Shown piece by piece: positions 1-64,000 of a DNA stretch of 64,000 nt. The stretch comes from Clostridia bacterium (GTDB lineage Bacteria; Bacillota; Clostridia; Oscillospirales; CAG-272): assembly GCA_017481595.1 (NCBI GenBank), contig JAFUOY010000026.1:1-64000 (forward strand). Reading direction: 5' to 3'. Numbering within the stretch: position 1 is the first letter of the stretch; each line of letters starts with the position of its first letter. A model generated the notes under the pieces. The model saw only the letters and a program-made list of their open reading frames with translations, made no database searches and was not told the origin of the DNA. A program made the position numbers and the translations under genes.

Positions 1-537
1 AGCGTCGAGAGCCATTCTGGTGCAGTAGCCTTCGGTCATTTCGAGGTAACGAACGCCCTTAGCCTTAGTACCGTACATAGTACCAACCATGGAACGCTCA
101 CCCTTACCGAGGTCTTCCATACCTGCGCCGATAACGAGACCGCCCTCAGAGAATGCGGACTGTGTTCTGCCGTATACGATCTGGAGGAAGAGCTCACGCA
201 TTGCTGTGTTGATAGCGTCGCAAACAAGGTCTGTATTAAGAGCCTCGAGAAGTGTCTTGCCGGGAAGGATCTCAGCAGCCATAGCCGCAGAGTGAGTCAT
301 ACCGGAGCAACCGATAGTCTCAACAAGAGCCTCTTCGATAACGCCGTCCTTAACGTTGAGTGAAAGCTTGCAAGCACCCTGCTGAGGAGCGCACCAGCCA
401 ATACCGTGTGTGTAGCCGGAAATGTCTGTGATCTGCTTTGCCATTACCCATTTGCCTTCTTCAGGAATGGGAGCGGGACCGTGGTGAGGACCCTTAGCAA
501 CGGAGCACATCTGTTCTACTTCGTGTGAATAAATCAT
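1..537 (-). CDS. NifU/IscU-like iron-sulfur cluster assembly scaffold protein (3' end outside window)
   Basis: Translating the minus strand from the ATG at 537-535 gives 179 codons that run off the left edge, so the C-terminus is missing. The start has an AGGAGA ribosome binding site about 7 bases upstream. A segment near residue 75 reads IGCSGMTHSAAMAAEILPGK, which matches the GCG...SS...GKT region of NifU/IscU scaffolds; further Cys residues lie in the N-terminal MCSVAKG and GWCAPQQGAC segments. From the family I infer that it holds or assembles Fe-S clusters in the cytoplasm. Clostridia carry a conserved version of this protein beside a GGGtGRT protein, and that neighbour would lie outside the window. 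The gene is divergent from the pseudouridine synthase. Confidence 0.75.
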   Translation of the reverse strand, partial: MIYSHEVEQMCSVAKGPHHGPAPIPEEGKWVMAKQITDISGYTHGIGWCAPQQGACKLSLNVKDGVIEEALVETIGCSGMTHSAAMAAEILPGKTLLEALNTDLVCDAINTAMRELFLQIVYGRTQSAFSEGGLVIGAGMEDLGKGERSMVGTMYGTKAKGVRYLEMTEGYCTRMALDA

Positions 538-573
538 ATGAGTATCTCCTTGAAATAAAATTTTTTCGATAAT

Positions 574-602
574 ATTATAAACTATTTCGCGTCCAAAATC
601 AA
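574..602 (-). promoter_or_regulatory. Predicted sigma-A promoter of the NifU-like gene
   Basis: On the minus strand TTGATT (602-597) is separated by 17 bases from TATAAT (579-574), 36 bases before the start codon. Confidence 0.55.
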
Positions 603-671
603 TATCTTTTTCGAAAATTGTTTATTACTGTCTAATTGTACATTCACAGCAATTTTTATTTATAAATTCTG

Positions 672-700
672 TTTACATTTAATGGAAAATATGTTATACT
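672..700 (+). promoter_or_regulatory. Predicted sigma-A promoter of the pseudouridine synthase gene
   Basis: TTTACA (672-677), a 17-base spacer and TATACT (695-700) lie just upstream of the AGGAGG ribosome binding site of the gene at 731. Confidence 0.55.
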
Positions 701-730
701 GTAAGGTAATATAAGCCAAAGGAGGATATT

Positions 731-1435
731 ATGCGAGTTGATAAGTTCCTGTCCGAAATGGGTAAGGCGTCCCGTACGGAGAGCGCTAAGCTTGCAAAAA
801 GCGGCAAAATTACCGTAAACGGCGTGATAATCAAAAAAGCGGATATCCATATTGACCCTTATAATGATGAGGTAAAGCTCCTTGGACAAGTCGTTTCCTA
901 TAAGAAATATACCTATATTATGATGAACAAGCCCGAGGGCTACGTAAGCGCTACGGAGGACGGCAGAGAAAAGACCGTGCTCGATCTTTTAAACGACGAG
1001 GAGCGCAAAAAGGATCTTTTCCCCTGCGGCAGACTTGATAAAAACACTCTTGGACTTATAATTCTTACAAACGACGGAGAAAGCGCCCATAAGCTTCTTT
1101 CCCCGAAAAAGCACGTTTCAAAATCCTACCGCTTTAAATCAAAGCTTCCTCTGACGGATGATGACGTTGATTCCCTTGAAAAGGGCGTTGATATCGTAGG
1201 CTATCTTACCAAGCCCTGTAAAATTCAGCTTGATGAAAGCCGTACGGAGGGCATCATTACCATAACCGAGGGTAAATATCACCAGATAAAAAGAATGCTT
1301 GAGGCGGTGGATAACAAAATAACCTATCTTGAGCGAATTACCTTTGGTAATATAAAATTAGATAAAGATCTGGAAAGAGGAGAATGGCGCCACCTTACCA
1401 ACGAGGAGGAAGCATCCCTTCTTTCGGATATATAA
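731..1435 (+). CDS. 16S rRNA pseudouridine synthase, RsuA/RluF family
   Basis: This 234-residue protein has an N-terminal S4 RNA-binding domain (about residues 1-60, starting MRVDKFLSEM) and a pseudouridine synthase domain. Within the latter, GRLDKNTLGL carries the predicted catalytic Asp103, and the lysine-rich KYHQIKRML motif is typical of the RsuA branch. The enzyme isomerises a uridine in rRNA to pseudouridine. Length and domain order are normal for RsuA. The start is supported by an AGGAGG about 6 bases upstream. Whether it modifies 16S (RsuA) or 23S rRNA (RluB/RluF) cannot be decided from sequence alone. The next gene follows after 30 bases with its own ribosome binding site, so co-transcription is possible. 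Confidence 0.88.
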   Translation: MRVDKFLSEMGKASRTESAKLAKSGKITVNGVIIKKADIHIDPYNDEVKLLGQVVSYKKYTYIMMNKPEGYVSATEDGREKTVLDLLNDEERKKDLFPCGRLDKNTLGLIILTNDGESAHKLLSPKKHVSKSYRFKSKLPLTDDDVDSLEKGVDIVGYLTKPCKIQLDESRTEGIITITEGKYHQIKRMLEAVDNKITYLERITFGNIKLDKDLERGEWRHLTNEEEASLLSDI

Positions 1436-1465
1436 AGCAAAAAGAATACATAAAGGAGAATCAGT

Positions 1466-2509
1466 ATGAAAAAATATCTTTTGCCAAATGACGTAAATTG
1501 GTACAGAGCCAATATGCATTGTCATACGACCTGCTCCGACGGCAGCCTTACTCCCGAGGAGGTTAAGGAGGCGTACAAGGCGCAGGGCTATTCCATTGTA
1601 GCGTATACGGACCACGAGGTGCTTCTTGACCACTCCGATTTGAATGATGAAGGCTTTTTGGCGCTTACAAGCTCTGAGTATTCGGTAAACGAGGAGATCC
1701 CCTCCTTTAAACCCATTGAAGCCAACACCGCTGACTGGATGAGAAAGAAAGTATATCATATGAACATATTTTCATCTGATCCTCATAGCACCTTCCAGCC
1801 CGCCACAAGCGAGGAGCAATACGGATGGGTAAAGGAAAGATTTCCCGACACCTTCAAGTGTGATGGAGAAAAGAGAGTATACTCCGTAGAGGGCGCTAAC
1901 GATATTATAAGAAGATGCAACGAGGCAGGCTTCCTCGTTCAGCTCAACCATCCCAACTGGTCCCTTAATGAAAAAGAGGACTACGTAAACCTTGAGGGAC
2001 TTTGGAGTCTTGAAATCCTTAATTACGCAACGGAATGTATCTCGGGCGCAGAATATTGTCCCTATATATATGATGAAATGGTAAGAAACGGTATGTATAA
2101 CCTTTTCTGCACCATGGGTGACGATAACCATAACAGAGGTAGATCCCTCGGCCATTCCTTTGGCGGCTCCACTATGATAGGCGCTAAGGAGCTTAAGTAC
2201 GATCAGGTATTCAACGCCCTTAAAAACGGTGAATTCTACTGTACAAGCGGACGTGAAAATCCTCCCGTTATCAAAGCTCTCTACGTAGAGGATAACGTGG
2301 TTAAGATCGATTTCTCCCCCGCAGTAAAGGTATTCCTTACAGGCTATTGCAGATCCTTCCGCTTCGTTGATCAAGAGGGAGAGGAGTTTACCCACGCAGA
2401 GTTCAACCTTTTGGAAAGCGACGAAATGTTCCGTATTACGGTACGCGATAAATACGGCAACAACGCGCATACACACTTCTATAAAGTATCAGACTACCTT
2501 GAAAAATAA
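1466..2509 (+). CDS. PHP-domain metal-dependent phosphoesterase, copy A
   Basis: This 347-residue protein opens with a PHP domain: NMHCHTTCSDG gives the His18-x-His20 pair and Asp25, YTDHE gives Asp49-His50, and Glu71, His98, His162 and the GDDNHN segment (about 218-223) are further candidate metal ligands. PHP proteins hydrolyse phosphoester bonds with two or three metal ions, and the substrate here is unknown. No signal peptide is seen, so it is probably cytoplasmic. AAAGGAG precedes the start. A full-length paralogue follows 170 bases downstream (2680-3720), so the pair is a tandem duplication. The C-terminal 100 residues have no motif that I recognise. Confidence 0.75.
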   Translation: MKKYLLPNDVNWYRANMHCHTTCSDGSLTPEEVKEAYKAQGYSIVAYTDHEVLLDHSDLNDEGFLALTSSEYSVNEEIPSFKPIEANTADWMRKKVYHMNIFSSDPHSTFQPATSEEQYGWVKERFPDTFKCDGEKRVYSVEGANDIIRRCNEAGFLVQLNHPNWSLNEKEDYVNLEGLWSLEILNYATECISGAEYCPYIYDEMVRNGMYNLFCTMGDDNHNRGRSLGHSFGGSTMIGAKELKYDQVFNALKNGEFYCTSGRENPPVIKALYVEDNVVKIDFSPAVKVFLTGYCRSFRFVDQEGEEFTHAEFNLLESDEMFRITVRDKYGNNAHTHFYKVSDYLEK

Positions 2510-2679
2510 GCAATAAGCGGCGTAATACTGCGTTCCTCCTCGATGACGACTTCGACTATCATCAAGATAGCCATCAGCCGCCCTCTGCGGTGAGCCTTGT
2601 CTTACTTGCTTCTTGCTCATTTTTGGTGAGCTTTGGCACATAAGATGATATCCCTTCTTAAATAAAAGGAGAACAAATA
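2510..2679. other. Intergenic spacer with the flanking part of the PHP gene duplication
   Basis: The first bases after the stop (GCAATAAGCGGCG, then AATACTGCGTT) recur almost unchanged after the second PHP gene at 3721-3746. The duplication therefore included 3' flanking sequence. The rest of the spacer has no convincing promoter or terminator, so both PHP genes may be read from one transcript. Confidence 0.6.
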
Positions 2680-3720
2680 ATGAAAAAATACCTTTTACCC
2701 GAAAACGTAAATTGGTACAGAGCGAATATGCACTGTCACACCGTTCACTCCGACGGACAAATGACACCCGAGGAGGTCAAGGAGCTTTACAAAAATCACG
2801 GATATTCAATTATTGCGTATTCCGACCACGAAATACTTCTTGACCACTCCGACTTGAATGATAAAGACTTTTTGGCTATTACAAGCTGCGAATACTCGGT
2901 AAACGAGGCAGAGCCCTCCTTCCCACAGATTTTCGGCGCGGATACGGGCAGATGGCCGAGAGTAAAATGCTATCATTTCAATATTTTTTCAAAGGACCCT
3001 CACAACACATTCCAGCCTGCCACCAGCAAGGAGCAGCATTGGATACTCAAGGAAAGATACAAGGACGTTTGCAAGTGCGACGGACTTGAAAGAGTGTATT
3101 CCGTTGAGGGCGCTAACGAAATTATTAAAAGATGTAACGAGGCAGGCTTCCTCGTTCAGCTTAACCATCCCTATTGGTCACTTAACGAAAGAGAGGATTA
3201 TATCAACCTCAAGGGCCTTTGGGGTCTTGAAATACTCAACTACGGTACCGAGCTTGAAACGGGAAGCGAATACTGTCCCTACATCTACGACGATATGATA
3301 AGACACGGTATGTACGACCTTAAATGCACCATGGGTGACGATAATCATAACCCGGGCAAAACAGGCAGATACTGCTTTGGCGGCTCCACCTTTATCGGTG
3401 CTAAGGAGCTTGAATACGGACAGGTTATGGACGCGCTCGAAAAGGGTGAGTTCTACTGCGCCTCCGGTGAGGACGACCCCCCTCAGTTCAAGGCTCTTTA
3501 CGTAGAGGATAATATCATTAAAATAGATTGCTCCCCCGTAAACAGCGTGTTTGTCAACGCCTATGGCAGAGCAGACCGTAATATCCTCGGCAAGGATATA
3601 ACCCACGCCGAATTCCCCTTGAGAGAAAGCGACGTATATTTCCGTATTACTATCCGCGATAGCAGAGGTAATAATGCGCATACGCATACCTACTTTGTTA
3701 AGGACCTTATTGAAAAATAA
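2680..3720 (+). CDS. PHP-domain metal-dependent phosphoesterase, copy B
   Basis: This 346-residue protein is collinear with copy A over its whole length. It keeps the putative metal ligands: NMHCHTVHSDG (HxH and Asp), YSDHE, CEYSVN, the LNHPYWS histidine and GDDNHN. The reaction should be phosphoester hydrolysis by a PHP metal centre, with unknown substrate. The copies differ mainly around residues 75-95 and in the C-terminal third, which suggests diverged specificity and not a very recent copy. The start has AAAGGAG upstream. The downstream homology with copy A ends where a dispersed repeat begins at about 3752. Confidence 0.75.
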   Translation: MKKYLLPENVNWYRANMHCHTVHSDGQMTPEEVKELYKNHGYSIIAYSDHEILLDHSDLNDKDFLAITSCEYSVNEAEPSFPQIFGADTGRWPRVKCYHFNIFSKDPHNTFQPATSKEQHWILKERYKDVCKCDGLERVYSVEGANEIIKRCNEAGFLVQLNHPYWSLNEREDYINLKGLWGLEILNYGTELETGSEYCPYIYDDMIRHGMYDLKCTMGDDNHNPGKTGRYCFGGSTFIGAKELEYGQVMDALEKGEFYCASGEDDPPQFKALYVEDNIIKIDCSPVNSVFVNAYGRADRNILGKDITHAEFPLRESDVYFRITIRDSRGNNAHTHTYFVKDLIEK

Positions 3721-3754
3721 GCAATAAGCGGCGCAATACTGCGTTACTCCTTAA

Positions 3755-3848
3755 GCCTTCCCTTGCGAGGGAAGGGGGACCGCATAGGGGTTCCCCAAAG
3801 TGAATAATATGAACTTTGGGGGTTCGCGTGATTGCGGTGGATGAGTAG
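3755..3848 (+). repeat. Dispersed palindromic repeat, family CCTTCCC/GGATGAG, copy 1
   Basis: A hairpin CCTTCCCTTGCGAGGGAAGG is followed by GGGACC, a variable hairpin, and GGTGGATGAGTAG. The same conserved arms occur at 15086-15138 and 52437-52487. In this copy the loop of the second hairpin (CCGCA...TGCGG) holds another hairpin element (3787-3825). Confidence 0.8.
3787..3825 (+). repeat. Short hairpin element GGGGTTCCCCAAAG..CTTTGGGGGTTC, copy 1
   Basis: The segment starts GGGGTTCCCCAAAG, has an AT-rich loop, and ends CTTTGGGGGTTC. It sits inside the larger repeat at 3755-3848. Related copies are at 38551-38587 (same orientation) and 47141-47179 (reverse complement). Confidence 0.75.
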
Positions 3849-3917
3849 TAATAATTGAATTAGCAATTTATAATTTTTGATTTACATAAGTTAAACACTC
3901 TTTCCCACCAAAAAGGG

Positions 3918-3973
3918 ATACAACACCCCCTATTTGTGGCAAAAATAAGTGAAAAACAGGGGGGTGCTGTATG
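3918..3973. other. Long imperfect inverted repeat upstream of tex
   Basis: The arms ATACAACACCCCC and GGGGGTGCTGTAT flank an AT-rich loop of about 30 bases. No T-run follows on the plus strand, so this is not a clear terminator. It lies about 90 bases before the tex start and could shape the leader RNA. Apart from this and the dispersed repeat, the 3721-4061 gap holds nothing I recognise. Confidence 0.5.
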
Positions 3974-4061
3974 CATTTTCCCCTGAAAAACAACAAATTC
4001 CATTTACAACAACGTATACCATTTATGCAACAAAATTTTACAAAAAGGATATAGCAAAACA

Positions 4062-6212
4062 ATGAACATTATAAACGAACTTGCAAAAGAATTTAATTTA
4101 GCCATCAGCCGCGTAGAGGCTACCGTAGCTCTTATAGACGACGGAAACACCATCCCCTTTATCGCTCGATACAGAAAAGAGGTTACAGGCTCCCTTGACG
4201 ATACCGTCCTTCGTGACCTTGACGAAAGACTTAAGTATCTCCGCTCTCTCGAAACGAGAAAGGAGGAGGTAAGATCTCTTATTGACGCACAGGGTAAGCT
4301 TACTCCCGAAATTGAGGAGGCGCTTGCCAATGCAAAGATACTTACAGAGGTAGAGGATATTTACCGTCCGTTTAAGCCCAAGAGAAAGACAAGAGCGTCC
4401 GTAGCCCGTGAAAAAGGACTTGAGCCCTTGGCAGCACTTCTTATGGAGCAGAGAGATTCCTACGAAAAGGATATTATCGCCATTGCCGAGGAATATATAA
4501 ATGAAGAAAAGGGCGTAAAAACAGCTGATGACGCTATTGCAGGTGCAAAGGATATTATCGCAGAGGATATCTCCGATAACGCAGAATACAGAAAATCCAT
4601 CCGCGCCTTGACTCACGATCACGGTCTTATCGTGTCCAAGAAGGCAAAGGAGGAGGACTCCGTATACAGCTCCTATTACGATTATAATTAAAGCATTAAA
4701 AAGATCCCCGGACACAGAGTCCTGGCTATAAACAGAGGAGAAAAGGAGGAGTTCCTTAAGGTCGACGTACAGATCGAAAGCGATATTATCCTTAACTACC
4801 TCTTCTCACAGATAATTACCAATGCAAAGAGCCCCGCAAGAGATTATCTTGCAGCAACCATAGTAGACAGCTATGACCGTCTTATTGCTCCCTCCGTTGA
4901 AAGAGAAATAAGAACGGCGCTCTTTGATGATGCAAGTGAAAGCGCAATAAAGCTCTTCTCCGACAACCTTAAGCATCTTCTTATGCAGGCTCCCTTAAAG
5001 GGTAAGACTGTCCTCGGCTATGACCCGGGCTACAGAACGGGATGTAAGCTTGCCGTAGTTGACAAAACGGGTAAGGTAATAACCACCGCCGTAATTTACC
5101 CCACAAAGCCGAGAGAGGATATTGCGGGCTCCGAAAAAACAGTTATGTCCCTTATCAAGAAGTACGGCGTTGACGTTGTGGCTATCGGTAACGGTACCGC
5201 CTCCAAGGAAAGCGAGATCTTTATTGCAAACGTGCTTAAAAAGCTTGATACGGATAAGAAATACACAATGGTAAGCGAGGCAGGTGCCTCCGTTTACTCT
5301 GCGTCCAAGCTCGGCGCTGAAGAATTCCCCGATTTTGACGTTACACAGCGCTCCGCGGTTTCCATTGCAAGACGCTTGCAGGACCCCTTGGCAGAGCTTG
5401 TTAAGATCGACCCCAAGTCCATCGGTGTCGGTCAGTATCAGCACGATATGAAGCAGGCAAGACTTGACGAGGCCCTTGGCGGAGTAGTTGAGGACTGCGT
5501 AAACAGTATCGGCGTTGACATCAATACCGCGTCCTACTCCCTCCTTTCCTACATTTCGGGCATCAATCTTACCTCTGCTAAAAACATTGTAAAATACCGT
5601 GAGGAAAACGGTGAGTTTACAAAGAGAGAGCAGCTTCTTAAGGTGCCCAAGATAGGTAATAAGGCGTATCAGCAGTGCGCAGGCTTCCTCCGTGTGCCCG
5701 ATTCCAAGGAGATCCTTGACAATACAGGCGTTCACCCCGAGGCTTACGCGGCTACAAAGCAGCTACTTGAAAAGTTTGAATATACAAAGGCAGACGTAGC
5801 GGGCGGCGCTCTTTCCGATCTTCGTAAAAAGTGTACCAAATACGGCACGAAGAAGCTTGCAGACGAGCTTCAGATTGGTGAGCCTACGCTCCTTGACATC
5901 ATTGGCGAGCTTGAAAAGCCCGGCCGTGACGTGCGTGATTCCCTCCCACAGGTCATCTTAAGAGACGACGTTTTGGGTATGGAGGATCTTAAGGAGGGTA
6001 TGCTTATGACGGGTACGGTAAGAAACGTAATCGACTTTGGCGCCTTCGTGGATATCGGCGTTCATCAGGATGGACTCGTTCATATCTCCGAAATTTCGGA
6101 TAAGTACGTAAAGCATCCCTCCGAGGTGCTGAGCGTTGGTGATATAGTCAACGTAAAGATCAAGAGCGTGGACCTTAACAAGAAGAGAATAGGTCTTACA
6201 ATGAAAATTTGA
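4062..6212 (+). pseudogene. tex: Tex-type transcription accessory / RNA-binding protein, interrupted by one in-frame stop
   Basis: A single reading frame from 4062 to 6212 (716 codons plus stop, the usual Tex length) is broken only by a TAA at 4689-4691, codon 210. Sequence on both sides belongs to Tex. Upstream is the N-terminal helical region (for example IPFIARYRKEVTGSLDD). Downstream are IKKIPGHRVLAINRGEKEE, the YqgF-like GYDPGYRTG motif, the helix-hairpin-helix region and a C-terminal S1 domain (about codons 645-716). Other Tex proteins have Tyr-Ser-Glu-Pro where this one reads Tyr-Asn-stop-Ser, so a GAA to TAA change would explain it. The frame is otherwise intact. It could be a young pseudogene, a consensus error, readthrough, or two polypeptides with a restart at 4983. 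Confidence 0.85.
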
Positions 6213-6297
6213 CTATAGCCTAAATTTAACAAAAAAAAGAGGGTGGATTTGTATACTTTGCACAAAAAATAAATAAAAATTTTGTGTAAAAAATCAC

Positions 6298-6326
6298 TTT
6301 AAATTTTTGACTTTTTCTGCTATAAT
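6298..6326 (+). promoter_or_regulatory. Predicted promoter of the MsmK-type ATPase gene
   Basis: TATAAT (6321-6326) is preceded by TGC, an extended -10. TTTAAA (6298-6303) stands at a 17-base spacing as a weak -35. Confidence 0.55.
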
Positions 6327-6332
6327 ATAAGT

Positions 6333-6441
6333 ACTAAAATATGCTAAGTGCGGCAGATTTGCGCCGTAATGGCAGTTGTTCCTCGAAAAGAGGACCTCGG
6401 TTAGAAAAATAAAAGTTACATAAACAAGGAGAATTTTCAGT
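6333..6441 (+). other. 5' leader of about 105 bases with small hairpins
   Basis: Between the promoter and the ATG the leader contains two short inverted repeats, CGGCAGATTTGCGCCG and CCTCGAAAAGAGG. No known riboswitch class is recognisable. The AAGGAGAA ribosome binding site is at the 3' end. Confidence 0.35.
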
Positions 6442-7599
6442 ATGGCAAGTTTATCATTAAAGCATATCTACAAGAAGTATCCCGGTGGCGTTACAGCCGT
6501 TTCCGACTTCAACCTTGAGATTCAGGACAAAGAATTCGTTATCTTCGTTGGTCCCTCCGGTTGTGGTAAATCAACAACTCTTCGTATGATCGCAGGTCTT
6601 GAAGAGATCACAGAGGGTGAGCTCCGTATTGACGGCACACTCGTAAACGACGTTGCTCCTAAGGATAGAGATATCGCGATGGTATTCCAGAACTATGCTC
6701 TTTATCCTCATATGACTGTATACGAAAACATGGCATTCGGTCTTAAGCTCAGAAAGGTACCGAAAGAAACAATCAAGCGCCGTGTTGAATCCGCAGCTAA
6801 GATCCTCGGTATCGAAGCACTTCTTGACAGAAAGCCTAAGGCTATGTCCGGTGGTCAGAAGCAGCGTGTTGCTCTCGGACGTGCTATCGTAAGAGAACCT
6901 AAGGTATTCTTGCTTGACGAGCCTCTTTCCAACCTCGACGCTAAGCTCCGTGCTGCCATGAGAACTGAGATCACAAAGATCCACCAGACAATCGGTACAA
7001 CATTTATTTACGTTACTCACGACCAGGTTGAGGCTATGACAATGGCTACAAGAATCGTAGTTATGAAGGATGGTCTTATCCAGCAGGTTGACACACCTCA
7101 GAACCTCTATGACAAGCCTGTTAACATCTTCGTTGCAGGATTTATCGGCACACCTCAGATGAACTTCCTCATTTCCACACTTGAAAAGAAGGAAGACGGC
7201 GCTTACATAACATTCGGCTCCAACACAATTAAGCTTCCCGCTGAAAAGTCTAACGATCCCGCTCTTGAGCCCTACTATGGTAAGGAAGTTATCGCAGGTA
7301 TCCGTCCTGAGCTTATTCATGACGAGCCCATTTACCTCTCCTCCATGTCCGATAACGTTATCGAAGCTAACGTTGACGTTACTGAGCTTATGGGTGCTGA
7401 AATCTACCTTTACCTCGCTGTTGACGGCGCTGAAGCATTCAACGTTGAAGCAAGCAAGGGTGAAAACGTTAAGAACGATATCATCGCAAGAGTATCCTCC
7501 CGTTCACAGGCAAGAGCCGGTGACAGAATTCAGGTTGCTATCGACGCTTCCAGAATCCACCTCTTCGACAAGGACACTCAGAAGTACATTATCCACTAA
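6442..7599 (+). CDS. Sugar ABC importer ATP-binding protein, MsmK/UgpC/MalK type
   Basis: This 385-residue ATPase has Walker A GPSGCGKST (37-45), signature SGGQKQR (136-142), Walker B VFLLDE (155-160), the switch His193 in THDQVEAMT, and a C-terminal TOBE/OB regulatory region typical of carbohydrate-importer ATPases. It should energise one or more sugar importers by ATP hydrolysis at the membrane. No permease or binding-protein genes are next to it: it has its own promoter and a strong terminator follows. It therefore looks like an orphan, shared ATPase, as known for MsmK in streptococci and MsmX in Bacillus. The substrate is not predictable. Confidence 0.9.
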   Translation: MASLSLKHIYKKYPGGVTAVSDFNLEIQDKEFVIFVGPSGCGKSTTLRMIAGLEEITEGELRIDGTLVNDVAPKDRDIAMVFQNYALYPHMTVYENMAFGLKLRKVPKETIKRRVESAAKILGIEALLDRKPKAMSGGQKQRVALGRAIVREPKVFLLDEPLSNLDAKLRAAMRTEITKIHQTIGTTFIYVTHDQVEAMTMATRIVVMKDGLIQQVDTPQNLYDKPVNIFVAGFIGTPQMNFLISTLEKKEDGAYITFGSNTIKLPAEKSNDPALEPYYGKEVIAGIRPELIHDEPIYLSSMSDNVIEANVDVTELMGAEIYLYLAVDGAEAFNVEASKGENVKNDIIARVSSRSQARAGDRIQVAIDASRIHLFDKDTQKYIIH

Positions 7600-7611
7600 T
7601 TCCGATAATAC

Positions 7612-7642
7612 AAAATCCCCTGATTTTCAGGGGATTTTTGTT
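7612..7642 (+). terminator. Rho-independent terminator after the ATPase gene
   Basis: The hairpin AATCCCCTGA / TCAGGGGATT is followed by a T-run and starts 13 bases after the stop codon. Confidence 0.85.
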
Positions 7643-7649
7643 TTTATTA

Positions 7650-7678
7650 TTGACTTTTAAAAATAAATGATGTAATAT
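7650..7678 (+). promoter_or_regulatory. Predicted sigma-A promoter of the oxidoreductase gene
   Basis: TTGACT (7650-7655), 17-base spacer, TAATAT (7673-7678). Confidence 0.65.
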
Positions 7679-7735
7679 TATTATGACAGGTTATGTCTTA
7701 TTATTATATATACGCGCGAAAGGATAATAATAAAA

Positions 7736-8779
7736 ATGAAGAAAAAATTTGCAGTCGTAGGCTATGGCGGAATGGGCTCCTGGCACGTAAATCACGCCCT
7801 TAAGAGCGACGTTTTAGAGCTTAGCGGTATTTACGATATAGACGATAAAAAATCAAAGCTCGCTATGGAAAGAGGCATTAAGGCATACGCTTCTCTTGAT
7901 GAGCTTATTGCAGACAAGGACGTGGAGCTTGTTACGGTCGCGATCCCCAATGACGTACATCTTGACACCGTTGTACGCTTGCTCAAGGGGGGCAAAAACG
8001 TAGTTTGTGAAAAGCCCGTTGCTCTCTCAACAGAGGAATTTAATACAATGGTTGCTACCGCTAAGGAAAGCGGTAAGCTCTTTACCGTTCATCAGAACAG
8101 AAGATGGGACGTTGACTATCTCGCTATCCAGGCAATTTGTGACAGCGGTGAGATCGGTAAGCCCTTAAGAATAGAATCAAGAATCCACGGCTCCCGCGGT
8201 ATCCCCTCCGACTGGAGAGGTATGAAGGAGTACGGCGGCGGTATGATACTTGACTGGGGCGTTCACCTTATTGACCAGCTTATGCTCGTGTTCAAGGATG
8301 AAAAGATCGCTACCATCAACTGTACAGAAACCCATATCACCAACAAAGAGGTTGATGACGGCTTCTACCTTACCATCACATTTGAAAGCGGCGCAGTTGC
8401 CTTCGTTGAGGTTGGTACATATAATTTCCTTTCCTTGCCAAGATTCTATATGAAGAGTGAAAACGGAACGGCTCTTATCCAGGATTGGAGAGAAAAGGCA
8501 AAGGTTGCAAAGTGCAAGTACTGGCACGAAAACGACGTGCTTCCCGTACAGACTGCGGCAGGCCTTACAAAAACTATGGCGCCACGCGACAGCATTACAA
8601 TGGACGTATATGAAAAGGACATTCCTGTATCCGACGTTCACGATTTCTACCGTAACGTATGCAAGGCAATAGACGGAGAGGAAGCTCAGCTCGTAACTCA
8701 CGAGCAGGTTGGACTCGTCCTTAAGATAATGGAGCATTGCTTCAAGTCGGGCGGCTTGACCATTAAGTTTGAATATTGA
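7736..8779 (+). CDS. Gfo/Idh/MocA-family NAD(P)-dependent oxidoreductase
   Basis: This 347-residue protein has an N-terminal Rossmann fold with the glycine-rich GYGGMG motif (9-14) and the family's EKP motif (Glu92-Lys93-Pro94), in which the lysine is catalytic. The C-terminal alpha/beta substrate domain carries WGVHLIDQ, which includes the usual catalytic-site histidine. Members oxidise or reduce sugars, inositols or aminosugars with NAD(P); the substrate here is unknown. It is monocistronic between its own promoter and terminator. Its position after a sugar ATPase fits carbohydrate metabolism, but that is inference. Confidence 0.88.
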   Translation: MKKKFAVVGYGGMGSWHVNHALKSDVLELSGIYDIDDKKSKLAMERGIKAYASLDELIADKDVELVTVAIPNDVHLDTVVRLLKGGKNVVCEKPVALSTEEFNTMVATAKESGKLFTVHQNRRWDVDYLAIQAICDSGEIGKPLRIESRIHGSRGIPSDWRGMKEYGGGMILDWGVHLIDQLMLVFKDEKIATINCTETHITNKEVDDGFYLTITFESGAVAFVEVGTYNFLSLPRFYMKSENGTALIQDWREKAKVAKCKYWHENDVLPVQTAAGLTKTMAPRDSITMDVYEKDIPVSDVHDFYRNVCKAIDGEEAQLVTHEQVGLVLKIMEHCFKSGGLTIKFEY

Positions 8780-8805
8780 TTTTACTTTATAAATTATAAA
8801 TAAGG

Positions 8806-8840
8806 AAGAGATCTTACTTTCGTAGGGTCTCTTTTTTTTG
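8806..8840 (+). terminator. Rho-independent terminator after the oxidoreductase gene
   Basis: AGAGATCTTAC and GTAGGGTCTCT pair around a TTTC loop (with G-T wobbles) and are followed by a run of T. Confidence 0.8.
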
Positions 8841-9061
8841 TTTTTTAACAGCATATGCTTAACATATGCTCAGCATATGTACATATATAGAATTAGAATT
8901 AGAAATAAAAATAGAATTAAAAATATGTATATAATTAAAATAAACAATGTAGAATTTCCGTGTGGACAAAGGGAAAAACACCTGTTTTTCACACTACATT
9001 CAGCTTAAGCACTTAAAAGTCGAGTCTGCTAAAAAAGATGAAAAATTTTATTAAAAACCTA
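8841..9061. other. AT-rich intergenic region upstream of hrcA
   Basis: I see no gene here. The stretch begins with three CATATG-containing motifs in about 35 bases (8850-8884) and AGAATT-like repeats. There is also an imperfect palindrome-rich segment around 8958-8995 (GTGTGGACAAAGGG ... TTTTTCACAC). Confidence 0.5.
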
Positions 9062-9090
9062 TTGACAAAAGGTTTTGTAAGTGGTATATT
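9062..9090 (+). promoter_or_regulatory. Predicted sigma-A promoter of the heat-shock operon
   Basis: TTGACA (9062-9067), 17-base spacer, TATATT (9085-9090), directly upstream of the CIRCE operator. Confidence 0.8.
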
Positions 9091-9101
9091 ATATATGCAG
9101 A

Positions 9102-9128
9102 TTAGCAATCGAGTAAAAAGAGTGCTAA
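9102..9128 (+). promoter_or_regulatory. CIRCE operator (HrcA binding site)
   Basis: TTAGCAATC, nine bases, then GAGTGCTAA match the CIRCE consensus TTAGCACTC-N9-GAGTGCTAA with one mismatch in the left arm. It lies about 12 bases after the -10, so bound HrcA would block transcription of hrcA-grpE-dnaK. Confidence 0.93.
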
Positions 9129-9150
9129 AATCTTAAAAGGGAGGAAAAGT

Positions 9151-10236
9151 ATGGAAATCGAGTACGAAATTGAGCTTAGCGAACGTAAAAAAATGATCCT
9201 TAAGGCTATCGTAGAAGCGCATATTAAGCTTGGTGAGCCCGTCGGCTCAAAATATCTTACTCAGGAAATGGGTATTTCCTATTCCTCCGCCACTATAAGA
9301 AACGAAATGGCAGAGCTTGAGGAAATGGGCTTTCTTGAACAGCCACACACCTCCGCAGGCAGAATCCCGTCAGAGCTTGGATACAGATTCTACGTTGACA
9401 CCCTTCTTCAACAGTATGATATGACCACCAAGGAGGCAAACGAGCTTAACACGATGCTTTCCGTCAAAATGTCCGAAATAGACAAGATTTTGGAAAACGC
9501 AAGAAAAGCCGCCTCCGCTATGACCAATTATACGGCTATGACTCTTAGGGCAAGACCAACGGGAATTACCATAAAGAAATACGAAATGGTATATCTTGAG
9601 CCGCGCAGCATTCTTGCCGTTATGGTTACAATGACCGATTCCGTTAAGACCAAAAGCATAAAGCTTCCCTTTGACGTTACGAAACTTGATATGGAGCAGC
9701 TTACAATAGTCTTGAACGAGGAGCTTTCGGGCGTTGATATCGATAATATAAATATCTCCTTAATGGTGAAGATGGAAAACAGAATGGCATCCTGCCCGGG
9801 CATTGTAAATATAGTTGTAAAGAGCATATATGAAACAATGAACGAGCTTGGCTCCGAAATTCAGTTCGAGGGTGTAAACAGACTTTTACAGTATCCCGAA
9901 TACAAGAATTTTGACAAGCTGCAAAAGATGATATCCACCATAGAGGATAAAAACGATATAATCAGGGCGATAAGCACCATTGACCAGAGTGATGACGAAA
10001 CGAAAATATTCATCGGATCTGAAAATATGGTTAAAATAATGGATAACTCCACCTTGATCTATAAAAATCTTAAGCTTGGAGGCAAGACCATCGGCGCTAT
10101 CGGTATTATAGGACCCTGCAGAATGGATTATTCAAGGGTGCTTTCCACTATTGATAAGCTGTCTGATGAGATCGGCAGACTTACGGAAAAGCAGAATCTG
10201 CTCCCGGGTGCTGAGCCAAGGAAAAAAGAGAGGTAA
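9151..10236 (+). CDS. hrcA: Heat-inducible transcription repressor HrcA
   Basis: This 361-residue protein has the N-terminal winged-helix DNA-binding domain (MILKAIVEAHIKLGEPVGSK ... SSATIRNEMAELEEMGFLEQ) with the conserved HTSAGRIPSELGYRFYVD stretch that leads to the central and dimerisation domains. It represses heat-shock genes by binding CIRCE, and GroEL activity keeps it folded. It is the first gene after a CIRCE site, so it should autoregulate. A GGGAGG ribosome binding site precedes the start. grpE starts 2 bases after its stop. Length is normal. Confidence 0.97.
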   Translation: MEIEYEIELSERKKMILKAIVEAHIKLGEPVGSKYLTQEMGISYSSATIRNEMAELEEMGFLEQPHTSAGRIPSELGYRFYVDTLLQQYDMTTKEANELNTMLSVKMSEIDKILENARKAASAMTNYTAMTLRARPTGITIKKYEMVYLEPRSILAVMVTMTDSVKTKSIKLPFDVTKLDMEQLTIVLNEELSGVDIDNINISLMVKMENRMASCPGIVNIVVKSIYETMNELGSEIQFEGVNRLLQYPEYKNFDKLQKMISTIEDKNDIIRAISTIDQSDDETKIFIGSENMVKIMDNSTLIYKNLKLGGKTIGAIGIIGPCRMDYSRVLSTIDKLSDEIGRLTEKQNLLPGAEPRKKER

Positions 10237-10238
10237 CA

Positions 10239-10754
10239 ATGGAAGAAAAGGATTTGAATAAGGAAGAAGCCACAGCCGAGGAAAAGGCAGAAGAGGTAAA
10301 GGCTGATCCTGTTGAAGAAGCAAATAAAAGAGCGTACGACGCAGAAAAAAAGTGCGCTGAAACAAACGATAAGTATCTTCGCATAATGGCGGAATACGAT
10401 AATTTCAGAAAGCGCACCGCAAAGGAAAGAGACTTCATCTACTCTGAGGCTTACTCAGACGCGATAAAGCAGCTCTTACCCGTTATCGACAATATAGAAA
10501 GATCTGTTACCTTCGTGTCCGACGAGGAAACGAAAAAGGGTCTTAATATGATAATTACTCAAATGACTGAGGCTCTTAATAAAATGGGAGTTACGGTTAT
10601 TGAAACAAAGGAATTTGACCCCAACGTACACAATGCCGTTATGCACGTAGACGATGAAGCCTACGGAGAGGGCGAAATAGTAGAGGTGTTCCAGAAGGGC
10701 TACAAATACAAGGACAAAATCATAAGATACGCTATGGTTAAGGTAGCGAACTAA
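10239..10754 (+). CDS. grpE: Nucleotide exchange factor GrpE
   Basis: This 171-residue protein has an acidic, charged N-terminal coiled-coil region (about 1-60, rich in Glu and Lys) and the GrpE head. The family signature includes YDNFRKRTAKE near residue 50 and the C-terminal VEVFQKGYKYKDKIIRYAMV stretch. It releases ADP from DnaK in the cytoplasm. It begins 2 bases after hrcA, which indicates tight co-transcription and probable translational coupling. Confidence 0.96.
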   Translation: MEEKDLNKEEATAEEKAEEVKADPVEEANKRAYDAEKKCAETNDKYLRIMAEYDNFRKRTAKERDFIYSEAYSDAIKQLLPVIDNIERSVTFVSDEETKKGLNMIITQMTEALNKMGVTVIETKEFDPNVHNAVMHVDDEAYGEGEIVEVFQKGYKYKDKIIRYAMVKVAN

Positions 10755-12620
<1,866 letters not shown>

Positions 12621-12717
12621 TTTGTTATGGGTTGCTGCAATAAGCACAGACCAAAAACAGACACGGTTTAATGAATAATCGTTTATTTTACTGATTAATG
12701 TCGTAAATAGCAAAGTT

Positions 12718-12752
12718 GAGATTTTGCAATTTTGCAAAATCTCTTCTTTCTT
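12718..12752 (+). terminator. Rho-independent terminator after dnaK
   Basis: The perfect stem GAGATTTTGCA / TGCAAAATCTC is followed by TTCTTTCTT. It could separate dnaK from dnaJ or only attenuate read-through. Confidence 0.8.
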
Positions 12753-12928
12753 ATGTGCCTGTTTTTTAGGCGCGACTGCTACTCACACGGGGTCCCCGTA
12801 AAATCCGTGAGGATTTTTGGGGAATTGGTCAACCGTACGCCAGTACGCCGACGTGTACGCATTCACGCCTTCTGCACTCATTTCGCTAACCCATAAATGG
12901 GTTGCCTACGGCAACTTAAGAGGTATAT
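12753..12928. other. Palindrome-rich gap between dnaK and dnaJ
   Basis: The stretch holds several short inverted repeats: GGGGTCCCC, AAATCCGTGAGGATTT, and AACCCATAAATGGGTT next to GTTGCCTACGGCAAC. No clear promoter or CIRCE site is visible, so dnaJ may depend on read-through. The GGGG-TCCCC...TTTTTGGGGAA part resembles in layout, but not in sequence, the short hairpin element found at 3787. Confidence 0.5.
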
Positions 12929-14059
12929 ATGGCAGATAAAAGAGATTATTATGAGGTTTTAGGTATATCCAAGGGCGCAAGCGCCGATGAAATAAAGAAG
13001 GCGTATCGCTCAATGGCGAAAAAATACCATCCCGATATGAATCCGGGAGATGCCGAAGCGGAGAAGAAATTCAAGGATGTAAACGAAGCCTACGGAGTTC
13101 TTTCCGACGCGGAGAAGAAGGCGCAGTACGACCAATACGGACACGCCGCATTTGAACAGGGCGGTGGCTTTGGCGGTGGCGGCGGCTTCGGTGGATTCGG
13201 GGGCTTTGACTTTGATGTGGGGGATATTTTCTCCTCATTCTTTGGCGGCGGCTCATCCACCTCACGCAGGGCAAACGCGCCTCAGCAGGGTGACGATATC
13301 GGTGTAAGAATTACTATTTCCTTTGAGGAGGCGTTCTTCGGCTGCAAAAAGGAAGTAAACTTTGCAAGAATTCAAAAATGCTCGGACTGTGGCGGCTCGG
13401 GCGCTGAAAAGGGCACAAGCGCAGAAAAATGCTCAAAGTGCGGCGGCAGCGGTACCATTAGAGTTCAGCAGAGAACTGCCTTTGGTATGATGCAGTCAAC
13501 GGCGGCGTGTCCCGACTGTAAGGGAACGGGTAAGATCATAAAGAACCCCTGCTCCAACTGTAAGGGCAAGGGTATGGTAAAGGTAAATAAAAAGCTTGAG
13601 GTAACCATTCCCGCAGGTATTGACGACGGACAGAGAATCGCTCTTCGCGATCAGGGTAACGAGGGAAGAAACGGCGGCGCGGCAGGTGATCTTATCATCC
13701 AGGTATCCGTTCGTCCTCATCCCATATTTGAAAGAGACGGCAAAGATCTTTACTGTGAAATTCCCATCACCTTTGCAGAGGCGGCTCTCGGCGCAAAGAT
13801 CAAAATACCCACAATGGAGGGTGAGATCGATTACGATATTCCCGAGGGTACGCAGACGGGCACAATGTTTACCATAAGACAAAAGGGTGTTCCCGATGTA
13901 AACGGCAGAGGCAAGGGCAATCTTTACGTCAAGGTCGTAGTAGAGACCCCCAAGAATTTAAACGAGGAGCAGAAGAAGATCTTACGCAGCTTTGCGGAAT
14001 CCTGCCAGGAAAAGAATTTCACAAAGAGAAGCAGCTTCTTTGACCGCTTCAGAAAATGA
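12929..14059 (+). CDS. dnaJ: Molecular chaperone DnaJ (Hsp40)
   Basis: This 376-residue class A J-protein has an N-terminal J domain with HPD at 34-36 and a Gly/Phe-rich linker (about 78-110). Four zinc-finger CxxCxGxG repeats follow (Cys151/154, 168/171, 194/197, 208/211), then the two C-terminal beta domains. It delivers substrates to DnaK and stimulates its ATPase. AAGAGG stands before the start. prmA follows after 8 bases, so the two are co-transcribed. Confidence 0.97.
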
Positions 14060-14067
14060 GGAGCTAA

Positions 14068-14994
14068 ATGGAAGATAACAAATGGATACAGATAAAGGTC
14101 ACCTCAGGGGTTGAAAACCTTGATAGCCTTTGCGCAGTTATGAGTATGCTCTCAAACGGACTTCAGATAGAGGATTATTCCGATATTGAGGACAGAATAC
14201 TTGACGGAGTGTACGGTGACCTTATTGACGAAAGCGTATTGAACGCCGACAGAACAGTTGCCTCCGTGTCTATTTACGTCCCCGCGGATAAGCCTACGGA
14301 GCATTATACAATGTTCATTAAGGAAAAGCTTGACGCTCTTAAAATAGAAGCAAAAACAGAGCTTATTTCCCTTTGCGAGGAGGATTGGGCAAACTCCTGG
14401 AAGCAGTATTATAAGCCGATCAAGATAGGCAACCGCTTAGTTGTAGTTCCCATGTGGGAAAAATACGATGCGGAGCCCCACGAGATAATCGTAAGAATGG
14501 ATCCCGGTATGGCGTTTGGTACGGGCACTCACGAAACCACCCGTCTTTGCGCTACCTTGCTTGAAAGGTACATAACCGAGGACAGCCTTATGCTTGACGT
14601 TGGATGCGGCAGCGGTATTCTTGCCATCTGCGCCTCCAAGCTTGGAGCAAAGAAGTGCTACGCCTACGATATCGATCCTGTTGCCGTAAAGGTATCAAAG
14701 GAAAACGTTAAGGATAACGGCGTTGATAATATCGAGTGCGGTGTTTCCGACCTTTTAGCAGGGGTAAAGGAGGGCAAATACGACGTTATTACCGCTAATA
14801 TAGTTGCGGATATAATTATTCGTATGCTTCCCGACATTTCCAAATTTATGCATAGAGATACCATCCTCGTTCTCTCGGGCATCATCGACGAAAGATGTGA
14901 CGACGTGTACGCATCCATTTCAAAAAACGATTTTGAAATAGTGGAGGAAATACACGAAAACGGCTGGTGCGCAATTTCCGTAAAGGTGAAATAA
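14068..14994 (+). CDS. prmA: Ribosomal protein L11 methyltransferase
   Basis: This 308-residue SAM-dependent methyltransferase carries the PrmA signature GMAFGTGTHETT (147-158) and SAM motif I DVGCGSG (177-183), followed by the DIDPVAVKVSKENVKDN acidic loop and the TANIVADI catalytic-region motif. It methylates ribosomal protein L11. Location directly after dnaJ is the standard Bacillota arrangement. A terminator follows. Confidence 0.95.
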   Translation: MEDNKWIQIKVTSGVENLDSLCAVMSMLSNGLQIEDYSDIEDRILDGVYGDLIDESVLNADRTVASVSIYVPADKPTEHYTMFIKEKLDALKIEAKTELISLCEEDWANSWKQYYKPIKIGNRLVVVPMWEKYDAEPHEIIVRMDPGMAFGTGTHETTRLCATLLERYITEDSLMLDVGCGSGILAICASKLGAKKCYAYDIDPVAVKVSKENVKDNGVDNIECGVSDLLAGVKEGKYDVITANIVADIIIRMLPDISKFMHRDTILVLSGIIDERCDDVYASISKNDFEIVEEIHENGWCAISVKVK

Positions 14995-15002
14995 ATCAAT
15001 TC

Positions 15003-15030
15003 AGAGGCTGATTTTCAGCCTCTTTTTGCT
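15003..15030 (+). terminator. Rho-independent terminator after prmA
   Basis: AGAGGCTGA / TCAGCCTCT with a short T loop is followed by TTTTTG. Confidence 0.88.
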
Positions 15031-15085
15031 TGCATAAATACGAGTTCAACAAAGGTTTAGCGATAAAAAAGAATATAAACGGAAT

Positions 15086-15138
15086 AAGCCTTCCCTAAGA
15101 AAGGGAAGGGGGACCAAGCTTGCTTGGTGGATGAGTAT
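15086..15138 (+). repeat. Dispersed palindromic repeat, family CCTTCCC/GGATGAG, copy 2
   Basis: CCTTCCCTAAGAAAGGGAAGG, then GGGACCAAGCTTGCTTGGT (a palindrome) and GGATGAGTA. The arms match the copies at 3755 and 52437. It lies just upstream of the rsmE promoter. Confidence 0.8.
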
Positions 15139-15151
15139 GTTCCTTTTATTC

Positions 15152-15180
15152 TTGACATTTATTTACAATGGTGTTATTAT
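15152..15180 (+). promoter_or_regulatory. Predicted sigma-A promoter of rsmE
   Basis: TTGACA (15152-15157), 17-base spacer, TATTAT (15175-15180). Confidence 0.65.
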
Positions 15181-15208
15181 ATATATAATTAAAGCCGAGG
15201 AGGATATT

Positions 15209-15958
15209 ATGCCAAGATTTTTTATAAGAGCCGACCAGGTGGAATATGACGAAAACGGAGCAGGCTCCCTTGTTATAACTGGAGAGGACGCCCATCATAT
15301 TTCCCATTCTCTGCGTATGGCTACGGGAGATGAAATTACCGTTTGCGATATGCAAAAAAACGTGTACGAATGTAAAATATCCGCCTTTGGCGAGGATACG
15401 GTAAGAGCCGATATTATAAGTCAGTCCCCCTCGGATACCGAGCCTCCCTGCTATATAAAGCTTTATCAGGCTGTGCCAAAGGGAGATAAATTAGAAACCA
15501 TAATTCAAAAATCCGTAGAGTGCGGAGTGTCGGAGATAATCCCCTTTATGTCGGAAAGATGTATTGCCAAAATAGAGGGCAAGGACGTTTCCAAAAAGGC
15601 GCAAAGACATAATAAAATATCGGAAAGCGCGGCAAAGCAATGCGGCAGAGGTATTATCCCAACCGTAAGAGAGGCTATGAAATTCAAGCAGGCAATGGAT
15701 GACGCGTCAAAAAGCGATATTACTATCTTCTGCTATGAGGGAGACGGCACAACGTCCTTAAAGGACATTTTAAGAGAGAATAAAAACGTAAAAACAGTAT
15801 CCCTTGTAATAGGCGCAGAGGGCGGCTTCAGCCTTAAAGAGGTGGATTACGCATTAAGCCTCGGCGCAAAAGCTGCGGGACTTGGAAAAAGAATATTAAG
15901 GTGCGAAACAGCGCCCTCCTTTGCCCTTGCTTGCATAGCTTACGAGCTTGAATTGTGA
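15209..15958 (+). CDS. rsmE: 16S rRNA (uracil-1498-N3)-methyltransferase RsmE
   Basis: This 249-residue SPOUT-class enzyme begins MPRFFIRADQ, with an N-terminal PUA-like RNA-binding region and a GEDAHHISHSLRM motif. The C-terminal trefoil knot carries IGAEGGFS and GLGKRILRCETA. It methylates U1498 of 16S rRNA with SAM. An upstream in-frame ATG at 15131 overlaps the promoter and would add 26 hydrophobic residues, so I chose the ATG at 15209, which has CGAGGAGG directly upstream. Its place after prmA is conserved in Bacillota, but here it has its own promoter. Confidence 0.94.
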   Translation: MPRFFIRADQVEYDENGAGSLVITGEDAHHISHSLRMATGDEITVCDMQKNVYECKISAFGEDTVRADIISQSPSDTEPPCYIKLYQAVPKGDKLETIIQKSVECGVSEIIPFMSERCIAKIEGKDVSKKAQRHNKISESAAKQCGRGIIPTVREAMKFKQAMDDASKSDITIFCYEGDGTTSLKDILRENKNVKTVSLVIGAEGGFSLKEVDYALSLGAKAAGLGKRILRCETAPSFALACIAYELEL

Positions 15959-16017
15959 TTTTTGTGTAAAATGGCAAAAGAATATGCAAAATTCACAAAA
16001 AAATCTGCAAAAAAGTC

Positions 16018-16046
16018 TTGAAAAGACCATAAAAATAGTGTAATAT
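16018..16046 (+). promoter_or_regulatory. Predicted sigma-A promoter of the CdaR-like gene
   Basis: TTGAAA (16018-16023), 17-base spacer, TAATAT (16041-16046). Confidence 0.6.
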
Positions 16047-16098
16047 ATATATACATAATGCACAAATTGCACAAAAGAAACGTTTCGGAGGTTAGGAT

Positions 16099-17184
16099 AT
16101 GTCTAATAGATTATTTCAAGGCGTGATTCATCAGATGCATAATGCGGTTGACCGTGTTATCGGTGTTATTGACGACGCAGGTATCGTTATCGCTTGCAGT
16201 GAGCTTTCTAAGATAGGAGAGCTTCGCATCCGCGCAAAGGAAGAAATGCTTTATACGACCGAAACTATGGTTGTTGACGGCTATACCTATCAGCCTATTG
16301 GCAGCGGCGCTAAAATTGAATTTATGGTGTTCGTTGAGGGCGAGGATAAATTGGCGGATAAGTACGCTTCAATACTTGCAATTTCACTTTCCAATATCAA
16401 GAGCTTTTATGATGAAAAATGCGATAAGAGCTCATTTATTAAAAATATCATTATGGACAATATCCTTCCCAGCGATATTTACGCAAAGAGCAAGGAGCTT
16501 CATTTCGACGGTAACGACCACCGCGTTGTGTTCCTTGTAAGGTTCTATTCAAGAACGGAAATTATGCCCTTCGAGATCCTTCAGAATATGTTCCCCGACA
16601 AATCAAGAGATTACGTTATTGCAACGGGAGACCAGGATATCGTAGTTGTTAAGGGAATTGCAGACGACGTTGACCTTGTTGAAACCGAAAAGATCGCGCA
16701 GAGCATTTCCGATACCTTAAGCTCCGAGTTCTATTGCCGCGTTGGTATCGGTATCGGTACTATCGTAGACAATATCAAGGATCTTGCAAGATCCTATAAG
16801 GAAGCGCAGATCGCTATTGAGGTTGGTAAGGTATTCGAGACCGAGAAGGAGATCGTAAGCTACGAAAACCTTGGTATCGGCAGACTTATTTATCAGCTTC
16901 CCACAACTCTTTGTGAGATATTCTTGACCGAGGTATTCAAGCACGGCTCAATAGAGACTCTTGATAAAGAAACTCTTCAGACAATTCAGGTATTCTTTGA
17001 AAACAATCTTAACGTGTCAGAAACGTCAAGAAAGCTTTTCGTACACAGAAATACACTCGTATACAGACTTGATAAGATCAAAAAGATCACAGGTCTTGAC
17101 CTCCGTCAGTTTGACCACGCAATTACCTTCAAGGTTGCCCTTATGGTAAGACGCTATCTTACTGCAAAGCCCATTAAGTTCTGA
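16099..17184 (+). CDS. CdaR/PucR-family transcriptional regulator
   Basis: This 361-residue protein has an N-terminal sugar-diacid-recognition-like domain (about 1-130, with DRVIGVIDDAGIVIACSE) and a central GGDEF-like/PucR region (FYCRVGIGIGTIVDNIKDLARSYKEA). The C-terminal PucR helix-turn-helix spans about residues 300-355 (LNVSETSRKLFVHRNTLVYRLDKI). Such proteins bind DNA through the C-terminus and sense small molecules, in CdaR sugar diacids. No diacid catabolic genes are nearby, so the ligand and targets are unknown. It has its own promoter and terminator. Confidence 0.85.
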   Translation: MSNRLFQGVIHQMHNAVDRVIGVIDDAGIVIACSELSKIGELRIRAKEEMLYTTETMVVDGYTYQPIGSGAKIEFMVFVEGEDKLADKYASILAISLSNIKSFYDEKCDKSSFIKNIIMDNILPSDIYAKSKELHFDGNDHRVVFLVRFYSRTEIMPFEILQNMFPDKSRDYVIATGDQDIVVVKGIADDVDLVETEKIAQSISDTLSSEFYCRVGIGIGTIVDNIKDLARSYKEAQIAIEVGKVFETEKEIVSYENLGIGRLIYQLPTTLCEIFLTEVFKHGSIETLDKETLQTIQVFFENNLNVSETSRKLFVHRNTLVYRLDKIKKITGLDLRQFDHAITFKVALMVRRYLTAKPIKF

Positions 17185-17195
17185 TAATTAAAAGC

Positions 17196-17222
17196 AAAAA
17201 ACTCCGTTTTCGGAGTTTTTGT
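17196..17222 (+). terminator. Rho-independent terminator after the CdaR-like gene
   Basis: AAAACTCCG TTTT CGGAGTTTTT. Confidence 0.88.
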
Positions 17223-17282
17223 GCGTAAATATAAAAGTACATAATTTTTGAAAGGGCATTTATATGCCATGAGGTGATAAAT

Positions 17283-17762
17283 ATGGAAGACAAGAAAATA
17301 AAATATACCGTCGAGGGCTTTGAGAAGCTCAAGGAAGAATATGACTATCTTAAAAATGTCAGACGTCAGGAGGTAAAGGTACTTCTTAAGGAGGCAAGAT
17401 CCTTTGGTGACCTTTCCGAAAACAGTGAATATGATGAAGCAAGAGATCAGCAGGCAAAGGTAGAAAGCCGTATTGCAGAGCTTGAATACCTTATGAAGAA
17501 TGCTGAAATTATCGACACAGATGCGGTTAAAAACGTAGTTGCTCTCGGCTCCACCGTTATTATCGAGTATGCTGACGGCACAACTAAGGAATATATCCTC
17601 GTTGGCTCAAACGAGGTTGATCCCTTAAACGGTAAGATCTCCGACCGTTCTCCCATCGGTATGGCTGTTATCGGTCATAAGAAGGGGGACAACGTAACTA
17701 TCGAAACTCCCGTTGGAGAAAAAGACGTAAAGATCGTAGATTTCTTTAAGACAAAGAATTGA
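17283..17762 (+). CDS. greA: Transcription elongation factor GreA
   Basis: This 159-residue GreA has an N-terminal antiparallel coiled coil (about 8-75). The tip ARSFGDLSENSEYDEARDQQ carries the acidic Asp and Glu residues that enter the RNA polymerase secondary channel. A C-terminal FKBP-like domain follows (ISDRSPIGMAVIGHKKGD). It rescues backtracked RNA polymerase by stimulating transcript cleavage. An in-frame GTG at 17274 lies within the GAGGTG ribosome binding site, so the ATG at 17283 is preferred. lysS begins 10 bases after the stop, so the two form an operon, as in many Bacillota. Confidence 0.95.
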   Translation: MEDKKIKYTVEGFEKLKEEYDYLKNVRRQEVKVLLKEARSFGDLSENSEYDEARDQQAKVESRIAELEYLMKNAEIIDTDAVKNVVALGSTVIIEYADGTTKEYILVGSNEVDPLNGKISDRSPIGMAVIGHKKGDNVTIETPVGEKDVKIVDFFKTKN

Positions 17763-17772
17763 GGTTATTATT

Positions 17773-19275
17773 ATGCAGGAAAATGTAAATAACGCAGAGG
17801 GCGTAGTAGAAGAGGTTGAGCTTAGCGAAATACTTCAGATACGCCGTGACAAGCTTACAAGCCTTTGTGAAGCGGGCAACAACCCCTTTGAAAAGGTTAA
17901 GTATGATATTGACGCATACACAACGGACATTGTAGAAAAGTTTGATGAATACGAGGGCAAGACTGTAAAGATCGCAGGCAGACTTATGTCCCGCCGTGAT
18001 ATGGGTAAGGCTAACTTTATCGACGTATTGGACGGTAAGGGAAGAATCCAGTGCTACATCAGAATTAACGACGTTGGCGAAGAGGTTTTTGAGCAGTACA
18101 AGAAGTGGGATATCGGCGATATTATCGGTCTTAGCGGTATGGTATTCAGAACAAGAAGAGGAGAAATCTCCGTACACGTGTACGAAATTGAGCTTCTTGC
18201 CAAGTCCTTGCTCCCCTTGCCCGAAAAGTTCCACGGACTTAAGGACCAGGAAACAAGATACAGACAGAGATACGTTGACCTTATCGTTAACCCCGAGGTT
18301 AAGGACACCTTCTATAAGAGATCACAGATACTTAAGGAGATCCGTAACTACCTTGACTCCAAGGGATTTTTGGAGGTTGATACTCCTATCCTCGTTCCCC
18401 TTGAGATCGGCGCAAGCGCAAGACCCTTCGTAACACATCACAACACACTTGATATTGATATGTACCTCCGTATAGAAACTGAGCTTTACCTTAAGCGCCT
18501 TATCGTTGGCGGTATGCACAGAGTATACGAGGTTGGCAGAATCTTTAGAAACGAGGGTATGGATACAAAGCACAATCCCGAGTTTACCTCCATTGAGCTT
18601 TATCAGGCATTTACCGACTATAAGGGTATGATGGACCTCGTTGAGGAAATGAATAAGATGCTCGCCGTTAAGATCTGCGGCTCTGAAAAGATCATGTATC
18701 AGGGCAACGAGATCGATATGGGCCATTGGGAAAGACTTACAATGGTAGAGGCTGTTAAGAAGTATGCAGGCGTTGATTACAACGATTGGGCAACTGACGA
18801 GCAGGCAAGAGAGGTAGCTAAGGCTTACCACGTAGAGGTTGCCGACGACGCTACAAAGGGCAGAGTTCTTATTGAGTTCTTTGACGCATACGTTGAAGAA
18901 AAGCTTATTCAGCCCACCTTCATTTACGATTATCCCGTTGAAAACAGCCCCTTGGCAAAGAGAAAGCCCGATAATCCTATGTTTACAGAGAGATTTGAGT
19001 ACTTTATAAACGCAACGGAATTCGGTAACGCATTCTCCGAGCTTAATGACCCCATTGACCAGAAGGAGCGCTTTGAAAAGCAGGTTGCCGCTAAGAGAGC
19101 TGAGGAGCCCGATACAAAGGCAGAGGTTGATTACGACTACATCACCGCCCTTGAGTACGGTATGCCCCCCACAGGCGGTCTTGGCTTCGGTATCGACCGT
19201 CTTGTAATGCTTCTTACAGATAGCGCATCCATCCGCGACGTGCTTTTGTTCCCCACAATGAAGCCCCAGGCGTAA
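17773..19275 (+). CDS. lysS: Lysyl-tRNA synthetase, class II
   Basis: This 500-residue enzyme has an N-terminal OB-fold anticodon-binding domain (about 60-165) and the class II catalytic core. Motif 1 is near RYVDLIVNPEVKDTF, motif 2 is FRNEGMDTKHNPEFTSIELY, and motif 3 is GGLGFGIDRLVMLL, with the usual FPTMKP end. It charges tRNA-Lys with lysine. The last 21 bases of the gene (19255-19275) are repeated exactly at 20683-20703, beyond the GH5 gene. That makes the 3' end of lysS look like an integration target. GAGGT serves as ribosome binding site. Confidence 0.97.
   Translation: MQENVNNAEGVVEEVELSEILQIRRDKLTSLCEAGNNPFEKVKYDIDAYTTDIVEKFDEYEGKTVKIAGRLMSRRDMGKANFIDVLDGKGRIQCYIRINDVGEEVFEQYKKWDIGDIIGLSGMVFRTRRGEISVHVYEIELLAKSLLPLPEKFHGLKDQETRYRQRYVDLIVNPEVKDTFYKRSQILKEIRNYLDSKGFLEVDTPILVPLEIGASARPFVTHHNTLDIDMYLRIETELYLKRLIVGGMHRVYEVGRIFRNEGMDTKHNPEFTSIELYQAFTDYKGMMDLVEEMNKMLAVKICGSEKIMYQGNEIDMGHWERLTMVEAVKKYAGVDYNDWATDEQAREVAKAYHVEVADDATKGRVLIEFFDAYVEEKLIQPTFIYDYPVENSPLAKRKPDNPMFTERFEYFINATEFGNAFSELNDPIDQKERFEKQVAAKRAEEPDTKAEVDYDYITALEYGMPPTGGLGFGIDRLVMLLTDSASIRDVLLFPTMKPQA
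19255..19275 (+). repeat. 21-bp direct repeat, left copy (lysS 3' end including stop codon)
   Basis: The sequence from ACAATGAAGCC through CAGGCGTAA is identical to 20683-20703. This copy is in frame and encodes the last residues of LysS. Confidence 0.95.
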
Positions 19276-19405
19276 CCAAATTGCCGAAAAGCCTTGCGGC
19301 GTAAGGGTTTTTCAATTTTTGCAAGGTTAAAAACTTACACATTTACACAGAACTTACACAGAATTATGTAAAGTTTGAAGAAAAGACTTGCGGGACAAAT
19401 AAAAT

Positions 19406-19460
19406 AGCCATACAAATTGAGTAAGATGTTGCTCAAATATGTGTGGCTTTTTTATTTTTT
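19406..19460 (+). terminator. Terminator-like hairpin upstream of the GH5 gene
   Basis: AGCCATAC...TTGAG pairs with CTCAA...GTGTGGCT and is followed by a long T-run. A weaker terminator-like hairpin (AAGCCTTGC/GTAAGGGTT then T-run) lies at about 19290-19315. Both lie in the inserted segment and would end lysS transcripts. Confidence 0.65.
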
Positions 19461-19528
19461 GGCGTAAATTTAGAATGAATACAAACTGTATATTTTTCCA
19501 TTTATCGCTGCATATTTTATACAAGATA

Positions 19529-19557
19529 TTGAACATTTACCAACTTTATGGTATAAT
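19529..19557 (+). promoter_or_regulatory. Predicted sigma-A promoter of the GH5 gene
   Basis: TTGAAC (19529-19534), 17-base spacer, TATAAT (19552-19557). Confidence 0.65.
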
Positions 19558-19585
19558 AAGGTCAAGAAATCTAAAAGGAGCTTTT

Positions 19586-20614
19586 ATGGACGCGAAGCAA
19601 AGTGTTTTCCCGAGGTGGAGGGGCTTTAACATACTTGGAATGTTTTGTTCCAAGGAGTCATGTTACAACGACTTTCGCTCGCCGGGGTATTTTATCGAAG
19701 AGGATTTTAAAATGATGGCAGATTGGGGCTTTGACTTTGTCAGACTGCCGCTTTCATATAGGCTTTGGAGCGACGTGAAAAATCCTTATGAAATAAACGA
19801 AGAGAAAATATCGTGCCTAGATGAAGCCATATATTTTGCCGAAAAGTACGGCTTGCACACAAACATAGCAATGCACCGTTTGCCTGGTTATTGTGTCAAT
19901 CAGGATGAAAAAATAGAAGAAATAAACGACCTTTGGCGCGACAAAGAAGCGCTTGATGCCGCAGCTTATCAATGGAGTCAAATTGCAAAAAGATACAAAA
20001 ATATAGGTACTGATAAGCTCAGCTTTAACGTCATAAATGAGCCCGACCGAAAAATCACTCCGTTACAGTACAAAACCGTAAACGAAAGAGTTATAAACGA
20101 TGTGAGAAAAATCACTCCCGATAGACTTTTTATTCTTGACGGCATTTGTTACGGTGATATTCCACCCGTTGATGCTATGAGATATTTTGAAAACGCTGGA
20201 TATAGCTGCCGTGGATACGAGCCACGCAGATTGACCCATTATGGAACAGGTGAGGATGACGAATACCCTAAGTGGCCCGATATGAGAAAATTTGATAATA
20301 ACGGTGACCAAGCAATCCGCGACAGACACGAGCTAGAACAGTTTTTCGGTATGTGGGCATCACTTTCAGAGGTTCTAAAGGTGGGCGTTCACTGCGGTGA
20401 AATGGGCGTTTACTATAAATGTCCCCACGATATTGCTATGCGATGGCTCGAGGACGTTTTGGATGTTTTAAAATCATATAACATCGGTTACGCCTTTTGG
20501 AATTTAAGAGGCAAATTCGGCATTATGGATAACGGCAGAACCGATACAGAAATGAAAACCTATAACGGCCACACTCTCGACACAAAAATGCTCAATCTCC
20601 TACAAAAATATTAA
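19586..20614 (+). CDS. Glycoside hydrolase family 5-like protein (endoglucanase/mannanase type)
   Basis: This 342-residue TIM-barrel hydrolase has the GH5 acid/base motif VINEP with Glu152 and a likely nucleophile Glu272 in VHCGEMGVY. Upstream strands RGFNILG and FDFVRLPLSYRLW are also typical. It should cleave beta-glycosidic bonds by a retaining mechanism. No signal peptide is present from the ATG at 19586, so it is probably intracellular and acts on imported oligosaccharides. An in-frame upstream start at 19439 overlaps a terminator and the promoter and is rejected; AAAGGAG precedes 19586. The gene sits in a segment flanked by lysS-end repeats. Confidence 0.82.
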   Translation: MDAKQSVFPRWRGFNILGMFCSKESCYNDFRSPGYFIEEDFKMMADWGFDFVRLPLSYRLWSDVKNPYEINEEKISCLDEAIYFAEKYGLHTNIAMHRLPGYCVNQDEKIEEINDLWRDKEALDAAAYQWSQIAKRYKNIGTDKLSFNVINEPDRKITPLQYKTVNERVINDVRKITPDRLFILDGICYGDIPPVDAMRYFENAGYSCRGYEPRRLTHYGTGEDDEYPKWPDMRKFDNNGDQAIRDRHELEQFFGMWASLSEVLKVGVHCGEMGVYYKCPHDIAMRWLEDVLDVLKSYNIGYAFWNLRGKFGIMDNGRTDTEMKTYNGHTLDTKMLNLLQKY

Positions 20615-20617
20615 CCA

Positions 20618-20652
20618 AAAGCCCATACGGCAAACCCGTATGGGCTTTTAAC
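20618..20652 (+). terminator. Strong terminator after the GH5 gene
   Basis: AAAAGCCCATACGG / CCGTATGGGCTTTT with a five-base loop; the U-tract is part of the stem. Confidence 0.9.
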
Positions 20653-20682
20653 AGACAGGGGACGGTTCCGAATATACTACCA

Positions 20683-20703
20683 ACAATGAAGCCCCAGGCG
20701 TAA
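20683..20703 (+). repeat. 21-bp direct repeat, right copy of the lysS 3' end
   Basis: Identical to 19255-19275 but not in any gene here. The bases before it differ from lysS, so only the last 21 bases of the gene were duplicated. Confidence 0.95.
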
Positions 20704-20728
20704 AACGGACAAAATCAAATAGGATTAT

Positions 20729-20767
20729 ATGCGAGACTTCTTATAAGGAAGTCTCGCAGTTTTTTTA
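20729..20767 (+). terminator. Strong terminator, probably the original lysS terminator
   Basis: TGCGAGACTTC / GAAGTCTCGCA with an intervening TTATAAG loop, followed by TTTTTTT. It starts 26 bases after the right lysS-end repeat, the distance expected for a lysS terminator. Confidence 0.85.
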
Positions 20768-20804
20768 CACGCAAGTTAAATGCGTGACGAAGTCGGAATA
20801 TAAC

Positions 20805-20833
20805 TTGACAGACTTTTATTTATTGGCTATAAT
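20805..20833 (+). promoter_or_regulatory. Predicted sigma-A promoter of the SGNH hydrolase gene
   Basis: TTGACA (20805-20810), 17-base spacer, TATAAT (20828-20833). Confidence 0.75.
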
Positions 20834-20869
20834 GATATTACGTAAGCAACAGATATAAAGAGGTTTCCA

Positions 20870-21910
20870 ATGAAAGATTTTTCTGAAATTGATAAGAATT
20901 TTACAATTGAAAAAACCATCGATAATAGTAAAATAAGGTTTTATAATGCTCTCAGCTACCCCTTTGAGATAAACGGTGTTTTCTACGATAATGGAAAATT
21001 CAGAAGAATGCCTGAGGACGTGGCAAAAAGCGTAAGCGATGGAGTCTATGCTCTGCACGCAAACACCGCAGGAGGCAGGATCCGTTTCAGGACAAGCTCT
21101 GCCTGTGTTGCCATAAATGCAAAAATGTCATCCGTCGGAAAAATGTCCCATTTTGCCCTTTGCGGCTCTGCAGGATTTGATTTGTACGTGGGAAATGAAT
21201 ATGCAGCCTCATTCATACCTCCCTTTGATATTACAAACGGATATGAGGGGATCGTAAAATTTGACAGGGCAGAGCCAAGGGAGATCACAATAAATTTCCC
21301 CTTATACAGTGACGTAAACGAGCTTTATATCGGACTGGACAGTGAGTCCTCGGTGTGGGAGCCATCACCCTATAAAACGGAAAAGCCAATAGTTTATTAC
21401 GGCTCCTCAATTACACAGGGCGGATGCGCCTCCCGTCCGGGTAATACGTATCAGGCTATAGCTTCAAGGGAGCTCAATGCAGATTACGTGAATCTGGGCT
21501 TTTCGGGTAATGCCAAGGCCGAAAAGGAAATTTCAGATTACATAAAAAAATTGCCTATGTCGGTGTTTGTATACGATTACGACCATAATGCGCCGACAAT
21601 CGAGCATCTTAAAATCACTCACGAAAGAATGTTTTTAGAAATTCGCGAGGCTTATCCCACCTTGCCCATAATTATGATGTCAAGACCGAAATATCATCTC
21701 AATGATGATGACGCATCTCGCTATGAAATAATAAAACGCACCTATGAAAATGCGGTTTTAAGAGGGGATAAAAATGTCTATTTAATAGACGGCCCCGCAC
21801 TTATGAAGCTTGCTGAGGGAAACGGAACAGTTGACGGATGTCATCCTACGGATCTAGGATTTTTCTCCATGGCGAAGGCAATGATAGGTGTTTTGAGAAA
21901 AATATTATAA
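20870..21910 (+). CDS. SGNH/GDSL-family hydrolase (carbohydrate esterase-like)
   Basis: This 346-residue protein has an N-terminal beta-sandwich-like domain (about 20-165) and a C-terminal SGNH hydrolase domain. The four blocks are visible: YYGSSITQGG with the predicted nucleophile Ser180, GFSGNA (block II Gly), YDYDHN with Asn240 (block III), and DGCHPTDLG with the Asp322/His325 pair (block V). It should remove acyl or acetyl groups, plausibly from sugars given the GH neighbours. There is no signal peptide, so it is probably cytoplasmic. The start has AGAGGTTTCC upstream. The insertion junction lies 166 bases before it. Confidence 0.82.
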   Translation: MKDFSEIDKNFTIEKTIDNSKIRFYNALSYPFEINGVFYDNGKFRRMPEDVAKSVSDGVYALHANTAGGRIRFRTSSACVAINAKMSSVGKMSHFALCGSAGFDLYVGNEYAASFIPPFDITNGYEGIVKFDRAEPREITINFPLYSDVNELYIGLDSESSVWEPSPYKTEKPIVYYGSSITQGGCASRPGNTYQAIASRELNADYVNLGFSGNAKAEKEISDYIKKLPMSVFVYDYDHNAPTIEHLKITHERMFLEIREAYPTLPIIMMSRPKYHLNDDDASRYEIIKRTYENAVLRGDKNVYLIDGPALMKLAEGNGTVDGCHPTDLGFFSMAKAMIGVLRKIL

Positions 21911-22009
21911 AAATGATGAAATAAAATTTTTGCTGTTTTAATATAGCGTTATGGACTTAAAAATGATATAATGATCTCAAATATATCAGTCAGAAGGCTT
22001 TAGAAAATA

Positions 22010-22903
22010 ATGAATAAATACTGCATTTTGGTTTTGTCAACTCTTTTAGCTACGGGAAAATCCTTGTTTTGTAAGGCGTTGGGAACGGGGCAATACTCAA
22101 AAAAGGAAACGGCTATATTAAATTTCAAGGCGCTTTTTATTGCGTTTGCTTGCTCCTTGATGTTCGTGGCCAATGAGCTCCATAGGCTGCTTGAAATATC
22201 TGCCTTTTCCATTATCCTTTCCGTATTTTTTGGTATATCCGTGGCGTTAACTCAGATTATGCAATCAACGGCAATGGGAAAGGGACCTGCATCCTTGGTA
22301 TCCCTTGTATATTCCTGCGGATTTTTAGTGCCTATTTTTTATGGATTGCTTTTCTGGGATGAAAGCGTATCCGTATATCAATGGCTGGGCATTTCTTTAC
22401 TTGTAATAGCCTTGTGCTTAATAGTGTGCAAGGGAGAAAAGGGCGGAAAGATGTTTGCCTGGCTACCCTTTGCGGTTATTGCTATGCTTGGCTCGGGCGC
22501 CAATGCAATATTCCAAAAAACGCATCAATATTCCCCCTTCGCAGATGAATTGAAAATATTTTTGGTTTACTCCTTACTCTTTTCAGCATTGTTTACGAAA
22601 ATTGCCTCCTTGCTGATTCGTAATAAAGGGGAAAAATCTCCCGAGCTTTCTAAAAAGCAAAGGGTAATTAAAAAAATAGTAGTTCCTTTATGCCTCGGCA
22701 TATGCGTAGGACTATTGAATTTTTTGAATTTGAGTCTATCGGGAAAGCTTCCTTCAATAATACTTTTTCCCGTTTATAACGTGGGAAGTATGCTTTTGTC
22801 CAGCCTCATATCGGCGCTTATATACAAGGATAAGCCGACGAAAAGACAGGGTATTGGCTTTGCTATAGGAATAGTGGCAATTTTAATAGTTGGAATTTTT
22901 TAA
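22010..22903 (+). CDS. DMT-superfamily (EamA-type) membrane transporter, copy 1
   Basis: This 297-residue protein consists of about ten hydrophobic segments in two EamA-like halves, with a short charged loop near residue 205 (NKGEKSPELSKKQRVIKK) and a C-terminal KDKPTKRQGIGFAIG signature. It is a predicted inner-membrane drug/metabolite transporter of unknown substrate. The GH20-type gene starts 12 bases after its stop, so the pair is an operon and the substrate may be a sugar or amino-sugar compound (inference). A paralogue lies at 24495-25367 on the other strand. Confidence 0.78.
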   Translation: MNKYCILVLSTLLATGKSLFCKALGTGQYSKKETAILNFKALFIAFACSLMFVANELHRLLEISAFSIILSVFFGISVALTQIMQSTAMGKGPASLVSLVYSCGFLVPIFYGLLFWDESVSVYQWLGISLLVIALCLIVCKGEKGGKMFAWLPFAVIAMLGSGANAIFQKTHQYSPFADELKIFLVYSLLFSALFTKIASLLIRNKGEKSPELSKKQRVIKKIVVPLCLGICVGLLNFLNLSLSGKLPSIILFPVYNVGSMLLSSLISALIYKDKPTKRQGIGFAIGIVAILIVGIF

Positions 22904-22915
22904 CAGGAGAAATTT

Positions 22916-23923
22916 ATGGAATTACCTTGGAAAACAAAGGGCATAGTTTTGACCGCGCCTCTTAGTGACGAGCTTGATGACGTTATAAAATTCATTGATG
23001 AATATTTGGCCCCTCGCGGATTTAATATGATAGTTATGCAGGTAAGATATCGCTATCAGTTCAAGCGTCATCCCGAGGTGTGGGGATATGACCCTCTTTC
23101 CCTTGAGGACGTAAAAAAACTGCTTGACGTATGCAGAAAAAACAATATAAAATTAGTGCCAAAGATGAATCTGATAGGTCATCAATCAGGCTTCCACAAT
23201 GAGCCCACGGACGGTATTCTCCACGGACATAATCAGGTTTTACCCGATACAAAGGATGGACTTTTAAGGGCTTATCCCGATTTTGACGAGCAGAAAGACA
23301 CAAGGGAGATCCTTTACTCACGCAGCATATGCTTAAGCAGTATCGGGGCGAGGACCGTCGTATGCGAGCTGATAGATGAGCTGATGGACGTATTCGAGGC
23401 GGATATGATACATATCGGCTGTGATGAGGTATTTAACGCAGGACTGTGTCCCGAATGCTTAAAAAAATCAAGGGCAGAGCTGATCTCAGACTGGATAAAT
23501 TCTCTTAACGAGCATATAAAAAAGCGAGGCGGAAAAACCCTTATCTGGGGCGACAGACTCCTTTCTACGGATACCGGCTATAACAGATGGGAATCCTCCG
23601 ATAACGGTAGCGACAGCGCTATCGATATGCTTTCAAAAGATATTATTATATGCGATTGGCATTATGATAAATATGAAAAATATCCCTCCGTGGATATTTT
23701 TGCCAATAAGGGCTTTAAAATTATGATAAGCCCCTGGAGAGATAAGGAAAGCCTTGATGATTTTGTCAGCTATGCGAAAAATCACGATACGGGTCATATA
23801 AACGGTATTTTGATGACAACGTGGTGCGGCTCGGGAGATCTTGCGAAAAGATTACTGTACGGCGAAAATGGAAGATGGATACATACGGAGCAAATTGCCG
23901 CTACTATAGAAAAATCCTTTTAA
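22916..23923 (+). CDS. Glycoside hydrolase family 20-like protein (beta-N-acetylhexosaminidase type)
   Basis: This 335-residue protein consists of a single TIM-barrel domain. The motif HIGCDEV places the catalytic pair at Asp170-Glu171, as in GH20 enzymes that use substrate-assisted catalysis on terminal N-acetylhexosamines. A late tryptophan motif TTWCGSGD also fits. There is no signal peptide and no N-terminal GH20b domain, so it is a short cytoplasmic form. ACAGGAG precedes the ATG. It follows the DMT transporter gene closely, which suggests uptake and cleavage of an amino-sugar glycoside; this is inference. Confidence 0.78.
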   Translation: MELPWKTKGIVLTAPLSDELDDVIKFIDEYLAPRGFNMIVMQVRYRYQFKRHPEVWGYDPLSLEDVKKLLDVCRKNNIKLVPKMNLIGHQSGFHNEPTDGILHGHNQVLPDTKDGLLRAYPDFDEQKDTREILYSRSICLSSIGARTVVCELIDELMDVFEADMIHIGCDEVFNAGLCPECLKKSRAELISDWINSLNEHIKKRGGKTLIWGDRLLSTDTGYNRWESSDNGSDSAIDMLSKDIIICDWHYDKYEKYPSVDIFANKGFKIMISPWRDKESLDDFVSYAKNHDTGHINGILMTTWCGSGDLAKRLLYGENGRWIHTEQIAATIEKSF

Positions 23924-24030
23924 AAGATGTAAAAGAGAATACGTATCTGGATATACGGTTGCAACCACTCCTTTTAACATTTACCAAGAACAGTGTCGCT
24001 GACGTAAAATTAAATCAACGAATTAAAAAA

Positions 24031-24066
24031 GGACGAGGAGCTATAACGGTTCCTCGTCCTGCTTAT
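24031..24066 (+). terminator. Terminator-like hairpin, GGACGAGGA family
   Basis: GGACGAGGA / TCCTCGTCC around a loop. The same stem type recurs at 28288 and, permuted, at 38536. The region 23924-24030 before it holds no gene. Confidence 0.7.
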
Positions 24067-24075
24067 ATAATATAA

Positions 24076-24116
24076 GATCCCTCGACGGATAAGCCCTCGA
24101 GGGATCGTTTTATTTG
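24076..24116. terminator. Hairpin between convergent GH20-type and XRE genes
   Basis: GATCCCTCGA / TCGAGGGATC is followed by GTTTTATTT on the plus strand and overlaps the XRE gene end on the other side. It could stop both transcripts. Confidence 0.75.
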
Positions 24117-24352
24117 ATTTCCTGTTCTAAAGCATCAAATTCGGGAGTATTAAAAAACTCACCCAAGGTGATTTTCAAGCCATCACATAATTTCTTAATA
24201 GTAATAGCTCCGGGATTTTTGCTTTTCTCGTTCAGAATACTGTAAACGGTAGAAGGAGAAACTCCGCATATGTTTGCAAGCTCGTTTACGGCAATATTAC
24301 GTTCATTGCAAAGTTGAAGTATTCTGTTGGCAATGGCTTCCTTTGTGCGCAT
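24110..24352 (-). CDS. Small XRE-family helix-turn-helix regulator
   Basis: This 80-residue protein is almost only an HTH_3 domain: LQLCNERNIAVNELANICGV, then SPSTVYSILNEKSKNPGAIT as recognition helix and wing. It should bind DNA as a dimer. Its upstream region carries a perfect 12-bp inverted repeat and a second ACGATTTATCGT palindrome (24369-24433), so autorepression is likely. An AGGAGG ribosome binding site lies directly before the start. Next to it, in the same orientation, is a DMT transporter gene that could be a target. Confidence 0.85.
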   Translation of the reverse strand: MRTKEAIANRILQLCNERNIAVNELANICGVSPSTVYSILNEKSKNPGAITIKKLCDGLKITLGEFFNTPEFDALEQEIK

Positions 24353-24368
24353 ATTATACTCCTCCTTT

Positions 24369-24433
24369 ACGATTTATCGTATAAATATTTTACCCAAATT
24401 TGCGATAAATCGTGTGGGATATATCGCAAATTT
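24369..24433 (-). promoter_or_regulatory. Probable operator region of the small XRE regulator
   Basis: The palindrome ACGATTTATCGT (24369-24380) lies next to the ribosome binding site. GCGATAAATCGT (24402-24413) resembles it. The arms AAATTTGCGATA (24396-24407) and TATCGCAAATTT (24422-24433) form a perfect 12-bp inverted repeat with a 14-base spacer. The shared core is CGATA(A/T). Confidence 0.7.
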
Positions 24434-24494
24434 CTATTGTGTCATTTTTCCGAATTCTTAAGATGATTTTTTGATATATGGTAAGCTAAAGCTA

Positions 24495-25367
24495 TTAAAA
24501 GTTTACCAAAATAATTGAGGTAATTGACAACAGCAGCACGATAAGGTCCTTTTTCGTTGGCTTTTCCTTATACACTATAAAGCCTAAAACCGTAGAAAAC
24601 AGAATACTGCCGATATTTATTGCGGGGAAAAATACGGAGCTGTTAAGCTTGCCTGCAAGATAGGTGTTCAAAAGATTACAGGTGGCAAAGAAAACACCAA
24701 TGGCAGAGCAGGAAATAAGATTTTTCCTTTGTATTTGAATGGAGCCCTTTTTAAGGAAAAGAAAGAATAGTAAGGAGCAGATAAAGCAGAAGATAAAGGC
24801 AACCAGAATAAATGAGCTCGTCTGGCCCACAAACTCCGATCCCTGCTGTATTTTTTGCACTACTCCAAGTCCGCCCGAGCAAATAAGAGCTATTATAAGG
24901 GGAAAGAAATATGAATTGGAGGTGCTTGCTTCACCGTTTGATTTTTTCTTTATTCCGGAAATTACGAGAACGGGTATAGCCATCAATATACCGAGGAAGC
25001 CCAAAAACGTTATTTTTTCCTCCCAAAAGATAGCGCCCGATAAGGTAGGAATTAAAAATCCAAATGAATATATAGTGGCGCAAATACCTGTTTTTCCCTT
25101 TGATAATGCAATGGTGTAGCACCATTGAGCGCACACAAGAAGCACACCGTAAGCTAAGGCGACAAGCACGGTAAAGAGAGAAAGCCCCTTGAAGTTGAAA
25201 AGGTTGACCGCCAAAAGAGCCAAGCTTCCCACACCGAAAATGGTGGCTTGTATACCAAAAAACTCACGCCTTTTGAACGTAAAGGAGGAAAAGCCTTTTG
25301 TAAGCACGTTTCTGCACGAGGCAAGGCAAGCGCTTAGGAGTAAAAGTAACCCGGAGATAATATCCAT
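24495..25367 (-). CDS. DMT-superfamily (EamA-type) membrane transporter, copy 2
   Basis: This 290-residue membrane protein has about ten transmembrane segments and is collinear with the transporter at 22010-22903. Shared features are the start-proximal MDIISGLLLLLSACLASCRN, the SFGFLIPTLSGAIFWEE segment and the C-terminal KEKPTKKDLIVL. The substrate is unknown. An upstream ATG (25406) would add 13 basic residues; the ATG at 25367 with AAGAGG upstream is preferred. It lies downstream of the small XRE gene's operator region in the opposite direction of the GH genes, so it may belong to that regulator's control. Confidence 0.78.
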   Translation of the reverse strand: MDIISGLLLLLSACLASCRNVLTKGFSSFTFKRREFFGIQATIFGVGSLALLAVNLFNFKGLSLFTVLVALAYGVLLVCAQWCYTIALSKGKTGICATIYSFGFLIPTLSGAIFWEEKITFLGFLGILMAIPVLVISGIKKKSNGEASTSNSYFFPLIIALICSGGLGVVQKIQQGSEFVGQTSSFILVAFIFCFICSLLFFLFLKKGSIQIQRKNLISCSAIGVFFATCNLLNTYLAGKLNSSVFFPAINIGSILFSTVLGFIVYKEKPTKKDLIVLLLSITSIILVNF

Positions 25368-25456
25368 AAAAAACCTCTTAAAATGTTTTTTATAAGTATA
25401 ACACATTTTTAAAATAATTCAATATTATCGAGAAATTTTTGTTAATTATAATATGA

Positions 25457-25485
25457 TTGAATTTTACCGTTTTCTATGGTATAAT
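25457..25485 (+). promoter_or_regulatory. Predicted sigma-A promoter of the GH38-type gene
   Basis: TTGAAT (25457-25462), 17-base spacer, TATAAT (25480-25485). Confidence 0.65.
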
Positions 25486-25514
25486 CTGCTTAAAGCTATC
25501 TGTGGAGGAACGCT

Positions 25515-28274
25515 ATGAGAATATTCGATTTTTTGCAAACCCCCTTCGTTTCGTACGAAGATAAAAATATGATTTATATTTCAGTAGAGGATTGGGATTT
25601 TTGTAACCCTTATAAGGTGGATATTTTTGTGGGAGCTGAGCAAGTATACAGCGAAAAAGTATTTGCCCCCGAATTTTCGGCTATGATACCTTGCTATGAT
25701 AAGGAATGCATTTGCGTTGTCAGACTGACCCCCTTTGAGGATCTGCCCACAGAGGGCGAATATACGATTATCCCGCCAAAGCATTGGCAGATCCCCTTGC
25801 TTTATTCCTCTCACGAGGATCTGGGATACTGCGCATACATAGAAAAGCTGCATTATGAGTGTTATGAATATTTGAAAAAGGCAATGGAGCTTTGCTTGGC
25901 GCATGATGACTTTAAATATATGATAGAGCATTATTGGTGGCTTGATGCATTTGATTCCTATGCTTCAGATGAGGAAAAGCTTTTGCTTAAAAGGTTATTT
26001 GAGGAAAAAAGGATAGAGTTGAATGCCATACACAGCGGAGTTCATACGTCTTGGGCAAATGCGGAGCAGCTTGTACGTCAGATGTATTTCGGATGTATTG
26101 ATGCTAAGGAAAAATACGGCATAACTCCACGGTGCGCCTTTTACACCGACCTTTCCGGAGCAAGCAGTTCAATTATAAACGCCTATACAAAAATGGGAAT
26201 AAAATACGTTGGCTTTTTTGCCAATTCCTTTAGAAACTGTGAGGAAAACCCCGATATACCCCCTATATTCTGGTGGGAGGATAAAACGGGAGAAAGCCGC
26301 CTTTTGCTGTGGCATCAACGTTCTTACAGACCTAATGGATTGGCAGGAATATGGTGCGATACCAAAAGACAGTATAACGAGGGTGACTTTTATCTTGACA
26401 AAACCAAAATATTAAAAACGGAAAAGTGGCTCGCAAGAAGGATAAACAGACTTGAGCCCTGTAAATACGATATATTTCCCATCAGCTTTTATGATGACAG
26501 AGAATTGCCTACTACCATGCTTTTGACAGTATGCGAGGAAATGAATAAAAAATGGAAATATCCTACGCTTCGTATGGAGGTGCCCTCCGTATTTATGTCG
26601 GAGCTTGCGGAGAAATTTGGAGAGGATATCCCTACGCTAAGAGGTGAGATAAGCGACCAATGGGCGGATTTTGCTACGATTTCTCCGCGCCTTACTTCGG
26701 AAAAGCGAAGGGTAATGCGTACTGCTTACGATGCAGAACTGCTTGCCACCTTTGATTCCATAATCAATAAGTCAAGCTATGGCAGTAAGGTATTTAAGGA
26801 CGCTTACTTCAGAATGAGTGAATTTGATGAGCATTGCTGGGCAACGTCCTCGAAGCATCCACAGGCGATGCACAGACATAATATCGAAAAGGTAAAAAGG
26901 GAGCCTATAGAAAGGGCGTCCAAGGATCTGCAAGACGTTTTGGACAAGATGTGCGGATCTGCCGACGGGGAAAGGATCAGCATTATAAATACCGTACCCT
27001 ATGGAAGAAAAAACCACGTAAGAGTCGAAAAAAGCTGCCTTGTTCCCACCAAGCTTAAGCATCAGATCCTACCCGATGAAACGGTTGTTACGGAGGCTAT
27101 AGAGCTTGATGGGGTAGAGGCAAGAAGCTTTGACGGAGTAGCCGCAAGCAAATATTCAACAGAAATCCAATCGGATCATTTTGAAACAGATTTTTATAAG
27201 GTGAGGATCAATAGGCAAACTCAAAAGGTAGTCAGCCTGTTCGACAAGGAATTGGGAGTAGAGCATATTGATACTCAGTCAAGATTTGAATTTGCTCAGT
27301 TCGTTTATGCATATGCAGAGCATAAGACCGATCCGAATTTGAGCTACGAGATACCCAAAAAGCTTGACTTAAAGGTATATGAGGGCGATATAGCATACGT
27401 TATAGTACAAACAGGCTACGAGGAGCAAAGCGGAGCGACGGTAACAACTCAGCTTACGTTCTATAAACACGAGAAAGCCATAGACGTGGATCTTAGCTAT
27501 AAAAATGCTTCGGGACTTATTGGGGATTTTTATGACCGCTATAAGAAAAATTACTTTTTCGCCTTTCCATTTAAGCTTGATGATCCTGAGTTTTACACGG
27601 AGCTTGCCGTTGGCGAGAAAAATGAGAAGCGAGATATCATACCCCTTAATGCTAATGATTTTTCCGTGACACAGGGCTGGGTTGCCGCGGAAAACGAAAG
27701 GTATGGTGTGGCAATTTATACAAGAGATATGCCTGTATTTCATATGGGAAGCATAAAGTATAATCGACTTAAAAGCGGCTTCTTGCAGGACAAGGCGCAT
27801 ATCTTCCTGTATGCAAGCTCAAACAGATGCAACAATCTGTTATATACCTCCTTGGAGGAGTGCTGTGCAAAATATCGTCTTTCCATATTGCCATACGTAG
27901 GAAAGCATAATAATACCGTGCCGTCCTGGAGCAACGAAAACGAGCATAGCCTGACAGTCAGCAAGCCTGTGGATCGGTTTAACCTTAGTCTTTTAAAGCT
28001 TTCTGACGAAAATAAAAATATAAGGCTCGTGTCGGTGAAAAAGGCTGAAGACTGTGGAAATGCCATCGTTTTGCGCTTCGTTGAAACCGCGGGAAAAGCT
28101 ACGGAATGTAAGCTGGAGCTTTTCTTTAAGCCGAAGAAGGCCCGATATATAACCAATGACGAAAGAGAGCTTGAACAAGCAACTGTACAGGATAACGTAG
28201 TGCGCTTTGTGTCCCACCCGTATTCATATACGGCATTAAAGGTGTACGGAGATTTTAATATAAGCGATAATTAA
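25515..28274 (+). CDS. Glycoside hydrolase family 38-like alpha-mannosidase
   Basis: This 919-residue protein has the GH38 architecture. The N-terminal catalytic domain carries the zinc-ligand motif SSHEDLGY (His100, Asp102) and YTDLSGAS with the likely nucleophile Asp212. A three-helix middle region around 390-450 includes MSEFDEHCWA, with a candidate zinc-ligand His. A long C-terminal beta-sandwich follows. GH38 enzymes remove alpha-mannose by a retaining mechanism. No signal peptide is seen, so it should act in the cytoplasm. The gene is monocistronic with its own promoter (25457) and terminator (28288). The family is clear, but the linkage specificity is not. Confidence 0.8.
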   Translation: MRIFDFLQTPFVSYEDKNMIYISVEDWDFCNPYKVDIFVGAEQVYSEKVFAPEFSAMIPCYDKECICVVRLTPFEDLPTEGEYTIIPPKHWQIPLLYSSHEDLGYCAYIEKLHYECYEYLKKAMELCLAHDDFKYMIEHYWWLDAFDSYASDEEKLLLKRLFEEKRIELNAIHSGVHTSWANAEQLVRQMYFGCIDAKEKYGITPRCAFYTDLSGASSSIINAYTKMGIKYVGFFANSFRNCEENPDIPPIFWWEDKTGESRLLLWHQRSYRPNGLAGIWCDTKRQYNEGDFYLDKTKILKTEKWLARRINRLEPCKYDIFPISFYDDRELPTTMLLTVCEEMNKKWKYPTLRMEVPSVFMSELAEKFGEDIPTLRGEISDQWADFATISPRLTSEKRRVMRTAYDAELLATFDSIINKSSYGSKVFKDAYFRMSEFDEHCWATSSKHPQAMHRHNIEKVKREPIERASKDLQDVLDKMCGSADGERISIINTVPYGRKNHVRVEKSCLVPTKLKHQILPDETVVTEAIELDGVEARSFDGVAASKYSTEIQSDHFETDFYKVRINRQTQKVVSLFDKELGVEHIDTQSRFEFAQFVYAYAEHKTDPNLSYEIPKKLDLKVYEGDIAYVIVQTGYEEQSGATVTTQLTFYKHEKAIDVDLSYKNASGLIGDFYDRYKKNYFFAFPFKLDDPEFYTELAVGEKNEKRDIIPLNANDFSVTQGWVAAENERYGVAIYTRDMPVFHMGSIKYNRLKSGFLQDKAHIFLYASSNRCNNLLYTSLEECCAKYRLSILPYVGKHNNTVPSWSNENEHSLTVSKPVDRFNLSLLKLSDENKNIRLVSVKKAEDCGNAIVLRFVETAGKATECKLELFFKPKKARYITNDERELEQATVQDNVVRFVSHPYSYTALKVYGDFNISDN

Positions 28275-28287
28275 AAGCGTTTTTAAA

Positions 28288-28322
28288 GGACGAGGAACAT
28301 TTTTGTTCCTCGTCCTTCTTTT
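28288..28322 (+). terminator. Rho-independent terminator after the GH38-type gene
   Basis: GGACGAGGAACA / TGTTCCTCGTCC with a TTTT loop and a T-rich tail; same stem family as 24031. Confidence 0.9.
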
Positions 28323-28437
28323 GTTGGAATTGTGAAATTACAGACACAGGGTCGGCAAAAATGCGAAAAATCAACAATTTTTATATAAAAAAAGCGGGAA
28401 AAAGCGTAAAAAACATTTTTTATTTCCTTAATGTGTG

Positions 28438-28466
28438 TTGACCTTACAATATTATTATGCTATAAT
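28438..28466 (+). promoter_or_regulatory. Predicted promoter of the exopolysaccharide operon
   Basis: TTGACC (28438-28443), 17-base spacer, TATAAT (28461-28466) with an upstream TGC (extended -10). Confidence 0.7.
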
Positions 28467-28610
28467 ATAGGGTGCAAAGCTATAATATTATAAAATAATA
28501 AAATTTTTATTTCGCCCGCGCAAGCTATATTATAGCGGGAGATATACCTTGGCTTTGCTAAAAACAAAAGAGAATTGTGCTGACTTGCATCAATACAGGA
28601 AGGGCAGCTT
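28467..28610 (+). other. Leader of the exopolysaccharide operon
   Basis: About 140 untranslated bases. They hold an AT-rich tract and a hairpin CCCGC...GCGGG (about 28516-28540) whose loop repeats the GCTATATTATA sequence of the promoter region. No known riboswitch or JUMPstart element is recognisable. Upstream, 28323-28437 is AT-rich and holds no gene. Confidence 0.4.
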
Positions 28611-29807
28611 ATGAAATATTTGTGGATCGGCGTGGGCAACTCCCAGGAGGGAAGAGCCCACATTATAGAAAACGGCGGAGAGCTTTTTTCCGACGAGGTG
28701 TCAAACGATGCCTTGCTGTCGGGACTTGACGCCTGCGGAATACACGCGGATACGATAAACTCAAGCCGTGTGCCTCCGTACCCCATTTTCAAGAAAAAAA
28801 GAATATCCTCCTTCAAATGGGTATATCCAAGCGGAGCCACGGGCGTAAGCGTGGGATACCTGAACTATAAGTACGTAAACAGACTTTTTAAGAAAAGGTC
28901 GGTGGTTAAGGAGGCTAAGGCGTGGGCAAGAGCCAATAAGGGAGAGGACGTTACGGTATTCGTTTACCAGATGCACACACCCTTTATGGCGGCGGCAACC
29001 GCAGTAAAAAGAATAATTCCAAAAGCTAAGATCGTGCTTATCGTTGCCGATCTTCCTCAGTATATGGATATGAATATGTCCTCTTTAAAAAAGCTTCTTA
29101 AGAGGATAGACTGGAGCAGTATAAAGAAAAATATGCGCTATGTGGACAAGTATGTTCTTTACTCGGAGGCGATGGCGTCCTTCCTTAAGCTTAAGGAGGG
29201 CAGCTATATCACCATGGAGGGCTCCTACGATATTTCCACCGCCTACGACGGAGAAATAAGCAAGGATACGGAAAAAATATCCATAATGTACTCGGGCGCT
29301 CTTACAAGAAAGTACGGCATAGTGGAGCTGCTTGATGCAATGAAGGAGCTTGATGACAATTACGAGCTTTGGCTTACGGGGGGCGGAGACGCGGTTTCCC
29401 TTGTCGAGGAAAAAGCGAAGGAAGACACAAGAATAAAGTATTTCGGATACATTCCTTCACGTATCGAGCTTCTTAAAAAGCAAAAGGAAGCGACTATGCT
29501 CATAAACATCAGAGACCCCAAGGAGCCTGCGTCAAAATATTGCTTCCCCTCAAAGATATTTGAGTATATGGTATCGGGTAATCCCGTTCTTTCCACGGTT
29601 ATTGAGGGTATTCCAAGGGAGTATTTCGATTACATAATCCCCTTGCCCGATATTGATTCTGCCACCCTTTGCAAAAAGATAAGGGACGTGGCAAAAATGA
29701 GCGCAGAGGAAAGAGCATCCTACGGAGAAAAAGCAAGAGACTACGTTTTGAAAAGAAAAAATAACGTGGCGCAGATGAAAGCGGTTCTTGATTTTATCTC
29801 GGAATAA
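28611..29807 (+). CDS. GT4-like glycosyltransferase 1
   Basis: This 398-residue GT-B-fold protein has the C-terminal group 1 pattern: IMYSGALTRKYGIVELLDAM, LWLTGGGD, IKYFGYIP and SKIFEYMVSGNPVLS, which correspond to the nucleotide-sugar site. It should transfer a sugar onto a growing lipid-linked oligosaccharide at the cytoplasmic face. It is the first gene of the exopolysaccharide operon, and a weak ribosome binding site (GGAAGGG) precedes it. The donor and acceptor are not predictable. Confidence 0.85.
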   Translation: MKYLWIGVGNSQEGRAHIIENGGELFSDEVSNDALLSGLDACGIHADTINSSRVPPYPIFKKKRISSFKWVYPSGATGVSVGYLNYKYVNRLFKKRSVVKEAKAWARANKGEDVTVFVYQMHTPFMAAATAVKRIIPKAKIVLIVADLPQYMDMNMSSLKKLLKRIDWSSIKKNMRYVDKYVLYSEAMASFLKLKEGSYITMEGSYDISTAYDGEISKDTEKISIMYSGALTRKYGIVELLDAMKELDDNYELWLTGGGDAVSLVEEKAKEDTRIKYFGYIPSRIELLKKQKEATMLINIRDPKEPASKYCFPSKIFEYMVSGNPVLSTVIEGIPREYFDYIIPLPDIDSATLCKKIRDVAKMSAEERASYGEKARDYVLKRKNNVAQMKAVLDFISE

Positions 29808-29892
29808 GAATTTTTGAGTCCTTTTTGGACGTTTATATAGATTTTCACAGAGAAGGATCTGCATCGTCGCGATTGCAGATTAAGGAGACGGT

Positions 29893-31101
29893 ATGGATAA
29901 AGTAAAAAAGCTTGCCATAATAAACGCTGTACCATACGGCAGTACGGGTAAAATAGTAAGAGGTATCGATAGTGTTGCCCGCCAAAAGGGTATGGAGACC
30001 GTTATATTTTACAGCTGGACAAAGCGGTTGAGAAAAAGCAATGCGCCAAACGTAGTGGTTACCTCCTTTTTTGGTAAACTTCTTCATATGGCTCTTGCAA
30101 GATTTACGGGAAAAAACGGAGGATATTCCTTCAAGGACACGAAAAAGATAATAAAGCATCTTGAAAAATTCAAGCCCGACGCTATAAATCTTCACATTAT
30201 GCATTCCTGGAATATAAATCTTCCTATGCTGTTTGATTACGTTAAGAAAAACGACATCCCCGTGATCTGGACTATGCACGACTGCTGGGCGTTTACGGGC
30301 CATTGTCCTTGCTTTGATATGATCGGCTGCTATAAGTGGAAAACGGGCTGCTTCGAGTGTCCTCAGTATAAGGATTACCCAAATACTTATTTTGACAGAT
30401 CCGAAAAAATGTGGAGGCTGAAAAGGGAATGGTTTACGGGAATTAAAAATATGACACTTGTCACTCCGTCGGAGTGGATGTGCGATACTGTAAAGCAGTC
30501 CTTCCTTTCAGAGTATCCCGTTAAGGTAATAAATAACGGCATTGATTTAACCGTATTCAAGCCTACAGAAAGCGATTTCAGAAAGAAATATAACTGCGAG
30601 GGCAAGTATATTCTTTTAGGAGTTGCCTTTGATTGGAGCGTGCGTAAGGGACTTGACGTGTTTATCGAGCTTGCAAAAAGGCTTGATGACGAGTATCAGA
30701 TCGTCCTTGTGGGAACAAACGACGAAATAGATAAGTCCTTGCCAAAAAATATTATTTCCATTCACAAGACGGAAAACCAGGCGGAGCTTGCAAAGATATA
30801 TTCCGCATCAGACCTGTTTATAAATCCTACAAGAGAGGATAATTTCCCCACGGTAAATATGGAATCCATTGCCTGCGGCTTACCTCTTATCACCTTTAAG
30901 ACGGGCGGCAGCATCGAGATCTTTGACGAGGGCTCGGGGCTTATGGTGGATAAAGACGATATAGACGGAATGGAGAGGGCAATAAGACAGGTCCGCAAGG
31001 ACGGGGGCTTAAGCCGAGAGGAATGTATCCTCCGTTCCAAAAAATACGATCAGAATGAAAGATTTACGGAGTACGTTGACCTGATACAGAGTATGCTGTA
31101 A
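29893..31101 (+). CDS. GT4-like glycosyltransferase 2 (colanic-acid type)
   Basis: This 402-residue GT-B enzyme has a Cys-rich N-terminal motif TMHDCWAFTGHCPCFDMIGC ... GCFECP. That motif is shared with a subgroup of GT4 enzymes from colanic-acid-type clusters, and the Cys residues may bind metal. The C-terminal domain carries VAFDWSVRKGLDVFIELAKRL, LFINPTREDNFPTVNMESIACG and TGGSIEI. Role: sugar transfer in repeat-unit assembly. It lies 85 bases after the first transferase and 32 before the polymerase, with AAGGAG upstream. Confidence 0.87.
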   Translation: MDKVKKLAIINAVPYGSTGKIVRGIDSVARQKGMETVIFYSWTKRLRKSNAPNVVVTSFFGKLLHMALARFTGKNGGYSFKDTKKIIKHLEKFKPDAINLHIMHSWNINLPMLFDYVKKNDIPVIWTMHDCWAFTGHCPCFDMIGCYKWKTGCFECPQYKDYPNTYFDRSEKMWRLKREWFTGIKNMTLVTPSEWMCDTVKQSFLSEYPVKVINNGIDLTVFKPTESDFRKKYNCEGKYILLGVAFDWSVRKGLDVFIELAKRLDDEYQIVLVGTNDEIDKSLPKNIISIHKTENQAELAKIYSASDLFINPTREDNFPTVNMESIACGLPLITFKTGGSIEIFDEGSGLMVDKDDIDGMERAIRQVRKDGGLSREECILRSKKYDQNERFTEYVDLIQSML

Positions 31102-31133
31102 TCTCTTTCTTAAAAACATAAATTGGAGATTTT

Positions 31134-32384
31134 ATGAAAATAACCTTAAACAAAAATGCAGATAGCGTAACACCAAGACGTATAATGGTGCAAAGCTTTA
31201 TTCTTTGCATACTTTTAGAAAACGTTAAGATCTTTGACGTAATGGGCGCGTCCATCAAGCCTATTCACGTCGTTATGATCCTTTCCTCACTTTACTGTAT
31301 AGTATTTGAGAAGATGTATATAAGGGACATATCCATCGGTATACTGTTTTTGGCGTTGCCCCTTTTACCTCTTTACAGGATTAACGACCTTACGGAGTGG
31401 CTTAAATCCTACGTTATTTACGCCCTTATGTGCGTATTTCTTGCTACGGCAATGCGTTATTTCATTGCGGAGATACAGGTAAATTACAAGAAGCATCTTA
31501 AGCTGCTTCTTTTCACCATCGCCTTTACCCAGATATTGGGTATCATACAGTTTTTGCGTATGAACCTATACGAGGATTTCTGGCTCAGAAACATATGGGG
31601 TAAGTATCAGTTCCACAGAAATCAGTTCGGCAAAAGCTACGGCTTTTACAGAGCGTATTCCTTGTTCTATGAGCCATCTGTTTTCGCCTGGATCACCTTT
31701 ACCGCCTTTTCCGTTCTTTTGTTCTCGGAAAAGGAAGCGATATCAAATAAGATAAGAATTCCCCTTCTTATTCTTGACGTTGTGGCTATGGCAAGCTCAC
31801 TTTCCGCAGCGGGCTTTATCGTTATGCTTGCCATAATCTTTTTGTTCATCTTCGTAAGAACGCCCAACCTTTACAAGAGAATAAAGGGCTTGTTCTTCGT
31901 AGCGTTGGCATTGGTGCTGCTTGTAGCCTTTACGGATATATTAAAGCCACTTAAACGAATATTCATAGAGCTTAGTATCCCGGGTATGTCGGGCTACGAA
32001 AGAGTGGTTACGCCTATGCTTTACGCAAAGGAGGCGCTCCATAATTTCCCCCTCTTTGGCAGAGGCCTCGGACAGGAGGGCTTTGTTGACGCAGTCGGCG
32101 TAATAGGCAGATATAAGGCGGTGCATAACTCCATTTTCGGCGTTATAGTTCACTTCGGTCTTTCCTCCCTTTGTCTGTTTATCCCCGCCATCGTATACGC
32201 GGTAAAAAGGATAGGAGAAAATCCCAAATGGGTGCTTCTTCTCATAAATATTCTCGGTATTTACGTATCTAACGGAGCCTTCTGCTCACTTGATACCTTT
32301 ATGTTCCTCGTAATTATAGTTGCCTTTGGCGCTATAAAGACTGCCAAGCCCGTTGAAAGGAATTTCAGATTTTATGTGGGATAG
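31134..32384 (+). CDS. O-antigen/exopolysaccharide polymerase-like membrane protein (Wzy type)
   Basis: This 416-residue protein has about ten to twelve hydrophobic helices and a larger extracytoplasmic loop around residues 270-335 (IPGMSGYERVVTPMLY ... PLFGRGLGQEGFVD ... KAVHNS). The layout is that of the O-antigen ligase/polymerase family. It should polymerise repeat units on the outer face of the membrane. Context between glycosyltransferases and a flippase supports Wzy. Its end overlaps the next gene. Confidence 0.8.
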   Translation: MKITLNKNADSVTPRRIMVQSFILCILLENVKIFDVMGASIKPIHVVMILSSLYCIVFEKMYIRDISIGILFLALPLLPLYRINDLTEWLKSYVIYALMCVFLATAMRYFIAEIQVNYKKHLKLLLFTIAFTQILGIIQFLRMNLYEDFWLRNIWGKYQFHRNQFGKSYGFYRAYSLFYEPSVFAWITFTAFSVLLFSEKEAISNKIRIPLLILDVVAMASSLSAAGFIVMLAIIFLFIFVRTPNLYKRIKGLFFVALALVLLVAFTDILKPLKRIFIELSIPGMSGYERVVTPMLYAKEALHNFPLFGRGLGQEGFVDAVGVIGRYKAVHNSIFGVIVHFGLSSLCLFIPAIVYAVKRIGENPKWVLLLINILGIYVSNGAFCSLDTFMFLVIIVAFGAIKTAKPVERNFRFYVG

Positions 32385-33369
32385 TGATCTTGTTTCCGTA
32401 ATAGTCCCCGTATATAATGTGGAAAAATATCTTGAAAGATGCGTGTGCTCCATCCTTTCCCAGACCTATAAAAATATTGAGGTAATTCTGGTTGACGACG
32501 GCTCTTACGACAAAAGCGGAGAAATATGCGACCGTTTGGCAAAGGAGGACTCCCGTATAAGGGTCATTCATAAGCAAAACGGAGGCCTTAGCTCCGCACG
32601 TAACGCGGGAATTGACGCTTCCTCGGGGGCGTATATAGGCTTTGTGGACTCCGATGATTACATTTCCCCCGTTATGATAGAAAAGCTTTACAGCGCAGTA
32701 AGGGATACGGATTCTCAGATTGCCGTAACGGGCAGAGTGGATAAGTATGAGGATGCAAGAGAGGTAGTAAGCTTTAAAACGGACTCAGTGCAACGCTTTG
32801 ACCGTAAGGACGCGGTAAGGGAGCTTCTTTTAAAGAGGATAATGGACGTTTCCGCCTGCGATAAGCTTTTTAAAAGGGAGCTTTTTGAAGACATAAGATT
32901 CCCTCTTGGAGAAACCAACGAGGACAATGCGGTAATGTTCAAGCTGCTTTTAAGGTGTGACGGAGTTGTCCATACCGACAGCGCGGATTATTATTATTGC
33001 CACCGCGGAGAAAGCATTTCTGTGTCAATGAATACAAAAAAAGCCCTGCTTATGGATAAAAACGCAGAAGCAAACGCCGAGCTTATAAGGGGTATCTATC
33101 CTGAGCTTGAAAGGGAAATAATCATATACACAGGAATGCACAAAATGCTCTTTTACCATACCCTTCTTAAAATAAAGGTGTACGGCGGAGCGATTTCCAA
33201 TGAGGAAAAGGAAATTTTAAGATCATCAAAAGCTTTTATTAAGAAAAACTACAGATATTTGATGGAAAATGCGGATGCGGAGAAAAATCTTCGCACTCAG
33301 CTAAGACTTATAAAATTCAATTTGTACGAGCCTGTATTGAGGCTCAAGCGCCTTATAAAGGGCAAATAA
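32374..33369 (+). CDS. GT2-family glycosyltransferase 1
   Basis: This 331-residue GT-A enzyme begins with the classic VSVIVPVYNVEKYLERC nucleotide-binding strand. It contains ILVDDGSYDKS and the DSDDY (DxD-type) metal motif, with GGLSSARNAGI between. It should add a sugar during repeat-unit synthesis. A TTG at 32353 gives a longer frame, but the ATG at 32374, with AAAGGA upstream, fits better. It overlaps the polymerase gene by 11 bases, implying translational coupling. Confidence 0.87.
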   Translation: MWDSDLVSVIVPVYNVEKYLERCVCSILSQTYKNIEVILVDDGSYDKSGEICDRLAKEDSRIRVIHKQNGGLSSARNAGIDASSGAYIGFVDSDDYISPVMIEKLYSAVRDTDSQIAVTGRVDKYEDAREVVSFKTDSVQRFDRKDAVRELLLKRIMDVSACDKLFKRELFEDIRFPLGETNEDNAVMFKLLLRCDGVVHTDSADYYYCHRGESISVSMNTKKALLMDKNAEANAELIRGIYPELEREIIIYTGMHKMLFYHTLLKIKVYGGAISNEEKEILRSSKAFIKKNYRYLMENADAEKNLRTQLRLIKFNLYEPVLRLKRLIKGK

Positions 33370-33396
33370 GGAAATGAAAGGACGAAGGAGGGTATT

Positions 33397-34137
33397 ATGC
33401 TTTTTTCAATTATAACCGTTTCATTAAATGCGGAAGATCTGATTTACGATACCCTTAAGTCCGCTCTTGATCAGGAATTTACGGATTTTGAGATAATCGT
33501 CAAGGATGGCGGCTCCACAGATAAGACCCTTGAAAATATACCCTCTGACGAAAGAATAAGGGTCATTTCTAAAAAAGACAAGGGCATATATCAGGGTATG
33601 AATCAAGCCATAGTCGAGGCAAGGGGAGAGTATCTTATTTTTATGAACTGCGGTGACAGATTCTATGACTCAACGGTTCTTTCCCGGGCGTATGCAAGGC
33701 TTAAGGACAGAAACACGCCCTGCATTTTGTACGGCAAGATGTTTACCGAAAAAAACGGCGTGGTCAGCTATCCAAGCAGAATGAAAAAAAGATTTTTCTA
33801 TAACGCCACCTTGTGCCATCAGGCAAGCTTTATACCGAGAAAAGCCTTTTCCGATATAGGCTATTATGATGAGGGGATGAAAATAGCCGCTGACTGGAAA
33901 TTCTTCCTTGAGGCATTCCTTGGCGGAGTTGAGTACGAATATTGCGACAGCGTATTCTGCTATTTCCTGGACGGCGGAGTATCCGAAACGAAAAAGGGAA
34001 TAGAGCAGGGAGAAAAGGAGAGAAGGCTTACTAAAAAGAAGTACTTTTCAACCCTTGAAAAAATCTATATTCCATTGATTTATACAAAAGCGGGACGGAT
34101 GCTTATATCTCTTAAAAACAAAATAAAAAAGGGTTAA
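33397..34137 (+). CDS. GT2-family glycosyltransferase 2 (WcaE-like)
   Basis: This 246-residue GT-A enzyme has FSIITVSLNAEDLIYDTLKS, VKDGGSTDKT and an FMNCGDRFY motif in the DxD position, followed by LCHQASFIPRKAF, which is typical of short WcaE-like transferases. It should add a sugar in repeat-unit assembly. It lies 27 bases downstream of the previous gene with GGAGG upstream. Confidence 0.85.
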   Translation: MLFSIITVSLNAEDLIYDTLKSALDQEFTDFEIIVKDGGSTDKTLENIPSDERIRVISKKDKGIYQGMNQAIVEARGEYLIFMNCGDRFYDSTVLSRAYARLKDRNTPCILYGKMFTEKNGVVSYPSRMKKRFFYNATLCHQASFIPRKAFSDIGYYDEGMKIAADWKFFLEAFLGGVEYEYCDSVFCYFLDGGVSETKKGIEQGEKERRLTKKKYFSTLEKIYIPLIYTKAGRMLISLKNKIKKG

Positions 34138-34158
34138 TACTATAGATAGGAGTGCGGT

Positions 34159-35058
34159 ATGAGTATAACTGCATTTTTAAATAAATTTATAAAAAGCGTT
34201 CTTTACAGAATGCACGCAAGAGGCGTAAACAAGGCTTTTAAGAAAAACAAGGAGATAAGGGCTCTTGTTGGATCCAACGCAGAGTTCAAGGATATACACA
34301 AGGGACAGCGTTGCTTTATCGTGGGCAACGGCCCGTCACTTAACGACGAGGACCTTTCCTTGCTTGAAAACGAATACGTTTTTACGGTAAATAAAATTGC
34401 AAATCATCCTTCATACGAGAGTATGAGGTCAAATTATCATTTCTGGGCTGACCCCGCCTTCTTCAATTTGTCCCCCGATAACGAGGACGATATGGAGCTT
34501 CTCAAGCGCTTTGAGGCGATCAAGACGGACAAGGCAGACCCGGTTTGCTTCGTTTCCCAATACGGCTACGATATGGTTAAAAGATTCGGGCTTGACAAAA
34601 AGCTTAACGTCCGCTTCTTTTACAGCGATCTGTTTTTCAGGGACGGAGAGAAAAAGGATATAGATTTTACAAGGCCCGTCTTCGCTCTCGAAACCGTAGT
34701 ACAGTTCTGTATACAAATGGCTATATATATGGGCTTTACGGAGATATATCTTTTGGGATGCGATAACACCTATATTGTGGGAATAATAAATACCATTCTT
34801 GAAAAGGACGTGGAGGAATATTCCTATAAGGTGGATGAATCCGAAAAGAGATTTATCAAAAAATCAGCGGAGCAGAGAAAGAACGGCGGTATTGAAAGCT
34901 CGTTTTCAAGCTGTGCAAGAATGCTTCATATTTACAGGGAGCTTTATACCTATTGCTCCGACAGGAATATCAAGCTTGTAAACTGCTCATCAAAGACCAT
35001 AATAGACTCCATACCGAGGGCGTCGCTTTCAAGCGTGCTTTCAGACGAAAAGAAGTAA
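34159..35058 (+). CDS. DUF115/MptE-like protein in the exopolysaccharide operon
   Basis: This 299-residue protein has an N-terminal basic helix (1-40) and then RCFIVGNGPSLNDEDLSLL, the GNGPSL nucleotide-binding signature of DUF115/6-hydroxymethylpterin pyrophosphokinase MptE-like proteins. GT42 sialyltransferases also begin with a GNGPSL motif, so a transferase role is possible. A GFTEIYLLGCDNTY segment carries a conserved Gly-Cys-Asp. The exact function is unknown, but its place between a transferase and the flippase suggests modification of the glycan or of a donor. The flippase starts one base after its stop codon. Confidence 0.65.
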   Translation: MSITAFLNKFIKSVLYRMHARGVNKAFKKNKEIRALVGSNAEFKDIHKGQRCFIVGNGPSLNDEDLSLLENEYVFTVNKIANHPSYESMRSNYHFWADPAFFNLSPDNEDDMELLKRFEAIKTDKADPVCFVSQYGYDMVKRFGLDKKLNVRFFYSDLFFRDGEKKDIDFTRPVFALETVVQFCIQMAIYMGFTEIYLLGCDNTYIVGIINTILEKDVEEYSYKVDESEKRFIKKSAEQRKNGGIESSFSSCARMLHIYRELYTYCSDRNIKLVNCSSKTIIDSIPRASLSSVLSDEKK

Positions 35059-35059
35059 T

Positions 35060-36508
35060 ATGACAATGCTGAAAAAACTTGTAAATAGCTATAAGGCTAT
35101 GTCCGCCGCGGCAAAGGCGGCTATATGGTTTGCTGTTTGCAGCATCTTGCAAAAGGGAATATCCTTCATTACCGTACCAATATTTACCCGTCTTATGACT
35201 CCTGAGCAGTACGGACAGTTTTCCGTATACAGCTCATGGAATCTTATTTTGACTATCTTCGCTACTCTCAACCTTTCGGCGGGAGTATTCAATAACGGTA
35301 TGACAAAATATCCCGATGACAGAAGCAGATATATTTCTTCAATGCAAGGTCTGTCTACGGTAGTTACCCTTGTACTTCTCGCTTTATATTTGCCCTTCCA
35401 AAACGTAATAAACGAGTTTACGGGGCTTTCCACCGTGCTTATGCTTATTATGTTTGCGGAGTTTCTTACCGTACCTGCGGTAATGTTCTGGTCTGCGCGT
35501 CAGAAATATGAGTTCAAGTACGTCGCCCTCTTTATTTATACCCTTATAGTTTCCGTTCTCTCCCCGGGCATCAGCCTTTTGGCGGTGGTCTTCTCGGATG
35601 AAAAGGGTATTGCAAAGATAATGGCGGTTGCCCTTGTAAACATATGCGCGGGACTGTTTTTCTACATATTCAACATAATAAAGGGAAGAAAGCTTTTTAT
35701 AAAGGAATATTGGTCCTTTGCCTTTAAATTCAATCTCCCCCTTATCCCTCATTACCTTTCTATGGTTGTCCTTGCACAATCGGATAAGATAATGATAGAA
35801 AAGATGTTCAGCGAGAGGGAGGTTGCCATATACAGCGTAGCCTATTCCTTCTCCCTTATAATGAATATTATTACCACAAGTATAAATTCGTCCTACGTAC
35901 CCTGGACCTACCGTAAGCTTTTGGTAAATGATATCAAGCCCCTTAAAAGAACTACCACAATGCTGCTCATCGGCGTTGGACTTATATCCCTTTTGCCCGT
36001 TATCCTGGCTCCCGAGGTAATGTGGATAATGGCGCCGAATGAATATGCAGAGGGCGTGTGGATAATTCCTCCCATATCGACCAGCGTGTTCTTCACCTTT
36101 ATGTATTCGCTCTTTGCCAACGTGGAGTTCTATTTTGAAAAAACGAAATTCGTAATGGTGGCATCCACCCTTTGCGCCGTTGCAAACGTAGTTTTAAATG
36201 CTATCTTTATGCCCATCTTTGGCTATATGGCGGCAGGATATACTACTATGTTCTGCTATATGCTTCTTGCCTTCGTGCATTATCTCTTTATGAGAAGAGT
36301 ATGCTCAAGGATGCTGAAAATAAGCAGCGTATATGATGACAAGCTTATTCTCCTTATTTCCGCGGCTTACCTCGGACTTAACGCGGTGGGAATGGCGCTT
36401 TATAATTTCGTAATATTGAGATATGTTATTCTTGCAGTTTCATTGGTTCTTATATTTATAAAGAGAAGTAGCATAATCCAATTCGTAAAAAAATTGAAGG
36501 AAAGATAA
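35060..36508 (+). CDS. Polysaccharide flippase (Wzx-like, MOP superfamily)
   Basis: This 482-residue protein has twelve to fourteen hydrophobic helices. The N-terminal KAAIWFAVCSILQKGISFITVPIFTRLMTPEQYGQFSVYSS pattern is characteristic of oligosaccharide flippases of the MOP superfamily. It should move lipid-linked repeat units to the outside of the membrane for Wzy. It begins one base after the DUF115-like gene, so it is translationally coupled. Confidence 0.88.
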   Translation: MTMLKKLVNSYKAMSAAAKAAIWFAVCSILQKGISFITVPIFTRLMTPEQYGQFSVYSSWNLILTIFATLNLSAGVFNNGMTKYPDDRSRYISSMQGLSTVVTLVLLALYLPFQNVINEFTGLSTVLMLIMFAEFLTVPAVMFWSARQKYEFKYVALFIYTLIVSVLSPGISLLAVVFSDEKGIAKIMAVALVNICAGLFFYIFNIIKGRKLFIKEYWSFAFKFNLPLIPHYLSMVVLAQSDKIMIEKMFSEREVAIYSVAYSFSLIMNIITTSINSSYVPWTYRKLLVNDIKPLKRTTTMLLIGVGLISLLPVILAPEVMWIMAPNEYAEGVWIIPPISTSVFFTFMYSLFANVEFYFEKTKFVMVASTLCAVANVVLNAIFMPIFGYMAAGYTTMFCYMLLAFVHYLFMRRVCSRMLKISSVYDDKLILLISAAYLGLNAVGMALYNFVILRYVILAVSLVLIFIKRSSIIQFVKKLKER

Positions 36509-36523
36509 TTAAAAGGAACGAAA

Positions 36524-37291
36524 ATGAACAACGAATTTGAAAACAAAAATATAAATACTGATGAATCCAATAATGCCAAGCGCTTGCGTATGCTTGGTGA
36601 TGACTCTTCGGAAGATATCCATTTGAAATCCGACGCGGAGGTAAAGGGCGCATTCTGGCCTAATTTCTGGTTCAGATATAAGTGGTACGTTATAATCATT
36701 TCCGCGTTTGTGCTTATTTTTACGGTATTTTTAATTCAGAGTCTTAACACTAAAAAGTATGACGTTGGCGTGTTGTATGCAGGACCTACCTACGTTGTAG
36801 ATATACAGAATGATATTGCAAACGCCTTTAAGGACTTTGCAAAGGATACTAACGGCGACGGAGAAAAGTATGTTCTCGTTTCCACAAACGTATATATGAA
36901 CGAGGAGCAGCAGATCGAGGCGGCAAACGGAAATAAGTACGATCAGATGGCTCTGTACAGTGCCAATATACAGGCCTATAAGGATTTTCAACAACAGATG
37001 CTTGCGGGCAATATTATTGTGTGCCTGATGGATCCTTCCCTTTTTGAGGACTATAAGGAGGCATTTTCCGACGTAAGCGATATTCTCGGATATGAGCCCG
37101 ACAGTAGCCTTATGTACGCGGAAAACGCTATAAATTTCCAAAAGACAGACTTTGCAAAAAGCTACGAGTGCTTTAAGCGCTTGCCAAATGATACCCTCCT
37201 TTGCATAATGACAACACATCAGCTTACCCCCGACGCGGCAAGAGAAGTATCTATTGATTTATTTAAAGCCGTAGTAAATTTTGAAGCTTAA
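36524..37291 (+). CDS. Single-pass membrane protein of unknown function at the operon end
   Basis: I do not recognise this 255-residue protein. It has an acidic, Asn-rich cytoplasmic N-terminus (1-48), one transmembrane helix (about 53-73) and an external domain of about 180 residues that starts KKYDVGVLYAGPTYV and has an alpha/beta pattern. A chain-length or export helper in the Wzy pathway would fit its position, but no Wzz signature is visible. It lies 15 bases after the flippase and before the operon terminator at 37333. Confidence 0.7.
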   Translation: MNNEFENKNINTDESNNAKRLRMLGDDSSEDIHLKSDAEVKGAFWPNFWFRYKWYVIIISAFVLIFTVFLIQSLNTKKYDVGVLYAGPTYVVDIQNDIANAFKDFAKDTNGDGEKYVLVSTNVYMNEEQQIEAANGNKYDQMALYSANIQAYKDFQQQMLAGNIIVCLMDPSLFEDYKEAFSDVSDILGYEPDSSLMYAENAINFQKTDFAKSYECFKRLPNDTLLCIMTTHQLTPDAAREVSIDLFKAVVNFEA

Positions 37292-37332
37292 TAAATAAGA
37301 GGATGCCACAATAGTTACAGAATAAAATTTTA

Positions 37333-37388
37333 AAGACTGGCACAAATGCTATTTTATAGATCAGCATTTGTGTCAGTCTTTTTTTGTA
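37333..37388 (+). terminator. Terminator of the exopolysaccharide operon
   Basis: AAGACTGGCACAAATGCT pairs with AGCATTTGTGTCAGTCTT around a 12-base loop, followed by TTTTTTT. Confidence 0.92.
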
Positions 37389-37434
37389 TTGATTGGCAAA
37401 CATTCCTGCGTCGAATAAAACAGAAAATTTTCTA

Positions 37435-37463
37435 TTGACAAAGAATTTCGTGTATGATAGAAT
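37435..37463 (+). promoter_or_regulatory. Predicted sigma-A promoter of the LRR lipoprotein gene
   Basis: TTGACA (37435-37440), 17-base spacer, TAGAAT (37458-37463). Confidence 0.7.
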
Positions 37464-37515
37464 ATAAGTGGATCAAACGATTATATTAGTATCTATCAAA
37501 AAAGGAGGAAAAATT

Positions 37516-38472
37516 ATGAAAAAACTAACAGCAATATTATTGGCGATACTGATGCTAATATCTATATTTGCTTCCTGCGGTGGAAATGACGAAACCACAA
37601 CTACGGGAACTCCCACAACTGAGGCACCAACAACGGAAGCCCCGACTACTGAGGCTCCTACAACCGAAGCTCCTACCACGGAAACTCCTACTACAACTCC
37701 TCCGGAGGAGCCGTCAAGCGAAGGGTTAGCTTTTGAAATAAATTCTGACGGCAAATCATATACTATGGTTGGTATTGGCGAATGTAAGGATACGGAAATC
37801 CACATTCCCGAGGAATATAATGGTCTTCCTGTTACCTCTATTGGTCTTCAAGGTTTTAGAAATAATGAACAAATTACACACATATATATTCCGGATAGTG
37901 TAACGTATATTGATGGATACGTATTTTTTGGTTGTTCAAATCTTACTGAGATAGTAATCCCCGATACCGTTACTTATATTGGCGAATGTGCGTTTCTAGG
38001 TTGCAAAAAGCTTACCGATATAAAGCTTCCTGCTAATCTTACTTCCATCAGCAACAATCTGTTTACTTTAAGCGGAATTGAAAGCATAACCATTCCGGAT
38101 AGCGTTACGTCGATTGAGCAAGGTGCATTTAGTCAGGCTAAAAAACTTAAAAGCATAGATATTCCAAATGGAATTACCTCTATTGAACGCGCTGCATTTT
38201 CTCATTGTTATGAGCTTACAAGTGTAACTATTCCAAGCAGCGTTACGTCTATTGATATGCACGCGTTTGGCGGATGCGAAAAACTTGAAAGCATAATTGT
38301 TCCGTCAAGTGTTACTAATATATCCAAAAATGCATTTTATGAAAATGAAAATCTTACGGTGTATTGCGAAGCAACATCCAAGCCCGACGGTTGGGATGAT
38401 GAATGGACGGGAGACGAACGTAAAGATATAAAAGTAAAAGAAGTAATCTGGGGCTACAAGGCAGAAGAGTAA
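37516..38472 (+). CDS. BspA-like leucine-rich-repeat surface lipoprotein
   Basis: This 318-residue protein has a lipoprotein signal peptide with lipobox IFAS-Cys21 and a Thr/Pro-rich spacer made of TTEAP repeats (about 30-65). At least five LRR_5 (BspA/Treponema type) units follow, of the form SVTSIxxxAFxxCxxLxSIxIP. The C-terminal WDDEWTG stretch is usual for such repeats. It should be anchored on the outer face of the membrane and present the LRR face for binding proteins or glycans. The longer frame from 37468 is rejected because AAAGGAGG lies just before 37516. The spacer is encoded by a near-perfect 15-bp tandem repeat. Confidence 0.88.
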   Translation: MKKLTAILLAILMLISIFASCGGNDETTTTGTPTTEAPTTEAPTTEAPTTEAPTTETPTTTPPEEPSSEGLAFEINSDGKSYTMVGIGECKDTEIHIPEEYNGLPVTSIGLQGFRNNEQITHIYIPDSVTYIDGYVFFGCSNLTEIVIPDTVTYIGECAFLGCKKLTDIKLPANLTSISNNLFTLSGIESITIPDSVTSIEQGAFSQAKKLKSIDIPNGITSIERAAFSHCYELTSVTIPSSVTSIDMHAFGGCEKLESIIVPSSVTNISKNAFYENENLTVYCEATSKPDGWDDEWTGDERKDIKVKEVIWGYKAEE

Positions 38473-38535
38473 AAACAATATAATATGACGGTCAGCTTTG
38501 ACTTGTCATTGTATTAAAACCACAAATAAAAAATA

Positions 38536-38612
38536 GAGGACGGAGTGCGTGGGGTTCCCCAAAGCGAAAAATGAGCTTTGGGGGTTCCAAGATCCGTCCT
38601 CGTTTTATAAAA
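38536..38612. terminator. Bidirectional terminator between convergent genes, with an inserted hairpin
   Basis: The perfect outer stem GAGGACGGA (38536-38544) / TCCGTCCTC (38593-38601) has T-rich flanks on both sides. Its loop holds a full copy of the short hairpin element (38551-38587). Confidence 0.75.
38551..38587 (+). repeat. Short hairpin element GGGGTTCCCCAAAG..CTTTGGGGGTTC, copy 2
   Basis: Begins GGGGTTCCCCAAAGCGA and ends GAGCTTTGGGGGTTC, with an AAAAAT loop. It sits in the loop of a terminator stem. Confidence 0.8.
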
Positions 38613-38614
38613 TT

Positions 38615-39106
38615 TTATATATATTTATCGTGAAGCTTTTTGTAATCGCCCTTATAGTGATAGCAGCTTCCGTTTTTGTTTTCTCCCACCTGGTCAAGTC
38701 CCAGATGCTCAAGTATGCCTTGCGATTTTTGGTTCTGCTTGCTTGTAAAGGCTTCTACCGACTGTATAGCCGCAGGCAATCTTTGTACAAGCCAGGAATA
38801 AAAGGAGGAAAAAACTCCCGCGCCCTGATATTCCTGCTTTATCTGTATTTCATCCATCATAAATACGCCGCCGTTTACGTAATACTGAAAGTAACCGATT
38901 ATGGCGTTTTCGTCATACATAAGGACTATTTCTCTTGGGGTGTTCATCATTGCGGGATACACGTTTGAGTACCAGATCTCAAAATCCTTTTCATAAGAGT
39001 TGCCCGTTGGAGCAATAAGGCTCATATTGGAATACAAAATTTCGTAAAGCTTGGGCAACAGAATGCTCATTTCCGATTTTTGCGCATATTCAAATCTGTA
39101 ATTCAT
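38615..39106 (-). CDS. GNAT-family N-acetyltransferase
   Basis: This 163-residue protein has the GNAT fold pattern. The beta4 strand VFMMDEIQIKQEYQGAGVFSSF includes a Q-x-x-G-A-G-like acetyl-CoA loop (YQGAGVF), and a C-terminal GILEHLGLDQVGE fits motif B. It should transfer an acetyl group from acetyl-CoA to an unknown amine. It lies 38 bases downstream of the ABC permease gene on the same strand, so it may be in that operon. AGGAGGA precedes the start. Confidence 0.82.
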   Translation of the reverse strand: MNYRFEYAQKSEMSILLPKLYEILYSNMSLIAPTGNSYEKDFEIWYSNVYPAMMNTPREIVLMYDENAIIGYFQYYVNGGVFMMDEIQIKQEYQGAGVFSSFYSWLVQRLPAAIQSVEAFTSKQNQKSQGILEHLGLDQVGENKNGSCYHYKGDYKKLHDKYI

Positions 39107-39144
39107 AATAGGTTCATCCTCCTTGATTTGCGCCTTAAACTGAT

Positions 39145-40389
39145 TTACTGCTTCTTAAGTACGGTTTTAAGTATGGTACCGATCTTAGGAGGTGTGCCAT
39201 AGAGAAGCACGCCCACGCGATATATCTTTGCGGAGAGTATACCAATTCCTACTGTAGAGCCAATAAGAATAGCAATAGAGGATACGATCTCGTACCAGGG
39301 CACCGTGCTCATACAAATTCTCGTAAACATAGCCATTGGCGACGTAAAGGGAATATAGGAGCAGATAAGCATAGCGGTGTTGTCCACAGTACCGTTACTC
39401 ATAGAGAACATAACCACCATAAACGCGATTATGAAAAGGAACGTAATGGGCATAACCGACGTATTGATATCCTCAAGCTTGGACGCCGTTGATCCTATTG
39501 CGCCAAACATAAAGGCGTAAATAAGGAAGCCGAGGATAAAGAATACGATAAGGTAAGCAAAAAGCTCAAGGGGAATATCGAATATGGATGCTATCAAGGG
39601 ATTTGTCAAGGCATCCTTGTTTACGTTATAAAGCACGATCGCCGTACCGAATATAAGCACCAGCTGTGAAAATCCCGCAATGCAGGACGCCAGCACCTTA
39701 CCAAACATCATAGACGTGGGATTTGCGCTGGTAATAAGCACCTCCATTGCGCGGGAGCTTTTTTCCGTTGCAACGTTGGTGGCAACCATCTGTCCGTAAA
39801 GAAGGATAACCATATAAAGGGCAAAGATCATTATATAGGTGTAGAAGAAATTCTGCATCTGATTTTTGCCAAGAGTCTCCGTTCCGCTTTCGATCTGTAC
39901 GGACATAATTTCCGACGCCTTTTCGGGCGGGATATTGTTTTTTATCATTTCATTTATACGGTATACCTCTTGCAATACGGTGTTGGCAATTTCCGTATTC
40001 ATATCGTACATTGAAAGATTGTTTACGTAATAAGTGTAGGAGGAGGCGCTGTTCATTACGAAGGCGCACTCTGCCTTACCCGTAATAATATCGTTCTTTA
40101 ATTCGTCAATGCTGCCCTCTGCGATATTTATTTCATAATCCACAAAGGCGTTTTTGAAATATTCCTTTACAAGGGCGGCAATGGTTTCGTCCTCGGAATA
40201 AATAAGCATTGTGGGAAGCTCATCGGGAGGTGTATCAACACCATCGTCCGACTCAAATGCCGCAATAATATTGGGAATAAACATAACGATGGCGATGGCA
40301 ACCATAAGAAAGATAGTAAATCCAACGAATACTTTGTTTCTTAAAAAGCCCTTTAATTCAAATTTAAGTATTTTTCCAAACTGCTTCAT
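39145..40389 (-). CDS. ABC-2 type exporter permease (NatB-like)
   Basis: This 414-residue protein has an N-terminal transmembrane helix (about 19-39), a large external domain (about 45-180) and five or six C-terminal helices, the layout of ABC-2 permeases such as NatB. The segment KSSRAMEVLITSANPTSMMFGKVLA is the typical cytoplasmic coupling region. With the ATPase encoded upstream it should form an exporter, possibly for Na+ or a toxic compound. The start lies 12 bases after the ATPase stop, with GGAGGCAGAGC upstream. Confidence 0.87.
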   Translation of the reverse strand: MKQFGKILKFELKGFLRNKVFVGFTIFLMVAIAIVMFIPNIIAAFESDDGVDTPPDELPTMLIYSEDETIAALVKEYFKNAFVDYEINIAEGSIDELKNDIITGKAECAFVMNSASSYTYYVNNLSMYDMNTEIANTVLQEVYRINEMIKNNIPPEKASEIMSVQIESGTETLGKNQMQNFFYTYIMIFALYMVILLYGQMVATNVATEKSSRAMEVLITSANPTSMMFGKVLASCIAGFSQLVLIFGTAIVLYNVNKDALTNPLIASIFDIPLELFAYLIVFFILGFLIYAFMFGAIGSTASKLEDINTSVMPITFLFIIAFMVVMFSMSNGTVDNTAMLICSYIPFTSPMAMFTRICMSTVPWYEIVSSIAILIGSTVGIGILSAKIYRVGVLLYGTPPKIGTILKTVLKKQ

Positions 40390-40401
40390 AGCTCTGCCTC
40401 C

Positions 40402-41292
40402 TTACACCTGCGCGCCTGCGTACTCTACAAAGATATCGTTAAGAGAGGGCTCAAATACCTTTACCTCGTCAATATCGTAGCTTTCAACGAGTCGCTTCAT
40501 CATTGCCTGCTTTTCGTTGGGATCCGCAAGCTGAATAAGTAATGTTCCGTCATCGCGCTGGGTACAGGATTTGCCTAAGTCCGCCTTTATCCTCTCGGGA
40601 TTTGTGGTGCTTACTACCAATTTGTCACGAAGGTAATTTCTCTTGATATCGTGGAGGTCACCGCTGATGGCAACCTTGCCCGCGGTAATAATTGCAATAC
40701 TGTCGCAAAATTCCTCTATATAGCTCATCTGATGGCTCGAAAAGAGAACTATCTTGCCCTTTGCTATCTGCTCCTTTACCACATCCTTAAGAAGCATAGC
40801 GTTAACGGGGTCAAGTCCCGAAAACGGCTCGTCAAGGATAACGATATCAGGATCGTGGGCAAGTGCGGTAATAAGCTGTATCTTCTGCTGATTTCCCTTT
40901 GATAAGGTGTCAAGGCGCTTGTTACGGTACTCACTCATACCAAGTCTGCCAAGCCAATAATCAACGGATCTTACCGCATCCCTTGCGCTCATACCCTTAA
41001 GCTCCGCAAAGTATACCAGCTGATCTATAATAAGCTTTTTGGGATATAGTCCCCTCTCCTCGGGGAGGTAGCCAATGCCGATCTTGCTATAGTCGATGGG
41101 CGTTCCGTCTACCAAAACCTCGCCTCTGTCCGCAGGGAATACGTTCATAAGAATACGTATGGACGTTGTTTTACCTGCGCCGTTTCTGCCAAGCAGACCG
41201 AATGCCTTTCCGCCCTCCGCCACGAAGGAAACTCCCTTAAGGACCTCCTTCTCACCAAAGGACTTGTCAATGTTTTTTAGTTCAAGTATCAT
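40402..41292 (-). CDS. ABC exporter ATP-binding protein (NatA-like)
   Basis: This 296-residue ATPase has Walker A GRNGAGKT (35-42), the signature LSKGNQQK, Walker B IVILDEP followed by FSGLDPVN, and the H-loop FSSHQM. A C-terminal region (about 220-296) resembles DUF4162 of NatA-type ATPases. It powers the permease encoded directly downstream. TAAGGAGG precedes the ATG. The upstream gap 41293-41352 holds GCAACAGATATAAAG, which also occurs in the leader of the SGNH hydrolase gene. Confidence 0.9.
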   Translation of the reverse strand: MILELKNIDKSFGEKEVLKGVSFVAEGGKAFGLLGRNGAGKTTSIRILMNVFPADRGEVLVDGTPIDYSKIGIGYLPEERGLYPKKLIIDQLVYFAELKGMSARDAVRSVDYWLGRLGMSEYRNKRLDTLSKGNQQKIQLITALAHDPDIVILDEPFSGLDPVNAMLLKDVVKEQIAKGKIVLFSSHQMSYIEEFCDSIAIITAGKVAISGDLHDIKRNYLRDKLVVSTTNPERIKADLGKSCTQRDDGTLLIQLADPNEKQAMMKRLVESYDIDEVKVFEPSLNDIFVEYAGAQV

Positions 41293-41352
41293 AAATGATC
41301 CTCCTTAGTTGCTTACGCAACAGATATAAAGTATGCCCGAATGGGCTGAGTA

Positions 41353-42387
41353 TTAAAGTAATGAAAGAAGGGTGTCAACGGCTTCGGTAGTGGTTGCCCA
41401 GCTTGTGGTTATTCTTACAAGCCTCATATTGTCCTCCTTATTGCCGTAAGGACCCCAATCGTCAAGGACCACCTTACCCTCAAGTGAGTCAAGCTTTTCC
41501 TTTGAAATTATGGGAAACTGCTGATTGGTGTAGGAGTCGTTATAAAAGCTGTAGCCCTTTGCTTTAAGCTCACTCTTTATTCTCATGGCAAGCTTTACTG
41601 CGTGGGATGCTATTTTTTCGTAAAGTCCGTCGGTAAACAGCTCGTCAAACTGAATACCAAGCATACGTCCCTTGGCAAGGAGGGCGCCGTGCTGCTTTAT
41701 CTCCGTAAAAAACGCTTCTCCAAGGCTTGGATTTGTAATTACTACCGCCTCGCCAAAGAGTGCGCCTACCTTAGTTCCGCCTATGTAAAATACGTCGCAA
41801 AGCTCCGCAATATCCGTAAGAGTAAGGTCGCTTCCCTCGGATGCAAGGCCGTAGCCAAGTCTTGCGCCGTCAAGAAAGAGTCGCATTCCATACTCGTCAC
41901 AAAGAGTGCGGAGAGAAGCAAGCTCCTTTTTTGAGTAGAGAGTACCGTATTCGGAGGGGTGGGAAACGTAAATTGCGCCCGGGCGTGTCATATGCTGCCA
42001 GGAGCCGTCTGCGTAAAATGCTTCAAGGTATGCTTTTGCCCTGTCGTAGTCAACTTTGCCGTCCTTTTCGGGTATTGTAATAACCTTGTGTCCCGAATAT
42101 TCAATAGCTCCTGCCTCGTGTACGGCAACGTGTCCCGTATCGGCGGATAAAACACCCTCGTATCTTTTAAGAATGGAGTCAAGCACCGTGTAATTTGTCT
42201 GCGTTCCTCCAACTATAAAATATACCTTTGCATCGGGGACGTTGCACGCCTTTCTTATTTTGTCCTTTGCGCTGTCGCAAATGGGATCAAGACCGTAGCC
42301 CGGTGTCTGGATCAAATTCGTTTTTACAAGTCTTTCAATAATATTGGGATGCGCTCCCTCAAGATAATCACTGTTAAATCTGTACAT
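41353..42387 (-). CDS. Low-specificity threonine aldolase-like PLP enzyme
   Basis: This 344-residue fold-type I PLP enzyme has the beta-eliminating-lyase layout. FIVGGTQTN forms the phosphate cup, HEAGAIEYSGHK stacks on the cofactor, LFLDGARLGYG carries Asp173 and Arg176, and IGGTKVGAL has the Schiff-base Lys206. The family cleaves L-threonine or allo-threonine to glycine and acetaldehyde. The start lacks a strong Shine-Dalgarno (AAGGAACG). A TTGAAG-17-TATAAT promoter lies upstream (42449-42477). Confidence 0.88.
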   Translation of the reverse strand: MYRFNSDYLEGAHPNIIERLVKTNLIQTPGYGLDPICDSAKDKIRKACNVPDAKVYFIVGGTQTNYTVLDSILKRYEGVLSADTGHVAVHEAGAIEYSGHKVITIPEKDGKVDYDRAKAYLEAFYADGSWQHMTRPGAIYVSHPSEYGTLYSKKELASLRTLCDEYGMRLFLDGARLGYGLASEGSDLTLTDIAELCDVFYIGGTKVGALFGEAVVITNPSLGEAFFTEIKQHGALLAKGRMLGIQFDELFTDGLYEKIASHAVKLAMRIKSELKAKGYSFYNDSYTNQQFPIISKEKLDSLEGKVVLDDWGPYGNKEDNMRLVRITTSWATTTEAVDTLLSLL

Positions 42388-42448
42388 AATCGTTCCTTAT
42401 ATTATTTATTTAAGAAAATCTGCGTTTTGATTTTCCTTTCTGTGGTTT

Positions 42449-42477
42449 ATTATAGCATATGCGTATAAATTCTTCAA
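42449..42477 (-). promoter_or_regulatory. Predicted sigma-A promoter of the threonine aldolase-like gene
   Basis: Minus strand: TTGAAG (42477-42472), 17-base spacer, TATAAT (42454-42449). Confidence 0.65.
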
Positions 42478-42527
42478 CTGTTTTTTTGCCATTCCACACC
42501 CGAGGCAGAATTTTATTTTATAACGGA

Positions 42528-42557
42528 AAAAGGGCAGAGAATAACTCTGCCCCTTTG
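42528..42557 (-). terminator. Terminator after the PstS-like gene (minus strand)
   Basis: On the minus strand GGGGCAGAG / CTCTGCCC is followed by TTTTTCC, close to the stop codon at 42560. Confidence 0.85.
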
Positions 42558-42559
42558 AA

Positions 42560-43732
42560 TTATCTCCCTGCGTAGCCCGTTTCCTCAATAATATACTGTC
42601 CCTCGTCGGAAAGCATCCAGGTAATAAGCATATCCACGTTTTGGTTCGGGTTGTTTTCGTAGGTTACCGCGTATAAGTAAGTCGTTATGGGATAGGATTG
42701 GTTCTTTACGTTTTCAACCGTAGGCGCGATTCCGTCAATGGCGATCATTTTAAGCTCGGGATTTTGAATTATTCCCTCCACGTAATATCTGAAGGAGAAG
42801 CCGATAGAACCGGATCTGCTCTGATAATCCACCACCTGCTCAATGATCTCGCCCATACCCTTTATTTCCTTGGTTTTAGGGTCCATGATCGGAGTGTCAC
42901 CCATAAATCGGACAAGCATACTCTGGCTGCCGCTTCCCTTATTTCGTTGAAAAGCGACTATCTCCTCGTCGTTACCCCCAACCTCCTTCCAGTTGGTTAT
43001 CCGACCTGAGTAAATACCCTTTATCTGCTCAACACTTAAGCTGTCAATGGGGTTATCCTTGTGGACGAAGAATACAAACGCTTCAGTACCTATTGGAGTA
43101 TATTTGAAAACTGTATTCTGGCTCTTGGCGTATTCCACCTGCTCCTTTGAGGGAGATGCGCCAATAAATATATCCGTTTTCTTTTCGGCAAGCTTTTCAT
43201 ATCCGGCAACCGTGTTGTTGTACTCAAATACTCCGTCATACAGCTTTGTGGTTTCGGGATATACGGCGTTTACAAAAGCCGAATAAACAGGGAAGGCCGC
43301 CGCCGCGCCGTCAATAACAGGAAGAGGAAAATCATCCTCTAACTCGAAGGTCTGACTCTTGAACTTTACGATTTTAGACTCCTCTGTAAAGGGCATATAT
43401 TCGTTTACGTCAATATTTGGCGTTACGTCTATGGTAATGCTTTCCTCGTACCTTTCAATTCCGAAGAAAACGGAAAATATAATAAGTATAATAAGGATAC
43501 AGCATCCCCAAACTATAAGATATAGCTTCCTTTTTCTTGCCCATAAAAAGGGAATTACGGACGGAAGAAGAAAAATTGCGGCAGAAAATAAAATGGTGCT
43601 CGATACCTTTGGTAGCATAATGGCAAAAATAAGAAATAACATTCCCAAATAAAAGGACGCCACCAAAATTCCAATAGTCAAAATAGCCTTTATTATAACG
43701 ATAATCGTATTACGTCTGTCTGATTTTTCCAT
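42560..43732 (-). CDS. Membrane-anchored PstS-like substrate-binding protein
   Basis: This 390-residue protein joins three N-terminal transmembrane helices (about 9-35, 42-62, 70-92) to a PstS-type periplasmic-binding domain (about 125-390). The domain shows IDGAAAAFPVYSAFV, IFIGASPSKEQVEYA, the NPIDSLSVEQIKGIYSGRITNW stretch and QRNKGSGSQSMLVRFMG, the phosphate-binding loop pattern of PstS. Ordinary PstS proteins are lipoproteins or secreted; here the binding domain is tethered by a three-helix module. No pstCAB is adjacent. It may sense or bind phosphate or a related anion. Confidence 0.82.
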   Translation of the reverse strand: MEKSDRRNTIIVIIKAILTIGILVASFYLGMLFLIFAIMLPKVSSTILFSAAIFLLPSVIPFLWARKRKLYLIVWGCCILIILIIFSVFFGIERYEESITIDVTPNIDVNEYMPFTEESKIVKFKSQTFELEDDFPLPVIDGAAAAFPVYSAFVNAVYPETTKLYDGVFEYNNTVAGYEKLAEKKTDIFIGASPSKEQVEYAKSQNTVFKYTPIGTEAFVFFVHKDNPIDSLSVEQIKGIYSGRITNWKEVGGNDEEIVAFQRNKGSGSQSMLVRFMGDTPIMDPKTKEIKGMGEIIEQVVDYQSRSGSIGFSFRYYVEGIIQNPELKMIAIDGIAPTVENVKNQSYPITTYLYAVTYENNPNQNVDMLITWMLSDEGQYIIEETGYAGR

Positions 43733-43782
43733 ATTTTGCTCCTTTTCTGCGTTTATAGAAGCGCTTTATCTTTCTTTGCTTC

Positions 43783-43811
43783 ATTATATCACACAGACTT
43801 AAATATTTCAA
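43783..43811 (-). promoter_or_regulatory. Predicted sigma-A promoter of the PstS-like gene
   Basis: Minus strand: TTGAAA (43811-43806), 17-base spacer, TATAAT (43788-43783). Confidence 0.65.
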
Positions 43812-43837
43812 GTGCTTCGCACATCTGCCATCGGCAT

Positions 43838-43937
43838 CAAAAAATAAAGCGGAGAAATCTCTCGAAATCTCCGCTTTTTATTAGCTTATGTGCAGATTAA
43901 AAGTTATTTGTGATTGCGCTATGCTTGTAAACCAAAC
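43838..43937 (-). repeat. Array 3' module T (terminator type), copy 1
   Basis: It contains the hairpin AAAGCGGAGA / TCTCCGCTTT (43847-43880), then TTATGTGCAGATTAAAAG and TGATTGCGC-ATGCTTGTAAA. It matches the better-conserved copies at 45151-45318 and 48140-48308. It lies directly downstream of the XRE-TPR gene and should terminate it. Confidence 0.8.
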
Positions 43938-43949
43938 TATATAAATCAA

Positions 43950-45026
43950 TTACGTATTCTCAAAATCTAATTCGTTGCGAACAAAATCAAATATTTTCAG
44001 TCTGCTAAACCTTATAACATCGTCTGTATTTGTAAATGTATAATTTTTTGTAAATCCGGAGGCATCTGACGTAGTAGCATTTACGAAAATACTTGTATAG
44101 TGTAGCTCTTTTTTTGGCAGGTTGTCATAGGATTTTGCATGATGAAATGCTTTCTTTAATGCCTCAATCGTCTTATCAGCTTTTTGCATTTTTGCATAGG
44201 ACATAGCAAGGGTCAAATATATTTTTTGAATTCTGCAATGGAAAAATTGATAATTTCCATCATAAATTAAGGTGTTCCACAATGTCAAAGCGGCATTACA
44301 CGCATCAATTTTATCTTCTTCTTTCTCATATTTTCCATAATATAAATTAGTCGTGAGGAGATCCATATAGTTAAGAATGTTATGATGCTTGATTGCTTTC
44401 TTTTTATCCTTGCTATCTTCCGTAAAGTATGCATGCTCAAGTAATGCTTCTCGACACACAAACAAGCTGCCCGCCATCATTGCATACTTAACCGCTGCAT
44501 CTTCATTGGCAATAGAAAGATCTTTTTGAGAGTACATATGAACTAAAGTTTGCAAAGCCGAGTTTCTTATATTACTTTCGGTACAATCTTTCAAAATACG
44601 CTCACATATTACAATGCTTTCTTTTGCATTTCTTTCAATTTCTTCGCTTTCTCCGCCAATATATACCGTTTCCTCTAAGGAAGATGCCAGGTTTATCAAA
44701 CAGTTGAAATCTCCGGGATATTTCTGAGTAGCTTCTCGCCATAGTGCAAGCAAGTTTTTTACATTGCCTTGATTTGAATATTCTTTGTCAAGCGCATAGT
44801 ATTTTTCCATTTCTTTTTCTTTTTCCTTTGGCGCGCGGTCAAATAATTCATCCAATGTAACATCAAAGAAATTTGCAAGCGCCAAAAGCGTGGTAACGTC
44901 CGGAACAGTTTTTCCGCTCTCCCATTGGGATACAGCGGGAACAGATACATAAAGATATTCAGCGAGTTGCTCCTGAGTCAGATCTCTCTCATGCCTGAAC
45001 TTTTTTATTTTAATGCCAATATTCAT
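43950..45026 (-). CDS. XRE-family regulator with TPR-like C-terminal domain
   Basis: This 358-residue protein has an HTH_3 domain at about 3-60 (KFRHERDLTQEQLAEYLYVS, SVPAVSQWESGKTVPDVTTL). The rest is all-helical and looks TPR-like (LLALWREATQKYPGDFNCLINLASSL; ALKKAFHHAKSYD). Such proteins often respond to peptides or metabolites through the TPR part, which is inference here. I chose the second ATG (45026), which is six bases from TGAGGT; the ATG at 45032 is too close. It is the distal member of the cassette-like array and shares its 3' module T with two other members. Confidence 0.82.
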   Translation of the reverse strand: MNIGIKIKKFRHERDLTQEQLAEYLYVSVPAVSQWESGKTVPDVTTLLALANFFDVTLDELFDRAPKEKEKEMEKYYALDKEYSNQGNVKNLLALWREATQKYPGDFNCLINLASSLEETVYIGGESEEIERNAKESIVICERILKDCTESNIRNSALQTLVHMYSQKDLSIANEDAAVKYAMMAGSLFVCREALLEHAYFTEDSKDKKKAIKHHNILNYMDLLTTNLYYGKYEKEEDKIDACNAALTLWNTLIYDGNYQFFHCRIQKIYLTLAMSYAKMQKADKTIEALKKAFHHAKSYDNLPKKELHYTSIFVNATTSDASGFTKNYTFTNTDDVIRFSRLKIFDFVRNELDFENT

Positions 45027-45069
45027 TTTCATACCTCATAAAATTATTCAAAAGCGCTCTTGTGATTAT

Positions 45070-45097
45070 ATTATATCATGATTTCGATTCTTTTCAA
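45070..45097 (-). promoter_or_regulatory. Predicted promoter of the XRE-TPR regulator gene
   Basis: Minus strand: TTGAAA (45097-45092), 16-base spacer, TATAAT (45075-45070). Confidence 0.55.
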
Positions 45098-45150
45098 GAT
45101 AGCGTTTCTAAACAAATATTTAAGCGCCGCTTAAAAACTTAAGCGGTGTG

Positions 45151-45318
45151 GTTCAAATTCTTTCAGTCGGCGAAAAATCGAAAATGGATCTATGAAAATC
45201 CAAAAAATGTTAGGCACGAAAAAACGGAGAAATCTTTCGAAATCTCCGCTTTTTATTAACTTATATATAGATTAAAAGTTATCTGTGACTGCGCAATGCT
45301 TGTAAACGAAGTCTATGT
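45151..45318 (-). repeat. Array 3' module T, copy 2 (full length)
   Basis: About 168 bases nearly identical to 48140-48308. The order on the plus strand is CGAAAAATCGAAAATGGATC, GTTAGGCACGAAAAAACGG, the hairpin CGGAGAAATC / GATTTCTCCG-type stem, TTATATATAGATTAAAAG and GTCTATGT just before the gene end. It acts as terminator for the ORF at 45323-45604. Confidence 0.88.
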
Positions 45319-45322
45319 GCAG

Positions 45323-45604
45323 TTAATCTTCCTTTGAAAACTTATTAAAGTATTTTTCGAGTTTTCTCTCTAAGAAAGGAGTGTATTTTTTATCCAAAGC
45401 CTTGAATATAAAGTGCAAGACAATTTCTAAAATGATGAATAATGCAAAATATCCTCCAATTGCAATCGCATAATATTGCCAAGAAAACGAATTTAACAAT
45501 CCAATTATGAGAAACAACGCAGGAAGAGCTAAAAATTCAATAATATCCCATATCACCATTCCAATACAAAGAATATTAGCAATAAAACCAATTATCTTTT
45601 TCAT
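45323..45604 (-). CDS. Small membrane protein with two transmembrane helices, array member
   Basis: This 93-residue protein has two hydrophobic segments (about 5-37 and 44-70) and a charged cytoplasmic C-terminus (KALDKKYTPFLERKLEKYFNKFSKED). I do not recognise the family. It has its own promoter (45628-45657) and the AAAGGAGAAC ribosome binding module shared with the next ORF, plus 3' module T. That independent transcription unit structure is common to all members of this array. Confidence 0.7.
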   Translation of the reverse strand: MKKIIGFIANILCIGMVIWDIIEFLALPALFLIIGLLNSFSWQYYAIAIGGYFALFIILEIVLHFIFKALDKKYTPFLERKLEKYFNKFSKED

Positions 45605-45748
45605 TTTATGTTCTCCTTTGCTGTTTCATTATACCCATAAATTCGTGAATATTGCAATCGGACAGCCGCCACTTGGCGATGATGGGCGCAAAAAGTTGTC
45701 CGAGGTCTGTCGGGCTGTCGCGCCATACTTGCAAACGAGGTCTATGTA
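45602..45748 (-). repeat. Array joint: shared promoter/RBS plus 3' module J, copy 1
   Basis: The spacer is nearly identical to 46195-46338. It contains a 5' module for the downstream ORF (TTGCAA 45657-45652, 18-base spacer, TATAAT 45633-45628, AAAGGAGAAC) and a 3' module for the upstream ORF (CTTGGCGATGATGGG, hairpins CGCC/GGCG and GGCGC/GCGCC, then CAAACGAGGTCTATGT). Confidence 0.85.
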
Positions 45749-45752
45749 AAAA

Positions 45753-46196
45753 TCATTTGCTCTGCTCAATACGGTATTGTAGCATATAAGTTATGTTATT
45801 ATATACAAATTCAAATCCTTCTGCTTCTTCAGTATCTTTTTCTATTATGCGCCATTCAACTTGAAATGGAAATGCTCCTGATTTTGTCCAAGTATTATCG
45901 ATCAGGGCTTCGTCAATCGAAAATGTCGCTTTGCTTTTTATTTGATAAAGTGTGGTTTTGTTTTGCTCTTTTGTATCAAATTTTACAATACTGAGTTGCT
46001 TTCCACGGATCAAAAAATCAATGTAATACCCTTCGCCTTCAGCCGCAAAAAAATAATCATATTCTTCATAGATAGATGACTCGTTCTTGCGTGCATCATC
46101 AAGGTTATAGCTGTAGCCATCAAAGGTTGTAGAACAGGCGCTAAAAATAAATGTTAAAGATAAAATTAGCGATAAAGTAAATAATAATTTTTTCAT
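45753..46196 (-). CDS. Predicted lipoprotein of unknown function, array member
   Basis: This 147-residue protein has a clear lipoprotein signal peptide with lipobox IFSA-Cys21 and a mature part that is mostly beta-strand and charged, ending TYMLQYRIEQSK. I do not recognise a family. It should sit on the outer face of the cytoplasmic membrane. It has its own promoter (TTGCAA-17-CGTAAT at 46248-46220), almost the same upstream module as the small membrane protein, and 3' module J. Confidence 0.72.
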   Translation of the reverse strand: MKKLLFTLSLILSLTFIFSACSTTFDGYSYNLDDARKNESSIYEEYDYFFAAEGEGYYIDFLIRGKQLSIVKFDTKEQNKTTLYQIKSKATFSIDEALIDNTWTKSGAFPFQVEWRIIEKDTEEAEGFEFVYNNITYMLQYRIEQSK

Positions 46197-46338
46197 TTTG
46201 CGTTCTCCTTTGCTGTTTCATTACGCCGCAAATTCGTGAATATTGCAATCGGACAGCCGCCCCTTGGCGATGATGGGCACAAAAAGTTATCCGAGGTCTT
46301 TCGGGCTTTTGCGTCAGCCTGTAAACGAAGTCTATGTA
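46195..46338 (-). repeat. Array joint: shared promoter/RBS plus 3' module J, copy 2
   Basis: Matches 45602-45748 over nearly its whole length: GTTCTCCTTTGCTGTTTCATT, ATTCGTGAATATTGCAATCG, CTTGGCGATGATGGG and GTAAACGAAGTCTATGT. The differences lie mainly in the hairpin loops. Confidence 0.85.
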
Positions 46339-46344
46339 GTGACT

Positions 46345-46902
46345 TTAGTTTTTAGTAAGCTCCCAATCGGAATAAATCAAATTAGCTTTTTTGTCCATAT
46401 CCCAAGGATATGTAAGCAAATTAAGCAAATACTTTGCGGGAGGGTTAGAAACGTATTTTTTATAGTCTTTTGCCGCTTTCCAAAATTCGTCCATCGTATA
46501 TTGAGTAGGGAGCTTTTGAAGCGTGACTCTGAACTCTGATTCTTGTTTTTCAGGCAAATCCAACCAACAGTTCGTTATCATTGGTTGTAGCTTGATTTCC
46601 GCATCTTCGAATTTCTGCTTGTGCTTGGAGTTATCTTGAAAACACTTTTCGATTTCCTTACGAATATCATCAGATACAGGTTTGACCCAAGCAATATCCT
46701 CATATGAAAAATCAATTCGGGGTTTCATTTTATCTGTAAAGCATTTTTTCAAAATTGCCCATTGTCCGATAATTTGTCCTTTTTTCCAACGAATACCCTC
46801 ACCAACATAATCCTCGGTGGCGATTTTGGGTTTGATATCAATCAATTGCCAATATCCCGAACCGTATCCTGTTACATAATCGCCAATTTTTACTTGAGAC
46901 AT
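46345..46902 (-). CDS. Hypothetical protein, array member
   Basis: This 185-residue cytoplasmic protein starts MSQVKIGDYVTGYGSGYWQ. The KIGDYV opening resembles small beta-barrel (SH3/KOW-like) proteins, with the aromatic GSGYWQLIDI following. The C-terminal half is helical. I do not recognise the family. A longer frame from 47031 would read through the promoter and repeat and is rejected. The promoter TTGAAA-17-TATAAT (46955-46927) and the ribosome-binding module AGAAAGGCGGTG are shared with the next two ORFs upstream, and the gene ends in 3' module J. Confidence 0.65.
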   Translation of the reverse strand: MSQVKIGDYVTGYGSGYWQLIDIKPKIATEDYVGEGIRWKKGQIIGQWAILKKCFTDKMKPRIDFSYEDIAWVKPVSDDIRKEIEKCFQDNSKHKQKFEDAEIKLQPMITNCWLDLPEKQESEFRVTLQKLPTQYTMDEFWKAAKDYKKYVSNPPAKYLLNLLTYPWDMDKKANLIYSDWELTKN

Positions 46903-46926
46903 AGTTACACCGCCTTTCTTAGGTTC

Positions 46927-46955
46927 ATTATACCACAAGTTTGTAAACATTTCAA
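46927..46955 (-). promoter_or_regulatory. Promoter of the ORF at 46345-46902 (array 5' module II)
   Basis: Minus strand TTGAAA, 17-base spacer, TATAAT. The segment from TTGAAA through TATAAT is identical to that at 48102-48074. Confidence 0.7.
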
Positions 46956-46970
46956 CCGTTCCGCGCCAAA

Positions 46971-47230
46971 TCACGCCGAAGGCGTGTATATCATCCGCAA
47001 CTTGTTGTGGTATATCATCAATGCGAAGCATTGTATATCATCAAGCCGCAGGTAGATACACGCTGACGCGTGATGAGATGCACGGCGTTGCCGTGATGAT
47101 ATCCAGCCCCGCAGGGGCTGATGATATGCCAAGCCTGCGGGAACCCCCAAAGCTCGGCAAGCTCGCTTCGGGGAACCCCTACTGCGGCTTGGATAAAAAA
47201 ATCCGCATTCTTTCGAATGCGGATTTTTTG
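46971..47230. repeat. Long mosaic hairpin repeat, copy 1 (occupied by short hairpin element)
   Basis: A series of 10-16 base hairpins (CACGCCGAAGGCGTG, CCGCAACTTGTTGTGG, AATGCGAAGCATT, CACGGCGTTGCCGTG, CAGCCCCGCAGGGGCTG) is separated by TATATCATC on the left and its complement TGATGATAT on the right. The whole is thus a large inverted repeat. It ends with a terminator-like stem ATCCGCATTC / GAATGCGGAT. It matches 48877-49088 except for an extra 47 bases (47141-47187). Confidence 0.88.
47141..47187 (-). mobile_element. Short hairpin element, copy 3, inserted with apparent 6-bp target duplication
   Basis: The 41-base hairpin (GAACCCCCAAAGCTC ... CTTCGGGGAACCCCTA) is flanked by CTGCGG on both sides (47135-47140 and 47182-47187). 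The other copy of the host repeat has a single CTGCGG at 49041-49046 and no hairpin. The hairpin is the reverse complement of the type at 3787 and 38551. Confidence 0.75.
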
Positions 47231-47280
47231 TGATACCACTACAAAATAGATCCATATAAGGCTATCGTACAAAAACAGTC

Positions 47281-47388
47281 CGTAATTTTTGCCGTGAGGG
47301 TAGACTTACCCCTTGGTGATGATGGGAGTTAAAAGCATCCGCGTTCTACCGGAATTTTAACTCCATGTTTGTAAACGAATCTATGTAA
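47281..47388 (-). repeat. Array 3' module J, copy 3 (diverged)
   Basis: It keeps CTTGGTGATGATGGG and TGTAAACGAATCTATGTAA but has a different, perfectly paired stem: GGAGTTAAAA (47325-47334) / TTTTAACTCC (47355-47364). It should terminate the ORF at 47390-48049. Bases 47231-47280 hold nothing I recognise. Confidence 0.75.
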
Positions 47389-47389
47389 G

Positions 47390-48049
47390 TCAAAACACTT
47401 TAATATTGTTTGAAGTTACGAAATAAAAATTGAAAAAATCTTTTTTCGCTTCATCGCTAATTCTTACTGCAGTGCGGCGTACTTTATTGTCAAATTCCAT
47501 TTTTAATGGTTTTGTGATTGATTTGATTCTTTCAACCAGAGTTTCGTAGGTTTGGAAATCATCCAAATCCGCACATTCAACTATACCTGCCGAATGCTTT
47601 TCGGTATCCTTTTCATATTCAATTTTTGTGGGAAAATACAAACACAATCCACATACATTTTCGGGAAATTCAGTAACAGAAAAAGAAGTTGAAAGTTGAT
47701 CTTTCCACGGCAGGAAGCAAAATGTATCAATGAAAGGACATGGTTCTTTGAAATTGGGCACACATAATTTGGTGTATGGTTGATAAATGCAATTTTCAAG
47801 ATGAGCGGTTATGCCTGTGGAAAAATGCGCAATATCATAATCTGTGTTCCAAACCAATTTAACGCCATTTTTCAGTTTTTCGTATAATGTATCATAGGTA
47901 AAGAGAAAATCGTTTGGATTACTTTCCACATAATTTTTTCGTACACCAGTGTTTACAACAACATGGTGAAACCCTTGCAAAATTTTTCGAAGCTCGTCAG
48001 GTGTTACGATGAAATGAAGCTTTTTGTTGGATAGTTCATAGTATTGCAT
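47390..48049 (-). CDS. Hypothetical Cys-containing protein, array member
   Basis: This 219-residue cytoplasmic protein starts MQYYELSNKKLHFIVTPDEL. It contains several Cys residues (CIYQPYTKLC, PCPFIDTFC, CGLC) but no clear zinc-finger spacing. I do not recognise the family. The ATG at 48097 lies in the promoter module and is rejected. The promoter TTGAAA-17-TATAAT (48102-48074) and AGAAAGGCGGTGG ribosome-binding module match those of neighbouring array members, and the 3' end carries diverged module J. Confidence 0.65.
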   Translation of the reverse strand: MQYYELSNKKLHFIVTPDELRKILQGFHHVVVNTGVRKNYVESNPNDFLFTYDTLYEKLKNGVKLVWNTDYDIAHFSTGITAHLENCIYQPYTKLCVPNFKEPCPFIDTFCFLPWKDQLSTSFSVTEFPENVCGLCLYFPTKIEYEKDTEKHSAGIVECADLDDFQTYETLVERIKSITKPLKMEFDNKVRRTAVRISDEAKKDFFNFYFVTSNNIKVF

Positions 48050-48073
48050 TTTTCCACCGCCTTTCTGTTTTTT

Positions 48074-48102
48074 ATTATACCACAAGTTTGTAAACATTTC
48101 AA
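48074..48102 (-). promoter_or_regulatory. Promoter of the ORF at 47390-48049 (array 5' module II)
   Basis: Minus strand TTGAAA (48102-48097), 17-base spacer, TATAAT (48079-48074), the same as at 46955-46927. Confidence 0.7.
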
Positions 48103-48139
48103 CCGTTTCGCAAGCGATTCTCGGAGGGAGGCTTTCGGT

Positions 48140-48308
48140 AGTTCGAATCCTTCAGCTTGAAGAAAAATCGAAAATGGATCTACGAAACTTTGAAAAAAGT
48201 TAGGCACGAAAAAACGGAGAAATCTTTTGAAATCTCCGCTTTTTATTAACTTATATATAGATTAAAAGTTATTTGTGACTGCGCAATGCTTGTAAATGAG
48301 GTCTATGT
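48140..48308 (-). repeat. Array 3' module T, copy 3 (full length)
   Basis: Nearly identical to 45151-45318, including GTTAGGCACGAAAAAACGG, the CGGAGAAATC hairpin, TTATATATAGATTAAAAG and GTCTATGT before the gene end. The upstream end has GTAGTTCGAATCCTTCAGC, which resembles a tRNA T-arm. Confidence 0.88.
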
Positions 48309-48314
48309 AAAAGT

Positions 48315-48788
48315 TTAATAAGTATTTTCCTTGTCAAGTACCCATGGAATATTTGCGTCAAATTCTATCTGCAATATTGGTGCTTCAAATTGTTCCTCAA
48401 CCATAAGACATTCTTCTTGGAATGATATGTGAAAATTTTTATCCAAGTGATAGGTCAAATCAGTATTATAATAAGAATGCGTTTCTGATATGTTAACCCA
48501 AGCGCTTTTCCCTTGAATCAATGTTCCGCACACATGGCAGAACCCGCCATAAAGCAAAGTACCATCGTCATTTTTACAATTCACATAACATTCTACAATC
48601 TTTTTTAGATCAACACCCAAGGTGTCGAAAAATGTACGTACAGTTTTGGGTAAGATATCGGCGGCTTTTTCAAAGTTTTGGCAACCGTCACAATCGCAGC
48701 CTTGCGTAATCAATGGCAGTTCTTTATATATCTGTCTTGTTTTTTCAACATCAATATCAACTACATAGTTGTCGAAGGTAAAAATCAT
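48315..48788 (-). CDS. Hypothetical protein with CDCDGC metal-binding-like motif, array member
   Basis: This 157-residue protein starts MIFTFDNYVVDIDVEKTRQIY. It has GCDCDGCQNFEKAA near residue 30 (Cys-x-Cys-x2-Cys) and a second pair in GGFCHVCGTL near residue 85, so it may bind zinc. Similar CDCxxCxNY proteins of unknown function are, to my knowledge, common in gut Bacillota. The C-terminus is beta-rich. The ATG at 48875 is rejected because it lies upstream of the promoter (TTGCAA-17-TATATT, 48841-48813). The ribosome-binding module is AGAAAGGCGGTGG, and the 3' end carries module T. It is the member closest to tRNA-Trp. Confidence 0.7.
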   Translation of the reverse strand: MIFTFDNYVVDIDVEKTRQIYKELPLITQGCDCDGCQNFEKAADILPKTVRTFFDTLGVDLKKIVECYVNCKNDDGTLLYGGFCHVCGTLIQGKSAWVNISETHSYYNTDLTYHLDKNFHISFQEECLMVEEQFEAPILQIEFDANIPWVLDKENTY

Positions 48789-48812
48789 TTTATCCACCGC
48801 CTTTCTGGTTTT

Positions 48813-48841
48813 AATATAGCACACTTTGGGACGGATTGCAA
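48813..48841 (-). promoter_or_regulatory. Promoter of the ORF at 48315-48788
   Basis: Minus strand TTGCAA (48841-48836), 17-base spacer, TATATT (48818-48813). Confidence 0.65.
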
Positions 48842-48876
48842 GAGCTTGGATAAAATCCGTTTGCGCGAAGCGCACA

Positions 48877-49088
48877 TCACGCCGAAGGCGTGTATATCAT
48901 CCGCAACTTGTTGCGGTATATCATCAATGCGAAGCATTGTATATCATCAAGCCGCAGAAAAATGCACGCTGGCGCGTGAGGAGATGCACGGCGTTGCCGT
49001 GATGATATCCAGCCCCGCAGGGGCTGATGATATGCCAAGCCTGCGGCTTAGATAAAAAAATCCGCATTCTTTCGAATGCGGATTTTTT
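48877..49088. repeat. Long mosaic hairpin repeat, copy 2 (empty site)
   Basis: Matches 46971-47230 without the inserted hairpin. The final stem ATCCGCATTC / GAATGCGGAT with T-runs (49054-49088) directly follows the tRNA-Trp 3' end on the minus strand and should terminate the tRNA transcript. Confidence 0.88.
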
Positions 49089-49163
49089 GGCAGGGGCGCA
49101 AAGACTCGAACTCTGGACATGCAGTTTTGGAGACTGCCGTTCTACCAACTGAACTACACCCCT
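49088..49163 (-). tRNA. tRNA-Trp (anticodon CCA)
   Basis: A 76-base cloverleaf on the minus strand. The acceptor is AGGGGTG / CGCCCCT, the D arm GTTC-AGTTGGTA-GAAC, and the anticodon stem GCAGT / ACTGC with loop CTCCAAA, giving anticodon CCA. The T arm is CAGAG-TTCGAGT-CTTTG, the discriminator is G and CCA is encoded. The array of accessory ORFs begins at its 3' side, a common integration position. Confidence 0.97.
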
Positions 49164-49179
49164 ATTTATGTACTCGAAT

Positions 49180-49208
49180 AGTATATCACACATTTTTACA
49201 AATTGCAA
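49180..49208 (-). promoter_or_regulatory. Predicted promoter of tRNA-Trp
   Basis: Minus strand TTGCAA (49208-49203), 17-base spacer, TATACT (49185-49180), 17 bases before the tRNA 5' end. Confidence 0.7.
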
Positions 49209-49240
49209 GTGTTTTTTGAAAATATTTTAAATAATTTTCC

Positions 49241-49269
49241 TTTACAAAAAAGAGATAGTGTGCTACAAT
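49241..49269 (+). promoter_or_regulatory. Predicted promoter of the lipoprotein-HAD-XRE gene group
   Basis: TTTACA (49241-49246), 17-base spacer, TACAAT (49264-49269). Confidence 0.6.
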
Positions 49270-49288
49270 AAATCAAAGAGGTGATATT

Positions 49289-49714
49289 ATGCTTAAAACT
49301 AAAAAAATATGGGCACTTATACTTTTGATTGCCCTCTGTTTATTTTCATTTTCCCTTGTTTCCTGCTCAATGGAGGGTATAGACAATGCAAAGACCCACG
49401 CAAAGAGCTGCCTTAGTGAGGTAAGAAAGGGTAATTTTGAGGAGGCGGAAAAATACCTTCATCCCGATTACAACGAAAACAGCCTTAAGGAATATTTTGA
49501 CTACATAGAGGCGGAGTACGATATTGATTTCCAGTCGGGTATAGCTTTGCTTGGATACAGCGGAGTATATTCCTCCTATTATACAACTGAGGTTGACGGC
49601 TCCATGTACGAGATCTATCACGAGCTTGAGGTAAGCGGAGAAAGAATAACTGCATATGTTGCAATAATCGAAAACGATAACGGCTACGGCATAGGAGACA
49701 TCGTAATAGAATAA
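49289..49714 (+). CDS. Predicted lipoprotein, possibly NTF2-like fold
   Basis: This 141-residue protein has a signal peptide with lipobox LVS-Cys26. The mature domain starts with a helix (NAKTHAKSCLSEVRKGNFEEAEKYLHPDY) and continues in beta-strands, a pattern seen in NTF2-like/DUF4878-type secreted proteins; that assignment is tentative. It should be anchored outside the membrane. GAGGTG precedes the start. The HAD gene follows after 18 bases, so the two are co-transcribed. Confidence 0.75.
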   Translation: MLKTKKIWALILLIALCLFSFSLVSCSMEGIDNAKTHAKSCLSEVRKGNFEEAEKYLHPDYNENSLKEYFDYIEAEYDIDFQSGIALLGYSGVYSSYYTTEVDGSMYEIYHELEVSGERITAYVAIIENDNGYGIGDIVIE

Positions 49715-49732
49715 AAGGTCGGGGGAGTGTGT

Positions 49733-50557
49733 ATGAAAGAAAGAGTTTTATATATTTCCGACCTTGACGGAACCTTACTTAACAAGGACGTAAGAATATC
49801 GGATTTTACAGTAAATACTATCAACTCTCTTGTGGAAAAGGGAATGATATTTTCATACGCCACCGCCCGTTCGAGATATACCTCGTCAAAGCTGACTAAG
49901 GACATAGGCTTAAGGGTACCCGTTGTAATTTATAACGGCACCTTCCTTTACGATACGAAAAGCGAAAAAAGAGTTTTGTCAAACGATTTTACAAGGGCTG
50001 ATGCCGAAAAGATCCTTGACCGTTTGTTAAAAAACAACGTTTATCCGATGGTCCACGCCTTCCTTGGTGAAAACGAAAAATACATATTTGACGAAAATAA
50101 TATGTCACGCGGTATGGCAGATTTTCAGAGCAAGAGAGAGCTTGACGAACGAAGAACCCCCGTGGACGTGTACGATTTAGCGCCCTATCAGGTGTTTTAT
50201 TTCACCTGCATAGACGAGGAGGAAAAGCTTCTTCCTCTTTATGAGGAGCTAAGGAGCGAATATCAATGTATTTACAATAAGGATATGTACTCGGGAGATT
50301 ATTGGCTTGAGATACTTCCCAACAAGGCGACAAAGGCATCCGCAATAAGAGAGCTTAAGGAGATGCTGGATTGCCAGAGGGTAGTGTGCTTTGGCGACGG
50401 AGTAAACGATATACCAATGTTTAAGGATGCTGATGAAGCATATGCGGTATCAAACGCCTGTGACGAGCTTAAGGCGTATGCAACCGCGGTAATAGATTCA
50501 AATGAAAATGACGGAGTCGCAAAATGGCTCCTTGACAATTATAAATGGGGTGAATGA
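49733..50557 (+). CDS. Cof-type HAD-IIB hydrolase (sugar phosphatase-like)
   Basis: This 274-residue protein has HAD motif I SDLDGTLL (nucleophile Asp about residue 10), a motif II Thr/Ser region YATARSRYTS, a type IIB cap, the conserved Lys near residue 200 (LPNKATKASA) and motif IV FGDGVNDIPMF. It should dephosphorylate a sugar phosphate or similar small molecule in the cytoplasm. The in-frame GTG at 49727 lies in the GGGGGAG ribosome binding site, so the ATG at 49733 is used. The XRE gene starts 1 base after the stop. Confidence 0.9.
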   Translation: MKERVLYISDLDGTLLNKDVRISDFTVNTINSLVEKGMIFSYATARSRYTSSKLTKDIGLRVPVVIYNGTFLYDTKSEKRVLSNDFTRADAEKILDRLLKNNVYPMVHAFLGENEKYIFDENNMSRGMADFQSKRELDERRTPVDVYDLAPYQVFYFTCIDEEEKLLPLYEELRSEYQCIYNKDMYSGDYWLEILPNKATKASAIRELKEMLDCQRVVCFGDGVNDIPMFKDADEAYAVSNACDELKAYATAVIDSNENDGVAKWLLDNYKWGE

Positions 50558-50558
50558 A

Positions 50559-51068
50559 ATGGGACGAATATCCACAAAGGAAAATAAGACGCTTTATCAG
50601 CTTGCAAGAGAGAAAATAGGCTTAAGCCGTGAAAAGGCAAGTGAGATCACAGGCATTGAGCCGTCAAAAATCGAAAGAATAGAAAACGAAAAGACACAGA
50701 TAAACCCCTACGACGTGTACGATATGGCAACGGCGTACAAGGATCCTATGCTTTGTAACTACTACTGCGCAAACGAGTGCCCCATCGGTATGAAATACGT
50801 TACCGAGGTAAAGATGGAAAGCCTTAAGGAAATAACCATAGAGATGCTTGCATCCTTGAACTCCCTTGAAAAGCAGGAGGACAGAATGCTGGAGATTGCA
50901 AGAAACGGCAGAGTAGAGGAAAGCGAGCTTGAGGATTTCGTCTTTATACAGAAGGAGCTGGAGCAGCTTTCAGCGGCGGTGGACTCCCTTCGTATGTGGA
51001 GCGAAAGAATGATGGCAACGGGAAGCATAGATGAAAGGCGTTATAAGGCGCTTATGGAAGAAAAATAA
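50559..51068 (+). CDS. XRE-family helix-turn-helix protein with Cys motif
   Basis: This 169-residue protein has an HTH_3 domain (about 8-65: LYQLAREKIGLSREKASEITGIEPSKIERIENEK). A CNYYCANECPIG segment (about 68-80) with three Cys could bind a metal or react to redox. A helical, coiled-coil-like C-terminus (90-165) follows. The longer frame from 50502 overlaps the HAD gene and is rejected. It starts one base after the HAD stop with GGGGTGA as ribosome binding site, so it is translationally coupled. Its targets are unknown. Confidence 0.82.
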   Translation: MGRISTKENKTLYQLAREKIGLSREKASEITGIEPSKIERIENEKTQINPYDVYDMATAYKDPMLCNYYCANECPIGMKYVTEVKMESLKEITIEMLASLNSLEKQEDRMLEIARNGRVEESELEDFVFIQKELEQLSAAVDSLRMWSERMMATGSIDERRYKALMEEK

Positions 51069-51089
51069 GTCTATTTTGCACTTTTTGCT

Positions 51090-51132
51090 AAAATAGCGGA
51101 GGCTATTTTGTAACCTCCGCTATTTTTCTTTA
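51090..51132 (+). terminator. Terminator after the XRE gene
   Basis: AAAATAGCGGAGG / CCTCCGCTATTTTT with a CTATTTTGTAA loop and a T-rich tail. Confidence 0.9.
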
Positions 51133-51181
51133 TCCATACCTATGATATAATATATTCAACAACTACATAAGGAGAATTATT

Positions 51182-52306
51182 ATGAAACGGCTTTTTGTAA
51201 TCTGCCTTGCTATTATTACGGTTGCTTCCTCACTTTTGCTTACGTCCTGTATGAAAAAGCCCGTAGAGGTTACTCCCGTATCCCTCGGCACCCCTACTGA
51301 ATCCGTGCGCTTCGGTATTAATCGCTCCCCCTGGGATATGATGTTTTACGAGGGTAAGCTCTATATCGGCAACGGAGATTTTGACGATAACGCAGGACCA
51401 ATAAACATCTGGTGCTATGATCCCAAAACGGAAAAGTGGGAAAACAGCGGCTCCGTCCGTGACGAAAGCGTAAGCCGTTTTACGCTTATAGACGGCAAGC
51501 TTGTAGCAACGGGCACCGACCCTATGGACGGCTGGGAGCTTGGTAATTATTACGTTTTGGAAAACGGAGAATGGAAGACCGTGCGCACAATTCCGGGCGC
51601 GGTCCACAATTTCGATATGGCGGAGCATAACGGTAAGATTTTTTGCTCCATCGGTGTTGAGCCCGGGGGATACCCCGCCGCAGTATCAACGGACGGCGGC
51701 GCTACCTTTACACAGGTCCCATTTTATAAGGACGGCAAGGCTCTTGACACCTCAAAGAACACAAGCATAAGAACCTACAATATGTTTCTTTTTAAGGATC
51801 AGATCTATACCTCCTACGTAGGAAGTGATCCCGACGGCTCATACTACGAGCTTTATAAATACGAAAACGATAAGTTTGTATTTCAGAAAAGCCTATCGGG
51901 AGAAATGGGACACATAGCCACAAATCAGACTCTTTATTCTGCCGACGTGGAGTTTAAAAATAAGTATTTTATAGCCACAGGGTATATGTTTATAACCTCG
52001 GATATGGATGATTTCAGATATATCAAGTACCCCAACGCGGATATTGTTTACGATTTCAAAATAATAAATGATAAGCTTTATTCCCTTACCTCCTTCGAGG
52101 TGGAGAAGGGCAAGCATAAAATATGCGTATGGGAAAATTCAAGCGGCAAGGATACGGCTTTTAAGCAGTTGTTCTATTTTTATTACGACGCGCCCTGCGT
52201 ATCCTTTGAGTATGAAAACGGAGACTTTTACATAGGCATCGGCTCGGCAAAAGCATCGTATCTTAAAAACGGAGAGATACTTAAGGTGCATCACCCCGTA
52301 AAGTAA
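51182..52306 (+). CDS. Predicted lipoprotein with beta-propeller-like repeats
   Basis: This 374-residue protein has a signal peptide with lipobox LLTS-Cys23. The mature part shows repeated short beta motifs with aromatic-Asn-Gly-Lys turns (FYEGKLYIGNG, LIDGKLVATG, EHNGKIFCSIG, FKDQIYTSYVG, INDKLYSLTS, ENGDFYIGIG). The pattern suggests a six- or seven-bladed propeller. It should face outward on the membrane and bind an unknown ligand. It is monocistronic with AAGGAG upstream and terminator at 52330. Confidence 0.75.
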   Translation: MKRLFVICLAIITVASSLLLTSCMKKPVEVTPVSLGTPTESVRFGINRSPWDMMFYEGKLYIGNGDFDDNAGPINIWCYDPKTEKWENSGSVRDESVSRFTLIDGKLVATGTDPMDGWELGNYYVLENGEWKTVRTIPGAVHNFDMAEHNGKIFCSIGVEPGGYPAAVSTDGGATFTQVPFYKDGKALDTSKNTSIRTYNMFLFKDQIYTSYVGSDPDGSYYELYKYENDKFVFQKSLSGEMGHIATNQTLYSADVEFKNKYFIATGYMFITSDMDDFRYIKYPNADIVYDFKIINDKLYSLTSFEVEKGKHKICVWENSSGKDTAFKQLFYFYYDAPCVSFEYENGDFYIGIGSAKASYLKNGEILKVHHPVK

Positions 52307-52329
52307 AATAAAAACCTTCCTTATAAATA

Positions 52330-52378
52330 AAAAACAGACACTCCTACCCACTTTTTTGGGGGAGTGTCTGTTTTTCTT
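52330..52378 (+). terminator. Terminator after the propeller lipoprotein
   Basis: AAAAACAGACACTCC / GGAGTGTCTGTTTTT around an inner CCCA...TGGG stem. Confidence 0.9.
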
Positions 52379-52436
52379 ATTTTGCTAAACATTAAACAGA
52401 GAGTTGGTATAGAATAAGTGAACATTATCTACCCTT

Positions 52437-52487
52437 GCCTTCCCTTGCGAGGGAAGGGGGACCAAGCTTGCTTGGTGGATGAGTAGT
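52437..52487 (+). repeat. Dispersed palindromic repeat, family CCTTCCC/GGATGAG, copy 3
   Basis: CCTTCCCTTGCGAGGGAAGG, GGGACCAAGCTTGCTTGGT, GGATGAGTAG. The second hairpin is the same as in copy 2 (15086), and the first stem is the same as in copy 1 (3755). Confidence 0.82.
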
Positions 52488-52508
52488 CGATAAAAGAGCA
52501 ACCATATA

Positions 52509-54056
52509 TCAATTAAAATACTTTTTATCAAGAGACCTTAGCTGAATCGCCTCTGCAATATGAGGTACTTTAATTTTTTCGCTTCCGTCAAGGTCGGCAA
52601 TGGTACGGGCAAGACGCAATATCCTGTCGTGACCTCTTGCGGAAAGACCTAAATTCTTAAAGGCTCTTTCCATAATAGATCTGCATTGATCGTCAAGCTC
52701 ACAGTACTTGCGCAGGTGCTTCGCCTCAAGCTGGGCGTTACAGTTTATGCGTATGCCGTTGTCAGTAAGCTCGTCCTTATATCTTTCACGGGCGACGGCT
52801 CTTGCTTTGCTTACTCTCTTTCGTATTTCGGAGGATGGCTCTGACGCTTTCTTTTGCGAAAGCTCGGAATAGGACAGAGAAGGCACCTCTATCTGAATAT
52901 CGATTCTGTCAAGCAAGGGTCCGCTTATCTTCTTAAGATACTTTTTAATATCCCCCTCCTTGCAGGTGCAGGGCTTGGTGGGGTGTCCGTAATATCCGCA
53001 ACGACAGGGGTTCATCGCGCAGACAAGCATAAAGGAGCAGGGGTATTTTACCTTGCCCGCAGTTCTTGTAATGGTTATGCATCCGTCCTCAAGAGGCTGA
53101 CGAAGGGACTCCGTTACCTGCTTGTTGAATTCGGGCAGCTCGTCAAGGAAAAGCACGCCGTTATTGGCAAGGGATATCTCGCCCGGGGTGGGTATCTTTC
53201 CGCCGCCAACCAGACTTGCCGTTGACATTGTATGATGGGGAGAACGGAATGGACGCACCTTAATAAGCGACACGTCATCGGGCAAAAGTCCTGAAATTGA
53301 GTGTACCTTGGTGGTTTCAATGGACTCGTCAAAATTCATCTCGGGAAGAATGGAGGGCAGTCTCTTTGCAAGCATTGATTTTCCCGTACCGGGAGGGCCG
53401 ATAAGGATAATATTGTGTCCGCCCGCCGCCGCGATCTCCATGGCGCGCTTTGCCATTGACTGTCCCATTACGTCGGCAAAATCGGGACAGCTTATGTTCT
53501 CATCCGCCTCCGTGGGTACGTATTCGGACCTTTCGATTTTTACCTTTCCGTTTAAGAAATCAACCACCTGTCGCAGGTTTTTCACACCGTACGCTTCAAT
53601 TCCCTGTACAACGGAGGCTTCCTTTACGTTTTCCTCGGGAACGAATATCTGCTTCATACCCGCGTTCTTTGCGGCAATAGTCATACATAAAACTCCGCGG
53701 ACGGGACGAATGGCGCCCGACAGAGAAAGCTCACCGATAAAGCATCTGTCCTCAAGCTCCACATCAAAGTTAAGCGAGCCGGCGCATTTAAGGATATTGA
53801 GTATAATGGCAAGGTCAAAGGCAGAGCCCTCCTTCTTTATATCCGCAGGAGCAAGGTTCACAATAAGCTCGCAATCGGGAAATGGAAAGCCCGAGTTTAT
53901 GGATGCGGATCTTACTCTTTCCTTCGCCTCCTTTATGGCGTTGTCGGGCAAGCCGACTATTTCAAAGCAGGATAACCTTTTTGACGTGTTACATTCAACC
54001 GTAACCATATATCCGTCAATGCCGAAAATACCTGCGCTGTAGGTGCAACTTAACAT
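52509..54056 (-). CDS. comM: YifB/ComM-family Mg-chelatase-like AAA+ ATPase
   Basis: This 515-residue protein has an N-terminal ChlI-like domain (MLSCTYSAGIFGIDGYMVTVE, FEIVGLPDNAIKEAKERVRSA). The AAA+ core carries Walker A IGPPGTGKSML, FRSPHHTMS, Walker B GVLFLDELPEF and a zinc-like CAMNPCRCGYYG...CTC cluster. A C-terminal lid (LSARGHDRILRLARTIADL) follows. ComM is a hexameric helicase that promotes branch migration in natural transformation; the Bacillota orthologue's role is less clear. The ATG at 54173 is rejected; GGAGGA precedes 54056. Confidence 0.92.
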   Translation of the reverse strand: MLSCTYSAGIFGIDGYMVTVECNTSKRLSCFEIVGLPDNAIKEAKERVRSASINSGFPFPDCELIVNLAPADIKKEGSAFDLAIILNILKCAGSLNFDVELEDRCFIGELSLSGAIRPVRGVLCMTIAAKNAGMKQIFVPEENVKEASVVQGIEAYGVKNLRQVVDFLNGKVKIERSEYVPTEADENISCPDFADVMGQSMAKRAMEIAAAGGHNIILIGPPGTGKSMLAKRLPSILPEMNFDESIETTKVHSISGLLPDDVSLIKVRPFRSPHHTMSTASLVGGGKIPTPGEISLANNGVLFLDELPEFNKQVTESLRQPLEDGCITITRTAGKVKYPCSFMLVCAMNPCRCGYYGHPTKPCTCKEGDIKKYLKKISGPLLDRIDIQIEVPSLSYSELSQKKASEPSSEIRKRVSKARAVARERYKDELTDNGIRINCNAQLEAKHLRKYCELDDQCRSIMERAFKNLGLSARGHDRILRLARTIADLDGSEKIKVPHIAEAIQLRSLDKKYFN

Positions 54057-54175
54057 AGCTTCCTCCAAAAATGATGATCTTATATAAAATTTTATCATAA
54101 AATGTAGAAAATAGCAAGACAAAGAGAGAAAAATGTGATACAATAATAGAAATGAACGTTCGGAGGAGTACATAT

Positions 54176-54385
54176 ATGAAGAAAAATAATTGCGTTAAGG
54201 TCTACGTTGACGACAATATGGCAAAAAAGCTTGCCGTGGTTGCAAAGGGTGAGGGTATGACTATATCAAACCTTCTTGTTTTCCTTGCAAGACAGAAAAT
54301 TTCCTATTACGAAAGAGTAAAGGGAAATATCAAGCAGCCCGAGCTTCAAAATGCGGATCTTTCCGAGTTTGAAACCGTGGAATAA
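54176..54385 (+). CDS. Small ribbon-helix-helix-like protein
   Basis: This 69-residue protein reads MKKNNCVKVYVDDNMAKKLA, a beta-strand followed by two helices (GMTISNLLVFLARQKISYYERVKG). The pattern is that of CopG/Arc-type ribbon-helix-helix DNA-binding proteins. No toxin gene is adjacent, so an antitoxin role is not supported. CGGAGGAG lies upstream of the ATG at 54176; the in-frame ATG at 54152 has no ribosome binding site. It is divergent from comM. Confidence 0.65.
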   Translation: MKKNNCVKVYVDDNMAKKLAVVAKGEGMTISNLLVFLARQKISYYERVKGNIKQPELQNADLSEFETVE

Positions 54386-54448
54386 GTATAAAAATTCATT
54401 GAAAAACGCAAAAAAATCATAAAATACAGAGAAAATGCGTTTTAACTA

Positions 54449-54477
54449 TTGAAAATTTATTAAAAAAATGTTAAAAT
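54449..54477 (+). promoter_or_regulatory. Predicted sigma-A promoter of nifJ
   Basis: TTGAAA (54449-54454), 17-base spacer, TAAAAT (54472-54477). Confidence 0.7.
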
Positions 54478-54546
54478 AGGGTGGTTGGATATACAACCCT
54501 TGCATTAGTTATTAAAAATTTTTATCATAAATGGAGGTTTTTTGTT

Positions 54547-57500
54547 ATGATAACAAGAAAGAAATTATCAATGGACGGTAATACCGCTGCCGCTCACGCT
54601 TCCTACGCGTTTACTGAAGTTGCAGCTATTTACCCCATCACCCCTTCTTCTGTTATGGCTGACGTTACAGACACATGGTCTGCAACAGGTCTTAAGAACA
54701 TTATGGGTGACACAGTTAAAGTGGTTGAGATGCAGTCCGAAGCAGGTGCGGCAGGCGCAGTTCACGGCTCCCTTGCAGCAGGTGCTCTTACAACGACCTA
54801 CACAGCATCTCAGGGTCTTCTTTTGATGATCCCTAACATGTACAAGATCGCAGGTGAGCTTCTTCCTTGCGTAATTCACGTTTCCGCTCGTTGTGTAGCA
54901 TCCCACGCTCTTAACATTTTCGGTGACCACTCCGACGTTTATGCTTGCCGTCAGACAGGCTTCGCAATGATGGCTGAGTCCAATCCTCAGGAAGTTATGG
55001 ACCTTGGCGCAGTTGCTCACCTTGCTACAATCAAGGGTAGAGTTCCTGTTCTTAACTTCTTCGATGGTTTCCGTACATCCCACGAGATCCAGAAGATCGA
55101 AACATGGGACTACAAGGATCTTGAGGAAATGGTTGACAAGGATGCAATCGCTGCATTCCGCGCTCGCTCCATCAATCCTGAGCATCCTGTACTCCGCGGC
55201 TCTGCTGAAAACGGTGACATCTTCTTCCAGCACAGAGAAGCTTGTAACAAGTACTATGATGCATTCCCTGCAATCGTAGAAGAGTACATGAACAAGGTAA
55301 ATGAAAAGATCGGTACAGATTATAAGCTCTTTAACTACTACGGCGCTCCCGATGCAGAGAGAGTAATCGTTGCTATGGGTTCACTTTGTGACGTAGCTGA
55401 AGAGGTTATTGACTATATGCTCGCCAATGGCGAAAAGGTTGGTCTTGTTAAGGTTAGACTTTACCGTCCTTTCGTTGCTTCCAAGCTTGCTGAGGCAATT
55501 CCCGCTACTTGTAAGAAGCTCGCAGTTCTTGACAGAACTAAGGAGCCCGGTTCTCTTGGCGAACCTCTTTACATTGACGTTGTTACTGCTCTTGCAATGA
55601 CAGGCAGAAGCGACATTAAGGTTGTTGGCGGCCGTTACGGTCTTGGTTCTAAGGATACACCTCCTCAGTCCATCTTCGCAGTATATGAAAATCTTGCTGC
55701 TGACGCTCCCAAGAACAACTTCACAATCGGTATCGTTGACGACGTAACAGGTCTTTCTCTTGAAGAAAAGCCCGCTCCCGACACAGCAGCTGCAGGTACT
55801 ATCGCTTGTAAGTTCTGGGGTCTCGGCGGTGACGGTACAGTTGGCGCTAACAAGAACTCCATCAAGATCATCGGTGACCACACCGACAAATACATTCAGG
55901 CATACTTCCAGTATGACTCCAAGAAGACATCCGGTATCACAATTTCTCACCTTCGTTTCGGTGACAAGCCCATCAAGAGCCCCTACTACATAAACAAGGC
56001 TAACTTCGTAGCTTGCCATAACTCCTCTTACCTCAAGAAGTACGATATGGTTAGCGACATTAAGCCCGGTGGTACATTCCTCCTTGACTGCTCTTGGGAT
56101 GCTCAGGGTCTTGAAGAAAACCTTCCCGCAAACGTTAAGAAGTACATCGCTGAAAACGACATCAAGTTCTACACAATCGACGCTACAACCATCGCTACAA
56201 AGAAGATCGGTAACGCTAAGGTTAAGAACACAGTTCTTCAGTCCGCATTCTTCTCCCTTGCTAACATTCTTCCCAAGGATGAGGCTATCGACTACATGAA
56301 GAAGGCAGCATACAAGTCCTACATCAAGAAGGGACAGGCTATCGTTGACCTCAACTATGCAGCTATCGACGCGGGCTCCGACGCTTACGTTGAAGTAGCA
56401 GTTCCCGAAGCATGGAAGGGCGTTGCTCCCGATGCTCCCAAGGCTGCTTACACATCCAAGAGAGCAGACCTTGAAAAGTTTGTTAACAGCGTAGTTAACC
56501 CTGTAAATGCAATGGCAGGTGACAGCCTTCCCGTTTCCGCATTCACAGATTACGTTGACGGTACATTCCCCCAGGGCTCAACAGCTTCTGAAAAGAGAGG
56601 CGTTGCAGTTTACGTTCCCGAATGGATCCCCGAAAACTGTATCCAGTGTAACAACTGTGCATTCGTATGTCCTCACGCTGCTATCCGTCCCTTCGCTATG
56701 AATGAGGCAGAGGCTGCTGCAGCTCCCGAGGCTACAAAGTTCACAGCTAAGCCCGTTATCAAGACAACATATAAATTCTCTATGGCTATTTCTCCCGCAG
56801 ACTGTATGGGTTGTACCCTCTGCGTTAAGGCTTGTCCCGTAACAGCTAAGGCTGAAAAGGACGGCACAGATAAGAAGGCTATCAAGATGGTTCTCCGTGA
56901 GACACAGCTTGATCAGCAGGCTCCTTGGGATTACGCAGTTGAAAACGTATCCGAGAAGGAAGAGCTTATCAACACAACAGTTAAGGGTAGCCAGTTCAAG
57001 CAGCCCCTCCTTGAGTTCTCCGGCTCTTGCGCAGGCTGTGCTGAAACATCCTACGCGCGTCTTATCACTCAGCTCTTTGGTGAAAGAATGTACATCTCCA
57101 ACGCTACAGGATGTTCTTCCATCTGGGGTGGTTCCGCTCCCGCAACACCTTACACAGTAAACAACAAGTCCGGCCGCGGTCCCGCTTGGGCTAACTCCCT
57201 CTTCGAGGATAACGCAGAGCACGGTCTTGGTATGTACCTTGGCCAGAAGACAATTCGCGCAAGACTTATCGACAAGGTTGCTGAAATGGCAGAGTCCGAC
57301 AAGGCTTCCGACGAATTCAAGGCTGCAGCTAAGGCATTCATCGATACAAAGGACAACGGCAAGGCTAACGAAGCAGCTACAAAGGCTCTTATCGTAGAGC
57401 TTGAAAAGGCTGCAGAGGCAGGTTGTCCCACAGCTAAGGAAGTTCTTTCCGAAAAGGATTACCTCTCCAAGAAGTCCGTATGGATCTTCGGTGGTGACGG

Positions 57501-58125
57501 TTGGGCATACGATATCGGCTTCGGCGGTCTCGACCACGTTATCGCTTCCGGTGAGGACGTAAACATTATGGTATTCGATACTGAGGTTTACTCCAACACA
57601 GGTGGACAGGCTTCTAAGGCTTCCAACATCGGTCAGGTTGCTCAGTTCGCAGCAGCAGGTAAGGCAATCGGCAAGAAGAACCTTGCAGAGATCGCTATGT
57701 CCTACGGCTACGTATACGTTGCACAGGTTGCAATGGGCGCTGATATGAACCAGCTCCTTAAGGCTCTTACAGAGGCTGAGGCTTACAACGGTCCTTCCAT
57801 CGTTATCGGTTATGCACCTTGTGAAATGCACGGTATCAAGGGCACAATGCAGAACTGCCAGCTCGAAATGAAGAGAGCGGTTGAGGCAGGCTACTGGCAG
57901 ATGTTCAGATACAATCCCGCACTCAAGCTCGAGGGCAAGAATCCCTTCTCACTCGACTCCAAGGAGCCCACAGCTTCCTACGTTGACTTCATCAAGAGTG
58001 AAAACCGTTACAGCCGTCTTGCTGCATCCAACCCCGACAGAGCTGCAGAGCTCTTCGCTAAGGCTGAGGCAGCTGCTAAGGCTAAGTACGAAAGACTTAC
58101 AAAGTTCACAGAGCTTTACAAGTAA
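54547..58125 (+). CDS. nifJ: Pyruvate:ferredoxin (flavodoxin) oxidoreductase, single chain
   Basis: This 1192-residue enzyme oxidises pyruvate and CoA to acetyl-CoA and CO2 and reduces ferredoxin. The order is: the alpha-like pyrimidine domain (AIYPITPSSVMAD near residue 25), domain II, the gamma-like domain (WGLGGDGTVGANKNSIKIIG), a two-[4Fe-4S] ferredoxin domain (CIQCNNCAFVCP near 697 and CMGCTLCVKACP near 752), and the C-terminal TPP domain (CAGCAETSY, TGCSSIWGGS, GGDGWAYDIG near 982, VYSNTGGQASKA). Length is standard. The ATG at 54547 follows TGGAGG; the track-length start at 54481 has no ribosome binding site. Its optimised codon use suggests high expression. It marks an anaerobic fermentative metabolism. 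Confidence 0.97.
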   Translation: MITRKKLSMDGNTAAAHASYAFTEVAAIYPITPSSVMADVTDTWSATGLKNIMGDTVKVVEMQSEAGAAGAVHGSLAAGALTTTYTASQGLLLMIPNMYKIAGELLPCVIHVSARCVASHALNIFGDHSDVYACRQTGFAMMAESNPQEVMDLGAVAHLATIKGRVPVLNFFDGFRTSHEIQKIETWDYKDLEEMVDKDAIAAFRARSINPEHPVLRGSAENGDIFFQHREACNKYYDAFPAIVEEYMNKVNEKIGTDYKLFNYYGAPDAERVIVAMGSLCDVAEEVIDYMLANGEKVGLVKVRLYRPFVASKLAEAIPATCKKLAVLDRTKEPGSLGEPLYIDVVTALAMTGRSDIKVVGGRYGLGSKDTPPQSIFAVYENLAADAPKNNFTIGIVDDVTGLSLEEKPAPDTAAAGTIACKFWGLGGDGTVGANKNSIKIIGDHTDKYIQAYFQYDSKKTSGITISHLRFGDKPIKSPYYINKANFVACHNSSYLKKYDMVSDIKPGGTFLLDCSWDAQGLEENLPANVKKYIAENDIKFYTIDATTIATKKIGNAKVKNTVLQSAFFSLANILPKDEAIDYMKKAAYKSYIKKGQAIVDLNYAAIDAGSDAYVEVAVPEAWKGVAPDAPKAAYTSKRADLEKFVNSVVNPVNAMAGDSLPVSAFTDYVDGTFPQGSTASEKRGVAVYVPEWIPENCIQCNNCAFVCPHAAIRPFAMNEAEAAAAPEATKFTAKPVIKTTYKFSMAISPADCMGCTLCVKACPVTAKAEKDGTDKKAIKMVLRETQLDQQAPWDYAVENVSEKEELINTTVKGSQFKQPLLEFSGSCAGCAETSYARLITQLFGERMYISNATGCSSIWGGSAPATPYTVNNKSGRGPAWANSLFEDNAEHGLGMYLGQKTIRARLIDKVAEMAESDKASDEFKAAAKAFIDTKDNGKANEAATKALIVELEKAAEAGCPTAKEVLSEKDYLSKKSVWIFGGDGWAYDIGFGGLDHVIASGEDVNIMVFDTEVYSNTGGQASKASNIGQVAQFAAAGKAIGKKNLAEIAMSYGYVYVAQVAMGADMNQLLKALTEAEAYNGPSIVIGYAPCEMHGIKGTMQNCQLEMKRAVEAGYWQMFRYNPALKLEGKNPFSLDSKEPTASYVDFIKSENRYSRLAASNPDRAAELFAKAEAAAKAKYERLTKFTELYK

Positions 58126-58140
58126 TTCATTACTCTATAT

Positions 58141-58176
58141 AAAAAAGATAGTGCCCTCGCGGCACTATCTTTTTTG
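58141..58176 (+). terminator. Terminator after nifJ
   Basis: AAAAAAGATAGTGCC / GGCACTATCTTTTTT with a CTCGC loop. Confidence 0.93.
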
Positions 58177-58335
58177 TTTTTTAAGATCTGCGCGTATTAT
58201 TTGAAAATAGCCAAAAATTCATTTAAAAAACCTTAACTTTAACAAAACAACAACATTTCTGTAATCTTTTTAAAACATAAGAGTATTATACTTGCTTTGT
58301 AAAATGGATATTTATGAAAAGAAAAGGAGATTAAA

Positions 58336-59238
58336 ATGAACGCTATTGAAATAAGAGATCTTTCAAAAAGCTTTCGCGGTATGTACGCGGTGGATCATCT
58401 GAACATGACCGTTCCACAGGGCGCAATATACGGCTTTATAGGTGAAAACGGATCGGGTAAGTCCACTACGGAAAAGCTTATCTGCGGACATCTTGTCCCC
58501 GACGGCGGAGAGATAAAGCTTTTTGGAAAGGATTATACGGATGCAGGCGTGCGCGTAAGAGTGGGTGCCCTCATAGAAAACGCAGGATGCTTCCCGGGGT
58601 CAAGCGTATATCAGAATTTGCGTATGCAGACAATAAACCTCGGTATAAAAAATCCCGACGAGGAGATAGCGCGCGTTCTTAAAATAGTACGTATGGAGGA
58701 TAATGCCAACATTAAATTCAAAAGCTGCTCCCTTGGAATGAAGCAGAGAATAGGTATTGCAATGGCGCTTTTGGGAGATCCCGCCCTTCTTATCCTTGAC
58801 GAGCCCATAAACGGACTTGATACGGACGGAATGCGTATTATGAGAGAAATTCTTCTTGATATTACAAAAAACTACGGTTGTACCGTTCTTATTTCCTCCC
58901 ATATCCTCGGTGAGCTTGAAAAAATAGCCACTCACTACGGTATAATCAGAAGAGGAAAAATGATAATGGAGCTTTCCGCTGAGGAAATGGATAGCCGCGC
59001 TCAAACCTTTGTATCCATCAAGGTAAAGGACACAAAGGGCGCTGTATCGGTCCTTTCAGACAATTTTGAGGACGTAAGGGAGGAAGACGGATATATCCGC
59101 GTTTACGACGTAGAGGATACAAGGAGTATCGTTGAATGTCTTATAAGGAACGGTCACAGGATATGCGAGCTGAAGAAGAACAAAATAGGACTTGAGGAAT
59201 ATTATATCGAGCTTATGTCACAAAAGGAGGCTGAGTAA
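58336..59238 (+). CDS. ABC ATP-binding protein, BcrA/lantibiotic-resistance type, copy 1
   Basis: This 300-residue ATPase has Walker A GENGSGKST (36-44), the signature CSLGMKQRIGIAMAL, Walker B LLILDEPINGLD and switch ISSHILGELEK. The wording of signature and H-loop (SLGMKQR, SSHILGELEKIATHYGII) is typical of the BcrA group that pairs with an ABC-2 permease. Such pairs confer self-protection or resistance to bacitracin or lantibiotics; the substrate here is unproven. The permease gene starts one base after the stop. It is the first of two ATPase-permease pairs in tandem. Confidence 0.9.
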   Translation: MNAIEIRDLSKSFRGMYAVDHLNMTVPQGAIYGFIGENGSGKSTTEKLICGHLVPDGGEIKLFGKDYTDAGVRVRVGALIENAGCFPGSSVYQNLRMQTINLGIKNPDEEIARVLKIVRMEDNANIKFKSCSLGMKQRIGIAMALLGDPALLILDEPINGLDTDGMRIMREILLDITKNYGCTVLISSHILGELEKIATHYGIIRRGKMIMELSAEEMDSRAQTFVSIKVKDTKGAVSVLSDNFEDVREEDGYIRVYDVEDTRSIVECLIRNGHRICELKKNKIGLEEYYIELMSQKEAE

Positions 59239-59239
59239 A

Positions 59240-60076
59240 ATGACAAAGGAAATCAGATTTGAATCCCCCACCTTTAAGGAAAGAATAAAGGGAATGCTTG
59301 GCGTTGACTTTTACCGCCTCTTTCACACACCTCTTTTTTACATCTTTTTATGTATAGCCGCTATAATTCCCGCAATGGTATCTGCAATGACTATGATGCC
59401 GGATGCAAGCGGCAACACAATGGAGCCCATTTATTCAAACGTATGGCAGATAATTGCCGCAGGGGAGCCCCTTTACGTAATAAATGGAATTGCCGACTAT
59501 GCAAATATGAATATGGTATTCATATTTGGCGGAATTATGGTATCTATTTTTATCGGTCACGATTACAAATCGGGATACGTTAAACAGCTTTTTACAACCC
59601 ACGCAAAGAAGCAGGACTATATGATATCAAAAAGCATTTCCTGCGCATTTGCCATGTCTTGTATGTGTATAACCTATTTTATAGGCGGTACGGTTGGCGG
59701 ACTTTTGGTAGGATATGAAACTGAGGTAAACGTGCTTTCCCTTATTATAGCCATACTCGGCAAAATGGTAATGAGCCTCGGTTGGGCAAGCCTTTATACC
59801 TTCTTAAACGTAATATTCAGAAGATATTTCGGCATATCCATAGCATCCTCCTTCTTCTTTGGCACGGGCATAGTAATAATAGGCGTTGCAGCTATTGTGG
59901 AAAGACTTAATATACCTGCGTCATTTCTTAATCTGTTTTTGTACGGCTCATCAGTTAACGCCTGCCTTACGAGTAATATATGGACTCTTATCGTATGCGT
60001 TGTAATATCCCTTGCGTGGGCTGTTTTTTACAACCTTCTCGGCACAAGGATACTTTCAAAAAGCGACGTATATTAA
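59240..60076 (+). CDS. ABC-2 type permease, BcrB-like, copy 1
   Basis: This 278-residue protein has about six transmembrane helices (first at about 32-52) and the HDYKSGYVKQLFTTHAKKQDYMISK coupling segment between them, typical of lantibiotic-type ABC-2 permeases. It should form an exporter with the preceding ATPase. The longer frame from 59192 overlaps the ATPase gene and is rejected; AAGGAGG stands before 59240. Confidence 0.85.
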   Translation: MTKEIRFESPTFKERIKGMLGVDFYRLFHTPLFYIFLCIAAIIPAMVSAMTMMPDASGNTMEPIYSNVWQIIAAGEPLYVINGIADYANMNMVFIFGGIMVSIFIGHDYKSGYVKQLFTTHAKKQDYMISKSISCAFAMSCMCITYFIGGTVGGLLVGYETEVNVLSLIIAILGKMVMSLGWASLYTFLNVIFRRYFGISIASSFFFGTGIVIIGVAAIVERLNIPASFLNLFLYGSSVNACLTSNIWTLIVCVVISLAWAVFYNLLGTRILSKSDVY

Positions 60077-60091
60077 AGTGAGGTAAGGAAA

Positions 60092-60991
60092 ATGAATGCG
60101 GTTGAAATAAGAAATCTTTCAAAAAACTTTGGCGCAAAGCAGGCAGTGTGCGGACTTGATATGACGGTGCCTATGGGCGCAATTTACGGCTTTATCGGAG
60201 AAAACGGATCGGGCAAATCCACCACAGAAAAAATGATCTGCGGTCTTATTCCCACAAGCGGAGGGTCGATAGCTCTTTACGGCAAGGATTACAGGGATGA
60301 GAATGTAAGAAAAGATATGGGCGTTCTTATTGAAGCTCCCGGCTGCTTTCCGAATCTTACGGTGTGGGATAATATGATGCTTCAGGCAAGAAATCTGAAT
60401 ATAGAGGAGCCCGAAAAAGAGGTTATAAAAATTCTTAAAAAAGTAAGAATGGAGGGCGCGGCAGGAAATAAATACAAAAACTGCTCCCTCGGTATGAAGC
60501 AGAGAGTAGGTATTGCTATGGCTCTTATAGGTGAGCCAACCTTACTCGTTCTTGATGAGCCCTTAAACGGACTTGACGCAGACGGAATGAGAATTATGAG
60601 AGAGGTGTTTACCGATATTGTAAGCGACGGAAGGCGCAGCATTGTCGTTTCCTCTCACTTACTTGGAGAGCTTCAGAAGGTGGCTACCCACTACGGAATT
60701 ATCCGCCACGGTAAAATGATACGGGAAATGACAGCGAGCGAGCTTGATCAGAGCTGCCGCACCTTTGTGGCGTTGCAGACTGAGGATATGGACAGGGCAA
60801 AATATGTTTTAAAGGGAAGATATTCCCGTATTGAGGAGGACGAGGCGGGATATATCCGCGTATACGATACAGAGCTTCCCGAAAATATCGTAGAATACCT
60901 GTACGAAAACGGACTTTACGTAACCGAGATTAAAACGGACAAGATCGGTCTTGAGGAATACTATATAGATCTTATGAAGGAGGGCAAATAA
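60092..60991 (+). CDS. ABC ATP-binding protein, BcrA/lantibiotic-resistance type, copy 2
   Basis: This 299-residue protein is a paralogue of the one at 58336, collinear throughout: MNAVEIRNLSKNFGAKQAVC, Walker A GENGSGKST, NCSLGMKQRVGIAMAL, LLVLDEPLNGLD and VSSHLLGELQKVATHYGII. It ends exactly where the next permease begins (stop 60989-60991, start 60992). It should power the second exporter or a mixed complex. Confidence 0.9.
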   Translation: MNAVEIRNLSKNFGAKQAVCGLDMTVPMGAIYGFIGENGSGKSTTEKMICGLIPTSGGSIALYGKDYRDENVRKDMGVLIEAPGCFPNLTVWDNMMLQARNLNIEEPEKEVIKILKKVRMEGAAGNKYKNCSLGMKQRVGIAMALIGEPTLLVLDEPLNGLDADGMRIMREVFTDIVSDGRRSIVVSSHLLGELQKVATHYGIIRHGKMIREMTASELDQSCRTFVALQTEDMDRAKYVLKGRYSRIEEDEAGYIRVYDTELPENIVEYLYENGLYVTEIKTDKIGLEEYYIDLMKEGK

Positions 60992-61822
60992 ATGGAAAAG
61001 GTAGAAAAGAATAAAAAATCATTCAGCAACAGACTGAAAAGCATGCTAAGGGTAGATTTTTACAGAATGTTAAGATCAAGGCTTTTTTACATTATTATTG
61101 CTTGCGCTCTTTTAGTTCCTATAATAATGACGGTTATGCTTACGATGATGGACGGACAGGAGTCCGTAAATCAGCAAACGGGAGAAATAACCATTCTTGA
61201 AGGACCTGATTACGTTTGGGAATCCATAGGCTCCTTACCCTCCGATAAGCAAGCGGACGGAGAAGAGGCAGCAATGGGAAATATGGACGTAATGGCATTG
61301 TGCAATATAAATATGGCGTTTATGGGAGTTGCCGTTTTCGTATGCCTGTTTATCTCAGACGATTTCAGAAGCGGCTATTCCAAAAATCTGTTTACCGTCC
61401 GTTCAAAGCGTACGGAGTACGTAATTTCAAAAACTCTTATGGGCTTTATATGTGGTGCTCTTATGCTCTTGGCTTATTTTGTCGGAGCAATGCTTGGCGG
61501 AGCTATATCGGGCTTGTCCTTTGAGCTTACAGGCGGACTTACCCTTATGAATATTGTAATGTGCATAATTGCAAAGATATTTTTAATGCTTGTTTTCGTA
61601 TCCATATTCGTTATCATCAGCATCGGCGCAAGATCCAAAGCCTGGCTTTCCATATGCGGCTCTCTCGGTGGCGGAATGCTCCTTTTTATGATGGTTTCTA
61701 TGATAACGCCCCTTGGCTCAACTATAGCTAACGTGGGTCTTTGCTTAGCAGGTGGCTTGATCTTTGCGGTAGGACTCGGAGCAATCAGTAGAGTAGTATT
61801 AAGAAAAGCCAATATGATATAA
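60992..61822 (+). CDS. ABC-2 type permease, BcrB-like, copy 2
   Basis: This 276-residue protein has six predicted helices and the coupling segment SDDFRSGYSKNLFTVRSKRTEYVISK, parallel to copy 1. Its first external loop (about 55-100) is longer and acidic (GQESVNQQTGEITILEGPDY...DKQADGEEAAM), so the external recognition surface differs from copy 1. The terminator at 61831 ends the four-gene operon. Confidence 0.85.
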   Translation: MEKVEKNKKSFSNRLKSMLRVDFYRMLRSRLFYIIIACALLVPIIMTVMLTMMDGQESVNQQTGEITILEGPDYVWESIGSLPSDKQADGEEAAMGNMDVMALCNINMAFMGVAVFVCLFISDDFRSGYSKNLFTVRSKRTEYVISKTLMGFICGALMLLAYFVGAMLGGAISGLSFELTGGLTLMNIVMCIIAKIFLMLVFVSIFVIISIGARSKAWLSICGSLGGGMLLFMMVSMITPLGSTIANVGLCLAGGLIFAVGLGAISRVVLRKANMI

Positions 61823-61830
61823 TTTGTTTT

Positions 61831-61861
61831 AAGGTGTTTCCCACGGGAAGCACCTTTCTTT
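61831..61861 (+). terminator. Terminator of the BcrAB-like operon
   Basis: AGGTGTTTCCC / GGAAGCACCT followed by TTCTTTT. Confidence 0.82.
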
Positions 61862-61872
61862 TATTCATTTTC

Positions 61873-61901
61873 TTGACTTTAAAAAATATATATGATAGAA
61901 T
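61873..61901 (+). promoter_or_regulatory. Predicted promoter of the third ABC gene pair
   Basis: TTGACT (61873-61878), 17-base spacer, TAGAAT (61896-61901). Confidence 0.7.
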
Positions 61902-61946
61902 ATAATAAATAAGTATGCTTACTTTTTAATTACATTGGAGGAGCTT

Positions 61947-62660
61947 ATGATAGATATCAGAAACCTTACGAAAACATACGGTGACAAGAAGGCGGTTGAC
62001 GATCTTACCCTGCATATTGAAAAAGGGGAAATGTACGCCTTTATCGGTCACAACGGAGCAGGTAAGACCACTACTATTAAGTCCATTTGCGGTCTGCTTG
62101 ACTTTGATGGCGGAGAGATTTTTGTGGACGGAGTGTCCATAAAGGACGATCCCATCGCTTGCAAAAGAAAAATTGCCTACCTTCCCGACAACCCCGATCT
62201 TTACGATTTTATGTCGGGTATAAAGTATCTTAATTTTATTGCCAACGTCTTTGGCGTAAGTCGCGAGGACAGATTTGCCCGTATTAAAAAGTACGGCGAT
62301 ATGTTTGAAATTACAAAGGACCTTGCAGAGCCAATATCCTCCTACTCCCACGGTATGAAGCAGAAGCTTGCTATCATATCCGCCCTTATCCACGATCCCA
62401 AGGTGCTTATAATGGATGAGCCCTTTGTGGGACTTGACCCCAAGGCTACCTTCCTTCTTAAGGAGGAAATGAAGCAGATATGCGAGGGCGGCGGCGCTAT
62501 CTTCTTCTCGACTCACGTCCTTGACGTAGCGGAGAAGATATGCAATAAGATAGCTATTATCAAGGACGGTAAGCTTATAAGAAGCGGTTCAATGGAAGAG
62601 ATCAAGGGGGATGAATCCTTGGAAAGCGTATTCCTTGAATTGGAGGATATCAATGCTTAA
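61947..62660 (+). CDS. ABC exporter ATP-binding protein
   Basis: This 237-residue ATPase has Walker A GHNGAGKTTT (about 34-43), the signature SSYSHGMKQKLAI, Walker B VLIMDEPFVGLDPKA and H-loop FSTHVLDVAEK. It has no long C-terminal extension. It pairs with the permease gene that overlaps its end. The TTG at 61935 is within the GGAGGAG ribosome binding region, so the ATG at 61947 is used. The substrate is unknown. Confidence 0.9.
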   Translation: MIDIRNLTKTYGDKKAVDDLTLHIEKGEMYAFIGHNGAGKTTTIKSICGLLDFDGGEIFVDGVSIKDDPIACKRKIAYLPDNPDLYDFMSGIKYLNFIANVFGVSREDRFARIKKYGDMFEITKDLAEPISSYSHGMKQKLAIISALIHDPKVLIMDEPFVGLDPKATFLLKEEMKQICEGGGAIFFSTHVLDVAEKICNKIAIIKDGKLIRSGSMEEIKGDESLESVFLELEDINA

Positions 62661-64000
62661 GCTACTTTTAAAGACACGATTTGATATGTTCTTTGGCTCC
62701 GTTTCCCAGGGCAAAAGGAAAAAGACCGCCTCGCCTCTCGGTAAGGTGATGCTTATATTGCTTTTTGCATTTCTTGCCATTTATTTTACGGCGGTAATGA
62801 CCATACTTTTCGTGGGCATAGGACGTGAAACTGCGGGTACGGATGCTGAATATTCCATCTTCGCTCTTGCGGTCCTTGTGTCCATAGGTATAACGCTTTT
62901 TGACAGTATATTTACCGTAAAGACGCAAATATATGAGTCCAAGGATAACGAGCTTCTTTTGTCCCTACCCATAGAGCCGAAATATATCTTTATTTCCCGC
63001 CTTTTGTTCCTCTTTATCGTAAATTATTTACTCGAGGCGGTGGTTATGCTTCCCGCTATGGTGATTTACGGTATATTTATCGGATATAATGTAATGGGAT
63101 TTGTGTACAGCGTAGTTATTTTCCTTGCTATTCCCCTGCTTAGTCTGTCCCTGTCCTCCTTTATTGCGTGGATAGTGTCCGTTATTGCATCAAAAATAAA
63201 GAATAAGACCCTTGTTACAACCGTTCTTTTCGCAGGCGCTTTCGGAGCTTATATGTACCTTATCAGCGTTATGGGACCGTCGGGAGATATGGAGGAGGGC
63301 GCTATTGATATGTCCCGATTCAAGGATATGTTCCTTATCGGCTGGGGCGCAAAGGCTATGACCTATGGCGATACCTTATCCTTCGTTCTTTTCATAGCTG
63401 CCTGTATCATTCCCGCAATTTTAGCTTACGTTATACTTAATAAAACATTTATTAAGCTTATTACCGTAAGCAGAGGCACGGTAAAGACAAAATATAAGGA
63501 AAAGGCAGAAAAGGCGGAGGGCGTGTTTATAGCTCTTATTAAAAAAGAGCTTAAGCGCTTCGTTTCCTCCTCTATGTATATGATAAATTCGGGTATGGGA
63601 ATTGTAATGATGGTAGTCTTTACCGTTATGCTGTGCGTAACGGGTAACGAGATGTTTGCTGAAATTGACGGTGTGGATGTAAGCTTCCTTATTCCTGCCA
63701 TTTGCTTTGCCTTGCTTGCATTGGGCTCGTCAATGATACTTATCTCAACTCCCTCCATTTCCCTTGAGGACAGAAATCTCTGGATAGTTCAGTCCTTGCC
63801 CGTAAGGGGCGCTCACGCGCTTCTTGCAAAGGTAAGCTCCCATATGATAATATCCACCCCCTTTATCATTATTTGCTCCCTTATCCTTTCCATAGGATTT
63901 AAGATTTCAGTAATAAATTCAATATTACTTCTTGTGTCCTCCGTTGTAACCTCCGCCTTCTTTGCATACTTCGGTATGCTTCTCGGCTTACTTTTCCCCA
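62653..64000 (+). CDS. ABC exporter permease (3' end outside window)
   Basis: An open frame from the ATG at 62653, which overlaps the ATPase gene by 8 bases, runs to the window edge (at least 449 codons). It begins MLKLLLKTRFDMFFGSVSQG. Hydrophobic segments follow, with a first helix at about 31-51, the NELLLSLPIEPKYIFISRLL coupling region near residue 100 and further helices. A cytoplasmic loop around residue 280 (KTKYKEKAEKAEGVF) separates two membrane halves. The layout resembles large exporter permeases paired with short ATPases. GGAGG inside the upstream gene serves as ribosome binding site. Confidence 0.82.
   Translation, partial: MLKLLLKTRFDMFFGSVSQGKRKKTASPLGKVMLILLFAFLAIYFTAVMTILFVGIGRETAGTDAEYSIFALAVLVSIGITLFDSIFTVKTQIYESKDNELLLSLPIEPKYIFISRLLFLFIVNYLLEAVVMLPAMVIYGIFIGYNVMGFVYSVVIFLAIPLLSLSLSSFIAWIVSVIASKIKNKTLVTTVLFAGAFGAYMYLISVMGPSGDMEEGAIDMSRFKDMFLIGWGAKAMTYGDTLSFVLFIAACIIPAILAYVILNKTFIKLITVSRGTVKTKYKEKAEKAEGVFIALIKKELKRFVSSSMYMINSGMGIVMMVVFTVMLCVTGNEMFAEIDGVDVSFLIPAICFALLALGSSMILISTPSISLEDRNLWIVQSLPVRGAHALLAKVSSHMIISTPFIIICSLILSIGFKISVINSILLLVSSVVTSAFFAYFGMLLGLLFP

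Follow-up and report, generated by a model that had tools for sequence, protein, structure and literature searches.

Integrons are the standard case of the capture of genes one at a time, and their attC sites carry boxes with the consensus RYYYAAC ... GTTRRRY. The 3' ends of tRNA genes are classic targets of tyrosine integrases, and some tycheposons lack a recombinase of their own. In the cited parts of the respective sources, CALIN are described as cassette arrays without an integrase that can be mobilized in trans (PMC11389934), rAID are defined by a tyrosine recombinase found with the array (PMC12247911), and tycheposons are elements of 4-200 kb with the tyrosine recombinase xerD (PMC10872708). 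For Dehalococcoides, the cited part of PMC3146451 describes islands serially inserted at the 3' end of an RNA gene (ssrA) by a serine recombinase; a 20-bp repeat of ssrA bounds tandem islands, many of which share an integration module that is absent from some.

The window analyzed here (64,000 nucleotides from a Clostridia bacterium) contains six ORFs in an array beside a tRNA-Trp(CCA) gene (49088..49163), all of them, like every array feature placed below, on the minus strand. From comparison of the sequences we estimate a probability of roughly 80% that this region consists of mobile units without an integrase, arrayed by serial insertion at the 3' end of the tRNA gene, which anchors the array and ends in ..CTGCCA, the proposed insertion junction. 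Immediately 3' of the tRNA lies a terminator (49055..49087), then the first copy of a palindromic block (48873..49046). This 174-bp block, found again after J3 (46967..47140), is a dispersed repeat that also occurs on nine other contigs of the same genome and is not specific to the system. The ORF of unit 1 (48315..48788; 157 aa), whose 78% identical homologue is the first gene past tRNA-Trp in another genome (G024, locus L060), is followed by a degenerate unit boundary, i.e., a tail of the module called J and then a terminator called T (48196..48309). A type II promoter and ribosome binding site (48047..48111; TTGAAA, 17 nt, TATAAT; AGAAAGGCGGTG) lead into the ORF of unit 2 (47390..48049; 219 aa). 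Behind it stand J3 (47229..47387), the sole complete J right end in the window, of alpha (Trp) type and with the terminus ..TATCACA, and a second terminator (47196..47228) identical in sequence to the one after the tRNA. Unit 3 (ORF 46345..46902; 185 aa) shares 94% DNA identity, from ribosome binding site to J start, with a locus in another genus (L136). The J cores J2 (46230..46338) and J1 (45639..45748), which follow unit 3 and unit 4 (ORF 45753..46196; 147 aa), respectively, are without right-end repeats and continue directly into a promoter. Homologues of the unit 5 ORF (45323..45604; 93 aa) occur in the tRNA-Trp arrays L060, L205 and L112; after this ORF come a J tail, a T terminator and a left-end TAGATCCAT motif (45206..45318). 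The ORF of unit 6 (43950..45032; 360 aa) is of the HTH_3/XRE type, and a diverged tail with a T terminator (43836..43941) forms the distal edge of the array.

Overall, the array is partly decayed, with one complete J, two copies without right-end repeats and three tails. An earlier note on this stretch had listed the six minus-strand ORFs, copies of T and J as two 3' modules and two types of 5' flank, all of which are present. The conserved tail that it saw before the stop codon of every ORF exists as well, but the ACATAG tail sits past the stop codon in the coding direction, where it starts J, and it has diverged at the ORF at 43950. Similarly, three J modules can be found, but only J3 is complete, and the three copies of T, which are mutually 87-96% alike, lie at sites that consist of a J tail and then the T terminator. 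Relatives place T in the left end of the unit; T and J are thus the left and right ends of units instead of alternative 3' modules that can be freely interchanged. The role of the tRNA gene as an anchor and the partial degeneracy of the window copy had been overlooked. The flanking gene at 42560-43732 was found in its own genome only and therefore gave no empty site.

In complete form, J is a right end of approx. 158 bp that begins near the stop codon (no more than 20 nt away in 80 of 108 cases), contains a covarying hairpin, terminates in ..CACA or ..GCCA and usually lies upstream of a terminator. Covariation in the hairpin was represented by 112 cells with a double change, a number reached in 0 of 500 shuffles; a simple hairpin holds across variants, while the second stem of a pseudoknot, judged by eye, fails. 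The hairpin may protect the 3' end of the mRNA or bind an accessory factor. A DNA search recovered J in 15 of 96 relatives, and a covariance model matched in 126 of 395 genomes of the same Clostridia family, representing 40 of 71 genera; because of this recovery, the modules are judged to be more than chance similarities. The 151 ORFs adjacent to J fell into 81 clusters, and several homology breakpoints among relatives fall at module edges, as the earlier note had anticipated for a promoter-bearing gene-cassette system, an interpretation that these data support. Counts from the scan of genome contigs are to be read as "at least", and among the non-Clostridia matches listed in that scan there was no convincing J. 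Rfam gave no above-chance match for J, and the phage and plasmid collections yielded none for a J of 161 bp; viral contigs with 17-mer hits matched J only weakly (E of about 1e-5 to 1e-3), which we attribute to chance.

The genes carried are unrelated between units, although some are common to different genera. Units typically hold a single gene, with two- or three-gene units also seen. The most populous cluster next to J, with 18 of the 151 ORFs, resembles the HTH_3/XRE ORF of unit 6 in general type, and the homologue of the ORF at 46345 had no adjacent J in 11 of 13 genomes. The loci come largely from metagenome-assembled genomes (contamination 8% in G044 and 7% in G253), and in 33 of 58 loci a contig end lies less than 2 kb from a J, where random placement of a single point per locus would give 12.4; these breaks may be due to repeats and not to strain variation.

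We found a consistent association of J arrays with tRNA genes. More than 3 kb of upstream sequence was available for 39 of 60 loci (the other 21 lie less than 2.4 kb from a contig end), and all 39 have a tRNA gene upstream on the J strand. This was tRNA-Trp or tRNA-Gln within 4 kb in 36 loci, tRNA-Gln in two more (L135, 8.6 kb away; L056, 9.2 kb away), and tRNA-Val in one (L141). A second set showed the anchoring again in 12 of its 13 new loci that had over 3 kb of upstream sequence; exceptions overall were a locus without a tRNA (L178), one with tRNA-Gln on the opposite strand (L220) and the tRNA-Val locus. The type of the right end was associated with the tRNA: J right ends were 23 alpha/beta, 1 gamma and 2 unassigned at tRNA-Trp, and 0 alpha/beta, 25 gamma and 5 unassigned at tRNA-Gln (P = 4e-13, counted by J; Fisher's exact test). 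Counted by locus, alpha/beta to gamma ratios were 15:1 for tRNA-Trp and 0:17 for tRNA-Gln, and copies of the left-arm motif showed the same division (7:1 and 0:13, respectively). L125, the exception to this match, has gamma at both ends. Moreover, a terminator complementary to the anchoring tRNA follows J in 10 of 58 loci as compared to 47 of 11,600 control windows, and the same tRNA flank is joined to different content in the window and in two other genomes (G023 and G011).

In the cases examined, unit edges were precise to the base. Among 27 left ends, 11 follow the CCA of tRNA-Gln (in 11 loci), 10 follow a J end, 2 a copy of the tRNA-Trp 3' end and 3 another ..GTACCA, with 1 degenerate; 21 abut tRNA ..CCA or J ..CA to the base. 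Many units begin with a generic terminator and repeat rather than this canonical left end. When right and left gamma ends were joined, 20 of the 23 consensus positions centred on CA were palindromic, while no more than 17 were in any of 2000 shuffles; six natural joints scored 16-20 and joints with a tRNA 8-12. For joined alpha/beta ends palindromy was not significant (860 and 145 of 2000 shuffles reached their scores). CA represents the only bases common to the unit end and the tRNA at the crossover. In 13 of 38 loci, segments of 18-195 bp recur on either side of units, as does a segment of 91 bp in L436, a pattern that the proposed insertion explains only in part. Copies of the tRNA 3' end, which in CIME-like arrays would form a bounding direct repeat, occur in 6 loci of the scanned set, and J ends take that place elsewhere.

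Left ends that abut tRNA or J ends, a fixed orientation and ends matched to the tRNA point to serial, site-specific insertion at the tRNA 3' end. A full unit runs from a left end (a short arm and a T-type terminator) through promoter, ORF, stop codon and J hairpin to the right-end repeats. Units may move as circles whose joined ends form the attachment site, with the tRNA 3' end as the receiving site and a candidate recombinase acting in trans; the tRNA would then take the role of attI and J that of attC. The attP sites of serine integrases span approx. 50 bp, with inverted repeats around a central dinucleotide that is shared with attB. The gamma ends form an inverted repeat on CA, the sole bases shared with the tRNA, and thus fit a serine recombinase. 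Such an enzyme, with CA as the crossover dinucleotide, is our leading candidate for gamma units, held at slightly less than even odds. A serine recombinase (a protein with PF00239 and PF07508) is present at the tRNA-Gln junction in a relative (G044); another, beside a J unit in L066, was rejected, as its element starts inside the terminator and not at the CA junction. No recombinase was among the families listed (25 of 41 Pfam, 25 of 49 PHROG) for 79 of the 81 J-adjacent cluster representatives.

Mobilization of the same architecture in trans by an ordinary phage or ICE tyrosine integrase that uses tRNA-Trp or tRNA-Gln, as for satellites and cis-mobilizable elements, appears unlikely, though it is the most serious competitor. 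The classic use of tRNA 3' ends by these enzymes favors it, as do an integrase-like ORF (judged by eye) after tRNA-Trp in G005 (L372) and PF00589 proteins in 12 of 12 scanned genomes with J. However, tyrosine integrases have a 6-8 bp overlap at the crossover, as compared to CA alone here, and 30 PF00589 loci contained no J and only single short motif matches (L305 and L313). One widespread group of tyrosine recombinases (L317) showed no clear association with J (present in 42 of 126 genomes with J vs. 67 of 269 without; P = 0.09). A XerC/D-like recombinase of the window's own genome (L301) was also rejected, as J and the arm motif are absent from its 3.5-kb locus. No tyrosine recombinase heading an array was noticed by eye among the ORFs listed for annotated J loci.

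Exchange of units purely by homologous recombination between conserved linkers would require no site-specific step. Different loci share linkers with about 65-95% similarity even where their ORFs differ, and T-J fusions and truncated J copies suggest that such events occur; as the sole explanation it is nevertheless improbable, given joints with the tRNA-Gln CCA that recur precisely in 11 loci and end types that match the tRNA. Even less probable is that J is a regulatory RNA of the 3' UTR and the arrays are accessory-gene islands without cassette mobility. The placement of J after the stop codon and before a terminator and its covarying hairpin would suit that role, but J orientation was uniform in all 31 loci with multiple J (48 neighbor pairs, partial copies counted) and stayed unchanged where enclosed genes run the opposite way (L070 and L009), and neither the anchoring to two tRNAs with matched ends nor the base-precise CCA joints fit it. 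RNA-templated insertion, by a reverse transcriptase that recognizes J as a 3' end and uses the mRNA to write a copy next to the tRNA gene, is very improbable, as RVT_1 was unmatched in 9 of 12 genomes with J of at least 93% completeness and the unit includes promoter and precise left end, despite the precise right end and duplicated flanks that might suggest it.

Site-specific insertion by a recombinase acting in trans is our preferred reading, and it invites comparison with known systems. As in integrons and CALIN, unrelated genes form arrays with a conserved hairpin-bearing site at the gene 3' end, uniform in orientation despite occasional reversed genes. Unlike in integrons, the 3' end of a tRNA serves as the receiving site, the crossover shares only CA, and each unit has a promoter and terminator of its own. 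In integrons the recombination substrate is a folded single-stranded site; the covariation of the J hairpin would suit a role as RNA or as DNA alike. The attC boxes were absent from both strands of all 98 J (shuffles would give 0.7), and J was therefore dropped as an attC site; the integron integrase (TIGR02249) had no match over the cut-off in the 395 family genomes, many of them incomplete, and 5 weaker ones. The J array looks integron-like but built from different parts. Serial accretion at a 3' end and, apparently, the lack of an integration module in some islands are shared with cis-mobilizable elements and with the Dehalococcoides islands as far as the cited part of their description goes; compared to that part, units here are approx. 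1-2 kb and have standard J and left ends, two tRNA types and matched ends. Serial insertion in fixed orientation at a tRNA 3' end, as used to recognize CIME-like elements, is found here, insertion being judged from the joints. Co-oriented short genes and conserved intergenic motifs recall rAID, and the cargo includes one Imm26 protein; compared to the cited definition of rAID, no tyrosine recombinase was noticed by eye in the annotated arrays and the cargo is broader. Tycheposons likewise are cargo elements bounded by tRNA, and the cited part of their description (PMC10872708) does not mention a J-like end.

In the open-licence PMC literature we found no description of a tRNA-anchored system of J-ended cassettes. 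We tentatively suggest, with somewhat more doubt than belief, that this is a second, independently evolved bacterial system of cassette capture, in which tRNA-Trp and tRNA-Gln receive promoter-bearing, J-ended units through a serine recombinase acting at the CA of CCA. The arrays allow a test of whether arrays of single-gene cassettes have more than one evolutionary origin. Their anchoring at tRNA genes may explain the frequent assembly breaks at these sites, and J together with a tRNA gene provides a ready marker for mining cargo genes of unknown kind. With its presence in 40 of 71 genera sampled, such a system would give these gut bacteria a major route for the exchange of small accessory genes.

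The repeated-flank array that the earlier note had read as a row of promoter-bearing gene cassettes was seen in the window, where six minus-strand ORFs with the flanks it described lie downstream of tRNA-Trp. Further module copies occur on contig C3 of the same genome (locus L009; the genome is 62% complete), and on its contig C1 a tRNA-Gln is followed by a unit with the type II promoter, one of the two repeated 5' modules, at the contig end (L017). When relatives were searched for the modules, as that note had proposed, J, the right end of the unit, was present in 15 of 96 by DNA search, and a covariance model built from an alignment of 32 J copies, which gave the hairpin, matched 126 of 395 CAG-272 genomes and 40 of 71 genera (at most 10 candidates were scored per genome; J copy numbers are thus lower bounds). 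Among 62 fetched loci, nearly all picked for J matches, 60 contained a total of 108 complete or partial J. Outside the family, two further families of its taxonomic order also have full J copies, downstream of tRNA-Gln (L061, G068) and tRNA-Trp (L071, G090).

J starts within 20 nt of the stop codon in 80 of 108 copies and supplies the stop codon itself in 15 cases. Among 94 distinct J, 92.7% of hairpin cells are paired, as compared to 87.1% in shuffles (reached by 0 of 500); helix 2 shows double changes in 5 of 6 pairs, and sliding the hairpin partners drops pairing to 37-58%. Of 98 copies, 50 had a recognizable J end, 44 of them with it at 157-160 bp, and right-end repeats (alpha, beta or gamma) were assigned in 80 of the 98, leaving 18 unassigned. 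A terminator of variable sequence usually follows. Each of the 31 loci with multiple J (L103 and L105 come from contigs of a single genome that overlap) had them all in the same orientation, including L070 and L009, where genes between J are reversed. In the window, a 174-bp chain of short hairpins is placed after terminators (48873-49046 and 46967-47140), with related copies on nine further contigs of the genome; in relatives, other repeat families seem to occupy its place.

A tRNA gene was located < 4 kb upstream, on the J strand, in 37 of 60 loci (Trp or Gln in 36, Val in one); tRNA-Gln lies at 8.6 kb in L135 and, after sequence extension, at 9.2 kb in L056, while in the other 21 loci the contig ends < 2.4 kb away. 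A second collection added 36 new loci; of the 13 with > 3 kb upstream, 12 carry tRNA-Gln or tRNA-Trp in the orientation of J, the exception being L178, where no tRNA was seen. Among the shorter loci, tRNA-Gln was found on the J strand in L143 and on the opposite strand in L220. The right-end type follows the tRNA: 23 alpha/beta, 1 gamma and 2 unassigned ends at tRNA-Trp, against 0, 25 and 5 at tRNA-Gln (P = 4 × 10-13; Fisher's exact test on assigned J, some of them not independent). Counted per locus, alpha/beta to gamma ratios were 15:1 for Trp and 0:17 for Gln, and left-arm motif copies were concordant (7:1 and 0:13, respectively). The sole exception, L125, has gamma at both ends.

A search with the gamma repeat gave matches mostly beside J and also an inverted variant, which represents the left end. 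Among 27 left ends read, 11 (from 11 genomes) directly follow the CCA of tRNA-Gln, 10 are joined to the end of a J (gamma in 7, alpha/beta in 3), 2 to a tRNA-Trp 3' copy (L109, L137) and 3 to another GTACCA (L430, L436); the remaining one, in L054, is degenerate. In L437 the order is tRNA-Gln CCA, a left end, genes, J ending in CACA and a second left end. A canonical left end is absent from many units, which begin with a generic terminator and repeat. The bases that follow J match those that follow the tRNA, starting within 2 bases and for 18-195 bp, in 13 of 38 loci, a likeness also seen by eye in the window. Moreover, 10 of 58 loci have a terminator after J with complementarity to the 3' end of that tRNA (9 at the last J; two are duplicate copies of the same contig), as compared to 47 of 11,600 control windows. 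These results suggest that J ends occupy the former position of the tRNA end.

Stretches of approx. 100-270 bp after the tRNA that end in a tRNA 3' copy were observed in L123, L125, L131, L136, L374 and L375 (the last two by eye) and could be either remnants or mobile units of minimal size. In L436 (G257:C54), a 91-bp segment separates tRNA-Gln from the first unit; the segment behind this unit has an identical end, and the two resemble a long direct repeat flanking it.

The bases after tRNA-Trp differ widely within the genus, a few species pairs have the first stretch in common, and three contigs break off no more than 5 bases from the tRNA end. Relatives differ in J content: the upstream flank of the window is common to G023 (978 bp, 71%) and G011, but a single J unit (L059) is present in G023 and none in G011. 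In G024, whose upstream flank is not recognizably that of the window, the sequence after tRNA-Trp opens with a 48315 ORF homologue (78%), then J, then a 45323 ORF homologue; in the window, three extra units separate these two ORFs. From RBS to J start, the 46345 ORF shows 94% DNA identity to a unit in another genus, while promoter and J body differ; among 13 genomes with homologues, these two alone showed J beside the ORF. Downstream of one homologue (L288, G294:C98) the stretch from stop codon to terminator is different and is perhaps another end family. A search of 28 further members of the genus at 1e-40 gave no match to the gene at 42560-43732, at the distal array edge, and the variable region may thus reach past the J units. 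Of 58 loci, 33 have a J < 2 kb from an end of the contig; one point placed at random on each contig would give 12.4.

The 151 ORFs adjoining 177 J formed 81 clusters (some contigs are present in both collections), and matches for 79 of the 81 representatives fell into 41 Pfam families. The 25 families listed include acetyltransferases, an Imm26 protein, HTH proteins, sigma factors, an ABC transporter and DUFs, with no recombinase among them. In 198,549 bp of array, the type II promoter core was found at 31 positions (21 of 60 loci), all of them in sense orientation; 205,166 bp of control sequence contained none.

Serial, site-specific insertion of units at tRNA 3' ends would explain why the orientation is fixed, why ends are precise and of matched type, and why units accrete. 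At the crossover, only CA is common to unit and tRNA. When gamma ends are joined, they make up an inverted repeat around CA (consensus 20/23; highest value in 2000 shuffles, 17), which is how a serine-integrase attP is built; six natural gamma joints scored 16-20 and tRNA joints 8-12, while joined alpha/beta ends were below significance in the shuffle test. A candidate mover is a large serine recombinase (Resolvase, Recombinase and zinc-ribbon domains) in G044, a genome with 8% contamination (L056 191-1684 and L440 18785-18860, on G044:C139). Its gene lies upstream of two gamma J units, approx. 330 bp from tRNA-Gln and pointing towards it, between the tRNA CCA and a CAGCCA joint (by eye). The element begins immediately behind CCA, and its other end seems to be GCTCAGCCA. 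A tyrosine recombinase group that was tested showed no clear association with J, and 9 of 12 genomes with J had no reverse transcriptase match.

The system looks and probably works like an integron, from which it differs in two defining features, as no integron integrase above the cut-off was found in the family genomes searched and no attC boxes in J. Tandem accretion at tRNA genes fits the J arrays, which differ from it, however, in their standardized small units, structured J end and tRNA-matched ends, for which a search of open-licence literature found no precedent.
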